Under the pieces are notes generated by a model, which saw only the letters and a program-made list of their open reading frames with translations, was not told where the DNA came from and made no database searches. Source: a virus. Taken from it: a stretch of DNA of 45,762 nt. The DNA lies in the IMG/VR virus record IMGVR_UViG_3300033052_000013, positions 1 to 45,762 of that record; one strand, 5' to 3'. Positions 1 through 45,762 of the stretch are shown in pieces (within the stretch, counting starts at the first letter, position 1; each line of letters starts with the position of its first letter). The translations under genes and the position numbers were made by a program.

Positions 1-125
1 ACCGCCGCCTCGGGCGCGCCAGTCGCAAACCGTCCCTGATCCAGCACCGCGCCGGCCGCATCCTCGACCCGCCACACGATCTTGGTCCCGCCGGTTTCGA
101 CGGCGAAGAAGACGGGCTGGGACAT
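1..125 (-). CDS. ROK-family sugar kinase (fructokinase/glucokinase-like), 5' part only
   Basis: Chromosomal gene cut by the window edge: 41 codons are visible, reading leftward from ATG at 125. The N-terminus has a hydrophobic beta strand followed by ETGGTK, the phosphate-binding loop of the ROK (repressor, ORF, kinase) family in the ASKHA fold, which phosphorylates hexoses with ATP in the cytosol. A GGAGG Shine-Dalgarno sits just upstream. Which sugar is used cannot be told from 41 residues; in Caulobacterales such genes are often annotated as fructokinase. It is the left chromosomal neighbour of the prophage and is not part of it. Confidence 0.8.
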   Translation of the reverse strand, partial: MSQPVFFAVETGGTKIVWRVEDAAGAVLDQGRFATGAPEAA

Positions 126-150
126 GGGGAGGCTCCTCCGAAGGGAGAAA

Positions 151-227
151 TGGTACGTCCTCTCGGGCTCGAACCGAGGACCCTCTGATTAAAAGTCAGA
201 TGCTCTAACCAACTGAGCTAAGGACGC
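151..227 (-). tRNA. tRNA-Lys (anticodon TTT), CCA encoded; rebuilt at attL
   Basis: A 77-nt cloverleaf reads leftward. The acceptor arm GCGTCCT pairs with AGGACGT (pair 1-72 is a G-U wobble). The D-arm contains AGCTCAGTTGGTTAGAGC, the anticodon loop CTTTTAA gives TTT, and the T-arm contains GGTTCGAGCC; the discriminator is A and CCA is encoded at 151..153. The 3' part is chromosomal, but everything from the anticodon stem to the 5' end is the att core. The sequence upstream (the promoter side) is therefore phage DNA running into the 3' end of int. Function looks preserved, since the core is identical in both att copies. Confidence 0.95.
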
Positions 228-228
228 A
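187..228. repeat. attL core (42-bp direct repeat with attR)
   Basis: It is identical over 42 bp to 45524..45565 and diverges immediately on both sides. The block runs from the 3' side of the tRNA-Lys anticodon stem through the anticodon loop, D-arm and 5' acceptor strand to one base beyond the tRNA 5' end. Strand exchange most likely falls in the anticodon-loop region, as for many tyrosine integrases. Confidence 0.93.
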
Positions 229-246
229 GCCAACACAAACAACGAC

Positions 247-1377
247 TTAAGACACCGACTGTATAGTCGGTTTGTCATCGGTTTGTGGAGCGGGTTTCTG
301 GTTCATTCTCGACAAGAGGTCAAGGGCGACCGCGTCGCTCGACACATATTTCGTTAGAAGGGCGTCAACGGCGGACTCTGACCATCCCATGATCGTCGCA
401 ATATCGCGCTTCGGGGAGCCGGATATGAATAGGCGGGTCGCGGCTGTCCCCCGGAGATCGTGGAAGCGCAGCCCGGTAATTTTGGCCTTTGCCTTGGCCT
501 TCGCGAACATCGTCTTGAAGCCGCTGTCTGTCCAAGGTTCGCCACGGCTATTGGTCAGCACCGTGAGAGCCCGCACCGGCATTGCCTTGATCAGCGCCTT
601 GGCCTTGGACGTCAGGGGAACGATGACCTGACGCTTCCGCTTGCTGGTCTTCCAGACGATGGCCTGGGCGGTCAGGGCGGATCTTGGAAGCTCCAGAAGG
701 TCGCCCATGCGGAGGCCGGTCTCTGCCGCAAGCTGTACAGCCCATCCTACCTCTTGGGACGCCGAGGCGACCAAGGCGGCTATGTCGTCGTCCGACCAGA
801 TCAGGTCGGATCGGTCGGCTTCGTGAAGGCGCTCAACATCGTCGGTCGGCCGCGCACTGGATAGGCCCCTGCCTCGCGCCCACTTGAACAGGCGCCCAAC
901 GGTCTGAATGGCGTAGTCGGCGGCGCGAGGGCGGTCAGACCATTGATCGCGCCAGTCCAGTAGGGCGGCCTTGGCCCGATCGCTGGCGAATGAGGACGCG
1001 GGCATGTCTCCGAACTCGGCGTCAAACGCCTTCAGGTATCGGCTGTACTCGACCTGGCTGCTTCGGCCCATCTTCGCCCACTCAGGCGAGGCCTTGAAGG
1101 CGTAGATCAGCCCCCTGATGAAGCGCTTGTCATCGGTCCTGCGGATCGGGGCGCGGGCCTCTTCGATCTTCGCGGCCGTGCCGGCGCGACCCAGCTCGAT
1201 CTCCATAAGTCGGTTCGCCGCGACTAGGCTTCCGGCCTCGACGCGCGCGACCAGAGGCCCGCCTCGAAACGCATAGGCGTAGATGGCGACGCGGCCCCCG
1301 CTAAGCCGCTTCGTCGCCTTGTGAAGTCCGGTCAGCCTTGCGCGCACGATACCTGTCCCAGGCTTGATCTGACGCAT
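247..1377 (-). CDS. int: Tyrosine-family integrase
   Basis: A 376-residue site-specific recombinase that would catalyse integration and excision at the tRNA-Lys attB. The catalytic set is visible: Arg223 (TGLR), Lys near 244-248 (TSKRKR), His306/Arg309 (HDLRGTAA), Trp332 (MGWSE) in the second-histidine position, and Tyr344 (KYVSSD). Residues 1-60 look like an arm-binding domain and about 85-180 a core-binding SAM-like domain. The gene ends 19 bp from attL, the usual place. Its 3' end contains two TCGGTTTGT repeats that look like its own arm sites. The 5' end overlaps the upstream small gene by 77 bp, so expression is probably coupled to the leftward operon. Confidence 0.95.
   Translation of the reverse strand: MRQIKPGTGIVRARLTGLHKATKRLSGGRVAIYAYAFRGGPLVARVEAGSLVAANRLMEIELGRAGTAAKIEEARAPIRRTDDKRFIRGLIYAFKASPEWAKMGRSSQVEYSRYLKAFDAEFGDMPASSFASDRAKAALLDWRDQWSDRPRAADYAIQTVGRLFKWARGRGLSSARPTDDVERLHEADRSDLIWSDDDIAALVASASQEVGWAVQLAAETGLRMGDLLELPRSALTAQAIVWKTSKRKRQVIVPLTSKAKALIKAMPVRALTVLTNSRGEPWTDSGFKTMFAKAKAKAKITGLRFHDLRGTAATRLFISGSPKRDIATIMGWSESAVDALLTKYVSSDAVALDLLSRMNQKPAPQTDDKPTIQSVS
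254..286. promoter_or_regulatory. Candidate integrase arm-type sites (left arm) with inverted repeat
   Basis: TCGGTTTGT occurs at 267..275 and again at 278..286, an 11-bp step, so both copies face the same side of the helix. The same 9-mer is at 45482..45490 near attR. A 7-bp inverted repeat (ACCGACT, loop GTAT, AGTCGGT; 254..271) overlaps the first copy and could be an Xis/Int site or a weak int terminator. Placement 39 bp from the core fits a P' arm. Confidence 0.5.
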
Positions 1378-1510
1378 CTGCGCCTGTGTTGTCGTTGGAG
1401 GTCAAGACCTTCACGGTCCCGTCTGGCGCCACTTCGACGCCGGTTACGGTCAATCCCAGCTTTTGAATGGCACGGACCATTTTGCTGACGGAGGGTTTCT
1501 GGACGCTCAT
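1301..1510 (-). CDS. Small phage protein upstream of int, unknown function
   Basis: A 69-residue protein whose first half (about 8-37) reads as a compact alpha/beta unit, with VRAIQKLGLTV then GVEVAPDGTVKVL; the tail is charged and polar. This pattern is common in short proteins next to integrases of alphaproteobacterial phages. It overlaps the SNase-like gene by 4 bp (ATGA) upstream and int by 77 bp downstream, so it is probably translated with both. The position fits an excisionase or recombination-directionality factor, but I see no clear winged-helix or AlpA motif, so that remains a guess. Confidence 0.6.
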   Translation of the reverse strand: MSVQKPSVSKMVRAIQKLGLTVTGVEVAPDGTVKVLTSNDNTGADASDQAWDRYRARKADRTSQGDEAA

Positions 1511-1926
1511 CTCCAGATCCCTTTCCTCTCGCGCCGGGCTGCGTCTTCCTCGCGCCTGTAGGGGTCGCCGTAGTTGGTCTCGCTAATAGCTAGGCCTTCG
1601 CGGACCAGCAGCCCGCCCAGGTCGCGGCCAGCGACCGTGCAGACGGCGACGTTCCGGCCGTAGCGATCGGTATCCGTCACCGTGCAGCGGGCGCCGGCGC
1701 TGGCCAACTGCCGGGCCCGACGCGCGGCCTCGGACCCGGTTGTCCTGGCGACCGGCGAACAAGCCCAGACGTTGGGCCGCTGGCGGCACCGGGTGAAGGG
1801 CGCGACTTCCCCGGCGTCGATCCCCGCCAGGCGCACCCGGTGGCGCTCGCCGTCGGCGGTGACGCACCGGCCGCTGTCGCCGTCAGACATCGCGAGGGTC
1901 AGACAGATCAGGATTGCAGCGCTCAT
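1507..1926 (-). CDS. Secreted staphylococcal-nuclease-like (TNase fold) protein
   Basis: 139 residues. The N-terminus is hydrophobic (MSAAILICLTLAMS) and may be a signal peptide, followed by DGDSGRC, RVRLAGIDAGE and DRYGRNVAV, which match the SNase/thermonuclease OB-fold: the metal- and phosphate-binding Asp-Gly-Asp, the R..L.GID.E motif and the late Y-G-R. The C-terminus (YRREEDAARRERKGIW) matches the family's final helix. It would cut DNA or RNA outside the cytoplasm if the signal works. Six or so cysteines suggest disulphides. Small SNase proteins of this kind are frequent phage or plasmid accessory genes. It is coupled to both neighbours by 4-bp overlaps. Confidence 0.8.
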   Translation of the reverse strand: MSAAILICLTLAMSDGDSGRCVTADGERHRVRLAGIDAGEVAPFTRCRQRPNVWACSPVARTTGSEAARRARQLASAGARCTVTDTDRYGRNVAVCTVAGRDLGGLLVREGLAISETNYGDPYRREEDAARRERKGIWR

Positions 1927-2126
1927 TCTGCCCTCTGGTGTGGTGGTGGGGTCGATTGGGCGTCAATGGCGTCAGCAGCGTCGCGAAGGCATTGAGCGGC
2001 CCCAAGAGACCTGACGTGCCGTAAAACAGCGAGTGGCGGGTTGTTGTTCACCCTGACGGCGTAGTCGTGTGCAGCGTCGTCTTCTCGCGGCTCGTCGGTG
2101 ATGTTTTGAATCCAAAGCGCCATCAC
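1923..2126 (-). CDS. Small phage protein, unknown
   Basis: 67 residues with no motif I recognise. It starts MMALWIQNITDEP, has a mid-section that could form a beta hairpin plus helix (YAVRVNNNPPLAVLRHVRS), and ends in a proline/histidine-rich tail. It sits between the Ead-like gene and the SNase gene, overlapping each by 4 bp (ATGA), which is the main support that it is translated. Confidence 0.6.
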   Translation of the reverse strand: MMALWIQNITDEPREDDAAHDYAVRVNNNPPLAVLRHVRSLGAAQCLRDAADAIDAQSTPPPHQRAE

Positions 2127-2542
2127 TCCCCTCCCTGTGCTTTAGAGAGGAAGGCGCGGGTTTCCTTCACGTCGTCGTAAAACAGCCCCTCGACGTATTC
2201 AGCCTCAGCACTGGCTACCCAACTTTTCAGCAACCCCCTCGCCTCCCTTAGTTCAGCGATCAGGGCTTTTATGGTGGCGGGGTTGGCGGCTGCGATGAAG
2301 GCGGCGTCATCATCGTAGTCGCTACGATCTTCGCCCTTGATGCCGTATCGCTCATATAGCGTGACGACCTCACGCCCTCTTGGCGTCAGCACGGCAGACC
2401 ATGAATCTGCGTCATCGCACTCAGGATAGGAAGTCTGCCCGGTTTTGAGAGTCCAAGGCCCCGGGGTCGCCTCATCCGCCAGCTTCTCCAGCGCGTCTAG
2501 GTCGATGACCTTTTTGTTGGCTTCAACAATATGGTTTGTCAT
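2123..2542 (-). CDS. Ead/Ea22-like phage protein
   Basis: 139 residues. Two elements mark the Ead/Ea22-like family of phage early proteins: LEKLADEATPGPW near the N-terminus (about 18-30) and AAFIAAANPATIKALIAEL in the middle (about 80-98). The family is common in phage left-arm operons beside integrase and exonuclease genes; its biochemical role is not established. The C-terminal part is helical and acidic. Overlaps of 4 bp on both sides place it in the leftward operon. A second protein (3882..4388) carries a related C-terminal motif. Confidence 0.75.
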   Translation of the reverse strand: MTNHIVEANKKVIDLDALEKLADEATPGPWTLKTGQTSYPECDDADSWSAVLTPRGREVVTLYERYGIKGEDRSDYDDDAAFIAAANPATIKALIAELREARGLLKSWVASAEAEYVEGLFYDDVKETRAFLSKAQGGE

Positions 2543-2781
2543 TTCGCGTCTCCTGTCGGGGCGGCGGGGAGCGGACGAAGGCGGCGCGACTTGTCGTTCA
2601 GTTGGCCCCGAAGAGTCTCGGCCATGTCGGTCGCGGGTTGGGCGGGGGCTGCGGAGAGGGCTCGCAGCTCTTCGGTCAGATACGAAACATCATGCGGGTG
2701 CTCGGTCTTCGGATCTTCTAGAAAGGCGGCACACCGAGCGAGCAACTCCACCGGAACCAGCATCTTCTCATCTTGCGCCAT
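2539..2781 (-). CDS. Small phage protein, unknown
   Basis: 80 residues, mostly helical by eye (VELLARCAAFLEDPKTEH, VSYLTEELRALSAAP) with an Arg/Lys/Pro-rich end. No family recognised. It overlaps the next gene upstream by 14 bp and the Ead-like gene downstream by 4 bp. The charged helical composition resembles accessory proteins in this part of many phages. Confidence 0.6.
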   Translation of the reverse strand: MAQDEKMLVPVELLARCAAFLEDPKTEHPHDVSYLTEELRALSAAPAQPATDMAETLRGQLNDKSRRLRPLPAAPTGDAK

Positions 2782-2959
2782 CAGAGCGGTCCTTCTGTTG
2801 GGTGGATCGGGCCTCCATCATGGCGTCAGCCAGAGCGTAAGCCGTTTGGGCCATCCCCTTGATGGCGTCGGATCGGTTCATGAGGGTTGGGATGCGCTCG
2901 ACGCCGAGGCGCTCCAGGGCAAACATGGCGATTTCGTCGCGGAAGGATTTCTCGCTCAT
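2768..2959 (-). CDS. Small phage protein, unknown
   Basis: 63 residues, predicted all-helical (FRDEIAMFALERLG, AYALADAMMEARST). No catalytic or metal motif. It overlaps the upstream gene by 4 bp (ATGA) and the downstream one by 14 bp. Translation is supported by the tight packing of the operon; the function is unknown. Confidence 0.6.
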   Translation of the reverse strand: MSEKSFRDEIAMFALERLGVERIPTLMNRSDAIKGMAQTAYALADAMMEARSTQQKDRSDGAR

Positions 2960-3453
2960 CCCTCACCCCCTTCGCTCGCGGGGATGGCGGCGGTGAAGTT
3001 GCACCCGCACCCCATGACTAGCATCCGGTCACAGTGAGGACAGTGCTCCCCTCCCCCATCGGGCGCGGCGGGGCGGAGAAGGGCGAGGATGGCTTCAACA
3101 TCTTCTGCTGATGCGGCAGTGAAGTCGTACTGCTTGGTGCTGGCGGACCAGCCCTCGTTTCCGACGCGGGGGAACTGACCACGGCCGTATGGCGCGGGCA
3201 TTTCAGCATTCCAGACATAGACGACCTCTCCCTTGGCCGTGGTGTCCTTCCAGCCGTCGCCGTTGATCTTTCCGACGCCTTTGAGAATAGGAGCGGAGGA
3301 AACGTAAGCCATAATGCGATCCACGGCACGATTGCCGTAAGTCATGCGCTCGTCGTTGGTCATCAGTGCATTGTTGCCGTAGCTGCGAAGCATCGGATCA
3401 ATGATCCGCGCCACCGCCTCGCGCACGTCGTCTGTCTTGGCTTTATCGGTCAT
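2956..3453 (-). CDS. Phage protein with C-terminal Cys cluster, unknown
   Basis: 165 residues. The N-terminal half is helical (VREAVARIIDPMLRS), the middle has a beta-rich stretch around VVYVWNAEMPAPYGRGQFP, and the C-terminus holds CPHCDRMLVMGCGC, four cysteines plus a histidine (HCPHC) that could bind one zinc. No known enzyme family is evident. It is the next-to-last unit before a 3-bp gap to the upstream gene, within the same leftward operon. Confidence 0.65.
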   Translation of the reverse strand: MTDKAKTDDVREAVARIIDPMLRSYGNNALMTNDERMTYGNRAVDRIMAYVSSAPILKGVGKINGDGWKDTTAKGEVVYVWNAEMPAPYGRGQFPRVGNEGWSASTKQYDFTAASAEDVEAILALLRPAAPDGGGEHCPHCDRMLVMGCGCNFTAAIPASEGGEG

Positions 3454-3456
3454 TGG

Positions 3457-3885
3457 TCAAAGGTCCTTGGGTTGGGTGGCGAGGATGGCGACTGGATTGA
3501 TCGTCACTTCAATCGTGCGATCCCACGGAGCGCGGCCCTCTTCTACGGCCTGCCGGTCGGGCCAATCAGACGCGATGAACGGCGCTATAGTCGGGATGAC
3601 CCGCGCCGTTTCTTCGGGGTTTTCGCGGTGCGCCTTAGCGACAGAGCGTTCAAACTGAACGGCCTCGACCCAGGCGCGCCCCATCGACGATCCACATGAA
3701 CCGGTGGAGTATTCTTCGGCCGCGTCTTCGAGAAAGCGAGCGGTGTTGCAACGCGGGCAGGCCCATTCGCCGCCGTGGGTCAGCCCGTCATCGTCGCCGC
3801 TGTCAGCGTCCCAGAGATACCCGTCGATGCAGATGCTATCGGGATAGTGCGCTCCAAACTCACGTCCTGTGTAGCTGCACATCAC
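3457..3885 (-). CDS. Phage protein with N-terminal zinc-binding motif, unknown
   Basis: 142 residues. Cysteines near the start (MMCSYTGREF, SICIDGYLWDAD) and the pair CPRC at about 43-46 suggest a small zinc site in the N-terminal third. The rest is acidic and helical, with a regular beta end (TIEVTINPVAIL). I do not recognise the family. It overlaps the upstream gene by 4 bp (ATGA) and leaves a 3-bp gap before the downstream gene. Confidence 0.65.
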   Translation of the reverse strand: MMCSYTGREFGAHYPDSICIDGYLWDADSGDDDGLTHGGEWACPRCNTARFLEDAAEEYSTGSCGSSMGRAWVEAVQFERSVAKAHRENPEETARVIPTIAPFIASDWPDRQAVEEGRAPWDRTIEVTINPVAILATQPKDL

Positions 3886-4388
3886 ACCCCTCCCATGCGT
3901 TCGATTTGGGCGATGAGGGCGGGAACCGAGTTCCAGGCCGCGACAAGGTAGGCTTGGCGGGCACGTTGGGCCGCCATTCCCTCATCTTCAGACAGGCCAA
4001 ACGCGCCATGACCCCGGCCGGTCAGTTCGCCCCATCCGCGCACATCAAACACATGACTGTCGCCGCCCTTCAGGCACTCGCCCCAGACCTGCAGGCCGTA
4101 ACTATCAGGCTTGAGATTCGGGCCGCCGAGATACTTCACAGCCTCCGTATGGAGCCGCTTCAGCTCAGCCAGATCGACGGATAGCGCAGGGGCGGGGGTG
4201 GTGCGGAGGGCTATGCGCTGATTGATCTTGGCTGCGATCTCCGACACGTCCGCACGTTCGTCAAAAGTCGTCATGATCTCGTACAGGTCGTCGCCCGTAA
4301 TCCACTCCCGCTCCGCCCCGCCCGTGTTGTCGATCAGCGATGTGATGGCCTCAACCCGATCAGCAGCCGTATGCTTGTTCTCTTCCAT
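3882..4388 (-). CDS. Phage early protein with Ead-like C-terminus
   Basis: 168 residues. The N-terminal part (1-70) is an acidic helical region; the middle holds ALSVDLAELKRLHTEAVKYL, then a Gly-rich beta section, then AYLVAAWNSVPALIAQIERM, the helix typical of the C-terminus of Ead-like proteins. It could be a fusion of an unrelated N-terminal piece with an Ead-like module. The role is unknown. There is a 3-bp gap to the HNH gene upstream. Confidence 0.65.
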   Translation of the reverse strand: MEENKHTAADRVEAITSLIDNTGGAEREWITGDDLYEIMTTFDERADVSEIAAKINQRIALRTTPAPALSVDLAELKRLHTEAVKYLGGPNLKPDSYGLQVWGECLKGGDSHVFDVRGWGELTGRGHGAFGLSEDEGMAAQRARQAYLVAAWNSVPALIAQIERMGGV

Positions 4389-4391
4389 GGG

Positions 4392-4823
4392 TCAGGCTTC
4401 CTCTTGCTGGGGGTCGTTAGCCGCGCGCTGGCGCATGGCCTTCTTCGTGAGCTTCAGCCGGCCGTCGAAGCCGCGAGAGACGGAGCCGAAGCCCCGGCCT
4501 TGGAGCTTGCGGGCCGGTTCGCCCTGGCACGTTTCACCGGCTAGACGCTGGACCTTCGCAATGTCCTTGCGGTCCATCGGGGTCTTCGCCGCATGACAGC
4601 CCTTGTGCGCGGGGTAGAGGTTTTCATCGCTGTCGTCGGCGCTGATGGCGCGGGGGATGCGGTGCTCGATCTCGTATTCAGACCCATGGATCTTGAGGCC
4701 ACAGATGCCGCACTTCCCGCCGTGAGCGAGGAAGATCGTCGCCCGGCGCTTTGCCGAAAACTTCGGGCGGGGCGGGACGACTACACGGGCGCGCTGGGGC
4801 ATGATGGATTGGTCGGGCTTCAT
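4392..4823 (-). CDS. HNH endonuclease
   Basis: 143 residues. The beta-beta-alpha metal nuclease core is clear: Cys38-x2-Cys41, then EIEHR (His54), Asn68 in SDENLYP, and CHAAKT with Cys76/His77. The Cys pairs probably bind structural zinc; the His residues and Asn form the nicking or cutting site. A basic C-terminal half follows. Lying directly downstream of the Bet gene with a 4-bp overlap, it may act in phage recombination or processing. This is a different HNH type from the two that precede terminase at 23.2 and 23.7 kb. Confidence 0.85.
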   Translation of the reverse strand: MKPDQSIMPQRARVVVPPRPKFSAKRRATIFLAHGGKCGICGLKIHGSEYEIEHRIPRAISADDSDENLYPAHKGCHAAKTPMDRKDIAKVQRLAGETCQGEPARKLQGRGFGSVSRGFDGRLKLTKKAMRQRAANDPQQEEA

Positions 4824-5833
4824 CCGAAGCTCTCCAGCGCATCCCGCAAGGCCTTCTCGACCCGTGCGGCCTGATCCGGCGCCGTGACCTTCAGAAGCTC
4901 GATGCGGGCCTTGTAGTTCTTGCTGGCTTCGATGGTCTTCAGTTCAGCCAGAGACTTGAACGCCAGATCGGCGATGAACCGCTCAACCCCGTCCGAGACA
5001 TCGACGGCCGAACCCGTTCCTTCATTGGCGGTATCTGCCTCAGCGGGTTCGGCCGTCTCGTCTTCCCTGGTCAACGGAGGGGCTTTGTCACCAGGGAAGG
5101 TCTGGCCCTCATCGGTACGCGGGTCATAGATCCCATCCGATGAGGGCTGTTCCGAAGCGGGAGGGGGTTCCGCTTCGAAATGGGTAAGGTCGTTCTCGAC
5201 CTGATCGGGGTTGAAGCCTTCGTTGGCGGCGGCGCGGGCCTCCAACCGGGCTCGCATTCCCGTTGTCTGCGGGGTCACGTCGCGCACGGTCTCCATGCGC
5301 TCGTATTCGTCAGGATCGACGATGCCGGAGAAGCCGAAGGCGTAGCGGGCGCACTGGATCATCGCCTTGTGGCGAAGCATCCGGCGGGGCCAGGTCTTCC
5401 ACACGTCCGTTCCGCGCCGGCACTCGGACATGTATTCGGTCGCCTCGATGGACCGGCTGCGATCCTTCCGGTGCATCCGGCAGGTGATGGCGATCAGCTC
5501 GTCACCCTCGCGCACGTCCTCGAACTCCATCCCGTCGAACATGGGATGGTCGTTGATGATCCGGCTCCAGCCGTCGATTGAGACGATGGGTTGGATGCCG
5601 CCGCCCTTCGCCGGGAAGGCGTATAACTCCTTCGTCATCGGGTTCAGGCCGTACTCCTTGGCGACCAGAAGGAATGCGGCGAACTCTTCTCGGCTGACGT
5701 TCCCCTTGCACACCGTGGCGCGAAGGGTGGCCTCGAAGGCAGCGGGCTCCATTCCATACCGGCCTGACATATCGACCAGAACAGATCGGGGCTGGCGGTC
5801 AATGACGGCGATGTTGGCGGCGGTGTCGGTCAT
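4820..5833 (-). CDS. bet: Bet/RecT-type single-strand annealing protein
   Basis: 337 residues. The first 190 residues follow the Bet/RecT family: EFAAFLLVAKEYGLNPMTK, then KELYAFPAKGGGIQPIVSID, IINDHPMFDGMEFE and WPRRMLRHKAMIQCARYAFG. It would anneal complementary single strands resected by the adjacent exonuclease, giving lambda-Red-like recombination in the cytoplasm. The C-terminal 140 residues are acidic and proline-rich and likely flexible. The start overlaps the exonuclease stop by 4 bp, so the pair is translationally coupled. Confidence 0.93.
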   Translation of the reverse strand: MTDTAANIAVIDRQPRSVLVDMSGRYGMEPAAFEATLRATVCKGNVSREEFAAFLLVAKEYGLNPMTKELYAFPAKGGGIQPIVSIDGWSRIINDHPMFDGMEFEDVREGDELIAITCRMHRKDRSRSIEATEYMSECRRGTDVWKTWPRRMLRHKAMIQCARYAFGFSGIVDPDEYERMETVRDVTPQTTGMRARLEARAAANEGFNPDQVENDLTHFEAEPPPASEQPSSDGIYDPRTDEGQTFPGDKAPPLTREDETAEPAEADTANEGTGSAVDVSDGVERFIADLAFKSLAELKTIEASKNYKARIELLKVTAPDQAARVEKALRDALESFG

Positions 5834-6822
5834 GCGGCGAGTTCCCGTTCAAGGTAGGCGCGGCGGTCGGCGGCGCGGGTGCGGTTGAAGTTGGATCGGC
5901 CGATCTTGGCGGCGTCTCCGCGCGTTCCGGCCGGGCCGGGCCAGCGGCCAGTGTCTAGGCACCGGGCGAAGGTGCGGAGCGCGGTGCGGTTGTCCTTGGC
6001 GGCTTCCGCAAGATCGTCGCTGTCGAGTTCGGCGACGCTCGTGGCGAAGGGGACCGTCTTGGATGCGAAGATGAAGGCGTGGCTCTTGAACGGCTCGCCG
6101 TGGGCCTGCTCAAGGCAGACAGACGCGAGATCGGCCTGCATGTCGTACCGGTAGGTATCGAGCGTCTTGCGGATCGCGTCGTCTGACACGTCGTTCGACG
6201 TTTTGAAGTCGTTGAACTCCAGAGAGTCGGTAGGGATTACGTCGGGCCGCGACTTCAACCAGACGCCGGTTTCCTCGTCCTTCGCGATGATGGAATGTTC
6301 GATCAGGCCGCGAAGGGCGCCGGCCTGGACCACGGCGTTGTTCTTGAGGCCGCTATCTTCGAGGCCCTCCTGCCAGGGCAGGACGCCCGCCATTCCTCGG
6401 ATCTGTTCAAGCTGCTTTCTCGACAGGACCGTCAGGCCCTCGGAGGCGACATGCTCGTGCCATTCCTTCGCGAAGGTGGCGTTGTTATTCCACGGCTTCG
6501 GCTGGCCCGTCTTGGCGTCGGGATAGGTCTCGGGCTCAACCGTGAAGTGGCGCCCGAAGTCCGCCTCGCCCAGGAACAGGTGGTGTGCGGCGCGGCCCAG
6601 GATGAAGGCCTCGCTCTCGGGCCTTTCCTGCCGAAGCGGGTTCATCGGGCTATAGACCCAATAGGCCATCGGGCCTTGCGAGGGATCGAAGATCGTCCGC
6701 AGGCCAGACGACGAGATCGACGGCCCGACGCAGAGGTCGGCGGAATGATAAACCGACATCGGAACGCCGCTGTAGATGCCGGGCGCGCTGATCGGCTTTC
6801 CGTCCCAAGGGATGACGTTCAA
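5830..6822 (-). CDS. PD-(D/E)XK exonuclease (Exo VIII/lambda Exo-like, Red partner)
   Basis: 330 residues from a TTG start at 6822, chosen because TTGA overlaps the upstream stop, GAGGAG lies just ahead, and the longer ATG version (6924) would run 105 bp into the preceding gene. Family features: GRAAHHLFLG (His80/81), SRPDVIP (Asp194), FNDFKTSND (Asp205, Lys207) and YRYDMQADLAS (Gln229), i.e. the D...DxK...Q nuclease core seen in phage Exo VIII/RecE-like proteins. It resects double-strand ends and hands single strands to the Bet protein encoded next. Confidence 0.88.
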   Translation of the reverse strand: MNVIPWDGKPISAPGIYSGVPMSVYHSADLCVGPSISSSGLRTIFDPSQGPMAYWVYSPMNPLRQERPESEAFILGRAAHHLFLGEADFGRHFTVEPETYPDAKTGQPKPWNNNATFAKEWHEHVASEGLTVLSRKQLEQIRGMAGVLPWQEGLEDSGLKNNAVVQAGALRGLIEHSIIAKDEETGVWLKSRPDVIPTDSLEFNDFKTSNDVSDDAIRKTLDTYRYDMQADLASVCLEQAHGEPFKSHAFIFASKTVPFATSVAELDSDDLAEAAKDNRTALRTFARCLDTGRWPGPAGTRGDAAKIGRSNFNRTRAADRRAYLERELAA

Positions 6823-7322
6823 AACGGAATCTCCTCGAACTCGGGTTCCGGCGTCTCCAGGGACTGGAGCGCGCTGTTCAGTTCGCGAAGGGCGTCGCGG
6901 TCGGGCACGTGCGGACGCTCCCAACTGTCCTTCGGCGAATGCGCGGCGCGGAAGCCGTCGAACCAGAGAAGGCAGTCGGCGACGATGGCCTGGAACTTCC
7001 GTTGATCGCGCTCAAGGACACGGAAGCGGCTCTTGATTTTCGCCTCGTATTGAATGGCGTCGTCGATCATCCGCTTGGCGTTGGCCTCGGCGTTCTCGAC
7101 CCTTGCCATGGCGAACCGAGCGCCGTCGCTGAACGCCTTACCCACTGTCACCCCCTGGTCGGTCAGGACCGGCGACATGATGATGAAGTGCTCACCGGGG
7201 TTCTGGCGCGTCAGGCGCTCAGCTTCGGCGGAGGCTTGCTCGATGGTGTCGTGAACGACGGTCGGCATCCCACGGGCTGGGTTCCAGACCATGAAGCCGA
7301 TGCGGGGAAGGTTAAGGGTCAT
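6819..7322 (-). CDS. Phage protein upstream of exonuclease, unknown
   Basis: 167 residues from ATG at 7322, the start that gives a 4-bp ATGA overlap with the 25-residue peptide gene upstream. A beta-rich beginning (LPRIGFMVWNPARG) leads to a short alpha/beta unit (ASAEAERLTRQNPGEHFIIM) and then to a long helical, charged C-terminal part (ARVENAEANAKRMIDDA). The N-terminal pattern looks like a small module for presenting request-type data, but no family is certain. Its stop overlaps the TTG of the exonuclease, so it belongs to the recombination block. Confidence 0.7.
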   Translation of the reverse strand: MTLNLPRIGFMVWNPARGMPTVVHDTIEQASAEAERLTRQNPGEHFIIMSPVLTDQGVTVGKAFSDGARFAMARVENAEANAKRMIDDAIQYEAKIKSRFRVLERDQRKFQAIVADCLLWFDGFRAAHSPKDSWERPHVPDRDALRELNSALQSLETPEPEFEEIPF

Positions 7323-7396
7323 GGCTTGCGCCTCAATGGAATGGAGAAGATCGCCAGCAGCCCGATGGCCACGGCTAGGATTTGAAAGGCGGTCAC
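7319..7396 (-). CDS. 25-residue membrane peptide, coupled to both neighbours
   Basis: A GTG start at 7396 overlaps the stop of the zinc-ribbon gene (GTGA), and its own stop overlaps the ATG of the next gene (ATGA). The product is 25 residues: a short polar start, a hydrophobic core AFQILAVAIGLLAIFSIP long enough to cross a membrane once, and a basic end LRRKP. The two exact overlaps in an operon built from such overlaps are the evidence for translation. I do not recognise it. It could be an inner-membrane micropeptide. Confidence 0.55.
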   Translation of the reverse strand: MTAFQILAVAIGLLAIFSIPLRRKP

Positions 7397-7512
7397 GGGC
7401 GGGGTTCGAATACCGGGAAGCGGAAGGTCTGAAGCGGGCCGCATCGGCGGCAGTGGCGCGTCTTGTCGGGCCTCTTCGGCACATCGCGCCGACCGCATTT
7501 CGGGCAGGTCAT
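7393..7512 (-). CDS. 39-residue zinc-ribbon protein
   Basis: From ATG at 7512 with a GAGGG Shine-Dalgarno. Nearly the whole protein is one zinc ribbon: CPKCGRRDVP then CRRCGPL, four cysteines in two CxxC pairs. A longer in-frame start at 7701 exists, but it would translate the strongly structured element at 7525..7650, so I reject it. The role is unknown; small zinc ribbons of this kind are often nucleic-acid or protein adaptors. Confidence 0.65.
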   Translation of the reverse strand: MTCPKCGRRDVPKRPDKTRHCRRCGPLQTFRFPVFEPRP

Positions 7513-7524
7513 TTCGAACCCTCG

Positions 7525-7650
7525 AGAAAAGAGCGGAGTTGAGGGGGCGACCCTTCGCCTTGCGGTCCCACGGACCGCCCCCTCTCGTCCCGCGTTTTGC
7601 TGGGAAGTAGATCTTCCCTGTTTCCCAGCGCGCCGAATGGCGCGCTGGCG
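7525..7650. other. Structured intergenic element: three strong hairpins
   Basis: Between genes at 7706 and 7512 lie successive inverted repeats. The first is GCGGTCC (7562..7568) with GGACCGC (7572..7578), nested inside a G-run/C-run pair around 7532 and 7580. The second is GGGAAG (7602..7607) with CTTCCC (7613..7618). The third is CCAGCGCGCC (7625..7634) with GGCGCGCTGG (7639..7648), a perfect 10-bp stem with loop GAAT. None is followed by a U-run on either strand, so simple termination is unlikely. It may be a repeated extragenic element or a regulatory RNA in the leftward transcript. Confidence 0.55.
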
Positions 7651-7705
7651 TGGCCCTTCCTCTGGGACTGAAGGCATGAGGGCGCGGACCACGAAGCTCA
7701 TGGCG

Positions 7706-8143
7706 TTATTCGGCCGGCAGGGCTGCGATGGCGTCGCCGCCGATGTTCGCCAGCACGTTCAGCGACGGGTTGTCGGCGATCAGCTTGGCGCGCAGTTCGT
7801 CTTGGCGAGCCTTCTTCTCGGCCGACTTGATCGTGGCAATGGCAGCGGCTTCCTGGGCCTCAATAGCGTCGCGCTGGGACGTATCGACCCGATCAACGAG
7901 CCACTTCATGTCGCCGACGTAATCGACATCGACTTCCACGTCGGTCTCTTCGACCCGAACCACAGTCATGCCGTGGCGGGTTCCGGTCGGGACCGCGACG
8001 TAGTCCCCCGCCGTCACGTCGGGATCGAATGTCTTGAAGGTGGTGAAGGGCTTGATGCCCTTGCCTTCGGCGTCCTGCTCATAAGAGACGGTGACGGCGC
8101 GAACGTCGCTGTTGATCAGGAAGATGGCGGTTGAATAGTTCAT
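7706..8143 (-). CDS. Phage protein, unknown
   Basis: 145 residues from ATG at 8143 (AGAGAG ahead), preferred over a start 36 bp upstream because MNYSTAIFLINSDVRAV is the conserved-looking beginning. The N-terminal 80 residues are beta-rich and acidic (VAVPTGTRHGMTVVRVEETD, then VEVDVDYVG), followed by a long helix rich in Ala, Glu and Lys (AAAIATIKSAEKKARQ). This beta-barrel-plus-helix layout resembles small phage proteins found near single-strand annealing genes; no firm family. Confidence 0.65.
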   Translation of the reverse strand: MNYSTAIFLINSDVRAVTVSYEQDAEGKGIKPFTTFKTFDPDVTAGDYVAVPTGTRHGMTVVRVEETDVEVDVDYVGDMKWLVDRVDTSQRDAIEAQEAAAIATIKSAEKKARQDELRAKLIADNPSLNVLANIGGDAIAALPAE

Positions 8144-8175
8144 TGGTTTTCTCTCTGTTGAAGGTGGAAAGGCAC

Positions 8176-8352
8176 TCACGACGCGGGCAGGAACCGCAGC
8201 GCCGCTATGAACAGGGCGACCCCGATCAGAAGGACAGCCGAGACGCGGATCAGGTTGACGGGGTAGCGGCGGGGTTTGACGGGGGTGAAGTCCCAGCCCC
8301 GGCCATGCGCTTGATTGGTCGCGCGGGCGGATTCAAAGCGGGCGTCGGTCAT
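8176..8352 (-). CDS. Small membrane protein, unknown
   Basis: 58 residues from ATG at 8352, which overlaps the upstream stop by 4 bp. The first 35 residues are polar and Arg-rich; LIRVSAVLLIGVALFIAALR near the C-terminus is a single membrane-spanning helix, leaving only four residues after it, so it is a tail-anchored type. No family recognised. It is the second tiny membrane protein in this operon, after the 25-residue peptide at 7319..7396. Confidence 0.65.
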   Translation of the reverse strand: MTDARFESARATNQAHGRGWDFTPVKPRRYPVNLIRVSAVLLIGVALFIAALRFLPAS

Positions 8353-8555
8353 TGCGAGACCTCGACCGGATCGTAATCCAATGCCTTCGGATGGCACGGC
8401 AGGTGGAAGCCCTGACCATCAAACCGGACGTGGACATAGTTGTCGTCCGTCCGAACACGGGCAATCGTGCCGAACTTCTTCGTCTCGGTGTGCTGGACGC
8501 GGGCTCCAGGCACAGGGTTCACCCCATAGGCCCGCTTGACGTATTCGTAGGCCAT
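8349..8555 (-). CDS. Small SH3/KOW-like barrel protein
   Basis: 68 residues from ATG at 8555 (GAGGG ahead). The sequence reads as a small beta barrel: VNPVPGARVQHTETKKFGTI, then VRTDDNYVHVRFDG, then a His/Cys/Pro turn. The G-x-R-V.H....G.I.R......V.VRFD pattern is typical of SH3-like or KOW-like domains, which bind nucleic acid or protein. A similar fold seems to occur at the N-terminus of the head protease (28340..29518). The function is unknown. Confidence 0.6.
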   Translation of the reverse strand: MAYEYVKRAYGVNPVPGARVQHTETKKFGTIARVRTDDNYVHVRFDGQGFHLPCHPKALDYDPVEVSQ

Positions 8556-8556
8556 C

Positions 8557-8874
8557 TTAAGCAGCCCTCGCCATGTTCGCCGGGGGCGTCGGGACAAACC
8601 CTTCAGCCGCCCGAATGGCTCGAACCAGATCAAGAAGCTGGGCCTCGTAGATCGTGACCCCGAGCGGGTCTTTGGCCCTGACGGCGAGATCGGAGACCTG
8701 GGGAACTAGTTTCCGGGCTTCCTCGATGGTCAGCCATCGGCGGTTATGGCGCCACAGGATGCGGTCGCCCTCAGCGACGAAGGAAACGATGCGGCAGGGC
8801 GGAACGTCCGCCATGTCGATATTGCCGGAAGCGCGGGTCAGAACCCGGCCCAAGATGGTGTCGAGGCGTTCCAT
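8557..8874 (-). CDS. Phage protein, unknown
   Basis: 105 residues from ATG at 8874, with GGAGG ahead. Beta strands at RIVSFVAEGDRILW and a helix-rich C-terminal half (ARKLVPQVSDLAVRAKDP, then LLDLVRAIRAAEGF). No motif gives a function. It sits two bases downstream of the repeat protein and one base upstream of the SH3-like gene in the operon. Confidence 0.6.
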   Translation of the reverse strand: MERLDTILGRVLTRASGNIDMADVPPCRIVSFVAEGDRILWRHNRRWLTIEEARKLVPQVSDLAVRAKDPLGVTIYEAQLLDLVRAIRAAEGFVPTPPANMARAA

Positions 8875-8876
8875 GG

Positions 8877-9590
8877 TCAGGCCTCCACCAGCTTGCCAGC
8901 TTCGGCGCGGTACCAGGTATCTGGCTTGATGCCGTCCTGACCGACAATGCCGCAGGCGGCAGAAAGCGTCGGGTAACCGCGACCGTCCCACTCGCCGCGC
9001 TCTACGGCAAACAGAGCCACGCCATCGGCGCCCATGACCCGACCGTCTTTGCCAGGAGCCATCGCCGCGCCCTGATCGCCGGATGCGGTGGCCGCGCCCT
9101 GAGTGCCGGATGCGGTGGCCGCGCCCCGATAGCCGGATGCGGTGGCCGCGCCCTGATAGCCGGATGCGGTGGCCGCGCCCTGATCGCCGGATGCGGCGGC
9201 CAGACCGTTAGGTTTCGTCGCTACCGGACCCTCAAGGGTCGCACGGTCCATAACCCACTTGACCGCCTCCAACGTCAGGTCGCGAAGGCCAATCTCTTCA
9301 CCGACCTTCAGGATTTCACCCGCGACCTTTATGTTGTCGTCGGTGTCCGTGGCGCCGGAGAGCGTCACCCGGCAGAAGCGTGAACCAGCCGGAGCGTAGT
9401 ATTCGAAGACCGACAGCGGGTGCGCGTCGCTGATGATGGCGTGGAATCCGCTTTCGCAAGCTTTGACCTTCCCGGTGTGCGTGTAGGTCTTGCCGACATC
9501 AAACTGAAACCCGCGACACGTCAGGTCGGCGTTGAAGCCCTTGATTGCGGACACGGGTGCGGCATCGGCCGCCTTGGGTTTGCGGGCCAT
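8877..9590 (-). CDS. Phage protein with five nonapeptide repeats (DUF7666-like)
   Basis: 237 residues. The N-terminal domain (16-125) has KGFNADLTCRGFQFDVGKTY, then CESGFHAI and HPLSVFEYYAPAGSRF, matching a widespread phage domain I know as DUF7666-like. Residues 133-177 are five tandem nonapeptides of the form ASG(D/Y/T)(Q/R)GAA(T/M), which may build a small coil or fibre. A 60-residue C-terminal domain follows (GRVMGADGVALFAVERGEW). The role is unknown. It is the second gene of the leftward operon, 4-bp-class coupling with its neighbours. Confidence 0.75.
   Translation of the reverse strand: MARKPKAADAAPVSAIKGFNADLTCRGFQFDVGKTYTHTGKVKACESGFHAIISDAHPLSVFEYYAPAGSRFCRVTLSGATDTDDNIKVAGEILKVGEEIGLRDLTLEAVKWVMDRATLEGPVATKPNGLAAASGDQGAATASGYQGAATASGYRGAATASGTQGAATASGDQGAAMAPGKDGRVMGADGVALFAVERGEWDGRGYPTLSAACGIVGQDGIKPDTWYRAEAGKLVEA
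9060..9194. repeat. Five tandem 27-bp coding repeats
   Basis: A 135-bp block inside the repeat-protein gene consists of five 27-bp units differing at a few positions. Each encodes one ASGxxGAAx nonapeptide. Units are contiguous with no spacers. Such an array can gain or lose units by slippage, and the phage's own annealing system could act on it. Confidence 0.85.
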
Positions 9591-10063
9591 TAGGCGGCTT
9601 CCTTGTTGGTGAGATTGTCGTTGGCGGTCGATGCGCGCGGAGCCGTCGTGAACACGCCGACCAGCTTGTCCGTCCAGAACTTGCCGGCCCAGCTTTCCGA
9701 GACGGCCCGGCCCAACTGGCAGGAGATCATCTTCGGTTCGGGGCCGGTGATGTCCGACAGGACGCCGGCATGGAAACCGTCGCGGCCCATGTTGAAGACC
9801 AGCACGTCGCCGGGCTTGGCCTGGTCCAGGGTGATCGGCGCCATGCCGCGACCCAGGAAGGCGTTCAGAGCGATGGAGCGCTCACGCGGACCCCAGCCGG
9901 GGGCGAAGGTCAAAGCCTTGCCGCCGAAGCAGCGGGCGATCAGCGTCCAGCCGTTGAAAGAGGTCTCAGCGTCTTGGGTGCTGGCGTAGGTCGTGCCGAT
10001 CAGCGAGCGGGCGGTTTCCAGCACGGCGGATCGGGTGGTGGTGGTGGCGGTCTTGAGCGACAT
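9590..10063 (-). CDS. NlpC/P60-like protein lacking the catalytic cysteine; first gene of leftward operon
   Basis: 157 residues from ATG at 10063 (GGGAG ahead); longer frames would cross the operator region. The layout follows NlpC/P60 papain-like peptidases: a helix and AETSFNGWTLIARCF where the family has the D-C-x-G nucleophile, AKPGDVLVFNMGRDGFHAGV with the conserved strand and His98, then ESWAGKFWTDKLVGVF at the end. The nucleophile position is Gly38, so peptidase activity is doubtful unless Cys45 substitutes. Being first in an early operon, it may be a binding protein rather than a tail or lysis enzyme. Confidence 0.6.
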   Translation of the reverse strand: MSLKTATTTTRSAVLETARSLIGTTYASTQDAETSFNGWTLIARCFGGKALTFAPGWGPRERSIALNAFLGRGMAPITLDQAKPGDVLVFNMGRDGFHAGVLSDITGPEPKMISCQLGRAVSESWAGKFWTDKLVGVFTTAPRASTANDNLTNKEAA

Positions 10064-10087
10064 TGGTGTCTCCCTGGTGATGGGGAG

Positions 10088-10129
10088 ACTGTGCATTCCT
10101 GCACGTTTCCTGTCAATGCATAAATGCAC
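10088..10129. promoter_or_regulatory. Leftward early promoter with two repressor operators
   Basis: GTGCA-TTCC-TGCAC (10091..10104) is identical to the operator at 11775..11788. A second, ATGCA-TAAA-TGCAC, is at 10116..10129. On the minus strand a consensus -35, TTGACA, is at 10116..10111, and the first operator fills the spacer toward a weak -10 (CACAGT, 10093..10088). Bound repressor would block the operon starting at 10063. This mirrors the arrangement ahead of cro. Confidence 0.7.
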
Positions 10130-10133
10130 ACTT

Positions 10134-10162
10134 TTGACAGAGACCGGTTCAGCTAGTGTAGT
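10134..10162 (+). promoter_or_regulatory. Promoter for the lipoprotein pair
   Basis: TTGACA (10134..10139), a 17-bp spacer and TGTAGT (10157..10162; four of six matches) give a good sigma-70 promoter pointing at 10183. The operator at 10116..10129 lies immediately upstream, so CI may either leave it active or touch it as an activator. A GGGAGGG Shine-Dalgarno follows. Confidence 0.6.
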
Positions 10163-10182
10163 TGAGGCAAGGGAGGGTTGTG

Positions 10183-10569
10183 ATGAGACTGCTGGGTATA
10201 ACCGTCGCTGGGGCGCTGGCGCTGTCCGGCTGCGCAGGAACGGGACGACTGATGTCCTATGGAACGGACATGGCGGACGCTCTGGTCCGGATGGGACCGG
10301 CGGCGTTCTCGGTCTATGTGCATCCGGCCGACGACACGCTGATGCTTCAGCGTCGCATGTCGCAGACCTCAAACTCGGATGGCCCCGCTCTGATTACCAT
10401 CGCGGCGCAGACCTTCCTTGATCCCGTAGGCTGCACAGCGGGCAGCGCCACGCCGCTCGCCCCAGGCACTTGGGAAGTCCCATTCACCTGCCCGGCGGCC
10501 GTAGATATCCGCGCCTTAGCCCAGCAACAGCGGGCGGCCTTGCGGGCCGGCACGCCAATCCATCCATGA
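10183..10569 (+). CDS. Phage-encoded lipoprotein 1
   Basis: 128 residues from ATG at 10183, preceded by GGGAGGG. MRLLGITVAGALALSGCAG is a lipoprotein signal with lipobox LSGC, so the mature protein is anchored by its Cys to a membrane leaflet facing the periplasm. The remainder is a small domain with two further cysteines (VGCTAG, FTCPAA) that could pair. It is transcribed from its own promoter opposite to the early operon and lies between the leftward promoter and cI, the usual place for genes expressed in lysogens. Superinfection exclusion or envelope change is a plausible but unproven role. Confidence 0.75.
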   Translation: MRLLGITVAGALALSGCAGTGRLMSYGTDMADALVRMGPAAFSVYVHPADDTLMLQRRMSQTSNSDGPALITIAAQTFLDPVGCTAGSATPLAPGTWEVPFTCPAAVDIRALAQQQRAALRAGTPIHP

Positions 10570-11030
10570 GAACCAACATGAAAAAGCTGATCCTGTCCGC
10601 TATCCTCGCCGCCAGCTTGTCGGCATGCGTGACGGCGCCCGCCATCATCCCTATCGAGAACAGCCGGGCAGTCCCGCTGTCCAAGGATGCCGTCTGGTCG
10701 AACCTCGTAGAGTATTTCGCGTCTGGGAACATCGCCATCAAGACGATCGAGAAGGACAGCGGGATCATCTACGCCGAGCGGATGTTTGCCAGGGGCACGG
10801 AGCTGTCGTCGTTTGCCGATTGTGGCGCGGCGGCTATGGCGTCGCCGGTCGGCGGGGCCGCCGATCTGAATGTCTTCGTGCGCGAAACTGCCGCAGGCGT
10901 CAACGTGACCGTGAATGCCCGATACCGCCAGAGCCGAGCGAGCATGTGGGATGGGTCTGTTTCGTCTACCGAATGCGCCAGCCTCGGCACCCTTGAGCGC
11001 ACCATCCTGAACGCGGCAGCTGGGCGCTGA
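10566..11030 (+). CDS. Phage-encoded lipoprotein 2
   Basis: 154 residues from ATG at 10566, which overlaps the stop of lipoprotein 1 (ATGA) and has no Shine-Dalgarno of its own; ATG at 10578 is an alternative. The signal KKLILSAILAASLSACVT has lipobox LSAC. The mature part resembles a known class of small lipoproteins with VPLSKDAVWSNLVEYFA and an SGIIYAERMF strand, family name not certain. Two later cysteines may form a disulphide. It is coupled to lipoprotein 1 and ends 2 bp before the convergent cI stop. Confidence 0.75.
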   Translation: MRTNMKKLILSAILAASLSACVTAPAIIPIENSRAVPLSKDAVWSNLVEYFASGNIAIKTIEKDSGIIYAERMFARGTELSSFADCGAAAMASPVGGAADLNVFVRETAAGVNVTVNARYRQSRASMWDGSVSSTECASLGTLERTILNAAAGR

Positions 11031-11032
11031 TC

Positions 11033-11716
11033 CTAGATGAAGCGCTGGACCGCCTGAAGCAGCAGGCCGGTGATCTGCACCTCGATGTCCCCGCTGCGGC
11101 CATCATCCAAGACGAGAGGATCGGTCCAGCGGGGATTTGTTGATCTCGGCCAAAGCTTCATTCCGTCGGGACCGACTTCAACCTCTTTCAGCGTGATCTC
11201 CCTTAGCGCACCTCCGTCGCGCAACCGGGTTACCTCGACAATCATGCCTGTGTTGAGGTTCACCCCAGCGTCAGTGATGTCCACGATATGGGCCAAGTGA
11301 CCAGGCATTATCCCCCGCGCATTCATGCTGTCGCCCCTCACCTCGCGCAGCCATTGCCTGGCGTGGGGATAGCGCCTGTCCGCGATGACAGAGAAGAACA
11401 CCGGCTCGTCCTGAACCGTTTCGTCGATCTCCGCCCATTTCCCTGCCTGGATCGGTCCGATCATCGGCAGATCATCGACTGACGCCGGACCCGCCGGCGC
11501 CACCGCCAGCCCTTGAGGCAGATCGAGCCCCGCCGCCTCCGCGATCTTTCGGAGGGTCGCGGGTTTCGGCGTGAACTTGAACTCTGGGTCATTCAGAGGG
11601 CGTGTGATCGTGGTTGGTGCGATGCCCGCTTTCTTCGCCAGGGCGAACGGCTTGAGGCCCGAAACCTCAAGGGCTCGGGTCAGAAAAGCGCGTGCGTCTT
11701 CGGTCGTGTCAGTCAT
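11033..11716 (-). CDS. cI: CI-type repressor, LexA/S24 family
   Basis: 227 residues from ATG at 11716. Residues 8-65 form a helix-turn-helix DNA-binding domain (PFALAKKAGIAPTTITRPLN). Residues 85-227 are the S24 self-cleaving domain: Ala91-Gly92 (IQAGKW) as cleavage bond, Ser130 in RGDSMN, and Lys177 in EITLKEV. RecA-stimulated cleavage would trigger induction on DNA damage. No Shine-Dalgarno is seen; a CACAAT -10-like box ends 6 bp before the ATG, so the message may be leaderless. It faces cro across 84 bp of operators. Confidence 0.9.
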   Translation of the reverse strand: MTDTTEDARAFLTRALEVSGLKPFALAKKAGIAPTTITRPLNDPEFKFTPKPATLRKIAEAAGLDLPQGLAVAPAGPASVDDLPMIGPIQAGKWAEIDETVQDEPVFFSVIADRRYPHARQWLREVRGDSMNARGIMPGHLAHIVDITDAGVNLNTGMIVEVTRLRDGGALREITLKEVEVGPDGMKLWPRSTNPRWTDPLVLDDGRSGDIEVQITGLLLQAVQRFI

Positions 11717-11722
11717 GCCGCG

Positions 11723-11793
11723 ATTGTGCACAAGCGCACGGTCAGTGGACTGTGCATTTCGGCATTGACTTACCGTGCATTCCTGCACATTCT
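11723..11793. promoter_or_regulatory. Divergent cI/cro operator-promoter region
   Basis: Operators: GTGCA-CAAG-CGCAC (11726..11739), a weak half-conserved site at 11752..11765, and GTGCA-TTCC-TGCAC (11775..11788). Rightward promoter: TTGACT (11765..11770), 17-bp spacer containing the last operator, CATTCT (11788..11793); a start 7 bp on would be at about 11800, the first base of cro. Leftward cI promoter: a CACAAT -10-like box at 11728..11723 without a clear -35. Confidence 0.65.
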
Positions 11794-11800
11794 GCGTCGC

Positions 11801-12034
11801 ATGCAAAACGTCGCCCCCGAAGTCATCGAAGTCGAGCAGCGCGCGAAGGATGCCGGGCTCACCATGGCGTCCATCCTCGCCGAGGTCGGCGTTGCGCAAT
11901 CCACGTGGTGGAGGTGGCGAAAGGGTGGCGTTGAGCCGCGCCTCGGAACCCTGCGGGACGTGGCTCATGCTCTCGACCGCCGGATCGCCTTGACCGCCGC
12001 CAACGACGACACCCGCTCCAGCGAGGCGGCGTGA
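11801..12034 (+). CDS. cro: Cro-like HTH repressor
   Basis: 77 residues from ATG at 11801. A helix-turn-helix spans about 20-50 (MASILAEVGVAQSTWWRWRK, with LGTLRDVAHAL as the closing helix). It is the first gene of the rightward operon, divergent from cI, exactly where Cro is encoded in lambdoid phages. There is no Shine-Dalgarno and the predicted transcription start coincides with the ATG. Its stop overlaps the next ATG (TGATG). Confidence 0.8.
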   Translation: MQNVAPEVIEVEQRAKDAGLTMASILAEVGVAQSTWWRWRKGGVEPRLGTLRDVAHALDRRIALTAANDDTRSSEAA

Positions 12035-12384
12035 TGACCTACTGCGATTTTAAGCCGGGCGATGAGGTGGTGTGCATCGCGAAGATCAAGATCACGCGCG
12101 CTCCGAAATGGATGTTCTGGGCTCGCAGGGTTTGTGCCACCTCTCCTTTCGGAGATCAGGTTCTCACCGTGGCGGACGTGACGTTCGGAACGAGCGAGAC
12201 CTTCCCCGAATACGGGGAAACCGCATGGTTGCGGATCAACGGTTGGGGCAAGACGTGGTTTGCAGCGCGCGCCTTCCGCAAGGTCCAGCGCCGCCGCGAC
12301 CTGTCCGCATGGCTTGAAACCGCGACCGACTTTGAAGAGCCGAAACGGGCGCCCGTCGATGCTCCGGTTAGCGAGGGATGCTGA
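12034..12384 (+). CDS. Small early phage protein, unknown
   Basis: 116 residues from ATG at 12034, whose A is the last base of the cro stop. It begins CDFKPGDEVVCI, a beta-barrel-like opening, continues with an aromatic/basic stretch (APKWMFWARRV) and a second beta section (ETAWLRINGWGKTWFAAR), and ends with a disordered acidic tail. No family recognised. It is in the rightward operon right after cro. Confidence 0.65.
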   Translation: MTYCDFKPGDEVVCIAKIKITRAPKWMFWARRVCATSPFGDQVLTVADVTFGTSETFPEYGETAWLRINGWGKTWFAARAFRKVQRRRDLSAWLETATDFEEPKRAPVDAPVSEGC

Positions 12385-12722
12385 TGTCACAGCGTCCCCC
12401 TTCCCTGGTTCTGGAAACCCTCTGCGTCGCCGACGCCGCCTATGGAACGGTCATCGCGCTCCAGCGAATGGCCGCCGATGGCCGCCAAGCGGAGGTGTTG
12501 GACTCGCTGGCGTTTCTGGCCGCATCGCTGGAGGCGCACCGCCCCATCCTCCGGGGCGTCATCACAGCCCAGCGCGAGGCCGCAAAGCTCCGTGATCTCT
12601 CGGAGCGGATGCCCGGCCCACGCCTGATCTGCGGGGCCTTTTGGGGTGTCCCCCATCCATATCCGCACACCCCGCAATCTGAACACAACGCCACTCCCGA
12701 CACCACTCAACCCGCAGCGTGA
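12384..12722 (+). CDS. Small early phage protein, unknown
   Basis: 112 residues from ATG at 12384 (TGATG overlap with the previous stop, GAGGG ahead); ATG at 12378 is an alternative. The first 75 residues are helical (LVLETLCVADAAYGTVIAL, then LDSLAFLAASLEAHRPIL), the last 35 are Pro/Thr/His-rich and likely disordered. No function can be assigned. Confidence 0.55.
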   Translation: MSQRPPSLVLETLCVADAAYGTVIALQRMAADGRQAEVLDSLAFLAASLEAHRPILRGVITAQREAAKLRDLSERMPGPRLICGAFWGVPHPYPHTPQSEHNATPDTTQPAA

Positions 12723-12762
12723 CGGTACGGGGTTTCCCCTACCTGATCATCTGGAAAGACGC

Positions 12763-13233
12763 ATGGAACGTCCGCACAACAAGGCCCTAAGCCCCCGTGA
12801 ACACGCCCGCCTCGCTCATGACCTGATCGACGCTTGCGGAGGGCTTGAAGAAGCCGCTCGGGCCTGTCGGGTCCGCAAGTCGGCCCTGTCTGGCTATCAG
12901 ACGGTCTCCGACCCTTCCACCATGCCGGCCGATGTTATGGACGCGCTGGAAGAATACGCGGGTCAAGGCCCGATCTACTCCGGCGCCATCGCGGAACGTC
13001 GGATGTTCCCGACCCCGATAGCCAACCTGTCCGATCTGGCCTGTGAGCTTTCGGAGCAATCGCTCCAAGCCCAGGCGGTGATCCGCAAGGCCCTGGCAGA
13101 CGGCAAGCTGACCCCGCGCGAACTGGATCTGATCGCCGAGGCCGAGCGTGAAGCCGAGGAAGCCCTTGACCGGCTGAAGGCGGCCCGTCGTGCGGCTGAA
13201 GTCGCCCACCCCTCGCTTCGGAGCGTCGCGTGA
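12763..13233 (+). CDS. CII-like HTH regulator
   Basis: 156 residues from ATG at 12763 (GGAAAG ahead). Residues 8-90 carry HDLIDACGGLEEAARACRV then KSALSGYQTVSDPSTMPADV, the helix-turn-helix arrangement of phage CII-like regulators that set the lysis-lysogeny choice or start replication operons. The C-terminal 60 residues are a long charged helix, probably coiled coil. Its position as a separate transcription unit before the replication genes fits such a role. The family call is by pattern, not by search. Confidence 0.6.
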   Translation: MERPHNKALSPREHARLAHDLIDACGGLEEAARACRVRKSALSGYQTVSDPSTMPADVMDALEEYAGQGPIYSGAIAERRMFPTPIANLSDLACELSEQSLQAQAVIRKALADGKLTPRELDLIAEAEREAEEALDRLKAARRAAEVAHPSLRSVA

Positions 13234-13277
13234 TGGTCCGGGCCTTCAAGTTTCTCCGCTCCGGCGGAAACAGAAAA

Positions 13278-13318
13278 CCCGCCGTTCCTAGCGGCGGGTC
13301 TCCCGAGCCTGCGGGCTC
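13278..13318 (+). other. Two-hairpin leader ahead of the DGQHR gene
   Basis: CCCGCCG (13278..13284) pairs with CGGCGGG (13292..13298), and GAGCC (13305..13309) with GGCTC (13314..13318). They lie between the CII-like stop at 13233 and the ATG at 13347. An in-frame upstream start at 13233 would read through both. There is no U-run after either stem. Attenuation, mRNA processing or a leader peptide are possible. Confidence 0.5.
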
Positions 13319-13346
13319 TGTCTCTAGCAAAAAGGACGAGACGACT

Positions 13347-14240
13347 ATGGCCGTAACAGCTCTTAAATTCAAGGCGACCACCACGCCCGAGCAACAGCTC
13401 GCCGAGTGGATCGAGCGCGGCAAGCGCGAGGTTTTCACCGTCACCACCATGCTCACGCCTGAGTTGGCCCGCCTTCTTCTGGCGAACAACCCGAACAACC
13501 GCCCGCCGCAATGGGGAAGCAACCGGGGCACCCGGTCCATCGCCGCCTACGCCGCCATGATGGCGCGCGGCGAGTGGATGCTTAACGGGTCCACCCTTGT
13601 GGTCGCTTCGTCCGGCGAGTTGAACGACGGCCAGCATCGCTGCGAAGCTGCGATCCTCGCTGAAGCCGCCGTCCCGGTTCAGATCGTGTTCGGTGTCGAG
13701 CGCGCGACGCGAGCCACCCTGGATCAGGGGATCGCCCGCACCGGCGGGAATGTGCTGGCGATGGAGGGCGTCAAAGACGCCAACAACGTCGCCGTTTACC
13801 TACGTTTCCGCATCGCTGTGGCGCGGGGAGGACACCCTTCTACCACTGTCGCGCCTGACGAACTGTTGAGCGCGCTTAACACCTTCGCGCCGTTCGAATC
13901 TTACACCGTTCCGATCAAGGGATGGGCTTCGCGCAACAAACTGTCGAACGGCTTCATGGTCGGCGCCCATGCGATTTGCGCCGAAGCCAACCCTCTGGCC
14001 GCGCAGGCATATGCGGATCAGGTCGCCACCGGCGTCGGCCTCGCCACGGTGAACGCCCCGGCCGCGCGGTTTCGCAAACTGGTCGAGGATATCCGCCTCG
14101 GGCGCGTCCGGCGCACACCTTACGAACTCGCCGCCCACTATGTCGTCGGGTTCAACAACTTCTGCCGAGGCCGGACGGGGCCACTTGGTTGGCGAGACAA
14201 GGACGTTCGCGAGCCCTTCCCGACCCCGGTGCGCGCATGA
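13347..14240 (+). CDS. DGQHR-motif protein (ParB/sulfiredoxin-like fold)
   Basis: 297 residues from ATG at 13347, with GGACGAG ahead; a longer form from 13233 would translate the hairpin leader. ELNDGQHRCEAAI (DGQHR at 94-98) is the nucleotide-binding loop typical of ParB/Srx-like domains. Ahead of it are YAAMMARGEWMLNGSTLVV; behind it is a helical C-terminal region of about 170 residues. Such proteins are common in phages, but their reaction (CTP/ATP hydrolysis or DNA nicking) is not established. It overlaps the next gene, another ParB-like protein, by 4 bp. Confidence 0.65.
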   Translation: MAVTALKFKATTTPEQQLAEWIERGKREVFTVTTMLTPELARLLLANNPNNRPPQWGSNRGTRSIAAYAAMMARGEWMLNGSTLVVASSGELNDGQHRCEAAILAEAAVPVQIVFGVERATRATLDQGIARTGGNVLAMEGVKDANNVAVYLRFRIAVARGGHPSTTVAPDELLSALNTFAPFESYTVPIKGWASRNKLSNGFMVGAHAICAEANPLAAQAYADQVATGVGLATVNAPAARFRKLVEDIRLGRVRRTPYELAAHYVVGFNNFCRGRTGPLGWRDKDVREPFPTPVRA

Positions 14241-15064
14241 CACCGGAGTCCATTCTTCTGCTGGACATCGAAACCGGCGACCGCCTTCGGGCGGTCGATC
14301 CGGCTCGCGTGTCTGCATTGATCGCCTCTATAATCGACCTAGGGCTTCGGACTCCGATCACGGTTGTTCGGGCGCAGCGGGACGGCGACGAGTGCTTCCG
14401 TTTGGTGGCGGGCGCGCACCGTCTTGAGGCCGTTCGCCAATCCGGCGAGGACTACATCGACGCCTTCGTCATGGACGGCGACGCTGACGACGCCGCCCTG
14501 TGGGAGATCGACGAGAACTTCGCCCGCGCCGAACTGACCGACGCACAGCGCGCCGAACACCACGTCCGGCGGGAGGAAATCCTGAAGCGGAGGGGAATAG
14601 TCAGCGACGGCGGACAGGGAGGCGACCGTCGATCAAACGACAAAAAGTCGCTTGGTCCCTCCTATGCGTCGCAAGCGGCGGAAACGCTGGGCGTAAACAA
14701 GCGAACCGTTGAGCGAGACCTCGCGCGCGGCAAGAAGATCGTCCCTGACGTTCTGTCCGAAGTCGCCGGAACTGATCTCGACAAAGGTGTGGTGCTGGAC
14801 GAACTGGCCCGCACCCCGGCTGAAGAACAGCGGGCAAAGCTGGCCGAAATCACCCTACGACGCCAAGAGGCCGAACGTGTGAAGAAGGACGCCGAGGCCG
14901 CCAATCGGGCGACTGATCGCGTGATCGCCATGACCGAAGCTGAACGCTTCGCCGAATGGATCATGAACCGGACGGACCTGGGCGAACTACCCGTCATCAT
15001 CGGGTGGCTGACGGCCGCCAAGAGCGCCGACATAGCCGCCGCCCTGCGGAGGATATCCCAATGA
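14237..15064 (+). CDS. ParB-like protein with HTH domain
   Basis: 275 residues. Residues 1-110 form a ParB N-terminal domain with PARVSALIASIIDLGLRTPI and VAGAHRLEAVRQ (GAHR at 59-62). Next comes EIDENFARAELTDAQRAEH and a helix-turn-helix near 150-185 (YASQAAETLGVNKRTVERDL), then coiled helices. ParB domains bind CTP and clamp DNA; phage versions act as partition, transcription or replication factors. It starts inside the previous stop (ATGA), so this and the DGQHR gene form a coupled pair of similar folds. Confidence 0.85.
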   Translation: MTPESILLLDIETGDRLRAVDPARVSALIASIIDLGLRTPITVVRAQRDGDECFRLVAGAHRLEAVRQSGEDYIDAFVMDGDADDAALWEIDENFARAELTDAQRAEHHVRREEILKRRGIVSDGGQGGDRRSNDKKSLGPSYASQAAETLGVNKRTVERDLARGKKIVPDVLSEVAGTDLDKGVVLDELARTPAEEQRAKLAEITLRRQEAERVKKDAEAANRATDRVIAMTEAERFAEWIMNRTDLGELPVIIGWLTAAKSADIAAALRRISQ

Positions 15065-15303
15065 TTGGCTACATCCTGGATCGTGCCCACGTCGCTTTCC
15101 AAGCCATCACCCGGCCGCTCCGTGAGCGTCGGTCCAACAAGACGCTGATCAAATGCCTAGCCGCCGTCTCTGACGCCAAGGACGCGCTTCGTCGGGCAAA
15201 GGTCCGGGGCGACACCCGCGCCCAGCACTACGCCCAAGAGCGTCTGTGCAAGGCGCAAACGGAACTGCTTCGCGCCGAATGCAAGTGGAGGGCGGCGCGC
15301 TGA
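15061..15303 (+). CDS. Small basic helical protein, unknown
   Basis: 80 residues, very basic and helical (CLAAVSDAKDALRRAKVRGD, then QERLCKAQTELLRAECKWR). The ATG overlaps the ParB-like stop by 4 bp. The charge suggests nucleic-acid or ribosome contact, but there is no recognisable domain. Confidence 0.6.
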   Translation: MIGYILDRAHVAFQAITRPLRERRSNKTLIKCLAAVSDAKDALRRAKVRGDTRAQHYAQERLCKAQTELLRAECKWRAAR

Positions 15304-15348
15304 CGACGGGACCGACCGCCCCGTTGAGCGGTCTTGATGGAGGGCCAC

Positions 15349-15897
15349 ATGGCCAAGAAACTGACAGCCGAAGGGGAAGGCTCCAAGTCGATCCCCAATC
15401 GTGACGAGGAAGCCGTCTTCCTCTCGCACCTGAACAAACTGCGAGCCCAGGAAGCGAAGAAGGCGGTCGCCAAGGCGGCGCTGGACGTCGAGGCACAGGC
15501 TCTGACCGATCTGTTCCGCGCCGCCAAGGCGGACGGGTTCAGTCGGAAGGAACTGCAAGCCATCCTCGACGACGGCAAGGCCAGCCGCCGCGATCTCACG
15601 GCCGAAGAAGAGCGCCGCGCCAAGCTGCGGGCTTGGGCCGGCCTCCCCGCTGGTTCGCAACCCGACCTCTTCGACCTGGGCGAAGCGGCGCGCGGTCCCG
15701 TCGATGCGGAGGCCCAAGGCTACGCCATGGGAATCCAGGGCCTCGACCCGGAATGTCCGGACTGGATCAGCCCTGTCTATCAGCCCGACTTCATGAAGGG
15801 CTGGCACAACGCCCAAGGCATCCTCGCCGCCAAGATCGGCAAGACGGCCGCAGCCAACGATGACCTTTCCACGGCTGAGACGGCCGGCGCCGCATGA
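15349..15897 (+). CDS. Early phage protein with RMF-like C-terminal motif
   Basis: 182 residues from ATG at 15349, with GGAGGG ahead. A basic helical N-terminal part (AFLSHLNKLR type) leads to a middle with SRKELQAILDDGKASRRD. The C-terminal section has AEAQGYAMGIQG and MKGWHNAQGIL, the A-x-GY.AG...W..GW..GQ pattern shared by ribosome modulation factor and many phage proteins. I think it is a DNA-associated early protein rather than true RMF. It overlaps the resolvase gene by 4 bp. Confidence 0.6.
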   Translation: MAKKLTAEGEGSKSIPNRDEEAVFLSHLNKLRAQEAKKAVAKAALDVEAQALTDLFRAAKADGFSRKELQAILDDGKASRRDLTAEEERRAKLRAWAGLPAGSQPDLFDLGEAARGPVDAEAQGYAMGIQGLDPECPDWISPVYQPDFMKGWHNAQGILAAKIGKTAAANDDLSTAETAGAA

Positions 15898-16409
15898 CCT
15901 ACCTCGCGCTTGATTTGGCTACCTGCACCGGCTTCTGCTTCGGAGAGCCCGATACCGGCGAACTGCCGACCATCGGTCATATCCGCTTGCCGAAGACCGG
16001 CGAGGACGTGGGCTCCTTCCTCATAGCGTTTGAGGAATGGCTCACGTCGAAGGTCGGTCAGGTCAAGCCGAGCCTTCTCCTATTCGAGGCGCCTATCCTG
16101 GCGTCAGGCGCGACACCGCATGTGACGCGCAAACTCCACGCCCTCGCTGGCATCACCGAAATGGTCGCCATCCGCGCTTCGGTCGAGTGCTGCGAGGTCT
16201 ATCCGGTCACGGTCAAGAAGGCCCTGACCGGCTCCGGCCGGGCGGACAAGGCGGACATGGTTCGCGCCGCCCGCGCCTACGGTTTCAACCCTGCCGTTCC
16301 CGACGAAGCGGACGCCTTCGGTCTCTGGCTCCACGCCGTGAAGACCCGCTTTCCCAAACAGTCGGGCCGCTGGGATCTTCTCAACTTCCAACCCGAGAGG
16401 GCCGCATGA
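15894..16409 (+). CDS. RuvC-like Holliday junction resolvase
   Basis: 171 residues with an RNase H-like fold. Asp6/7 in YLALDLATCTGF is the first metal ligand, Glu in LLLFEAP the second, then KLHALAGITEMVA, and Asp pair in PDEADAFGLWLH the last. These match phage RuvC-type resolvases that cut branched DNA before packaging. It overlaps both neighbours by 4 bp. A function in replication-intermediate processing fits with the nearby helicase and Red proteins. Confidence 0.85.
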   Translation: MTYLALDLATCTGFCFGEPDTGELPTIGHIRLPKTGEDVGSFLIAFEEWLTSKVGQVKPSLLLFEAPILASGATPHVTRKLHALAGITEMVAIRASVECCEVYPVTVKKALTGSGRADKADMVRAARAYGFNPAVPDEADAFGLWLHAVKTRFPKQSGRWDLLNFQPERAA

Positions 16410-17179
16410 TCCCCGACCGCATCAACCAGGCCAGCTTCACGGAAGACTGGATCAGGGGCTACGGCATCCGAACCTTGGCGGCGAAGTACCGCGTCAGCCA
16501 GACAACGGTTCGGAACGTCAGCGCCGAACTCAATCTCCCGAAGCGGGACACTGAAACCCGTCCTCATCCGCCGGAAGTCGTGGCCCGGATTGCCGATCTC
16601 TGGAACGAGGGCAAGTCCGCAACCGAAGTCGCCGACGCCATGGGCGGGAAGTGGACCCGGAACATGATCATCAGCCTTGTGCATCGCAAAGGCCTGTCCA
16701 GACCGGAAAGAGCTGCAGCGTCTGCCAAGGCCTCAGCCATCCGGCGCCCCAAGCCGGTGAAACGGCCCAAGGCCGAAAAGCCCATCATGGACCGGGCCAT
16801 CACGCCGCCCAAGCCCACCACGCCCAAGGCCGCCAAGGGCCTCGTGACCGGCGTCGCCTTCCCGCCCCTGTCACCTGAAGAACTGGACCAGAAGCGCGCC
16901 GCCTTCGCCGCTGAAGGTAAGAAGACCATCAAGGGCATGGATGCCGTCGCCAATGACAACGCCGTCCCCCTGATGGAGCGGAAGTTCGGTCAATGCGCCT
17001 GGCCGGTCGGAACCCCGGATCGGCCGCGCAATCAACTGGTCTGCGGTCAGCCTGTTTTCGAAGGCGTCGAGAAGTGCGCCTACTGCCTCACCCATGCCAA
17101 GCGGGCCTTTGCTCGGGATGTGTCCCTGCCGAAACCCAACTCTGACCTTGAGCGCGCGGCGCGGAGGTATGCGGCATGA
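16406..17179 (+). CDS. GcrA-family cell-cycle regulator homologue with an extra N-terminal HTH
   Basis: 257 residues. Residues 57-101 (ARIADLWNEGKSATEVADAM then KWTRNMIISLVHRKGLS) match the GcrA DNA-binding helix-turn-helix; 194-233 (GQCAWPVG, LVCGQP, CAYCLTH) match its C-terminal domain with Cys197, Cys213, Cys224, Cys227 and His230, which in host GcrA contacts sigma-70. Unlike Caulobacter GcrA, residues 10-46 add another HTH (GYGIRTLAAKYRVSQTTVRN). GcrA activates promoters bearing methylated GANTC. The phage copy may redirect host or phage promoters. It is coupled to the genes on both sides by ATGA overlaps. Confidence 0.85.
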   Translation: MIPDRINQASFTEDWIRGYGIRTLAAKYRVSQTTVRNVSAELNLPKRDTETRPHPPEVVARIADLWNEGKSATEVADAMGGKWTRNMIISLVHRKGLSRPERAAASAKASAIRRPKPVKRPKAEKPIMDRAITPPKPTTPKAAKGLVTGVAFPPLSPEELDQKRAAFAAEGKKTIKGMDAVANDNAVPLMERKFGQCAWPVGTPDRPRNQLVCGQPVFEGVEKCAYCLTHAKRAFARDVSLPKPNSDLERAARRYAA

Positions 17180-17523
17180 AACCCCTCCGCAGAGACTTCT
17201 CCGAAACCGTCATCGCCAAGATCGACAAGACCAAAAAGACCGAAGCCCAAAAGGCCAGGGAAGCCAAGATCACGGCAGACGCCAGAACAGCCGCACAGAA
17301 GGCCATCGCACAGGCCGGGGCCGATGATGTGGTCCTGCACTGTGAAGGCGTCCTGATGGCCGTCAGAGACGCCCTGTGCGCCAATCTGGACCCGGAAGGG
17401 GCGGCTTCCACATTTGGGCGCTTCGCCAAGGTCTCGATCTACACCGGGCCTATTCGCAGGGCAGCGGCTGAACAGGCGTTCGCAAAGCTGACCCAGGCGG
17501 ACAATGATCGGGGGGCGGAATGA
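17176..17523 (+). CDS. Small early phage protein, unknown
   Basis: 115 residues. The first 45 are highly charged and helical (Lys/Ala/Thr-rich), followed by a domain with DDVVLHCEGVLMAVRDALC and GRFAKVSIYTGPIRRAAAEQ. I do not recognise it. It lies between the GcrA-like gene and the methyltransferase with 4-bp overlaps at both ends, which suggests joint expression. Confidence 0.6.
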   Translation: MKPLRRDFSETVIAKIDKTKKTEAQKAREAKITADARTAAQKAIAQAGADDVVLHCEGVLMAVRDALCANLDPEGAASTFGRFAKVSIYTGPIRRAAAEQAFAKLTQADNDRGAE

Positions 17524-18194
17524 CCGCTTCTGCCCGTGGTTTGTTCCGAGCAACCGGCAAGGCCTCCAAGCCTGTTCCGGTGCGTCTCCTCGACGGATCC
17601 TACGAGAAGGCGGATTCGCTTGAGCGGGAGAAGGACGACTTCTATCCGACCCCGCCCGAGCCGATCCGCGCCTTGCTACATGCCGAAATAGAACGGCTGC
17701 GCGACTTCCCGGCGATCTGGGATGCATCGGCCGGCGACGGCGCGCTGGTCCGCGAAATGGAAGCGATGGGCCTGACGGTAATTGCGTCTGACTTGGTTGA
17801 CCGGGGCATGGGCGCGGAGATCCGCGACTTCTACGATTTCACCTCGGCACCCGCTCGCGCGTCGGTACAGAATCCGCCGTTCCAAGAGTGTGGCTGGGGC
17901 AACGGAAAAGCCCGCTGGCTGACCCACGCGCTGGACACGCTCGATCTCGAATACATGGCCCTGCTGCTGAACTGGTCATGGCCGGGCGCGGGGGGTCTTG
18001 CGCCGTTTTGGGCCAAGCACCCGCCCGCGCGCGTGTACCTGATGCGCTGGAAGATCGACTTCACCGGCCAAGGCGCGCCGCCGATGTTGAACGCATGGTT
18101 TGTCTGGGACCGGAAGCACAAGGGCGAAACCGTGCTGCGGATGCTGGATCGAAAGGACGCGCGCCAGGGCCAGCTCTTCGGAGAGATCGGATGA
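17520..18194 (+). CDS. DNA methyltransferase (NPPF motif, probably N6-adenine)
   Basis: 224 residues. DFYPTPPEPIRALL (about 40-53) is the usual opening of phage type-II-like methyltransferases, WDASAGDGALV (67-77) is the SAM loop, ASDLVDRG the acidic strand end, and SVQNPPFQEC (NPPF at 118-121) the amino-methyltransferase catalytic motif. It transfers methyl from SAM to adenine (or N4 of cytosine) in DNA. The target is unknown. It differs from host CcrM in lacking a long C-terminal domain. It sits next to the GcrA homologue, whose family reads DNA methylation. Confidence 0.78.
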   Translation: MTASARGLFRATGKASKPVPVRLLDGSYEKADSLEREKDDFYPTPPEPIRALLHAEIERLRDFPAIWDASAGDGALVREMEAMGLTVIASDLVDRGMGAEIRDFYDFTSAPARASVQNPPFQECGWGNGKARWLTHALDTLDLEYMALLLNWSWPGAGGLAPFWAKHPPARVYLMRWKIDFTGQGAPPMLNAWFVWDRKHKGETVLRMLDRKDARQGQLFGEIG

Positions 18195-18376
18195 ACCGCC
18201 GCGACCTCATCGCCTTCGAACTATTCTACGCCGCCACAGTCCGCCGTGAAGCCAAGGCCAGGGCCAAACAAAACCCGGCCGCTGCTGAACAACTGAACCG
18301 CTTTGCCGAGGCTGCTGTCCAGCGCGTCGAGGCGATCAAGTGTGGCCCGCTCTTTGATCAGGAGGGGCGGGCATGA
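18191..18376 (+). CDS. Small basic protein, unknown
   Basis: 61 residues, one long charged helix region (VRREAKARAKQNPAAAEQLN). ATGA overlaps connect it to the methyltransferase before and the helicase after. The function is unknown; a helicase-accessory role is only a guess from position. Confidence 0.55.
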   Translation: MNRRDLIAFELFYAATVRREAKARAKQNPAAAEQLNRFAEAAVQRVEAIKCGPLFDQEGRA

Positions 18377-19836
18377 CCGACCCCCGCGACGAAGCCCAGG
18401 CCGCGCGCGCCATGCCGTCGAATATCGAAGCGGAACAAGCCCTGCTGGGCTGCGTCATGTTCGATAACGAGGTCTTCTACCGCCTCGACCGGCTGGACCC
18501 TGGCCAGTTCTACGAGCCCTTCCATCAACGGCTTTGGGGCGCCATAGCGTCGAACATCGCCAGCGGCATGTTGGCGGAACCGACGACGCTCATGGATCGG
18601 TTCAAGACCGACCCTGCGTTCGAAGAGTTCGGCGGGCTGCGGTATCTTGCCGATCTGGTGGACCGGGCGCCGCCCTCGGGCAATGCGCCGTCCTATGCCC
18701 GTTCGATCATAGACAACGCCCTTCGGCGTCAGATTTCGATCCTGGGCGATGCCCTGCGGAGCGAAGCGCCCGACCCCGACGAAGACCCACGCGACATCAT
18801 CGGTAAGGCTGAGTCGTCCCTTCTGGCCATGCAGGTCAGCAACCGGGAAACCCGACTTGTGAGCGCTGGCGAGGCGTCTTCCAGGGTGCTGGCTGAACTC
18901 GACGCGCCGAAGGAAGAGCGGGGCGGCATCAGGACCGGGCTGGAGCCCTTGGACCAGATGCTAGGCCCCCTTCTACCGGGTGACCTCGCCCTGTTGATGG
19001 GCAGGCCTTCCATGGGCAAGAGCGCGGCTGCGGAGTGCATCGCAATCAACATCGCAGCCCCTGGCTGGGCCGAATACATCAACAAGGCCGACATGATGCC
19101 GGAGGCCACGCAAGGCGTGATCCAGATCAACGGTGAAATGTCCCCGGAACAGATGGTGCGCCGGCACCTGACCGACATCGCCTTCAGCGCATGGATGGGC
19201 GACGGGCCGAAATACTCGGACATCCGCAAGGGCGAGATCAACTATGATCAGCGCCAGATGCTGGGCCGCGCCGACGAAGTGCTGAGGCGTATGCCCATGA
19301 CCATGCTGCGTCGTCGCCTCAAGATGTCAGAGCTTCGGTCCCTGGCCCGGAGACAGGCCGCAGAGTGGCACCGCAAGGGCGTCAGCCTGTCCGCCCTGAT
19401 CATCGACCACGTAGGTCTCGTTAAGCCCGATGGCGGCCGTATGGACCGATACGAAGCCCAGACCGAGATCAGCAATGGGCTGAAAGAACTGGCCGAGGAA
19501 CTGCAATGCGTGGTCATCGGCCTGAACCAGATGAACCGGGAGAACGAGAAGCGGGAGGACAAGCGCCCCCAGCTTTCGGACCTTCGCGACTCCGGGTCTT
19601 GGGAACAGGACGCCGACTTCGTGATCGGCTTCTATCGCGAGGCCTATTACGCCCAGCGTCAGCCCGAGCCCAAGAAGGATCTGGAATGGGACGCATGGGA
19701 CCGGGCCAGGAAGTCCAGAACCATCGAGGCCATCGTTCTGAAGGCCCGTGAAGGCGAGTGCGGAACCGCCATGCTGTGGGGAGACGTGGCCCGTAATGCC
19801 ATCCGTGGCGCCGAGCCCAAGGGGTGGTTCGTATGA
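18373..19836 (+). CDS. DnaB-like replicative helicase
   Basis: 487 residues. The N-terminal helical domain starts MPSNIEAEQALLGCVMFDN; Walker A is GRPSMGKS (210-217, Lys216), Walker B LIIDHVGLV (342-350), with a later KAREGECG/arginine-rich region as in RecA-fold helicases. It would unwind the phage fork as a hexamer. The stretch after Walker A (about 226-250) is longer than in typical DnaB. The gene overlaps its neighbours by 4 bp, next to the DUF1376-like protein that probably recruits it. Confidence 0.92.
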   Translation: MTDPRDEAQAARAMPSNIEAEQALLGCVMFDNEVFYRLDRLDPGQFYEPFHQRLWGAIASNIASGMLAEPTTLMDRFKTDPAFEEFGGLRYLADLVDRAPPSGNAPSYARSIIDNALRRQISILGDALRSEAPDPDEDPRDIIGKAESSLLAMQVSNRETRLVSAGEASSRVLAELDAPKEERGGIRTGLEPLDQMLGPLLPGDLALLMGRPSMGKSAAAECIAINIAAPGWAEYINKADMMPEATQGVIQINGEMSPEQMVRRHLTDIAFSAWMGDGPKYSDIRKGEINYDQRQMLGRADEVLRRMPMTMLRRRLKMSELRSLARRQAAEWHRKGVSLSALIIDHVGLVKPDGGRMDRYEAQTEISNGLKELAEELQCVVIGLNQMNRENEKREDKRPQLSDLRDSGSWEQDADFVIGFYREAYYAQRQPEPKKDLEWDAWDRARKSRTIEAIVLKAREGECGTAMLWGDVARNAIRGAEPKGWFV

Positions 19837-20807
19837 AGAAGGGCGAGAACTTCTATCGGCGCGATCCGAACAAGGCGCTTGCGGGCATGGCCAGCCTGAC
19901 CCTTGAAGAGCGAGGGGTCTACAACACCGTCCTTGACATGCTCTACCAGACCTGGCGCCCGCTTGAGGACGACCGGCGCTTCATCGCGAACTGGTGCAAC
20001 TGCGCCGTTCAGAAACTCAATCCGATCATCGGTCGCCTGATCGAAAAAGGACGCCTCATCACCTTCGAAGAAGGGGGGCGAACCTACATATCTGACGAGG
20101 CCTTCGAGGCCGAAAGGGCGAAGGTCAAAGGGGCCTCTCCGAGCCGGTCTGGAAGGGGTCAGAAACGGGAGAAGTCGGGGGAAGTCGAGGAGAAGTCGGA
20201 AGGTGTCAGACAGAACCACCCACTTCTCGATGCAGATAGCCAAGAAAAACAGTCGGTTACGGCTCTAGAGAAGAATAGAGAAGAAAAGAATTCCGTTCCT
20301 AACGGAACGGGCGAAACGCCGAGTTCGAATGAGCCTTCGGATGACCTTGCGGAGCTTCGTGGTCTGGAGCCCAGGGCCGCAGCCTGGGCGCTTTCGAGGA
20401 AGGTTCTCTGCGAGCGCGGAGGACTTACGCGAGCCAAGGCCGGGGAGATCGTCGGGAAGCTGTTCCGAGACCACGGACTCAGCCCCGGCGAACTTTGGGA
20501 AGCGGCCGAGGCGACGTGGAGGGCTGGGACCGAAAACCCGATCCCGTACCTGACCCGGCTCTGCGCTTCGGCGGCGAGCAAGCGCGGCGGAGCCGACAAC
20601 CTGGAACCCAGCGAGCGGCAACAGATCGCCTGGATGGAGGACTGGATCGAGTCGCCGTCCAACTGGCGCGGGACGCGGGGGCCAAGGCCCGGCGAGCCCG
20701 GATGCCGCGTCAGGCCCGAAATCCAGTTCAGGTTCGGGGTTCAGCCCAAAGCTGTGAATGACGACCAGACCAACGACCCAGACCTGTTTGCGAAAGGAGC
20801 GGCGTGA
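19833..20807 (+). CDS. DUF1376-like replication protein (initiator/helicase loader)
   Basis: 324 residues from ATG at 19833 (ATGA overlap with the helicase stop). Residues 1-90 match DUF1376: FYRRDPNKALAGMASLTLEE, RGVYNTVLDMLYQ and a winged-helix layout. Residues about 95-175 are a low-complexity, charged linker encoded by the iteron-like, locally A-rich DNA. The last 150 residues form a helical domain. DUF1376 proteins (YdaU type) sit in phage replication modules. By analogy with lambda O, the DNA inside the gene may be the origin. Confidence 0.78.
   Translation: MKKGENFYRRDPNKALAGMASLTLEERGVYNTVLDMLYQTWRPLEDDRRFIANWCNCAVQKLNPIIGRLIEKGRLITFEEGGRTYISDEAFEAERAKVKGASPSRSGRGQKREKSGEVEEKSEGVRQNHPLLDADSQEKQSVTALEKNREEKNSVPNGTGETPSSNEPSDDLAELRGLEPRAAAWALSRKVLCERGGLTRAKAGEIVGKLFRDHGLSPGELWEAAEATWRAGTENPIPYLTRLCASAASKRGGADNLEPSERQQIAWMEDWIESPSNWRGTRGPRPGEPGCRVRPEIQFRFGVQPKAVNDDQTNDPDLFAKGAA
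20171..20307. other. Candidate phage replication origin inside the DUF1376-like gene
   Basis: GAAGTCG occurs at 20171..20177, 20181..20187 and 20192..20198, steps of 10 and 11 bp. An A-rich stretch (about 20240..20290) follows, unusual in this GC-rich genome. Then comes an inverted repeat, TTCCGTT-CCT-AACGGAA (20291..20307). Iterons plus an AT-rich patch within the initiator gene is the lambda ori design. It encodes only the flexible linker of the protein. Confidence 0.5.
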
Positions 20808-22267
20808 TGATCAGATATGGATCTGTTTGCAGCGGCATTGAGGCCGCGTCTGTCGCGTGGCGCCCGCTGGGTTGGCGCGCCTCCTTCCTGTCCGAAATCG
20901 AGGCGTTCCCCCGCGCCGTCCTTCAGCACCATTATCCGGAGACCCCGCTTCATGGCGACTTCACCACGATCAAGGCCGGCGACTACGAACCAATCGACCT
21001 TCTGGTCGGAGGAACACCTTGCCAGTCTTTCAGCATCGCCGGTCTCAGAGGCGGACTGGACGACGACCGTGGCAACCTGGCCCTCGAATATCTTAGGCTT
21101 GCTGACCGACTGCGGCCCCGATGGCTGGTTTGGGAGAACGTCCCCGGCGTCCTGTCGTCGAACGGCGGACGGGACTTTGGAGCCATTCTCGGGGGCATGG
21201 TCGAACTCGGGTATGGCGTCGCCTACCGAGTGCTTGACGCTCAGTTCTTCGGAGTGGCCCAGCGACGCCGTCGTGTGTTCGTTGTCGGATACCTTGGAGA
21301 CTGGCGACGTGCCGCAGCGGTTCTATTTGAGCGCCACAGCCTGTCGGGGCATCCTGCGCCGCGCCGAAAAGCGGGGCCGAGCGTTGCCGCCCTCACTGCA
21401 AACGGCGTTGGAACATGTGGCGCTGACGACAACCAGGGACAAGCCGGACACCTGATCCCGCAGGCATTCGGCGGCGGAAATCGCTCCGGTCCACTCGACG
21501 TCACCGCGACGCTCACCGCGAAGGGTCAGCGTCAATATTTCGAAGTCGAGACCTTTATCGCCCAGACCCTCAAGAGCGAAGGGTTCGACGCGAGCGAGGA
21601 CGGGACGGGGCGCGGGACGCCTATCGTGCCGGTGGCCTACCGCACCACGGGCAACGACGGGTGCTATGAGACCGGCGACGCAGTCGGTGCGCTGACGCAG
21701 TCGACCGACCCGAACGCTCAGATCATCGCCTTCAGCGCCAAGGACCACGGCGCAGACGCGATGAACGACATGTCGCCGACCCTGCGAGCAGGCGGCCACA
21801 GCAAGAGCCATGCAAACGCTGGCGTGATGCCGGCCGTCGCCTTCGCCCTTCGCGGTCGTGAAGGCGGCGCCATGCCTGAGGTCGGGGGCGACCGGATCGG
21901 CGCGCTATGCGCTGCATCGGGCGGATCGAGCCGGGATTATGTGGCGATGTCCGCGCCCGAGCTTGCCGATACTCTGTCGGTCGGAGCGAACCAGACGACG
22001 GGCTTTCCCGGCGATTTTTGCGCGCGCGGATCCGCCGTCCGCCGCCTGACGCCCCGCGAGTGCGAGCGGCTTCAGGGCTTTCCCGACGACTACACCCTCA
22101 TTCCCTACCGCAAGGGGATGGCCGCCGACGGCCCTCGCTACAAGGCGCTGGGAAACTCGATGGCTGTTCCGGCCATGGCTCACATAGGCCGCCGAATCCG
22201 AGCCGTCGAAGCCATCTTCAACCCAACCCCCGCCAACGACACCCAACCCAAGGAGAGTGCGGCATGA
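20807..22267 (+). CDS. C5-cytosine DNA methyltransferase (Dcm type)
   Basis: 486 residues from ATG at 20807, with AAGGAG ahead and TGATG overlap. Motifs in order: I (SVCSGIEAA), IV with the nucleophile Cys72 in GGTPCQSF, VI (ENVPGV, 110-115), VIII (QRRRR, 152-156), IX (RRLTPRECERLQGFP) and X (GNSMAVPAM). Between VIII and IX is a long recognition region of about 250 residues with recurring TLxA/ALxA segments. It makes 5-methylcytosine, probably to protect phage DNA. No partner restriction enzyme is present, so it is an orphan enzyme. Confidence 0.93.
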   Translation: MIRYGSVCSGIEAASVAWRPLGWRASFLSEIEAFPRAVLQHHYPETPLHGDFTTIKAGDYEPIDLLVGGTPCQSFSIAGLRGGLDDDRGNLALEYLRLADRLRPRWLVWENVPGVLSSNGGRDFGAILGGMVELGYGVAYRVLDAQFFGVAQRRRRVFVVGYLGDWRRAAAVLFERHSLSGHPAPRRKAGPSVAALTANGVGTCGADDNQGQAGHLIPQAFGGGNRSGPLDVTATLTAKGQRQYFEVETFIAQTLKSEGFDASEDGTGRGTPIVPVAYRTTGNDGCYETGDAVGALTQSTDPNAQIIAFSAKDHGADAMNDMSPTLRAGGHSKSHANAGVMPAVAFALRGREGGAMPEVGGDRIGALCAASGGSSRDYVAMSAPELADTLSVGANQTTGFPGDFCARGSAVRRLTPRECERLQGFPDDYTLIPYRKGMAADGPRYKALGNSMAVPAMAHIGRRIRAVEAIFNPTPANDTQPKESAA

Positions 22268-22983
22268 CCCAGCTAACCGCCACCCATCGCCAAAAGGTCG
22301 AACTCGCCCGCCGCAAGATCGCTCAACGCCTGGAGATCATCCGAGGTCGGGTCGAGGTCGATCACGGCTGCAATCTCATGGCCCAGGTCGAGAAAGCAGC
22401 GATCCAGCTTCACCTTCTGAACCTTCGAGACTGTGACGACATCCTGACCCGAGTCGATGAACGGCTGGTCCAGCGCGAAGCGGAGCGGGCCGCGTCCCAA
22501 GTCGCCAACGACATCGGGGAGCAAAACGAACTACTAGCCTCTCGCGGAGTGAAGACGGAACCGGCCGGCAACAGCTTCAGCCGGGACGGGTTTGTCTGGC
22601 TTGAGAGCAAGCGCCGCCTATCGCCCGACCACATCGCCACAGGCCGAAAGGTCCGCGCCCTCCATGACCGGGCGACATGGGACGGTCTGCGGTCCAAGGC
22701 GGACAACGACAACGGATCTGGGGAAACAGCCACCTTCCTCCCGACCGAAGCGTCTATGCAGGCCAAGAGCGAGATCGCCCGTCTTCGCGAGCATATCGTG
22801 ATCAGCTCCGGCAGCTCCGGCCCGTTCGACCTGATGATGGCGGTCTGTGGTGAAGGCGTGACCCTTCGAACCATCGCAGGCTGTGACGATCGTAAGGCCA
22901 TCGTCCTTGAAGGCCAGTTGATCGTCGCCCTGGAAATGGCCGCCGTCGCCTTCCGTCGAATGGGAGACAGAAACGCCGCTTGA
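22264..22983 (+). CDS. Last early-operon gene; possible late regulator
   Basis: 239 residues, coupled to the methyltransferase by ATGA. A helical first half (VELARRKIAQRLEIIRGRV) is followed by a section starting at HDRATWDGLRSK and a C-terminal helical domain with MMAVCGEGVTLRTIAGCDD and VALEMAAVAFRRMG. That C-terminal half resembles the DUF6456-type domain of alphaproteobacterial phage regulators. Its site at the end of the early operon, before a terminator and the packaging genes, is where Q-like late regulators lie. This is a positional guess. Confidence 0.55.
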   Translation: MTQLTATHRQKVELARRKIAQRLEIIRGRVEVDHGCNLMAQVEKAAIQLHLLNLRDCDDILTRVDERLVQREAERAASQVANDIGEQNELLASRGVKTEPAGNSFSRDGFVWLESKRRLSPDHIATGRKVRALHDRATWDGLRSKADNDNGSGETATFLPTEASMQAKSEIARLREHIVISSGSSGPFDLMMAVCGEGVTLRTIAGCDDRKAIVLEGQLIVALEMAAVAFRRMGDRNAA

Positions 22984-23040
22984 CCTTTTCCGAAAAACAC
23001 ACGAAAGAAAGCGTAACGCACAAGACGTGCGACTGACACA

Positions 23041-23072
23041 GGGCTCCCGGCAAAACCGCTCGGAGCCCTTTT
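23041..23072 (+). terminator. Intrinsic terminator after the early operon
   Basis: GGGCTCC (23041..23047) pairs with GGAGCCC (23062..23068), with a small inner stem, followed by TTTT. It lies 58 bp after the last early gene and would separate early from late transcription. Confidence 0.8.
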
Positions 23073-23095
23073 CCGTTTCCAAACCCCTCCACGCA

Positions 23096-23209
23096 ATGAG
23101 CTACGGCGATAAGGCTGGCTGGGGTGATGAGAGACGGGAAGACAGACCGTTCCCTTCTGGGACTTGCAAGACCTGCACACCGCAGGCCGTCCGCTACGGC
23201 GGGCGTTGA
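23096..23209 (+). CDS. Possible 37-residue CxxC peptide
   Basis: An ATG at 23096 opens a 37-codon frame with a TCKTCTPQ pair of cysteines and a charged start (MSYGDKAGWGDERRED). It lies between the terminator and the HNH gene. No Shine-Dalgarno is visible, so expression is uncertain. Small CxxC peptides near terminase genes do occur in phages. Confidence 0.3.
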   Translation: MSYGDKAGWGDERREDRPFPSGTCKTCTPQAVRYGGR

Positions 23210-23224
23210 TACAGCGGAGCCCGT

Positions 23225-23605
23225 ATGGCCCGGCTATCTCACCTATCATCTCGGGTGAGCTTCGCCCCCGATCGTCGGTCCTTCGCCACTGACGCAGCCA
23301 AAGGCCCGGCCCCGTCCCAGCACTCCTCCCCATGGAAGGCTTGGTACAAGACCGCCCGATGGCGCCGCCTCAGAGAGCAAGTCCTGATCAGGGACGCCTA
23401 CACCTGTCAGAGGACAGGCCAAGTCCTGGCCGGAAAGCACCCGGCCCCTGACAGCCCCGTAGTCAACCACAAGCGCCCCCATCGTGGAGACGAGCGCCTG
23501 TTCTGGTCGATCGATAACTTGGAGACGGTCAGCAAGGCCGTTCATGACGGCGCAATCCAGCGGGAAGAGCAAGATTCGCTTCATACGCGCGGCATTTGGG
23601 ACTAG
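23225..23605 (+). CDS. HNH endonuclease next to terminase
   Basis: 126 residues. After a basic, disordered start, WYKTARWRRLREQVLIRDAY is the opening typical of phage HNH proteins, followed by CQRTGQVL, VVNHKRPHRGDERLFW (the HxxP-like metal strand), and NLETVSKAVHDG, where the last H of the HNH site lies. In HK97-like phages an HNH protein beside terminase is needed for efficient cos cleavage. This is the likely role here. Confidence 0.85.
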   Translation: MARLSHLSSRVSFAPDRRSFATDAAKGPAPSQHSSPWKAWYKTARWRRLREQVLIRDAYTCQRTGQVLAGKHPAPDSPVVNHKRPHRGDERLFWSIDNLETVSKAVHDGAIQREEQDSLHTRGIWD

Positions 23606-23676
23606 ATTCAATCGGCCCGACCAGATGCGTCAACATCTTGGCCGGGCCTAACCAAAGCGGCTGTTAGGAGCGCGCC

Positions 23677-24681
23677 ATGGCTAAGGCCGATATAGGTCAT
23701 TCCCGCACGTGCGGGCAATGTGGAGAGTCGTTTCAGCAGTCTGGCAGAGGGCGACCTAGAGCGCGGTGTTATTCATGCGCAGCGGTTAAGGTTGCTCGCC
23801 CGCGCCCCAAAACGCCACTGCCATCATGCATGGGTTGCGGGTCTCTTTTGCCGTCCGCCTACTATCGCCGGTGCGCCGCGTGCAAGGCAGATCACTACCG
23901 CGAATACCATAAGCGACGAGCAAGGGCGCTGGGTGTGCGGCCTAAGGCAGAGGTTATAGCGGAGAGTAGGAAGGCGTCGATCAGATACTCGGGGCTGGTG
24001 TGTCTGGGGTGCGGCAAGGGCTTTGTCCCGACGCGGACCGACCGGCTCAAGTATTGCTCTAGGGCCTGCGCCCACAGCGACCCCATGCTGATCGAGAAGA
24101 TCAAGCGGATAGCCGCGCAAAGGCTCGAAGCAACAAGGGATGAGCGGGTAAAGCGTCGTCAGCGCGCCCTGGCTTTAAGGTCTGAGATCCAATCGCTCCG
24201 CGCGATACGAAGGGGAATGTCGCAGAGCCTGGCTGTGCTGGCAGTCTACGCGGCCCGGAAAGAGCGGGCGCTATATCCATGCGGGCATTGCGGAAAGCCT
24301 ATCGGAATAGCTCGCGCCGGAAGCGGTAGCGCAAAATATTGTTCAACCTCTTGCGCCCATCGTTCGCCAGAGTTTCGAGAAAGTAAGCGCAAGCATCGAC
24401 TGGCGCGGAAGGCTCGACAAAGAGCGGTGCAGGTCGAGCCTGTTTCGCCGCTCAAGGTGTTCGAGCGCGACGGATGGCGGTGCCATCTCTGCGGCGGAAT
24501 GACCATCAAAGCGAAGCGTGGCACCTACCACGCTAAAGCCCCTGAGCTTGATCACATTGTTCCGTTGGCGCGCGGCGGGGAGCACAGCTACCGCAACACC
24601 GCCTGCGCGCATCGGGTGTGCAACATCGCCAAGTCCGACAACGTGATGGGACAACCCAGCCTGCTGAGCGCGATCAGCTAA
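23677..24681 (+). CDS. Multi-zinc-finger HNH endonuclease (homing-type)
   Basis: 334 residues from ATG at 23677 (AGGAG ahead). Several Cys clusters come first: CGQCGESF/CYSC (12-34), CMGCGSLL/CAAC, CLGCGKGF/CSRAC, CGHCGKPI/CSTSC, each a small zinc ribbon. The C-terminal 80 residues are an HNH nuclease: FERDGWRCHLCGGMTIKAKR, ELDHIVPLARGG, NTACAHRVCN. This architecture is typical of free-standing homing-like nucleases. The DNA looks less GC-rich than its neighbours. Inserted between the other HNH gene and terminase, it may be a recent, selfish arrival. Confidence 0.82.
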   Translation: MAKADIGHSRTCGQCGESFQQSGRGRPRARCYSCAAVKVARPRPKTPLPSCMGCGSLLPSAYYRRCAACKADHYREYHKRRARALGVRPKAEVIAESRKASIRYSGLVCLGCGKGFVPTRTDRLKYCSRACAHSDPMLIEKIKRIAAQRLEATRDERVKRRQRALALRSEIQSLRAIRRGMSQSLAVLAVYAARKERALYPCGHCGKPIGIARAGSGSAKYCSTSCAHRSPEFRESKRKHRLARKARQRAVQVEPVSPLKVFERDGWRCHLCGGMTIKAKRGTYHAKAPELDHIVPLARGGEHSYRNTACAHRVCNIAKSDNVMGQPSLLSAIS

Positions 24682-24800
24682 GGGGGGGCGGGCAATTGTT
24701 GGATATTGTCTTCGGTCTAAAGACCGCCAGCCCCCTCACGAAGAGAAAAAATCCCGGCTGGGAAGTTCGCCGGTGCGGACCCGAGCCGGCAGGAGCCGCC
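24682..24800. other. Candidate cos/packaging-start region
   Basis: A 119-bp gap precedes the small terminase gene. It has a seven-G run (24682 on) with a C-run near 24730 that could pair with it, and a palindrome CGGTCT-AA-AGACCG (24713..24726). Cos sites in HK97-like phages lie upstream of the small terminase gene. The nick positions cannot be told from sequence. A pac mechanism is not excluded. Confidence 0.3.
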
Positions 24801-25382
24801 ATGACGGACGAAAAGAAGCCCGTCGATTGGGCTGAGATCGAGCGCGACTACCGCTCAAGCCCAATGTCCGTGCGGGAAATCGCCCGCTGGTACGGGATCA
24901 CCGAGGCGGCGATCAGGAAGCGAGCCAAGCGGGACGGCTGGGAACGGCCGGAGAAGCCGGAGGGTTCGCGCGAACAGGCCCGCGAACCCGAGCCGCCGAA
25001 GGTCTATGTCGGCACCGTCCTGACGCCAGAGAACACAACGCCAGAGGCCATCGTCGGCCGGGGGCGGAATCTCGTCATGCGGATGCTGGACGAGTTGGAC
25101 GCATCGACTACACGCCTGGGCGAACTGGAGGGCCTGATTGGCGCGGCCTATGACACGGGCGACGACGACAAGGCGAAGCAGGCGGCGCTTGCGGCCGTCT
25201 CCCTCAAGAACCGCTCGGAGGTGCTGAAGTCGCTGGCGACGGCGGCGAAGACCTTCGCGGAATCTGGATCAGCCCAGGGTGTGAAGAAGCAGCGGCAGGC
25301 GGCGGGCGAGCAGATCGCGAAAACCAGCAGTCGGTTCGCCACGCCGATGGCGCCGAAACTGATCGTGGATAATCGACACTGA
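24801..25382 (+). CDS. terS: Terminase small subunit
   Basis: 193 residues from ATG at 24801 with AGGAG ahead. An N-terminal helix-turn-helix is clear: [20 protein letters not shown] then KRAKRDGW, the DNA-recognition part of small terminases. The C-terminal half is helical (oligomerisation) and ends basic. It would bind the packaging site and load the large subunit. Its stop overlaps the ATG of the large subunit gene (TGATG). Confidence 0.85.
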
Positions 25383-27061
25383 TGGAGTGGTCGACGGATT
25401 GCTCGGACTGGCGCGAGAGGATCGTCGCTCGTCGCAGCCTGATCCCGGCACCGCTGTTCGCCAATGAGGCCGAGGAAGCGCTTGAGGTGTTCAAGGCGCT
25501 CAAGATCGTTGATGCGCCCGGCCAGCCTACATTCGGCGAGGCTTGCGAGGATTGGGTCTTCGATTTCGTCCGGGCGATCTTTGGGGCCTTTGATCGGGAC
25601 GCCGGTCGGCAACTGATCAGAGAATTCTTCCTTTTGATCTCAAAAAAGAATTCTAAGTCCACCATCGCCGCCGGGATCATGGTTACGGCGCTGATCCGCA
25701 ACTGGCGGCATTCGGCTGAGCTGCTGATCCTGGCGCCGACGATCGAAGTCGCGAACAACGCCTTTCAGCCCGCCTGGGACATGATCAAGGCGGATGATGA
25801 GCTTGGAGAACTGCTTCAGGTCCAAAGCCACGTCCGAACGATCACCCACCGGGGGACGGGCGCGGCGCTGAAGGTGGTCGCGGCGGATTCCGACACGGTG
25901 TCCGGCAAGAAGGCCGGTTACATATTTGTCGATGAGCTTTGGGTCTTCGGAAAGCGCGCCAAGGCGGACGCCATGTTGCGCGAGGCGACGGGCGGTCTGG
26001 TGTCTCGGCCCGAGGGTTTCGTCATCTGGGCCAGCACTCAGTCGGACGAAGAGCCGGCCGGGGTGTTCAAGGCTAAGCTGGACTATTTCCGGGGTGTGCG
26101 CGACGGGAAGATCAAGGACCGGGAGAGTCTGCCGGTCATCTACGAGTTTCCCGAGGACATGGCGGAGACCGAGGCGTACCTCGATCCGAAGAACTTCTAC
26201 ATCACGAACCCGAACATCGGTCGTTCCGTCGATGTGGCCTATCTGGAGCGGGAACTTGAGAAGGTCCGCGACGCCAACGACGGAACCCGTCAGGTCTTCC
26301 TCGCCAAACATCTGAACGTCGAAATCGGGCTGAAGCTGGCGAACAACCGCTGGGCCGGGGCCGACTATTGGGAAGGCGCGGCGGACAAGAGCCTGACCCT
26401 CGACGAGGTTTTGAGGCGGTCGGAAGTCTGCACGGTCGGGATCGACGGCGGCGGCTTGGACGACCTGTTCGGCCTCGCCGTCTTGGGTCGATGCAAGGAA
26501 ACGCAGCGGTGGCTTCTCTGGACCCATGCCTGGGCTCACGACGACGTGCTGAAGCGGCGCCAGGACATCGCCAGCCGACTGAAGGATTTCGAGACTGACG
26601 GCGACTTGACGATCTCTGAAGATCCGATGGCCCCGATCATGGAGGCCGCCGCCTATATCGAGCGGGTCAAAGAGGCCGGGCTTCTTCCTGAAGCGGAAGG
26701 CGTCGGGATCGACCCTATCGGCGTAGCGGCCCTGGTGGACGAGCTAGAGGCGCGTGGGATCGCTCCAGGCCAGCAAGTCGCCATACGCCAAGGCTTCGCC
26801 CTCTCCCCGGCTTCGTGGGGCTCTGAGATCAAGCTCAAGAACGGGTCTCTGAAGCACGGCGGACAAAGGATGATGGCCTGGTGTGTCGGGAACGCGAAGG
26901 TCGAGGTTCGCGGCGGCGCCGTGATCATCACGAAACAATCGGCCGGCCGGGCCAAGATCGACCCATTGGTCGCGGCCTTCAACGCAATGATGCTGATGGC
27001 GCGGAAGCCCATGGCGAACGGCCCCAGCGTCTACGAGACGCGGGGTCTCTTGATGGTGTGA
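25382..27061 (+). CDS. terL: Terminase large subunit (HK97-like)
   Basis: 559 residues. ATPase: a Walker A variant [11 protein letters not shown] (Lys-rich, about 87-94), Walker B YIFVDELW (180-187) and coupling motif ASTQ (217-220). Nuclease: Asp355 in [10 protein letters not shown] and later acidic residues such as [10 protein letters not shown]. This is the Terminase_1 (HK97-type) design, consistent with cos packaging and with the HNH partner upstream. It overlaps both the small subunit and portal regions by a base. Confidence 0.94.
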
Positions 27062-27072
27062 TGGGAGGCGGA

Positions 27073-28353
27073 ATGGACTGGAACCGTCTCCTGCCGTTTG
27101 GCGACAAGGCGAAGCCAAGCCCTCGGGCAGATTATGGCGAGGGAGCCACTTGGGTATCTCTCGATGACCCACGCCTGATCGAGTGGCTGCGTGATGGCAG
27201 CGAGGCGGCGTCGGGGCAGGCGGTGAACGTCGAGCGGGCCTTGCGAAATCCCGCTATGTTCCGGGCGGTCAGCCTGATCTCCTATGCCATCGGCATGTTG
27301 CCGCTGCATGTCATCGACAACGAGACGAAGGAGAAGGCGGATCACCCGCTGTTCCGGATTCTGTACCGCGAGCCGAACAATTGGCAGACGGCGTTCGACT
27401 TCCGGTCGCTGATGCAGCTTCGCGCCCTGGTGAAGGGGGACGCATATGCGCTGATCGTGCGCAGCCGGCAGATCAGGACGGGTCGGGACGAGATCGTGCG
27501 TCTGGTCCCGCTCAATCCCGACTACGTCGATCCGGTTCAGAACGACGACTGGAGCGTAAGCTATCGATACTCGCCGCCGAAGGGGGGGCAACGGATGTTG
27601 CGGCCCGAGGAGGTCTTCCACCTTCGCGGGCTCTCCCTCGACGGTATCCACGGCCTGTCGCTGGTTAAGCAGGCCCGCGATCCGATTGGCCTGGCGCTCG
27701 CGGCAGAGCTGGCAGCGGGTCGCCTCTATAAGAACGGCTCGTTCATCGGGGGAGCCCTGAAGCATCCTGGGAAGCTCTCCGAGGAGGCCTATCAGCGCCT
27801 CAAGGCGTCCAAGGCCGAAAAGGAAGGCGCTGGGAACGCAGGCAAAGACCTCATCCTGGAAGAGGGCATGGAGTATCAGGCGTTCGCCCAGAACGCCCGC
27901 GACGCCCAGATGACCGAGCTTCGCAAGATGCAGGTCGAAGAGATCGCCCGCGTAACCGGCGTTCCTCGTCCTCTCCTGATGGTCGATGAGACCAGCTGGG
28001 GTTCTGGCATCCAGGCTCTGGGCCAGTTCTTTGTCCAATACGCCCTGAACCCGTGGTTTGAAGCGTGGCAGCAAGCAGCGGAGCGCTCCCTTCTGGTGGG
28101 CGATGAAAAGAATCGATTTGCGGTCAAGTTCAACCCGAATGCTCTGCTGCGTGGCTCCACCAAGGATCAGGGCGATTTCTTCGCGAAGGCTCTGGGCGCC
28201 GGTGGACAGCCGGGATGGATGAGCCCGAACGAAGTCCGGCGGCTGAACGACATGCCGGAACATGCAGACCCCGCGAGCAACCAGATCAGCAAGGGCAATC
28301 AGGGCGGCTCGCCCGCGCCCGACGATGACGGAGGCGATGATGCGCCAGCGTAG
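27073..28353 (+). CDS. Portal protein (HK97 type)
   Basis: 426 residues from ATG at 27073 with GGAGG 6 bp ahead; ATG at 27061 is an alternative. Features: FRAVSLISYAIGMLPLHVI near the start, HPLFRILYREPNNWQT, and the conserved FHLRGLSLDGIHGLSLV with EIARVTGVPRPLLM in the stem/wing part. The protein forms the dodecameric DNA channel at one capsid vertex. The C-terminus is Gly/Asp-rich and disordered. Its end overlaps the protease start by 14 bp. Confidence 0.95.
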   Translation: MDWNRLLPFGDKAKPSPRADYGEGATWVSLDDPRLIEWLRDGSEAASGQAVNVERALRNPAMFRAVSLISYAIGMLPLHVIDNETKEKADHPLFRILYREPNNWQTAFDFRSLMQLRALVKGDAYALIVRSRQIRTGRDEIVRLVPLNPDYVDPVQNDDWSVSYRYSPPKGGQRMLRPEEVFHLRGLSLDGIHGLSLVKQARDPIGLALAAELAAGRLYKNGSFIGGALKHPGKLSEEAYQRLKASKAEKEGAGNAGKDLILEEGMEYQAFAQNARDAQMTELRKMQVEEIARVTGVPRPLLMVDETSWGSGIQALGQFFVQYALNPWFEAWQQAAERSLLVGDEKNRFAVKFNPNALLRGSTKDQGDFFAKALGAGGQPGWMSPNEVRRLNDMPEHADPASNQISKGNQGGSPAPDDDGGDDAPA

Positions 28354-29518
28354 TCCTCGCGTGTTTGCCATGGCACGCCCTCGTGCCGATGGGACGTGGA
28401 GAACCTTCCAGATCGGAGATCGGGTCAATATTCTGAACCCGCACGACGCGGAGCATTCCACCGGGACCATCCAGACGATCAGCGGAGAGACGCCCTACGG
28501 CGTGCTGATCGATGGGATGGAATCTATGGGCATTCATAAATGGTATACGACCGACGAACTGGAGCGAGTTGGCTCTGGCACAGGCGACGGTGACGACATG
28601 CCTGGCATGGATGACCCGGAGGCCAAGAAAAAGAAGAAAAAGCACGACGGCATGAAGATGAAGTGCGACGGGCGCCCCGGTGCGATGCCCCTGCCTGCCC
28701 GTCGCGACGTATCGGCGCTCACCAAGCCCCAGGTTTTCGATAGATGGGCCCAGGATGCGGCCGGCATCCGCGCCTTGGAGCGCGGCGACAACGTCATCAC
28801 CATGTTCGACATCATCGGCGAGGACTTTTGGTCGGGCGGCGGTGTCACGGCCAAGAAGGTCGCTTCGCAGCTTCGCGCCATTGCCGGCCCGGTGGAGGTC
28901 CAGATCAACTCGCCGGGCGGCGATATGTTCGAAGGCATCGCCATCTACAACGTCCTGCGGGAGCACCCGCACGACGTGACGGTGAAGGTGATGGGGATGG
29001 CGGCGTCGGCCGCTTCCATCATCGCGATGGCCGGCGACCGGGTGGAAATCGGCGCCGCCAGCTTCATCATGATCCACAACTGCTGGGTTCTGGCGATGGG
29101 CAATCGCCACGACATGCGCGAGACCGCCGACTTCCTGGAGCCGTTCGACGGGGCCATGGTCGATGTCTACGCCGCCCGTTCCGGCCAGAAGGTCGAAGAC
29201 ATCGCGAAGTGGATGGACGCAGAGACCTTCATGTCCGGCTCACAGGCGATTGAGCGAGGTTTCGCCGATGCCCTGCTGTCCGCCGACACGCTGACTACGG
29301 ACGAGAAGGCCAAGGCCTCTGACCGACAGATCAACGAGCTTCGCGCGATGGAGCTTCAACTGGTTTCTGCGGGATTGACGCGCACCCAAGCGCGCGACCG
29401 CATCAACAAGATCAAGGGCACGCCTGGCGCTGCTCTCGATGCCGACACCACGCCCGGCGCTGGTGACCCTGAACTGACTGGCCTCCTCGCCAGCCTTCTC
29501 AAATCCATCAGCGCCTAG
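28340..29518 (+). CDS. ClpP-like head maturation protease with SH3-like N-terminal extension
   Basis: 392 residues from ATG at 28340, GGAGG ahead, inside the portal's end. Residues 18-75 look like a small SH3/KOW-like barrel (FQIGDRVNILNPHDAEHSTG). Then comes an acidic/Lys-rich linker with six lysines in a row at about 96-101. The ClpP-like domain (130-320) has VQINSPGGDMFEGIAIYN, the nucleophile Ser223 in GMAASAASI, and His246 in MIHNC. It trims capsid and scaffold. The barrel is unusual for this family. The A-rich linker DNA (28623..28642) could also allow frameshifting. Confidence 0.9.
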   Translation: MRQRSPRVFAMARPRADGTWRTFQIGDRVNILNPHDAEHSTGTIQTISGETPYGVLIDGMESMGIHKWYTTDELERVGSGTGDGDDMPGMDDPEAKKKKKKHDGMKMKCDGRPGAMPLPARRDVSALTKPQVFDRWAQDAAGIRALERGDNVITMFDIIGEDFWSGGGVTAKKVASQLRAIAGPVEVQINSPGGDMFEGIAIYNVLREHPHDVTVKVMGMAASAASIIAMAGDRVEIGAASFIMIHNCWVLAMGNRHDMRETADFLEPFDGAMVDVYAARSGQKVEDIAKWMDAETFMSGSQAIERGFADALLSADTLTTDEKAKASDRQINELRAMELQLVSAGLTRTQARDRINKIKGTPGAALDADTTPGAGDPELTGLLASLLKSISA

Positions 29519-29536
29519 AGCGCAGGAGACACCACC

Positions 29537-30772
29537 ATGAAGACCAAACTGCTGGCCGCGGCGACCCCGCGCGCCCTGTGCGGCGCCGTGCGCGCCGATG
29601 CGCAAGATCCGAAGGCCATGATCGCCCAGATCCAGGCCGCCTTCGACGAGTTCAAGAAGACGAACGACGAGAAGCTGAAGGCCAAAGCCGAGGACGGCCT
29701 GGTCAACGAGAAGCTGGACAAGATCAACGCGGCCATCGACGGCTATCAGACGGCCATCGACGACCTGAACGCGAAGATCGCGGCCGGCCCCGCTGGCGAG
29801 AACGTCATCGGCGACCTGAAGGGCGATCCCGAGTATGTGGGTTCGTTCAAGGCTCACATGCGCAAGGGCGACATCCAGGCCGCGCTCAACAAGGGCGCCG
29901 CCGACGAGGGCGGCTATCTGGCCCCGGTCGAATGGGACCGCACGATCACCGGCAAGCTGAAGGAGATCAGTCCGATCCGCGCCAACGCGCAGGTCATCAC
30001 GATCTCGACGGCCGGCTTCAAGAAGCTGTTCACCGATCGCGCGGTCGGTTCCGGCTGGGTGGGCGAAACGGCTTCGCGTCCGGCCACCAGCACGCCGGAG
30101 TTCGCGGAGCTGACGTTCAACCCCGGCGAAATCTACGCCAACCCGCAGGCCACCCAGCAGATGCTGGACGACGCGGCGATCAATCTGGAATCCTGGCTCG
30201 CCAGCGAAGTTCAGAACGAGTTCGCGCGGCAGGAGAACATCGCGTTTCTGTCGGGCGATGGCGTCAACAAGCCGTTCGGTCTGCTGACTTACGTCACTGG
30301 CGCCGCGAACGAGGCCAAGCACCCCTGGGGCGCCATTCAGGTCGTCAACTCGGGCGCTGCAGCCGCTTTGTCGAACCCCGACAAGCTGCTGGACCTGATC
30401 TATGCGCTGCCGGGTCGCTACCGTGCGAACGCCAAGTTCTTCCTGAACCGGCTGACGCAGGGCGTGGTCCGCAAGCTGAAGGACGGTCAGGGCAACTACC
30501 TCTGGCAACCCGCCGCCGCCGCCGGTCAGCCGGCGACGCTGATGGGAGAGTCCATCGTGGAGGTGCCGGACCTGCCGGATGTCGGCGCCAACGCCATTGC
30601 CGCGCTCTACGGAGACATGGCTGAAACCTATCTGGTCATTGACCGGATCGGCATCCGCGTGCTGCGCGACCCGTTCACGAATAAGCCCTACATCGGCTTC
30701 TACGTGACGAAACGGGTTGGTGGCGGGGTCCAGAACCCCGAAGCCATGAAGGCGCTGAAGATCGCCGCCTAA
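29537..30772 (+). CDS. Major capsid protein (HK97 fold)
   Basis: 411 residues, AGGAG ahead. The first 100 residues are a charged helical delta/scaffold-like region (IQAAFDEFKKTNDEKLKAKA) likely removed by the protease. The capsid core follows: GGYLAPVEWDRTI, WVGETASRPATSTPEF, NPGEIYANPQATQQMLDDA, and GVNKPFGLL to the C-terminus, a standard HK97 capsid order. It assembles the icosahedral head. It is followed by an intrinsic terminator. Confidence 0.95.
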   Translation: MKTKLLAAATPRALCGAVRADAQDPKAMIAQIQAAFDEFKKTNDEKLKAKAEDGLVNEKLDKINAAIDGYQTAIDDLNAKIAAGPAGENVIGDLKGDPEYVGSFKAHMRKGDIQAALNKGAADEGGYLAPVEWDRTITGKLKEISPIRANAQVITISTAGFKKLFTDRAVGSGWVGETASRPATSTPEFAELTFNPGEIYANPQATQQMLDDAAINLESWLASEVQNEFARQENIAFLSGDGVNKPFGLLTYVTGAANEAKHPWGAIQVVNSGAAAALSNPDKLLDLIYALPGRYRANAKFFLNRLTQGVVRKLKDGQGNYLWQPAAAAGQPATLMGESIVEVPDLPDVGANAIAALYGDMAETYLVIDRIGIRVLRDPFTNKPYIGFYVTKRVGGGVQNPEAMKALKIAA

Positions 30773-30785
30773 GGTGAGCGACATC

Positions 30786-30812
30786 GGGGCCGGTTCGCGC
30801 CGGCCCCATTCT
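30786..30812 (+). terminator. Hairpin after the capsid gene
   Basis: GGGGCCGG (30786..30793), loop TTCGCG, CCGGCCCC (30800..30807), then ATTCTCTT. A strong 8-bp stem with a weak T-rich tail. It may attenuate late transcription after the abundant capsid message or protect its 3' end. Confidence 0.6.
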
Positions 30813-30830
30813 CTTCGGAAAGGACAGACC

Positions 30831-31058
30831 ATGACCGACAAGAAAGACGAGAAGGCCGCCGCCAAGATCAAGCCGGCCACCGAGTTCGAGGCCTCTGGCG
30901 CCCCGCATCAGATCGTGCCCGACGTGGACCCGTCGCACCCCGCCGTGGACAACAACCCGCGCGATGGCACGACCGTCGAGCAGAACAAGATCGACTTCAA
31001 CGACCCGACGATCACGGGTGCGGAAGCGGTCGCGAAGAACCTCGAAAAGCAGGGCTGA
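30831..31058 (+). CDS. Small acidic head protein, unknown
   Basis: 75 residues from ATG at 30831 with AAGGA ahead. Strongly charged with Asp/Pro-rich middle (VPDVDPSHPAVDNNP), no hydrophobic core, so probably disordered. Proteins like it follow the capsid gene in many phages of this group. It could be a decoration or connector-assembly factor; unproven. Confidence 0.6.
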   Translation: MTDKKDEKAAAKIKPATEFEASGAPHQIVPDVDPSHPAVDNNPRDGTTVEQNKIDFNDPTITGAEAVAKNLEKQG

Positions 31059-31061
31059 GCC

Positions 31062-31364
31062 ATGCTCAACGTCGTCGTCACCGAGACCGGCCCGCTGTTC
31101 ACCCTCGAAGAGGCCAAGGAACACCTGCGCGTCGATCACGATGACGACGACGCCCTTATCCAGACCTATTCGGATGCGGCTGTCAGCCGCGTCCTGCAAT
31201 ACTGCAATATCGCCCTGGTCCCTGCTGGAGCACCGGCTGTTGCCGCCTTCCGCGCCGCCGCGCTCCTCGCTCTTGGCGAGCTTTACGCGAACCGCGAGCC
31301 CGTTTTCGCTGACGGCGCGCCCATCAGGAACCTGATCGACCCCTACCGCTGGCTGAGGGTCTGA
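31062..31364 (+). CDS. Head-tail connector (gp6-like)
   Basis: 100 residues. It begins with the characteristic FTLEEAKEHLRVDHDDDD and contains YSDAAVSRVLQYCNIAL, the pattern of the HK97 gp6/phi-gp6-like connector that forms a ring under the portal. It ends with a proline/arginine-rich tail (DPYRWLRV). It lies directly after the capsid block and before the head-closure gene. Confidence 0.88.
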   Translation: MLNVVVTETGPLFTLEEAKEHLRVDHDDDDALIQTYSDAAVSRVLQYCNIALVPAGAPAVAAFRAAALLALGELYANREPVFADGAPIRNLIDPYRWLRV

Positions 31365-31374
31365 GGAGATCACC

Positions 31375-31620
31375 ATGCGCGTCCGCTTCACTGAACCCTA
31401 CGATTACGTCCCGGCCGAGGAGCCGCGCGTGCTGATCGCCTACCAGGCTGATGGCGGCGCGAACAAGGACGGCGTCTATACGGTCAAGCGCGAGTGCGGC
31501 GAGGCTGCGGTGAAAGCTGGGAAAGCGGTCGAGACCGCGCCCGATCCGTTGGATCACGACCAGGATGGCCGCAAGGGCGGGTCGCTGCCAAAGGCAAAGA
31601 AGGCCGATGGCGAAGCCTAA
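31375..31620 (+). CDS. Small structural-region protein, unknown
   Basis: 81 residues: a beta-rich first half (VRFTEPYDYVPAEEPRVLIA) with a Gly/Lys turn, and a Lys/Asp-rich disordered end. It sits between the gp6-like connector and the head-closure protein and overlaps the latter by 14 bp. No family recognised; possibly a small tail-terminator accessory. Confidence 0.6.
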   Translation: MRVRFTEPYDYVPAEEPRVLIAYQADGGANKDGVYTVKRECGEAAVKAGKAVETAPDPLDHDQDGRKGGSLPKAKKADGEA

Positions 31621-31966
31621 AGGCGCTGGCGACCTTCGGCATCGCGTGTATTTCGAGCGCCGGGCCGAGGGATCTGACGACTACGGCAACCCGGTCGAAG
31701 ATTGGGCGCCGTTGGGGATTGTCCGGTCGGCAAGCCTCCTCCCGACGCGCGGCAGCGAGACGGTGCAGTCTGATCGCCTTTCGGGCCGGGTTCAGTGGGA
31801 CTGCTGGGTTCGATCCGACAGCGGGACGCGCTCGCTCCAGACGGGGGACCGAATGGTGGACGCCCGCGACACGAGCCGCACCTTCAACATCGGGTTCATC
31901 GGAGACATGGACGGCGACCGGACTTGGTTGCTGATCCAGGCCGTATCGGGAGGCGCAGATGGGTGA
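31607..31966 (+). CDS. Head closure / head-tail adaptor protein
   Basis: 119 residues from ATG at 31607. LRHRVYFERRAEGSDDYGNP, then EDWAPLGIVRSASLLP and a DGDRTWLLIQAVS end match the SPP1 gp16-like head-tail adaptor family (phage_H_T_join). It seals the connector and docks the tail. It overlaps the preceding gene by 14 bp and the following one by 8 bp. Confidence 0.85.
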   Translation: MAKPKGAGDLRHRVYFERRAEGSDDYGNPVEDWAPLGIVRSASLLPTRGSETVQSDRLSGRVQWDCWVRSDSGTRSLQTGDRMVDARDTSRTFNIGFIGDMDGDRTWLLIQAVSGGADG

Positions 31967-32207
31967 GATCGATAAGCTTTGCGTTAAAATCGATGTCGAT
32001 GCTCGTGAATTCGATCAGACCATCAAGAAGATCATCGGGCGAAAGGTCTATGATCCCCGGCGTTCTGCGGCTCTGACCCGCGAGCCGATCTCTGGCCCCG
32101 CTGAAAGAAGGGGTGACGAGGCGTTTTATCCGACTATCGGCTATCGCTGGCGCTTCTGCTGGAAGACCTATCTCCGCAACCTCTGGCGAGCGCTACGCGG
32201 TGGCTAA
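31959..32207 (+). CDS. Small phage protein between connector genes, unknown
   Basis: 82 residues from ATG at 31959. It has a helical/charged front (IDVDAREFDQTIKKIIG) and an aromatic-rich end (YPTIGYRWRFCWKTYLR). It fills the gap between the adaptor and the gp10-like gene with overlaps at both ends. Evidence for translation is only this packing. I do not recognise it. Confidence 0.5.
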   Translation: MGEIDKLCVKIDVDAREFDQTIKKIIGRKVYDPRRSAALTREPISGPAERRGDEAFYPTIGYRWRFCWKTYLRNLWRALRGG

Positions 32208-32619
32208 CGGCGGTTTGGAGGGCGTCGAGCGCCTGACCCGCAAGCTGGCCGCCATGACGCCGGCCGTCCGCAAGGCTGCGGGTCAGGAAGCCTTCATGCA
32301 GGCCGAGGAAATGGCCGCACAGATGCGTCGGATCGCCCCTCGCGACGAGATCGCGAACAACGGTGAGCAGGTCCGCGACCACATCCACGTCGAGGAGGGC
32401 CGCCTCGGTGACGTGTCCTATGTGGTCATCAGCGACGCCAAGGACGCCAAGGGCCGGCCGAAAGCGTCCCGCGTCGAGCTAGGTCACATCGCCGCCAACG
32501 GGCGTCAGGTCGAGCCGAGCCCCTATTTCTACCCCGTCGTCCGGTCCAGCCAACGCAAGGTCAAGCGCCGTCTGGCCAACGCCATGCGCCGCGCGATCAA
32601 GAAGGAGGCCGGGCTTTGA
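32200..32619 (+). CDS. Tail completion protein (HK97 gp10-like)
   Basis: 139 residues from a GTG at 32200, chosen because it lies just before the preceding stop and the longer forms would overlap the upstream gene extensively. GLEGVERLTRKLAAMTPAVR and IHVEEGRLGDVSYVVISD, with a later ARVELGHIA..PYFYPVV-type end, match HK97 gp10-like proteins. It connects tail tube and head in siphoviruses. The end overlaps the next ATG by 4 bp. Confidence 0.82.
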   Translation: MANGGLEGVERLTRKLAAMTPAVRKAAGQEAFMQAEEMAAQMRRIAPRDEIANNGEQVRDHIHVEEGRLGDVSYVVISDAKDAKGRPKASRVELGHIAANGRQVEPSPYFYPVVRSSQRKVKRRLANAMRRAIKKEAGL

Positions 32620-33038
32620 TCGACCCCCAGCTTCCGCTCCAGGCCGCCATCGTCGCAGCCGTGAAGGCCGACACTGAACTGAACACCCTGATCGCCGGCC
32701 GCATCTTCGACCGGGTGCCGGTCAATCAAGACGGAAGCCCACAGGGACCGTTCCCCTATCTGAGTTTCGGCAGTGCCGACACGACCGACGAGGACACGGC
32801 CTGCATCGGCCCATCGGACTGCTACATCGACCTGAACGGGTGGTCCCGCGCGGTCGGCTATCCAGAGATCAAGCGCATCGGCGCCCGCGCCGCCTTCGTC
32901 CTGAACACACGGCTCACGGTCGCCGGGTTCAAAGTCGTGACGCACCGGGTCGATCGTCTTTCCTACCAGCGTGAACAGGACGGGCTCACCAGCCGGGCCA
33001 TTCTGCGTCTGCGCTACGGCCTCCAGAAGGCCGCCTGA
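32616..33038 (+). CDS. Tail terminator/completion protein (DUF3168)
   Basis: 140 residues. LQAAIVAAVKADTELNTLIA, RIFDRVPVN, and YLSFGSADTTDED with a later IDLNGWSRAVGYPEIKRIG fit the DUF3168 family, which caps the tail tube at its head-proximal end. It follows the gp10-like gene with a 4-bp overlap. After it, short GC hairpins (33040..33075) precede the tube gene. Confidence 0.85.
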   Translation: MIDPQLPLQAAIVAAVKADTELNTLIAGRIFDRVPVNQDGSPQGPFPYLSFGSADTTDEDTACIGPSDCYIDLNGWSRAVGYPEIKRIGARAAFVLNTRLTVAGFKVVTHRVDRLSYQREQDGLTSRAILRLRYGLQKAA

Positions 33039-33102
33039 TCCCGCCCTGAGCGGGCCATTCCGCCCCCTTGTGGGGTTTCCTTCGACAGAGAAAGGCATCC
33101 GC

Positions 33103-33537
33103 ATGTCGGACGTTTTCGTGAGCGTCGTCTCGGGCGAGGAAATCCTCGTCCAGATCGGCGACGGTGCAGACCCCGAGGTCTTCGCCCATGACTGCATGAT
33201 CAATGGCAGTCGTTCTTTCAACCGCACCGCCACCACGACGGATCAACAGATCCCGAACTGCACCGACCCGTCTAAACCGCCCAAGACGATGCGCCGGGTG
33301 GACTCGACGGACAGCACGATCAGCGGCGAGGGCCTGCTGCATTCGACCTCGACTCTGGCCTGGCTGAACCGTGCCGGTAAGACCATCAACTGCCGCGTCC
33401 GCAAGGCCGGCGTCTTCCAAGTCGAAGGCCCGTATATCCTGACGGAGTTCAGCCTGACCGGTAACGCCCGTGAATACGCCACGGCCTCGATCACTCTGGT
33501 TCAGGCCGACGAACCGACGATCACGGCCGGTAGCTGA
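33103..33537 (+). CDS. Major tail tube protein
   Basis: 144 residues from ATG at 33103 (GAGAAAGG ahead). Beta-rich throughout: DVFVSVVSGEEILVQIGDGA, then RVDSTDSTISGEGLLHSTST, then YILTEFSLTGNAREYATASI at the end, the layout of the GTA-type/TP901-like tail tube protein. It stacks as rings around the tape measure. The stop overlaps the next ATG by one base (TGATGA). Confidence 0.85.
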   Translation: MSDVFVSVVSGEEILVQIGDGADPEVFAHDCMINGSRSFNRTATTTDQQIPNCTDPSKPPKTMRRVDSTDSTISGEGLLHSTSTLAWLNRAGKTINCRVRKAGVFQVEGPYILTEFSLTGNAREYATASITLVQADEPTITAGS

Positions 33538-33992
33538 TGAGCCGCAGCGCCAAGTACCGGGCGCCGTTCGGGGATGGGGTCTATGATTTCGTCCTCGACA
33601 TCGGCGGGCTTGAGGAGTTGCAGGAGAAGACCGACTGCGGCCCCGAAGAGCTTTATCATCGGGTGAGCAACGGCAACTGGCGTGTCGCCGATCTTCGCGA
33701 GCCTATTCGGATCGGTCTGATCCGTGGCGGAATGAACCCGATGCGAGCGCTGGCGATGCAGGCGCGATATGCCGCTGAGGGCTATCTGGCCTCTTTGAAG
33801 CCGCTGGTCCTCGGCATCCTCGCCGCATCTCTGGTCGGCGCACCGGATGAGGACGCTCCATCGGGGGAGCCCAAGGCGGAGGAGAAAGACCCCTCCCCCG
33901 CCGGAAAATCCGCTTCGCAGGGCTCTACGCCGCCGGCGCCCAAATCGGGCTCTCCCCGCGCCAAGTCCAAGAAAGCAGCCTCTGGCAACTAG
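33537..33992 (+). CDS. Tail assembly chaperone (GTA gp10-like), pre-frameshift product
   Basis: 151 residues. GVYDFVLDIGGLEELQEKTD, then LYHRVSNGNWRVADLREPIR and IGLIRGGM match the gp10 family of gene transfer agents and related phages (tail tube chaperone). Residues 105-151 are Pro/Ser/Ala/Lys-rich and disordered, read in the same DNA as the -1-frame second chaperone. It would be the analogue of lambda gpG; a -1 shift would make the gpGT-like extension. Confidence 0.88.
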   Translation: MSRSAKYRAPFGDGVYDFVLDIGGLEELQEKTDCGPEELYHRVSNGNWRVADLREPIRIGLIRGGMNPMRALAMQARYAAEGYLASLKPLVLGILAASLVGAPDEDAPSGEPKAEEKDPSPAGKSASQGSTPPAPKSGSPRAKSKKAASGN

Positions 33993-34096
33993 GCGAGGCG
34001 CACCGTGGCTGGCGGAAATCTCAAGGCATTGAAGAGAAGTCTGGCGCGCCAAGCATCGAGGCGTTTGAAAGAGCGGTGAAAGCGGCTAGGTCTTAG
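33851..34096 (+). CDS. Second tail chaperone module, start-less; probably made by -1 frameshift
   Basis: An 81-codon frame, -1 relative to the gp10-like gene, opens after a stop at 33848..33850 and has no ATG, GTG or TTG before its conserved part. The conserved part reads AGAQIGLSPRQVQESSLW then LGEAHRGWRKSQG, like the small DUF/TIGR02216-type tail assembly protein that follows gp10 in related genomes. A candidate slip is A-AAA (33905..33908, codon 124 AAA of the gp10-like gene). Slipping there gives a product of about 186 residues. The overlap and missing start are seen; the slip site is inference. Confidence 0.72.
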   Translation, partial: GRSIGGAQGGGERPLPRRKIRFAGLYAAGAQIGLSPRQVQESSLWQLGEAHRGWRKSQGIEEKSGAPSIEAFERAVKAARS

Positions 34097-34113
34097 GCTC
34101 GGGAGGACGAGCC

Positions 34114-34353
34114 ATGAAGATTGTCGGTTGGTTTTTGGTTATTAGCGGCATCGCGCAGATGCTCTATGCTGGCGGCATGGACGTACAGGCCCCTGGCGAG
34201 TTCGGCATTGCGAATGTCGATCTCATGCAGCAACGGCTGCTGTATTTCGTGGGCGGCGCGACGGCTTTTGTCTCCGGCATGGTCTGGCTCGCCGTGGAGC
34301 GGCTCCGAGCGGCAATCCTGAACAATCAGAAGGCGTCAGCCGCGACGGAGTAG
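34114..34353 (+). CDS. Small membrane protein between tail chaperone and tape measure
   Basis: 79 residues with GGAGG ahead. Two hydrophobic helices: IVGWFLVISGIAQMLYAGG (about 3-21) and LLYFVGGATAFVSGMVWLAV (about 42-61), with a polar, basic C-terminal tail. Membrane proteins are unusual in this slot of the tail operon. It may be a moron gene, or a protein that affects DNA entry or superinfection. I do not recognise the family. Confidence 0.65.
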   Translation: MKIVGWFLVISGIAQMLYAGGMDVQAPGEFGIANVDLMQQRLLYFVGGATAFVSGMVWLAVERLRAAILNNQKASAATE

Positions 34354-34377
34354 TCGTGGACGCCTGAAAGGGCGTCT

Positions 34378-36885
34378 ATGGCCGACGAAATCGAACGCCT
34401 GCTGGTTCGCGTCGAAGCGAACGCGGAACAGTTTGAGCGGCAGATCAAGAAGATGAACCGCGCGCTCTATGGCTCTCAGGCCGAGACGCGGAAAACGCTC
34501 AACGCCATCAAAAAGGACTGGAAGGACGCCGGCCAGGACGTAGCGAACGACTTCTACCGCCCCATCCAACTCGCTTCCACCGTCGCGCTGGGCGCCATCG
34601 TCGGCTTCTCCTTGAGCGCGGCGAAGCGCGCTGAGGCCGTTGACGGGGCGTTCACGCAAGTCTTCCGCGACATGCCGGACGAGGCGAAAAATGCGGTCTC
34701 CGCAGTCGCTTCTGAGTTCGGTCGCCTCGAAACTGACGTGAAGGACAACTTCACTCAGATGCGGAGCGTCCTGACCGCCCTGGGGGTGGATGCCGAACAA
34801 TCGCTCAAGATTGTGGATCAACTTCAGCGGCGCTCGCTGGACATTGGCGCGTTTGCGAACGTCGAGGATGCAGAGGCTTTCCGCGCCGTCATTTCCGGCC
34901 TGACTGGCGAGACCGAGCCCCTGAAGCGGTTCGGGATCGTCGTCAATGAAACCGCGACGAAGGCCGAACTTCTGCGTCTTGGTTTCAAAGGCAATGCCGA
35001 GCAAGCGTCTGAAGGCGCTAAGGCCATCGCCCGCGCCAACATCATCATGCGGCAAAGCGCCGAGATGCATGGTCAGGTCTCACGCGAAAGCGACCAACTG
35101 GCCGAACAGCAGAAGCGGACCCGCGCCGAGTTCACCAAGGCGGCTGAGGACTTCGGACGGAAGTTCCTCCCTGTCGCAAAGGACGTTTTGGTGTGGGCCT
35201 CCAACGCGCTCGACGCCTTCAACAAGCTCCCGGAAGGCACACAGGCGGCGGGCCTGGCCCTTCTCGCCTTCGTGGCGGCGTCTGGACCGGTTGGCGCGGC
35301 AATCACGGGCCTCCGCGCGTTAATCAATGCGGCAGTAACGGCCAGAGCGGCGCTTGCAGCCGTGGCAGCCAGTGGCGGGGCCGGGGCGGTCGCAAAGGGC
35401 GCGGCAGGTGCTGGGCTTGCGGCAACTGGGGCGGCTGGCGTTGCTATTGGATCAACGCTCGCGCTTTCCGGCGACACACAGCGCCCCCGAACCGATCTTC
35501 AAAGCCAGGTAACAAACGCTCTCAGAGAAGAGGCTCGTGTACGGGGCGAGATTGCCCGCCTCACCAACGAAGGCAATACGGCCGAGGCCCGGCGCCAACA
35601 AACCTACCTCCAGGGCATAGAATCCCGGCGCAAGCGGAACCAGGGCCTTTTGGAGTTGGGCCGGGAGCGGACTCCGGCGGAGGCCGCCGCTCAAGCGCAA
35701 AGAGACGCGGAAAGGGCAGCGCGCGACGCTGTCGCCCAACTTGGTGACTTCGGCCTGTCGGAAGCCCAAAGGCGTCCGGGCGCTGGAACCGGATCAGGTT
35801 CAGGCCGTGCCGCCGCCGCAGCCGCTGAACGGCTCGCAGAACGCAGGGAAGCGCTGGCCCTGGAGCTGGCGATAGCCCAGGCTCGGGCGACCGGAGATGA
35901 GGCGTCGATTAAGGCGGCAGAGGAACGTCAGACGCTCGCCCAACTGACGGCCGACTATGCCGACGCTGGATATACAGACGCCAACGCAAAGGCGCTTGAA
36001 CATCTCGCGCTCTTGAACCAGGCGGAGCTTCTGGTCGAGGAGCGGGCGAAGGCCGAGGAGGAAGTTGACAAGATCCTTGAAGGCCGCCAACGCCAGATCG
36101 AACGCGAGGCCGACTACCAACGGCTGCTGAACGATCAGCTTCTCGACGCCCTTCAGATCGAGGCGCAACTTGCCGGGCTGCGTGGCGAAGAAGGCGCAAT
36201 CCGTGACGCCGAACGGCGACTGTTCATTGAGCAGCGCACTAACGAGTTGCTGGCTCTCCGCTTGGCTCTCACTGAGGAAGAGGCCCGCGCCAGGGCCGGA
36301 CAAGAGTTCGATGCACTGGATTCCGCAGGCCGTTCTGGGCGGATGCGCGATGAGTTCCGCTCTGCTTTCAGCGACGGCATCAAGGCCGCCATAGACGGAG
36401 ACGTAGGCGGGTTCTTCGACGGCTTGGCGGATCGCTTTACACGGCGGATGCTGGACAATCTGGCCGACGATCTCTTCGACCTGTTGTCGAGCGTCGGCGG
36501 GGACAAGAAGGGCGGCGGCCTCCTCAACTCCATCGCGTCCGGCGTCGGGTCATTCTTCAGCGGCGGCGCTCGCGCGACTGGCGGTCCCGTCACCGCAGGC
36601 CGAGCCTACAAGATCAACCACAACAACCCGCAAAGCGAGTGGTTCGTGCCGGGGGTCGGCGGGTCGGTCCTGACCAACGGGCAGATGCGCGGGCTCCAGA
36701 CCGGAAGCGTCCGCACCAGCGGCGGCGTCCTCGCCGTCACGGTAGATGTGTCGGGCGCCAACGGAGACGCAGCCGTGGCGGCCATTGCGGAGGCGGCGGC
36801 GCGGCGGGGTGCAGAGGCGGCGGTCGCCCAATCCCGCGCCGATCAAGCCCAGGCCAATGCAGCGAAGCGGTACAGGCTGAAATGA
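34378..36885 (+). CDS. Tape measure protein
   Basis: 835 residues, largely helical. It begins IERLLVRVEANAEQFERQIK, has a hydrophobic Ala-rich middle (about 285-365, likely the membrane-inserting region), long coiled helices (RERTPAEAAAQAQRDAERAA type), and a Gly-rich C-terminal portion before GGPVTAGRAYKINHNNPQSE, a motif seen at the ends of such proteins. It sets tail length and helps DNA transfer. Its stop overlaps the next gene by 4 bp. Confidence 0.9.
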   Translation: MADEIERLLVRVEANAEQFERQIKKMNRALYGSQAETRKTLNAIKKDWKDAGQDVANDFYRPIQLASTVALGAIVGFSLSAAKRAEAVDGAFTQVFRDMPDEAKNAVSAVASEFGRLETDVKDNFTQMRSVLTALGVDAEQSLKIVDQLQRRSLDIGAFANVEDAEAFRAVISGLTGETEPLKRFGIVVNETATKAELLRLGFKGNAEQASEGAKAIARANIIMRQSAEMHGQVSRESDQLAEQQKRTRAEFTKAAEDFGRKFLPVAKDVLVWASNALDAFNKLPEGTQAAGLALLAFVAASGPVGAAITGLRALINAAVTARAALAAVAASGGAGAVAKGAAGAGLAATGAAGVAIGSTLALSGDTQRPRTDLQSQVTNALREEARVRGEIARLTNEGNTAEARRQQTYLQGIESRRKRNQGLLELGRERTPAEAAAQAQRDAERAARDAVAQLGDFGLSEAQRRPGAGTGSGSGRAAAAAAERLAERREALALELAIAQARATGDEASIKAAEERQTLAQLTADYADAGYTDANAKALEHLALLNQAELLVEERAKAEEEVDKILEGRQRQIEREADYQRLLNDQLLDALQIEAQLAGLRGEEGAIRDAERRLFIEQRTNELLALRLALTEEEARARAGQEFDALDSAGRSGRMRDEFRSAFSDGIKAAIDGDVGGFFDGLADRFTRRMLDNLADDLFDLLSSVGGDKKGGGLLNSIASGVGSFFSGGARATGGPVTAGRAYKINHNNPQSEWFVPGVGGSVLTNGQMRGLQTGSVRTSGGVLAVTVDVSGANGDAAVAAIAEAAARRGAEAAVAQSRADQAQANAAKRYRLK

Positions 36886-37472
36886 CGATCACGCTTCAGG
36901 CGCTTCCCAGCACCACGACCTATGAAGTCCGGGAAGTCGCGGCGGGGAATGTCCTCCGCCCTGCTTTCGGCGGGTCGAACCAGCCTCTGGCCCGAAAAGG
37001 CGATCATTGGGCGTGGGACGTGACCATTCCCGCCCTTGATGCGCGGGCCTGTGGCATGGGTCTGTTTGCCGATCTGACACGCGGGAAGCGTGAACCGATC
37101 GTCATGGCGGTGCCGGATTACGCCCCGCCTCAGTCCTATGGCGCCGCGCCGGTCTGTGACGGGGTTGCGGCGGGAAACGTCGTCCCGGTTCGTGGTCTGA
37201 CGCCATCGGTCCCGATCCAAAAGGGCAAGTGGATGTCTCTGGTCCTGAACGGTCAGCGGTACCTCTATTTGGTCGCGGCCGATGTCGTGGCGGATGGATC
37301 TGGAGAGGCGCTTATTGAAGTGACATCGCTTCTGCGGCGTCCGACGATTGACGGAGCGACTGTCGAACTCGCCTCGCCCAAGGTCGAGGGCTTCGTTCCG
37401 GCGAACCAATCGGCGTCGCTGGCGACGCTGCCGGCCGTTGGCCTTCAGTTCACGATCGAGGAGCGTGACTGA
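36882..37472 (+). CDS. Distal tail protein (position of GTA gp12)
   Basis: 196 residues, beta-rich: TITLQALPSTTTYEVREVAA, WAWDVTIPALDARACGMG, VVPVRGLTPSVPIQKGKW and YLYLVAADVVADGSG. It lies right after the tape measure, where rcGTA-like phages place gp12/distal tail hub proteins. I cannot confirm the family by motif, so the role is inferred from order. Confidence 0.65.
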   Translation: MTITLQALPSTTTYEVREVAAGNVLRPAFGGSNQPLARKGDHWAWDVTIPALDARACGMGLFADLTRGKREPIVMAVPDYAPPQSYGAAPVCDGVAAGNVVPVRGLTPSVPIQKGKWMSLVLNGQRYLYLVAADVVADGSGEALIEVTSLLRRPTIDGATVELASPKVEGFVPANQSASLATLPAVGLQFTIEERD

Positions 37473-38111
37473 ATGGACTCCGCCCTCATCGCGGCGCTTC
37501 AGCAACCCGCGCCGATCAAATGCACCCTGGTTCGGTTCGAACTGCCCGGCGAGGCTCTGTGCCTGACGGACGGCGGCTTCGCGCTGTTCGACGCCGGGGA
37601 TGGCGAGGGAGTCGAAACCTATCTGGGTCGGCATCCGACCTATGGGGTGTTGAGCCGGGTCGGGAACGCCAAGGACGGGGCCGACAGCGGGACACCTCGG
37701 GTCGAGGTCGAGATATTGCCTGCCTCGGATATCGCGGCGGCGGCTCTGGGGTCGCCCAACGTCCAAGGCGGCCGCTTCCAATGGTGGGAGGGCGTGGTCG
37801 ATCCCATGTCCGGCCTGTTGATCGGGACGCCGGAACTGAAGTTTGACGGTGAGATCGACAAGCCGCGCCTGTCTGTGGACGGCGAAGGCTGGAGCCTGAC
37901 GCTGGAGTGCGGAACCCAGGCGGAGCGGCAACTGGAGCCGAACGCCGACTGGCGGCTGAACAACGCCTTCCATCAGCTGATCTGGCCCGGCGAGTTGGGC
38001 CTGGCGTTCGTGGACGGCGTGACCCGCAAGAAGGAATGGCGGAGCCGTCCGGAAAACCCCGGCGTGTTCAAGCGCCTGCTGAAGTCCTTCGTGCCCTTCC
38101 TGCCCGACTAG
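37473..38111 (+). CDS. Tail hub/baseplate protein (position of GTA gp13)
   Basis: 212 residues, GAGGAG ahead and ATG directly after the previous stop. The pattern KCTLVRFELPGEALCLTDGG, then WEGVVDPMSGLLIG and LTLECGTQAERQLEPNAD resembles minor tail/hub proteins of the GTA gp13 or lambda L type. It could hold the hub ring between distal tail protein and fibre. Specific family uncertain. Confidence 0.7.
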   Translation: MDSALIAALQQPAPIKCTLVRFELPGEALCLTDGGFALFDAGDGEGVETYLGRHPTYGVLSRVGNAKDGADSGTPRVEVEILPASDIAAAALGSPNVQGGRFQWWEGVVDPMSGLLIGTPELKFDGEIDKPRLSVDGEGWSLTLECGTQAERQLEPNADWRLNNAFHQLIWPGELGLAFVDGVTRKKEWRSRPENPGVFKRLLKSFVPFLPD

Positions 38112-38121
38112 GGACTGATCC

Positions 38122-38547
38122 ATGACCACGATGCTGAAACGGGCTGCGGCGACGCAGGCCTGTATGGACCGGTTCGCCTATAAGCCCGTCGAACCCGGCG
38201 TGCGCGACTGCGGCAAGCTGGCGGCGCACGATCTGCACAACATGGGGCGGTCGGCCAAGCTGCTGAACGCCTCGCGGCACAAGACCTGGCGTGGCGCGCT
38301 GGCCTATCTGAAGCGAACCGGGTTCGCGTCGCTGGTCGATCTGATCGACGCGATGGGCCTGGAGCGGATCGCGCCGGCGGCGGCCCTGCCCGGCGATCTG
38401 ATCGCCCTGCCGTCCGAAGAAGGCGACGGGTTCGGATGCTCCCTGGCGGTGGCCCTGGACAACGGCCGGGTGCTGGCCCTGAACCGCGTCAGCGGCCTGA
38501 TCGAACCGATGATCCCCCACATGTTCGTCTGCGCCTGGAGGGTGTGA
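38122..38547 (+). CDS. NlpC/P60-like tail protein (DUF6950-like, position of GTA gp14)
   Basis: 141 residues. YKPVEPGVRDCGKLAAHDL places Cys30 in the D-C-x-(G) nucleophile spot, and AAALPGDLIALPSEEGDGF then CSLAVALDNGRVLAL give the usual strand pair, though the second catalytic His of classical NlpC/P60 is not obvious. In tails of this group the protein sits at the tip and may cut peptidoglycan during DNA entry. The 10-bp gap after the hub gene and no gap before the fibre gene keep it in the tail-tip block. Confidence 0.7.
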   Translation: MTTMLKRAAATQACMDRFAYKPVEPGVRDCGKLAAHDLHNMGRSAKLLNASRHKTWRGALAYLKRTGFASLVDLIDAMGLERIAPAAALPGDLIALPSEEGDGFGCSLAVALDNGRVLALNRVSGLIEPMIPHMFVCAWRV

Positions 38548-41500
38548 ATGGCTTTCGCCCTGCCGGCATCCGCCAGCGCAATCTCCGCCGCAGCCCCAGC
38601 CGCCGCAGCGACGGCGGCCAAAGCCACTCTGATGACGACGCTGAAGTCCGTCGCCTTCAACGCCCTGACCAATCTGGCGATCAGCACGGCCCTGTCGGTG
38701 TTTCAGCCCCAAGTCGGGCAGTCGGGACGGACGTTCGAGTTTGTGATCGACCCGGACGGACCGATCCCGTTCGCGGCTGGTCGGGTCGGCGTCGCGGGGT
38801 CAGTCATCCACCGGGACACCTTCGGCCCGGACCTGATGTATTACGGCATCCCGTTCGTCCTGTCGGGCGCGGGGCCGATCACGGCCATCGAGTCGTTCAA
38901 GGCCGACGACTATCCGATGTCGTTCGACGCCAACGGCGGCGCGACGACCGAGCCGTATCGGCAGGAGCTGTTCTTCCGTTACGTCCTGGGGCATCAGCCC
39001 GCCCCGGTCGCCCTGACGACGCCCTCCGGCTTCAAGAACGGCGCGACCCTGCCCGGCTGGACATCGACGCACAAGCTGTCCGGAAAGGCGGCCGGCGTCA
39101 TCTTCATGGCCGAGAACTCCAAGGGTTCGGCCTTCCCGACCGGCGAGATCAAGCCGCTGGTCCAGATGATGGGGCTGAAGGGCTGGGACCCGACCCAGGA
39201 CAGCACCTATCCGGGCGGGTCCGGCCCTTGTCGCCTGCACGACTCCAGCACCTGGGTCACGCTGACCTGCCCCATCCTGTGGGCGCTGAAATGGGCGCTT
39301 GGCCTGTGGGAAGGTCCGACGCTGAAGGGGGCGCCGGCGCACGGCAGCACGACGGACTATCAGGTCGGCGGCATCGGAGCCAAACTGTCGGGCATCGACG
39401 TTCCGGCCTTCGTCGCCGCATCGAACGTCGCCAAAGCCAACGGCTGGACCGTATCGGCCTATCCGAACACGGATGACGACAAACACCAGGTGCTTCAGTC
39501 CTTCCTCCAGGCCGGGGGAGCCATCTATTCGCAGCGCGCGGGCAAGATCAGCTGCATCAGCCGCGCGGCGCCTAGGTCGAGCATCGTCACGATTTCGGCC
39601 GCCGACACGGCCGGCCCTCTGGAGATCGACGCCGCCGCCAGCCGGATCGACCGCATCAACACCCTGCGGCCCCGCTTCTGGAGCCCGGCGCACCGTTGGC
39701 AGATGACCGCGCTGGACGGCGAGGTCACGGCAGAGAGCTATCGCGAGGAAGACGGCGCGGTTCGGTCGCGCGGGATCGACTATCCCTATGTCTCGAACGC
39801 GGTCCAGGCCGCCCAGCTGGCGGCGCTCCAGATCGCCAATACGCGCGAGGGCATCGCGGGCGTGATCCCGCTGAAGCCGCACCTCCAACGCATCCGGCCG
39901 GGCGACGCCTTCACCATCACGGAACCGGGCTTTGTTCTGAACGGGCTGAAATGCCTGTGCCTGAATACGGACTATGATCCGGCGACGGGCGTGGTGCGGA
40001 TGTCGTTCGTCAGCGAGACGGACGGGAAGTATCCGTTCGCCCTGGGTCAGAGCCCGACCCCGCCGGAACCGCAGGTTCTGACGCCGGTCGATCCGCGCTA
40101 CGTCACCCCTCCCCTCCCTGGCGATTGGACCATCACGCCGCGACCCCCGGCGCCCGGCGGCGGCGGCCTCCCCAGCTTCGACCTGACCGGCGTTGTCTCT
40201 AACGACACCGCGACGGCTATCATCGTGGAATATGGTCCGACGGCGACGGGACCGTGGAAGCAGGCCTATCAGGGCCCGCCGACCGTCACGAACATCCCGA
40301 TCGAGGGGCTTCAGCCCGGCGCGACCTACTATGTCGCGGTTCAGTACCAGAGGAACCAGAACTATTCGGACCGCTACGTCTACGGTCCCTACACGGCGCC
40401 GCTTCTGGACCCGTCACCCAACGCGCCGACCATCCAAGCGATTAACGCCGACATCACTGCGGCCTTCGGCGACATTTTCGACGTGTCCGCCCTCGTCAGT
40501 CAGGCCCGAACCGACATCGACGCGCAGGGCGACGAGATCGCGGCGGCGCGCGGCGGACAGGGCAACCTCTCGGCTCGGCTGTCGCAGCTGAACCAGTTCC
40601 GGATCGACGGCGACACCGCCCTTGGGACGTCGATCACGAACCTGACGGCCCGCACGGAGAACACCGAAGCCGACATCATCGACATCGAGAACGCGGCGGC
40701 GAATGACCGGACGGCGACGGCGCAGGCGATCAGCCAGGTCAGTGCTCGACAAAACCTGCTGCCTAACAAAATCCGCAACGGCGACTTCCGAAGCGGGCTT
40801 GCGAGCTACATCCAAAGCGGTACCGGATGGATTGTCGGAACGGCCGGCGGGCCCGGCGCGGCCTATGCGTTCTGCGACGCGGATGGTCAGCAAGATCTTT
40901 GGACCGAATACTATCCAGTCGACACCAACCTGTCCTTCGCCTTCATGGGCTCTCGGTCAGGCGCCAACGTCTCCCTGAACCTCGTCATCGAATGGTGGAG
41001 CGAGACAGCGCAGGTCGGCTTCGGCACGGTCACAATCGTTCCGCAAGGCGGCTTCCAGCGCATCATCGTCGAGAATGACGTGCGCCCCGCTACGGCGACG
41101 CGATTCCGCATCCTCGCGCGCAAGCTGGGGACCGGAGGCAACGTCGCGTTCACGCTGCTGAAGGTGAACACGGGGGCGTATGCGACGCCTTGGTCTGACG
41201 ATCAGGACGCCAAGGCTGTTCAGGCCTCCGTCACAGAGCAGGCCCTCGCCATCATTGATCTGGAGAACCAGCAGGCCTTGGCCCGCTGGGAGGTCGTCGC
41301 CAATGCATCGGGCGGAAAGCCCGCGCGGATAGGCCTCACTTCGTCCTCGCTGGGCAGCTTCGTCGCCTTGGACGCGCCGTACATCTTCTGGGGCGACAAC
41401 ACCGTTTTCGACGACGCGACCGACACGCTTCAGACGACTGTTGGTCCCAATATCCGTGTCCTCGCCTTCGGCGCTCCGTTCGGCGCAAGTGGGAACTTGC

Positions 41501-41976
41501 TGGAATGGTGGGGTCCCTCCAGCATCGCGATCGGATCCATGACCACAGCGAACGGCCTTAATGGCCGGATGACGACGGCGCCCTACGTGTTTGACAATGT
41601 CGTCGTCACGGTTGCCGCGCGCTTCGCCGCCGGCACGGTGACAGTCTTCCGGACCACATCTTCGACGACGGCGGCCCAGCTGACGTCCACGGGTACGGTC
41701 CTGGTCGAGGCGTCCGTGACCAGCACCAGTGAAGACGACGTAACCGCACCGATCGTCACGGCCGACGTGGTCGGCGTCAGCAGCGGCGGCGTCGAAACCG
41801 TGTTGGCGACCAAGTCCATGGGATCGGGCCTGCCGGAAGATCCTCTGGTCCACACCTTCGCACCGGTTCAGGGCTCTTACCCTACCTATCGCGTCAAGGT
41901 GCGCGGCAGTGGGCCGGTCAGCAAGGACGGGCAGTCAACCGTAGAGGTCACACTGAAGACCTCTCCCGTGGCGTGA
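38548..41976 (+). CDS. Host-specificity/tail-tip protein (lambda J/GTA gp15-like)
   Basis: 1142 residues from ATG at 38548, directly after the preceding stop, GGAGGG ahead. Hydrophobic start, then the J-like region with SGAGPITAIESFKADDYPMS, WALKWALGLWEGP, and VLQSFLQAGGAIYSQRAGK to about residue 480. Next come a proline-rich hinge and an FN3-like unit (TGPWKQAYQGPPTVTNI, GLQPGATYYVAVQY), a coiled-coil section, and a beta-sandwich-like C-terminal third. It forms the tip fibre and likely contacts the host receptor. The C-terminal part probably sets host range. Confidence 0.88.
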   Translation: MAFALPASASAISAAAPAAAATAAKATLMTTLKSVAFNALTNLAISTALSVFQPQVGQSGRTFEFVIDPDGPIPFAAGRVGVAGSVIHRDTFGPDLMYYGIPFVLSGAGPITAIESFKADDYPMSFDANGGATTEPYRQELFFRYVLGHQPAPVALTTPSGFKNGATLPGWTSTHKLSGKAAGVIFMAENSKGSAFPTGEIKPLVQMMGLKGWDPTQDSTYPGGSGPCRLHDSSTWVTLTCPILWALKWALGLWEGPTLKGAPAHGSTTDYQVGGIGAKLSGIDVPAFVAASNVAKANGWTVSAYPNTDDDKHQVLQSFLQAGGAIYSQRAGKISCISRAAPRSSIVTISAADTAGPLEIDAAASRIDRINTLRPRFWSPAHRWQMTALDGEVTAESYREEDGAVRSRGIDYPYVSNAVQAAQLAALQIANTREGIAGVIPLKPHLQRIRPGDAFTITEPGFVLNGLKCLCLNTDYDPATGVVRMSFVSETDGKYPFALGQSPTPPEPQVLTPVDPRYVTPPLPGDWTITPRPPAPGGGGLPSFDLTGVVSNDTATAIIVEYGPTATGPWKQAYQGPPTVTNIPIEGLQPGATYYVAVQYQRNQNYSDRYVYGPYTAPLLDPSPNAPTIQAINADITAAFGDIFDVSALVSQARTDIDAQGDEIAAARGGQGNLSARLSQLNQFRIDGDTALGTSITNLTARTENTEADIIDIENAAANDRTATAQAISQVSARQNLLPNKIRNGDFRSGLASYIQSGTGWIVGTAGGPGAAYAFCDADGQQDLWTEYYPVDTNLSFAFMGSRSGANVSLNLVIEWWSETAQVGFGTVTIVPQGGFQRIIVENDVRPATATRFRILARKLGTGGNVAFTLLKVNTGAYATPWSDDQDAKAVQASVTEQALAIIDLENQQALARWEVVANASGGKPARIGLTSSSLGSFVALDAPYIFWGDNTVFDDATDTLQTTVGPNIRVLAFGAPFGASGNLLEWWGPSSIAIGSMTTANGLNGRMTTAPYVFDNVVVTVAARFAAGTVTVFRTTSSTTAAQLTSTGTVLVEASVTSTSEDDVTAPIVTADVVGVSSGGVETVLATKSMGSGLPEDPLVHTFAPVQGSYPTYRVKVRGSGPVSKDGQSTVEVTLKTSPVA

Positions 41977-42008
41977 TCGTCAATCTCTGTTCAGAACTGG
42001 AAATTCTC

Positions 42009-42632
42009 ATGACTGATTTGCCTGCGTCATTTGGAACCAAGGCCGCCGTAGAAGAGGCGATCCGTTCTCGCTTTTCAGAGATTTCGACCATCCTGGCAGC
42101 GGCCGGAGACAATCCAGCGCTGTACCCGGCCGGGTTGCCGGCATCGCTCGCTCGAGCGATGCGGTTTTCCGCCACCATGGCGTCCACTCTGACGCCGCCG
42201 GAACCCCTGACGCCGGAAGAGGTGGTGGCGCGCCTGTGCACGGCCGTTGATGCCGAGCGTGATCGCCGTCTGGCCTTGGACTTCACCTATGACTTCGGAG
42301 AGACGCAAGCGGTCGATGACAGCGGGGCCGAGATCCAAGCCGGCGAGCGCCGTCTCCAGATGAGCCCCCTGGACCGTTCAAACTGGCAAACCTTGCAAGG
42401 CGCGGCGTTGACGGCAGTGGTCGGCGGCGCGCCTGAAACAATCCTGCCCATTAGGGCTGAGGACAACTGGAATATCCAGACGAATGCGGCGCAGGTGTTG
42501 CAGGTATTGGCGACCATGACGGCATATGGCGCGGCGTTGCTGTTCCACGGCGGCGCACTGAAGAGCGCCATCCGAGCGGCGGAAGACCCGGCATCAGTCG
42601 ACATCCTGGCGGGATGGCCAGAACCGTCGTGA
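42009..42632 (+). CDS. Tail fibre assembly-type protein (DUF4376)
   Basis: 207 residues from ATG at 42009. The C-terminal half shows the DUF4376 pattern: DAERDRRLALDFTYDFG, EIQAGERRLQMSPLDRSNW, then LPIRAEDNWNIQTNAAQVLQ. The N-terminal part is helical and different. DUF4376 proteins follow tail fibre genes and are thought to help assemble or decorate fibres. It ends overlapping the next start (GTGA). Confidence 0.75.
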   Translation: MTDLPASFGTKAAVEEAIRSRFSEISTILAAAGDNPALYPAGLPASLARAMRFSATMASTLTPPEPLTPEEVVARLCTAVDAERDRRLALDFTYDFGETQAVDDSGAEIQAGERRLQMSPLDRSNWQTLQGAALTAVVGGAPETILPIRAEDNWNIQTNAAQVLQVLATMTAYGAALLFHGGALKSAIRAAEDPASVDILAGWPEPS

Positions 42633-43003
42633 GCCGCTTCACCGAGGCGACCTGGGAGCGAACCGGCGAGATCAAGAACGCCCGCCCGGTCTACTTCCTC
42701 ACCTCGCCGCTGGCTTATGAAATCGGCTTCCTGGGATCGGGATGGACGATCACCGCCCCGGAGGGGTTCTGTACGGACCTGGCCAGCCTGCCCGTCTGGT
42801 TCGCGCGCACGGCGGCCGGGATGAGGCTGTCGGATCAGATCGCCAGATCCGCCGTCGTCCATGATCGGATGCGGACCGACCGCAGATGGCCGAAACTGTT
42901 GGGCGATTACGTCTTCTTCGAAGCCTTGGGCGTCGATCGCGTGCCGATGGGCTGGCGGCTGATCTGCTTCGTCGCCGTCGCCCTGAACTTCAGCCGATAT
43001 TGA
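42629..43003 (+). CDS. DUF1353 phage protein
   Basis: 124 residues from a GTG at 42629 overlapping the previous stop (GTGA); ATG at 42614 is an alternative. FLGSGWTITAPEGFCTDLAS then PVWFARTAAGMRLSDQIARS and VVHDRMRT match DUF1353: the F.TDLAS...R.......AA..HD pattern. Found in tail or lysis regions of many phages; function unknown. Confidence 0.8.
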   Translation: MSRFTEATWERTGEIKNARPVYFLTSPLAYEIGFLGSGWTITAPEGFCTDLASLPVWFARTAAGMRLSDQIARSAVVHDRMRTDRRWPKLLGDYVFFEALGVDRVPMGWRLICFVAVALNFSRY

Positions 43004-43017
43004 ACCCTGGAGGCGAG

Positions 43018-43407
43018 ATGCCCGAGCGCGCCCGCGACATCGTGGAACTGTTGGTCGCGGCCGGCGGCGGCGCCGGGATCACCGGCTTCTGGGCCTGGCT
43101 GAACGGTCGCCGGCCGGGCCAGGCCGCTATCCTGGGCGCGGCGGCCCAGCTTCAGGAGGCGCTGAACAAGGCGGCGGAGAACACCGTCGCGGGCCTGCGC
43201 GAAGAGGTGGACGGCCTGCGCCAGGAGATCCAGCGGCTGGAGGGCGAACTGCGCCAGGAGCAGCAACGGTCGCTGAGCCTGGAGAGCATTCTCCGCAAGA
43301 ACGGCTACGACCTGTCGGACGCGACGCAGCCGGGCGCCTTTACCGCCATAGACCCAGCCGCCGGGACCGCCTCTGTCGTCCCGCCCCGCCGCAGGAGGAA
43401 GCCATGA
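43018..43407 (+). CDS. Lysis-region membrane protein with coiled coil
   Basis: 129 residues, GGAGGCGAG ahead of ATG at 43018. A short hydrophobic section, IVELLVAAGGGAGITGFWAW, is followed by a basic spot and then a long coiled coil (LREEVDGLRQEIQRLEGELR) and an Arg-rich end. Such proteins often accompany holins or join the tail end; it may also be a holin regulator. It overlaps the next gene by 4 bp. Confidence 0.65.
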   Translation: MPERARDIVELLVAAGGGAGITGFWAWLNGRRPGQAAILGAAAQLQEALNKAAENTVAGLREEVDGLRQEIQRLEGELRQEQQRSLSLESILRKNGYDLSDATQPGAFTAIDPAAGTASVVPPRRRRKP

Positions 43408-43781
43408 CCGACCCGGAAGCCGCCAAGGCCATGGAGGCCGTCGCCGCCGCGACCAAGGGGGCCGACACGCCCGAGGCCGCCTCGGTCGTCGCCCGGCCGC
43501 CGGAAGCGGCGGTCAAGATGCTGGCCTGGGCCGGGCCGGCCCTGTCGGTCATGATCATGTCGATCGTGGCGGCCCTGGCGTCGGCCCCGGCCTGGCGCTG
43601 GCTGGGTCTGCCTGAATGGCCAGACGAGGTCGCCGCCGTCCGGGTTCAGGCCCTGGCCTGGATCGCCGGGGCTCTGGTCGCCATCCTGGGCGTGGTCGTC
43701 TTCCGGCTGGCGTCCGGCGGGCTGAAGCGGGTCGAGGCCAAGGCCGGTCCGGCTGGGCTGACGGTAGAGACGGGCGACTGA
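43404..43781 (+). CDS. Holin-like membrane protein
   Basis: 125 residues with two hydrophobic helices, LAWAGPALSVMIMSIVAALA (about 40-59) and VQALAWIAGALVAILGVVVF (about 81-100), linked by a short polar loop and flanked by charged tails. Size, topology and place before endolysin and spanins fit a holin that opens the inner membrane. No holin family could be confirmed by motif. Confidence 0.65.
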   Translation: MTDPEAAKAMEAVAAATKGADTPEAASVVARPPEAAVKMLAWAGPALSVMIMSIVAALASAPAWRWLGLPEWPDEVAAVRVQALAWIAGALVAILGVVVFRLASGGLKRVEAKAGPAGLTVETGD

Positions 43782-43803
43782 CGAACCGGGTTCGCGAACG
43801 GCG

Positions 43804-43899
43804 CTAGAACCAGCTCGCAACGGTCAAGGCGGCGCCGGTCAGAAGAACGACCACCAAGCCGATGCAAAGCACCCAATCCGTCCTGTCGCGCCGGTTCAT
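43804..43899 (-). CDS. 31-residue membrane peptide on the opposite strand
   Basis: Reading leftward from ATG at 43899: a basic start (MNRRDRTDW) then VLCIGLVVVLLTGAALTVAS, a perfect single transmembrane helix, ending WF. No Shine-Dalgarno is obvious. It lies in the 178-bp gap between holin-like and endolysin genes, antisense to the lysis transcript. It could be a lysogen-expressed regulator, or chance. Confidence 0.4.
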   Translation of the reverse strand: MNRRDRTDWVLCIGLVVVLLTGAALTVASWF

Positions 43900-43914
43900 G
43901 CCGACAGGCTGACA

Positions 43915-43931
43915 TGCGAACGCCGTTCGCA
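43915..43931. promoter_or_regulatory. 17-bp palindrome upstream of endolysin
   Basis: TGCGAACG-C-CGTTCGCA, arms of 8 bp around one base, 27 bp before the endolysin ATG. A related GTTCGCGAAC is at 43791..43800. It is too tight to be a terminator stem and looks like a dimer-binding operator. Binding protein unknown. Confidence 0.45.
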
Positions 43932-43958
43932 TCAATCCCAACAATCTGGAGACTGACC

Positions 43959-44513
43959 ATGAGCGACGTATTCGCGCGCCTCATCGAGGGCGTATTGGGC
44001 CGTGAAGGCGGCTACGTAAACCATCCTGACGACCGGGGCGGGGAAACCATTTGGGGGATCACCGTCGGTACAGCGCGCCGCTTTGGCTACGCCGGGGCCA
44101 TGCGGACGATGACGCGAGCCCAGGCCATCGAAATCTATCGGGCGCAATACTGGACCGCCCCCGGCTTCGATCGCATCGCCACCCTTTCCGAACGCATCGC
44201 GGAAGAGATGTTCGACACCGGGATCAACATGGGGCCTGCGGTCGCCTCGACCATGCTTCAACGGTGCCTGAACGCCCTGAACCGCCAGGGCAAGGACTAT
44301 GCCGACCTGAAGGTAGATGGCGATGTCGGCCCTGCCACCATCCGCGCCCTTGGGGCTTTCCTGCGGATTCGCGGCAAGGAAGGCGAGGCCGTGATCCTGA
44401 AGGGCCTGAACGGGCTCCAGGCCGAACGCTACATCTCGCTCGCCGAAGGCCGGGCCGCAAACGAGAGCTTCGTTTACGGTTGGCTTCGAACGCGAGTGGA
44501 GATGGCCGCGTGA
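43959..44513 (+). CDS. Endolysin, glycoside hydrolase family 108 (N-acetylmuramidase)
   Basis: 184 residues from ATG at 43959 (GGAG ahead). GREGGYVNHPDDRGGETIWG is the GH108 signature with catalytic Glu16, and DTGINMGPAVASTMLQRCLN with later VDGDVGPATIRAL form the C-terminal peptidoglycan-binding part (PG_binding_3). It cuts the glycan backbone at the end of infection. No signal peptide, so it depends on the holin. Its stop overlaps the next GTG by 4 bp. Confidence 0.93.
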   Translation: MSDVFARLIEGVLGREGGYVNHPDDRGGETIWGITVGTARRFGYAGAMRTMTRAQAIEIYRAQYWTAPGFDRIATLSERIAEEMFDTGINMGPAVASTMLQRCLNALNRQGKDYADLKVDGDVGPATIRALGAFLRIRGKEGEAVILKGLNGLQAERYISLAEGRAANESFVYGWLRTRVEMAA

Positions 44514-44887
44514 TCGCGTGGCTGAAGGGCGCAGACAGCGCCGCCAGGGCCATCCTCGCCCTGTTTGTAGCTGCGATAGCCCTGTGCCTGATCCTGGCCG
44601 TCCTGAACGTGTGCAGCGCCCGAGACGACGCCCGGAAGGCCGAGGCCGGCCAGACGATGGCCGAGGGCCGCACCGGAGCCGCTCAAGACGCCAGCGGCAT
44701 TCGCGACAGGGCTGACGCCCGAAACGACCAGATCACCCAAGCCGTAACGAAAGGAACGACCGATGTCCGTCAAGCCCCTGATCGCTCTGCTGCTAATCTC
44801 GCCGCTCGCCGGGGCGTGTGCCGGGTCAATCCGAGTGCAGGCCCCGACTGTAGGATGCTCCTCTCTGATTCCGGCCGGGTGGACTGA
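44510..44887 (+). CDS. i-spanin (Rz-like)
   Basis: 125 residues from a GTG at 44510 (GTGA overlap). An N-terminal membrane anchor, ILALFVAAIALCLILAVLNV (about 14-33), is followed by a periplasmic helical part (DDARKAEAGQTMAEGRTGAA) and a polar, Cys-containing end. This is the class of inner-membrane spanin that pairs with an outer-membrane lipoprotein. Its last 125 bp overlap the o-spanin gene in another frame. Confidence 0.78.
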   Translation: MIAWLKGADSAARAILALFVAAIALCLILAVLNVCSARDDARKAEAGQTMAEGRTGAAQDASGIRDRADARNDQITQAVTKGTTDVRQAPDRSAANLAARRGVCRVNPSAGPDCRMLLSDSGRVD

Positions 44888-45092
44888 TCCTGTACCGTCC
44901 GCCGCCCTGCCGACGCCCGACGCCGTGGAGGCCGATTGGCAGGTATTTGGGATCGAGCAAACCGGGCAACTCGCCCGCGCCAACGGTCGCACGTCGGACG
45001 TGGTGGAGATCGTGACGGCTTGCGAGAAGCGAGACGCCCAGGCCATTCGACAGATTGAGCGGCCGTGGTGGCGCCGCCTCTTGCCGGGATAG
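44763..45092 (+). CDS. o-spanin lipoprotein (Rz1-like)
   Basis: 109 residues from ATG at 44763, AAAGGA ahead, starting inside the Rz-like gene in another frame. VKPLIALLLISPLAGACAG has a lipobox (LAGAC), so the mature protein begins at a lipidated Cys and sits in the outer membrane. It is longer than classical Rz1 and has a proline-containing middle and a basic, Trp-rich end. With the i-spanin it would fuse inner and outer membranes in the last step of lysis. Confidence 0.78.
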   Translation: MSVKPLIALLLISPLAGACAGSIRVQAPTVGCSSLIPAGWTDPVPSAALPTPDAVEADWQVFGIEQTGQLARANGRTSDVVEIVTACEKRDAQAIRQIERPWWRRLLPG

Positions 45093-45148
45093 GAGAGCCA
45101 CATGGCGACCGAAACCATCTAGCGTCGAGCCCCGGCTCCGTATTCGAG

Positions 45149-45177
45149 CCCCCGCTCTCTTCGGAGGGCGGGGGTTT
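45149..45177 (+). terminator. Intrinsic terminator after the lysis operon
   Basis: CCCCCGC (45149..45155) pairs with GCGGGGG (45168..45174), with an inner CTC-TTCG-GAG stem, then TTT. It lies 57 bp after the spanin stop and would end late transcription before attR. Confidence 0.8.
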
Positions 45178-45381
45178 CGTCACGTCTGGACCCTTGCAAT
45201 CCCCCATAGATCAGGCCTGATTCAGGGGCGAGCGGCGCTGAAGGAAGCGCGGCGGCTGGTAAGGGAGTTGCCCTCCATTGCGGAGGCCCTGAAGCCCCTA
45301 GCAATAGCCGGTATCAAGCCCGGCCTCGCAGTAAGACCTGCCTCGGCAGGCTGGCCGGAGTTGATCGCCGGTCATAGTAAG
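45178..45381 (+). other. Gene-free 200-bp segment between two terminators; candidate small RNA
   Basis: No convincing coding frame: the longest one starts at 45055 and runs through the first terminator. The segment holds small stems such as CCTGC-CTCG-GCAGG (45337..45350) and is followed directly by a second terminator. A transcript starting here would be about 200 nt and end at 45409. No promoter with clear -35/-10 was found, so this is only a candidate. Confidence 0.3.
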
Positions 45382-45409
45382 CGCCCTCGGTTCACGCCGG
45401 GGGCGTTTT
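45382..45409 (+). terminator. Second intrinsic terminator before attR
   Basis: CGCCCTCGG (45382..45390), loop TTCACG, CCGGGGGCG (45397..45405; one G-T pair), then TTTT (45406..45409). It is the strongest terminator-shaped element in the window. Confidence 0.85.
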
Positions 45410-45429
45410 GCTGTGTCTAGCTGTCAGTT

Positions 45430-45490
45430 TCGGTTTGCGCCGCCACCATAACCAACTGAATTGACTAGAAGTCAAAATAGATCGGTTTGT
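45430..45490. promoter_or_regulatory. Candidate integrase arm-type sites (right arm)
   Basis: TCGGTTTGT (45482..45490) repeats the left-arm 9-mer, 33 bp before the attR core, and a one-mismatch copy TCGGTTTGC lies at 45430..45438. All four are in the same orientation when the ends are joined as attP. An inverted repeat TTGACT-AGA-AGTCAA (45461..45475) lies between them and may be an Xis or host-factor site. Confidence 0.5.
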
Positions 45491-45523
45491 GCAAAAACAC
45501 GAACGAAATCAACAACACGTCCA

Positions 45524-45565
45524 GATTAAAAGTCAGATGCTCTAACCAACTGAGCTAAGGACGCA
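45524..45565. repeat. attR core (42-bp direct repeat; 5' half of tRNA-Lys)
   Basis: Identical to 187..228. Read on the minus strand it holds the tRNA-Lys 5' end through the anticodon loop, then switches to phage sequence, so it cannot form a tRNA. The native promoter of the tRNA would lie just to its right. Confidence 0.93.
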
Positions 45566-45606
45566 CCGCGCGACGTTCGGGCCTGGCCCAAACCGTCGAA
45601 GGGCGC

Positions 45607-45635
45607 CTTCTGTTGCAATCCGCCCTTCCGGTCAA
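45607..45635 (-). promoter_or_regulatory. Candidate original tRNA-Lys promoter, now stranded at attR
   Basis: On the minus strand TTGACC (45635..45630) is a good -35, with a poor -10 (CAGAAG, 45612..45607) after 17 bp; a Caulobacter-style ATTGCAAC element lies a little closer. Transcription would run into the tRNA half and the phage right end. The -35 is convincing, the -10 is not. Confidence 0.35.
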
Positions 45636-45659
45636 GACCGGGTCTGCTACTCAATGCAT

Positions 45660-45762
45660 ATGAAACCGCTGAACGGACTTCGCATCCTCGAATTCGACGG
45701 ACTGGGGCCCGTCACCTTCGCGGCCATGATGCTGGCCGACATGGGGGCCGAGGTGCTGCGCC
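45660..45762 (+). CDS. CaiB/BaiF-type CoA-transferase (class III), 5' part only
   Basis: Chromosomal gene cut by the window end, 34 codons seen from ATG at 45660 (ATG at 45654 also in frame). [20 protein letters not shown] then [10 protein letters not shown] is the conserved start of the class III CoA-transferase/alpha-methylacyl-CoA racemase family, with the usual D-GP-A-M-LAD-GA-V pattern. It moves CoA between acids or racemises alpha-methyl acyl-CoAs. The substrate is unknown. It marks the right chromosomal flank. Confidence 0.82.

What the first reader, a model, noticed from the sequence alone, without database searches (positions are those of the whole stretch)
10183..11030. Coupled lipoprotein pair in the immunity region: lysogenic conversion or superinfection exclusion
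Two lipobox-bearing proteins, the second translated from an overlapping ATG without its own ribosome site, have their own consensus promoter in the part of the genome expressed by lysogens. This is where exclusion lipoproteins are often carried, but these sequences are not ones I recognise as such.
Basis: inference. Interest (0 to 1): 0.55.

Follow-up and report, generated by a model that had tools for sequence, protein, structure and literature searches.

The report
Prophage lipoprotein pair in cargo slot
A phage of a Brevundimonas-like bacterium carries, beside its repressor gene, two small genes for proteins that would be anchored in the host's outer envelope; relatives carry other, mostly envelope-anchored, genes at exactly the same spot, so this looks like an interchangeable slot for genes with which a resident virus alters its host, perhaps to keep rival viruses out, which has not been shown.

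Summary
The pair is real. Of 271 ORFs of at least 60 aa, only these two pass a strict lipoprotein-signal test (shuffles: mean 0.08 hits). Both are conserved in four other loci and, among the three closest, under purifying selection (dN/dS 0.09-0.23). They lie between two clusters of a lambda-like operator, OL (2 sites) and OR (3 sites), convergent with an S24-type repressor gene. In five relatives with other cargo, homology ends at OL2 (10129-10140) and resumes at the repressor's 3' end (11033-11058). The interval is thus an exchangeable cargo slot; a lipobox protein fills it in 8 of 9 distinct phages (4 of 9 carry this pair). OL2 sits about 43 bp upstream of the likely start of the lipoprotein transcript, a pRM-like layout that predicts expression in the lysogen, possibly repressor-assisted; not shown. 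ORF2 resembles the BamC N-domain in fold; ORF1 has no convincing match. Exclusion is unproven: the only exclusion-family match is signal peptide, and cargo does not follow tail-fibre type. Verdict: new lysogenic-conversion lipoproteins in a rexAB/bstA-like moron site.

The parts
10183..10569 (+). ORF1: 128-aa lipoprotein (lipobox LSGC at 10222-10233; conserved C84 and C103)
10578..11030 (+). ORF2: 150-aa lipoprotein (lipobox LSAC at 10617-10628; conserved C86 and C137 in the 154-aa numbering); alternative start 10566 overlaps the ORF1 stop
10091..10104 (.). OL1 operator, GTGCATTCCTGCAC (identical to OR1)
10116..10129 (.). OL2 operator, ATGCATAAATGCAC; left edge of the cargo slot
10088..10116 (-). 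Predicted pL: -35 TTGACA (10116-10111), OL1 in the spacer, -10-like CACAGT (10093-10088); would drive the leftward early genes
   Evidence: read; TTGACA in all 9 OL regions, five of its six bases being fixed by the search pattern
10134..10159 (+). Predicted promoter of the lipoprotein pair: TTGACAG, 11 bp, GCTAGTGT; OL2 centre about -43 from the predicted start
   Evidence: RpoD consensus from PMC8144410 (passages); inference
10171..10177 (+). Ribosome-binding site of ORF1, GGGAGGG
   Evidence: kept in L003 and L002
11033..11716 (-). CI-like repressor (HTH + S24 peptidase-like), convergent with ORF2 (stops 2 bp apart); right edge of the slot
11726..11739 (.). OR3 operator, GTGCACAAGCGCAC
11752..11765 (.). 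OR2 operator, GTGCATTTCGGCAT
11775..11788 (.). OR1 operator, GTGCATTCCTGCAC
11765..11793 (+). Predicted pR: -35 TTGACT, 17 bp (with OR1), CATTCT; mirrors pL
   Evidence: read
11801..12034 (+). Cro-like regulator, 77 aa
   Evidence: phrog_4, E 6.7e-6
9590..10063 (-). First gene of the leftward operon: NlpC/P60-like protein, 157 aa (weak match)
   Evidence: E 0.019, below the Pfam cut-off; phrog_329, E 3.8e-5

Best explanation
The pair is a lysogenic-conversion ('moron') cassette in an exchangeable slot between the left operator and the repressor gene of a lambda-like phage of Brevundimonas-type hosts. In the lysogen the repressor sits on OL1 and OL2 and shuts pL, because OL1 lies inside pL and OL2 abuts its -35 box. 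Facing away from pL, OL2 is placed just upstream of the lipoprotein promoter, about where CI at OR2 stands relative to lambda pRM, so the lipoproteins would be made when lytic genes are off. ORF1 and ORF2 are exported, lipid-modified and, having no Asp after the Cys, probably sent to the outer membrane, where they would act together: ORF1 was found only beside ORF2. The likeliest role is to alter the host surface to the prophage's benefit, with exclusion of other phages at adsorption or DNA entry the leading single guess (about 0.4). SHOWN here from sequence: lipoprotein signals, conservation, operator clusters, slot boundaries, swapped cargo. INFERRED: promoter use, lysogenic expression, repressor help, outer-membrane site, joint action, exclusion.
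For: Only these 2 of 271 ORFs pass the lipoprotein test. Purifying selection. Five operator copies form two clusters and out-score every other site in 45.8 kb by about 4 bits or more (16.3-22.1 against 12.4). OR, which was not part of the search pattern, recurs beside the repressor in 9 of 9 distinct phages found by OL. Homology to relatives with other cargo ends at OL2 (10129-10140) and resumes at the repressor's 3' end (11033-11058) in L009, L012, L014, L016 and L017. 8 of 9 distinct phages hold a lipobox protein in the slot (5 of 6 cargo types; lipoboxes judged by eye, that of L009 weak); the ninth has HIRAN, and L012 adds a TerB-like gene. A -10-like TANNNT 23-24 bases past OL2 in 5 of 9 phages and 3 of 6 cargo types: 0 of 5000 shuffles reach both counts, about 1% reach three cargo types. 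ORF2 relatives sit alone beside a different CI-type repressor, again convergent, in L022, L023, L027-L029. ORF2 is sporadic in hosts (4 of 131 genomes of the genus, one of them a weak match without lipobox; 4 of 398 of the order), as expected of phage cargo.
Against: No expression data. The -35 element is not conserved; L009 has no TANNNT in the 70 bases scanned, L014 has it 4-5 bases nearer and L007 and L016 9-12 bases further away. The choice of -10 (TAGTGT or TGTAGT) shifts OL2 between about -43 and -46. A repressor dimer on OL2 might block rather than help the promoter. The window's nearest tail fibre belongs to L014's phage (G007), which carries a different slot lipoprotein, while pair carriers G002 and G001 match only residues 1-655 and 7-616 of 1142; this does not favour receptor-specific exclusion. 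The pair also occurs outside the slot, beside a terminase gene (L008).
Confidence: 0.6

Rival explanations
1. Host-fitness conversion without phage exclusion: the lipoproteins alter envelope assembly, stress resistance or surface properties of the lysogen, like lambda Bor.
For: ORF2 model resembles the outer-membrane lipoprotein BamC N-domain and Flpp3. Cargo does not follow tail-fibre type. Slot cargo is varied, including TerB-like and HIRAN proteins.
Against: No family assignment supports a host process; ORF2 is rare in host genomes (4 of 131); the fold is a common helix-grip shared with unrelated proteins.
Confidence: 0.35
2. Superinfection-exclusion lipoproteins in the strict sense (Cor/Llp/Ltp-like): they block the receptor or DNA entry of the same or related phages.
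For: Position between repressor and early left genes, a known home of accessory genes (PMC7067206 passage); phage lipoproteins with tested exclusion exist (PMC11893012 section 29); two-gene defence modules beside repressors exist (PMC6426606 passages).
Against: PHROG Cor match is signal peptide only; no PADLOC match; pair and tail fibre do not co-vary; the tested exclusion lipoproteins of PMC11893012 lie in the structural gene cluster (passage).
Confidence: 0.4
3. The pair is repressed, not expressed, in lysogens because the repressor on OL2 occludes the promoter; it acts early in infection.
For: Only 4 bases lie between OL2 and the -35-like TTGACA.
Against: OL2 lies upstream of the core promoter, unlike at pL and pR, where operators lie inside it.
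Confidence: 0.2
4. Lysis proteins (a spanin-like lipoprotein pair).
For: Two small adjacent genes; weak Rz-like match of ORF2 (phrog_456, E 0.16, residues 2-31).
Against: Both are lipoproteins, with no transmembrane partner; they lie in the immunity region, 33 kb from the lysozyme gene at 43914-44513.
Confidence: 0.02

Closest known systems
lambda rexAB and BTP1 bstA moron site
   Same: Accessory genes between the repressor and the leftward early operon; a known mosaic hot spot (PMC7067206 passage).
   Different: rexAB and bstA are transcribed with cI (passages); here the genes face cI and use their own predicted promoter next to OL2. Protein families differ.
Lpp exclusion lipoproteins of mEpimmI coliphages (and Cor, Llp, Ltp)
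   Same: Small phage lipoproteins with a lipobox.
   Different: For Cor, no sequence match beyond the signal peptide; the others were not compared directly. mEpimmI lipoproteins lie in the structural gene cluster (passage). Exclusion was tested there, not here.
BamC (Pfam Lipoprotein_18) N-terminal domain
   Same: Helix-grip fold in the model: Foldseek E 4.8e-3, probability 1.0; Z 9.6, rmsd 3.3, 102 aligned to 2laf.
   Different: No Pfam match for ORF2; only sub-threshold for the distant relative L025 (E 0.099). BamC has two such domains and a long unstructured N-terminus (recalled).
Gordonia phage CarolAnn genes 43/44
   Same: Two-gene accessory module expressed in the lysogen beside the repressor (PMC6426606 passages).
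   Different: Proposed there as a membrane protein and its activator, co-transcribed with the repressor.

Membership tests
Moron / lysogenic-conversion locus | Insertion between conserved phage landmarks, absent or replaced in relatives | tested here: met
   homology stops at OL2 and resumes at the cI 3' end in 5 of 5 relatives with other cargo
Moron / lysogenic-conversion locus | Own promoter | tested here: inconclusive
   -10-like element conserved in 5 of 9, -35 in 2 of 9
Moron / lysogenic-conversion locus | Expressed in the lysogen | not testable with these tools
   needs RNA-seq
Superinfection-exclusion lipoprotein (Cor/Llp/Ltp type) | Lipoprotein signal peptide | tested here: met
Superinfection-exclusion lipoprotein (Cor/Llp/Ltp type) | Sequence membership of a known exclusion family | tested here: not met
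   the Cor PHROG match covers residues 1-20 (ORF1) and 5-25 (ORF2) only; no other exclusion family matched
Superinfection-exclusion lipoprotein (Cor/Llp/Ltp type) | Blocks infection when expressed | not testable with these tools
   needs an infection assay
lambda-like immunity region (OL-cargo-cI-OR-cro) | Same operator in two clusters flanking the repressor, inside divergent early promoters | tested here: met
   (sites by sequence; binding not tested)
BamC / Lipoprotein_18 | Pfam PF06804 match | tested here: not met
   0 families for ORF2 at E up to 1
BamC / Lipoprotein_18 | Helix-grip fold | tested here: inconclusive
   predicted model similar, but the fold is widespread
Rz/Rz1 spanin pair | Inner-membrane plus lipoprotein partner beside the lysis genes | tested here: not met

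The most novel reading that the evidence does not exclude
OL of this phage group carries a second, outward-facing pRM-like promoter that the repressor itself activates from OL2, so that any gene dropped into the OL-cI slot becomes lysogen-specific. The slot is a plug-in site selected for envelope lipoproteins, and ORF1/ORF2 are a new two-part outer-membrane system that closes the host surface to other phages.
Probability: 0.2. Interest if true: 0.6.

Novelty: new member of a known kind. Interest (0 to 1): 0.4.

Why it matters
The paper searches made here surfaced no description of this immunity region in temperate phages of Caulobacterales. A precise slot edged by OL2 and the cI stop lets one harvest lysogenic-conversion genes from this phage group by a DNA pattern alone: one search found nine contigs with one OL pattern. 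The mainly lipoprotein cargo predicts that these prophages mostly act on the envelope, which can be tested directly. The OL2 position offers a simple test of repressor-driven cargo expression.

Tried and rejected
Spanin reading: rejected, because there is no transmembrane partner and the lysozyme gene is at 43.9 kb.

Known families: Pfam, PHROGs, NCBIfam and PADLOC gave no membership for ORF1 or ORF2. Annotated phages (INPHARED): no match to ORF1, ORF2, two distant ORF2 relatives or the DNA region. Plasmids: one weak 31% match of ORF2, not followed.

Solved structures by sequence: no match for either alignment. ORF1 model (mean pLDDT 75.6): the best Foldseek matches are scattered ribosomal, kinase and secretion-chaperone chains at E 0.045 or worse, taken as no information.

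Tail-fibre co-variation as a test of exclusion: no support. In one search, 5 of 10 records matched the fibre; G004, G005, G008, G009 and G010 did not, and G004, G005, G008 and G010 are short records that may simply lack it. G003's contig ends inside the fibre gene, so its receptor end could not be compared.

Rows dropped before the slot count of 9 phages: L015 (same cargo and flank as L014), and L001, L004, L005, L006, L010, L011 and L013 (further copies of the window, L003, L002 or L007 loci). L008 has the pair but no OL match and is not among the 9. L024 (E 2.8e-6, no lipobox) was left out of the ORF2 alignment A5. L029 was left out of the folding alignment A6 because it nearly repeats L028.

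One paper (PMC12042878, passages) was opened for BamC and proved irrelevant.

Full report
WHAT WAS CHECKED. The window is a 45.8-kb virus record. It has a tRNA-Lys and an integrase at the left end, leftward recombination genes (RecT, exonuclease), a lambda-like immunity region, rightward replication genes, terminase, head, tail, fibre and lysozyme genes. A relative carrying the same pair sits in Brevundimonas viscosa (L006), so a Brevundimonas-type host is likely; this is inference.

THE PAIR. ORF1 (10183-10569) and ORF2 (10578 or 10566 to 11030) encode 128 and 150-154 residues with clear lipoboxes, LSGC and LSAC. A strict pattern (positive N-terminus, hydrophobic stretch without charges, lipobox) passes 2 of 271 ORFs in the window, these two, and 0.08 on average in 50 shuffled windows. 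Neither Cys is followed by Asp, so under the usual sorting rule (recalled, from enterobacteria) both go to the outer membrane. Each has two conserved Cys in the mature domain, which could form a disulphide (inference). An ATGA overlap at the ORF1 stop is present in the window, L007 and L008 but not in L002 and L003, where ORF2 starts 7-8 bases past the stop; translational coupling is likely, the exact start open.

CONSERVATION. ORF1 and ORF2 occur together in L002, L003, L007/L006 and L008; ORF1 was found nowhere without ORF2. In the genus of B. viscosa ORF1 is in 1 of 131 genomes and ORF2 in 4 of 131, one of them a weak match; ORF2 is in 4 of 398 genomes drawn from the order. Among the window, L002 and L003, dN/dS is 0.14-0.23 for ORF1 and 0.09-0.14 for ORF2; comparisons with L007 and L008 run higher (up to 0.50) and are less reliable, with synonymous sites near saturation.

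OPERATORS. The pattern GTGCA-N4-TGCAC and a weight matrix built from the nine phages pick out five sites: OL1 10091, OL2 10116, OR3 11726, OR2 11752 and OR1 11775. The next-best site in the window scores 12.4 bits, against 16.3-22.1 for these. With two mismatches allowed, the simple pattern is not by itself more frequent than chance (10 found, 20 expected); it is the clustering and the score that single the sites out. pL and pR have the same design, with a TTGAC(A/T) -35 box overlapping OL2 or OR2 by one base and OL1 or OR1 in the spacer.

THE SLOT. A 39-base OL pattern finds nine viral contigs. One repeats the cargo of another (L015 and L014), so with the window there are nine distinct phages; all nine also have OR beside a repressor gene, which the pattern did not ask for. 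Between OL2 and cI these carry: the pair (window, L002, L003, L007; L007 adds a small reverse gene), other lipoproteins (L009, L014, L017), a TerB-like gene plus a reverse-strand lipoprotein (L012), and a HIRAN protein without a lipobox (L016). So 8 of 9 phages and 5 of 6 cargo types include a lipobox protein (judged by eye; that of L009 is weak). In the five with other cargo, DNA similarity ends at window 10129, 10134 or 10140 and resumes at 11033-11058. The slot is therefore bounded by OL2 and the cI 3' end.

PROMOTER. In the window TTGACAG-N11-GCTAGTGT resembles the Caulobacter RpoD consensus TTGaCgS / GCtANAWC (PMC8144410, passages), with mismatches at the last three positions of the -10 box; alternatively TTGACA-N17-TGTAGT. 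Across the nine phages TANNNT lies 23-24 bases past OL2 in window, L002, L003, L012 and L017, at 19 in L014, at 33-35 in L007 and L016, and is absent in the scanned stretch of L009. That puts OL2 at about -43 in five phages, near the -42 of CI at OR2 of lambda pRM (recalled). The joint count exceeds shuffles (0 of 5000), but at the level of independent cargo types the support is modest (about 1%), and the site was chosen after looking.

OTHER SETTINGS. ORF2 relatives without ORF1 lie beside a different, 267-268 aa repressor, again convergent (L022, L023, L027, L028, L029). In L027 the motif CAAACAGTT lies both upstream of the lipoprotein and upstream of that repressor; it was not found upstream of the repressor in L028, L022 or L023, so a shared operator there is only a lead. 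Another relative lies among tail genes (L025), and the pair in L008 lies beside a terminase gene. The family has thus reached at least three kinds of site, with a repressor-adjacent position in two phage groups.

FOLD. ORF2 model: mean pLDDT 82.1, mostly 83-94 over the mature domain. The six best Foldseek matches are all BamC chains, E 4.8e-3 to 1.3e-2, none below 1e-3. On the second look Flpp3 scores Z 10.6 (rmsd 2.9, 88 aligned) and the BamC N-domain Z 9.6 (rmsd 3.3, 102 aligned), but kinase KA1 domains and Bet v 1-like proteins score 8-10 too. I read this as a helix-grip domain of the kind seen in some outer-membrane lipoproteins, without a claim of descent or function. ORF1: no usable match.

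FUNCTION. Position and operator layout argue for lysogenic conversion. Exclusion is the leading single guess because several genes beside repressors in other phages do this (PMC7067206 and PMC6426606, passages; PMC9936078, abstract) and because phage lipoproteins have been shown to exclude phages (PMC11893012, section 29). Against it, the window's tail fibre is closest to that of G007 (92% over residues 4-771 and 66% over 879-1094), which has a different slot lipoprotein, while pair carriers G001 and G002 share only N-terminal fibre similarity.

LIMITS. No expression, lipidation or infection data; nine phages only; open-access papers only (searches, listings seen). No paper surfaced in those searches that describes this pair or this slot; that is not proof of absence.

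Noticed in passing
window 9077-9200 (minus-strand gene 8877-9590): Several near-identical copies of a unit of roughly 27-30 bases (CGGATGCGGTGGCCGCGCCCTGAT...) inside the DUF7666-type early gene; the protein also has weak matches to collagen-like and tail-fibre PHROGs.
   Followed up: no
window 11030-11033: ORF2 and cI end tail to tail with 2 bp between them and no terminator-like site reported there, so either transcript could run antisense into the other.
   Followed up: no
window 9590-10063 (minus): First gene of the leftward early operon is a weak NlpC/P60 match, an odd enzyme for an early operon; it keeps its place in L002 and L003.
   Followed up: no
L003 5070-5495 (minus): A 141-aa ORF with an HNH-like pattern (recognised by eye) lies between the NlpC/P60-like gene and OL, so the left side of OL also takes insertions.
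   Followed up: no
L012 and L016, OL-cI interval: Other slot cargo: a TerB-like 258-aa protein and a HIRAN-domain 160-aa protein, candidates for defence or stress functions.
   Followed up: partly
window 17520-18194 and 20804-22267: Two DNA methyltransferase genes in the replication region.
   Followed up: no
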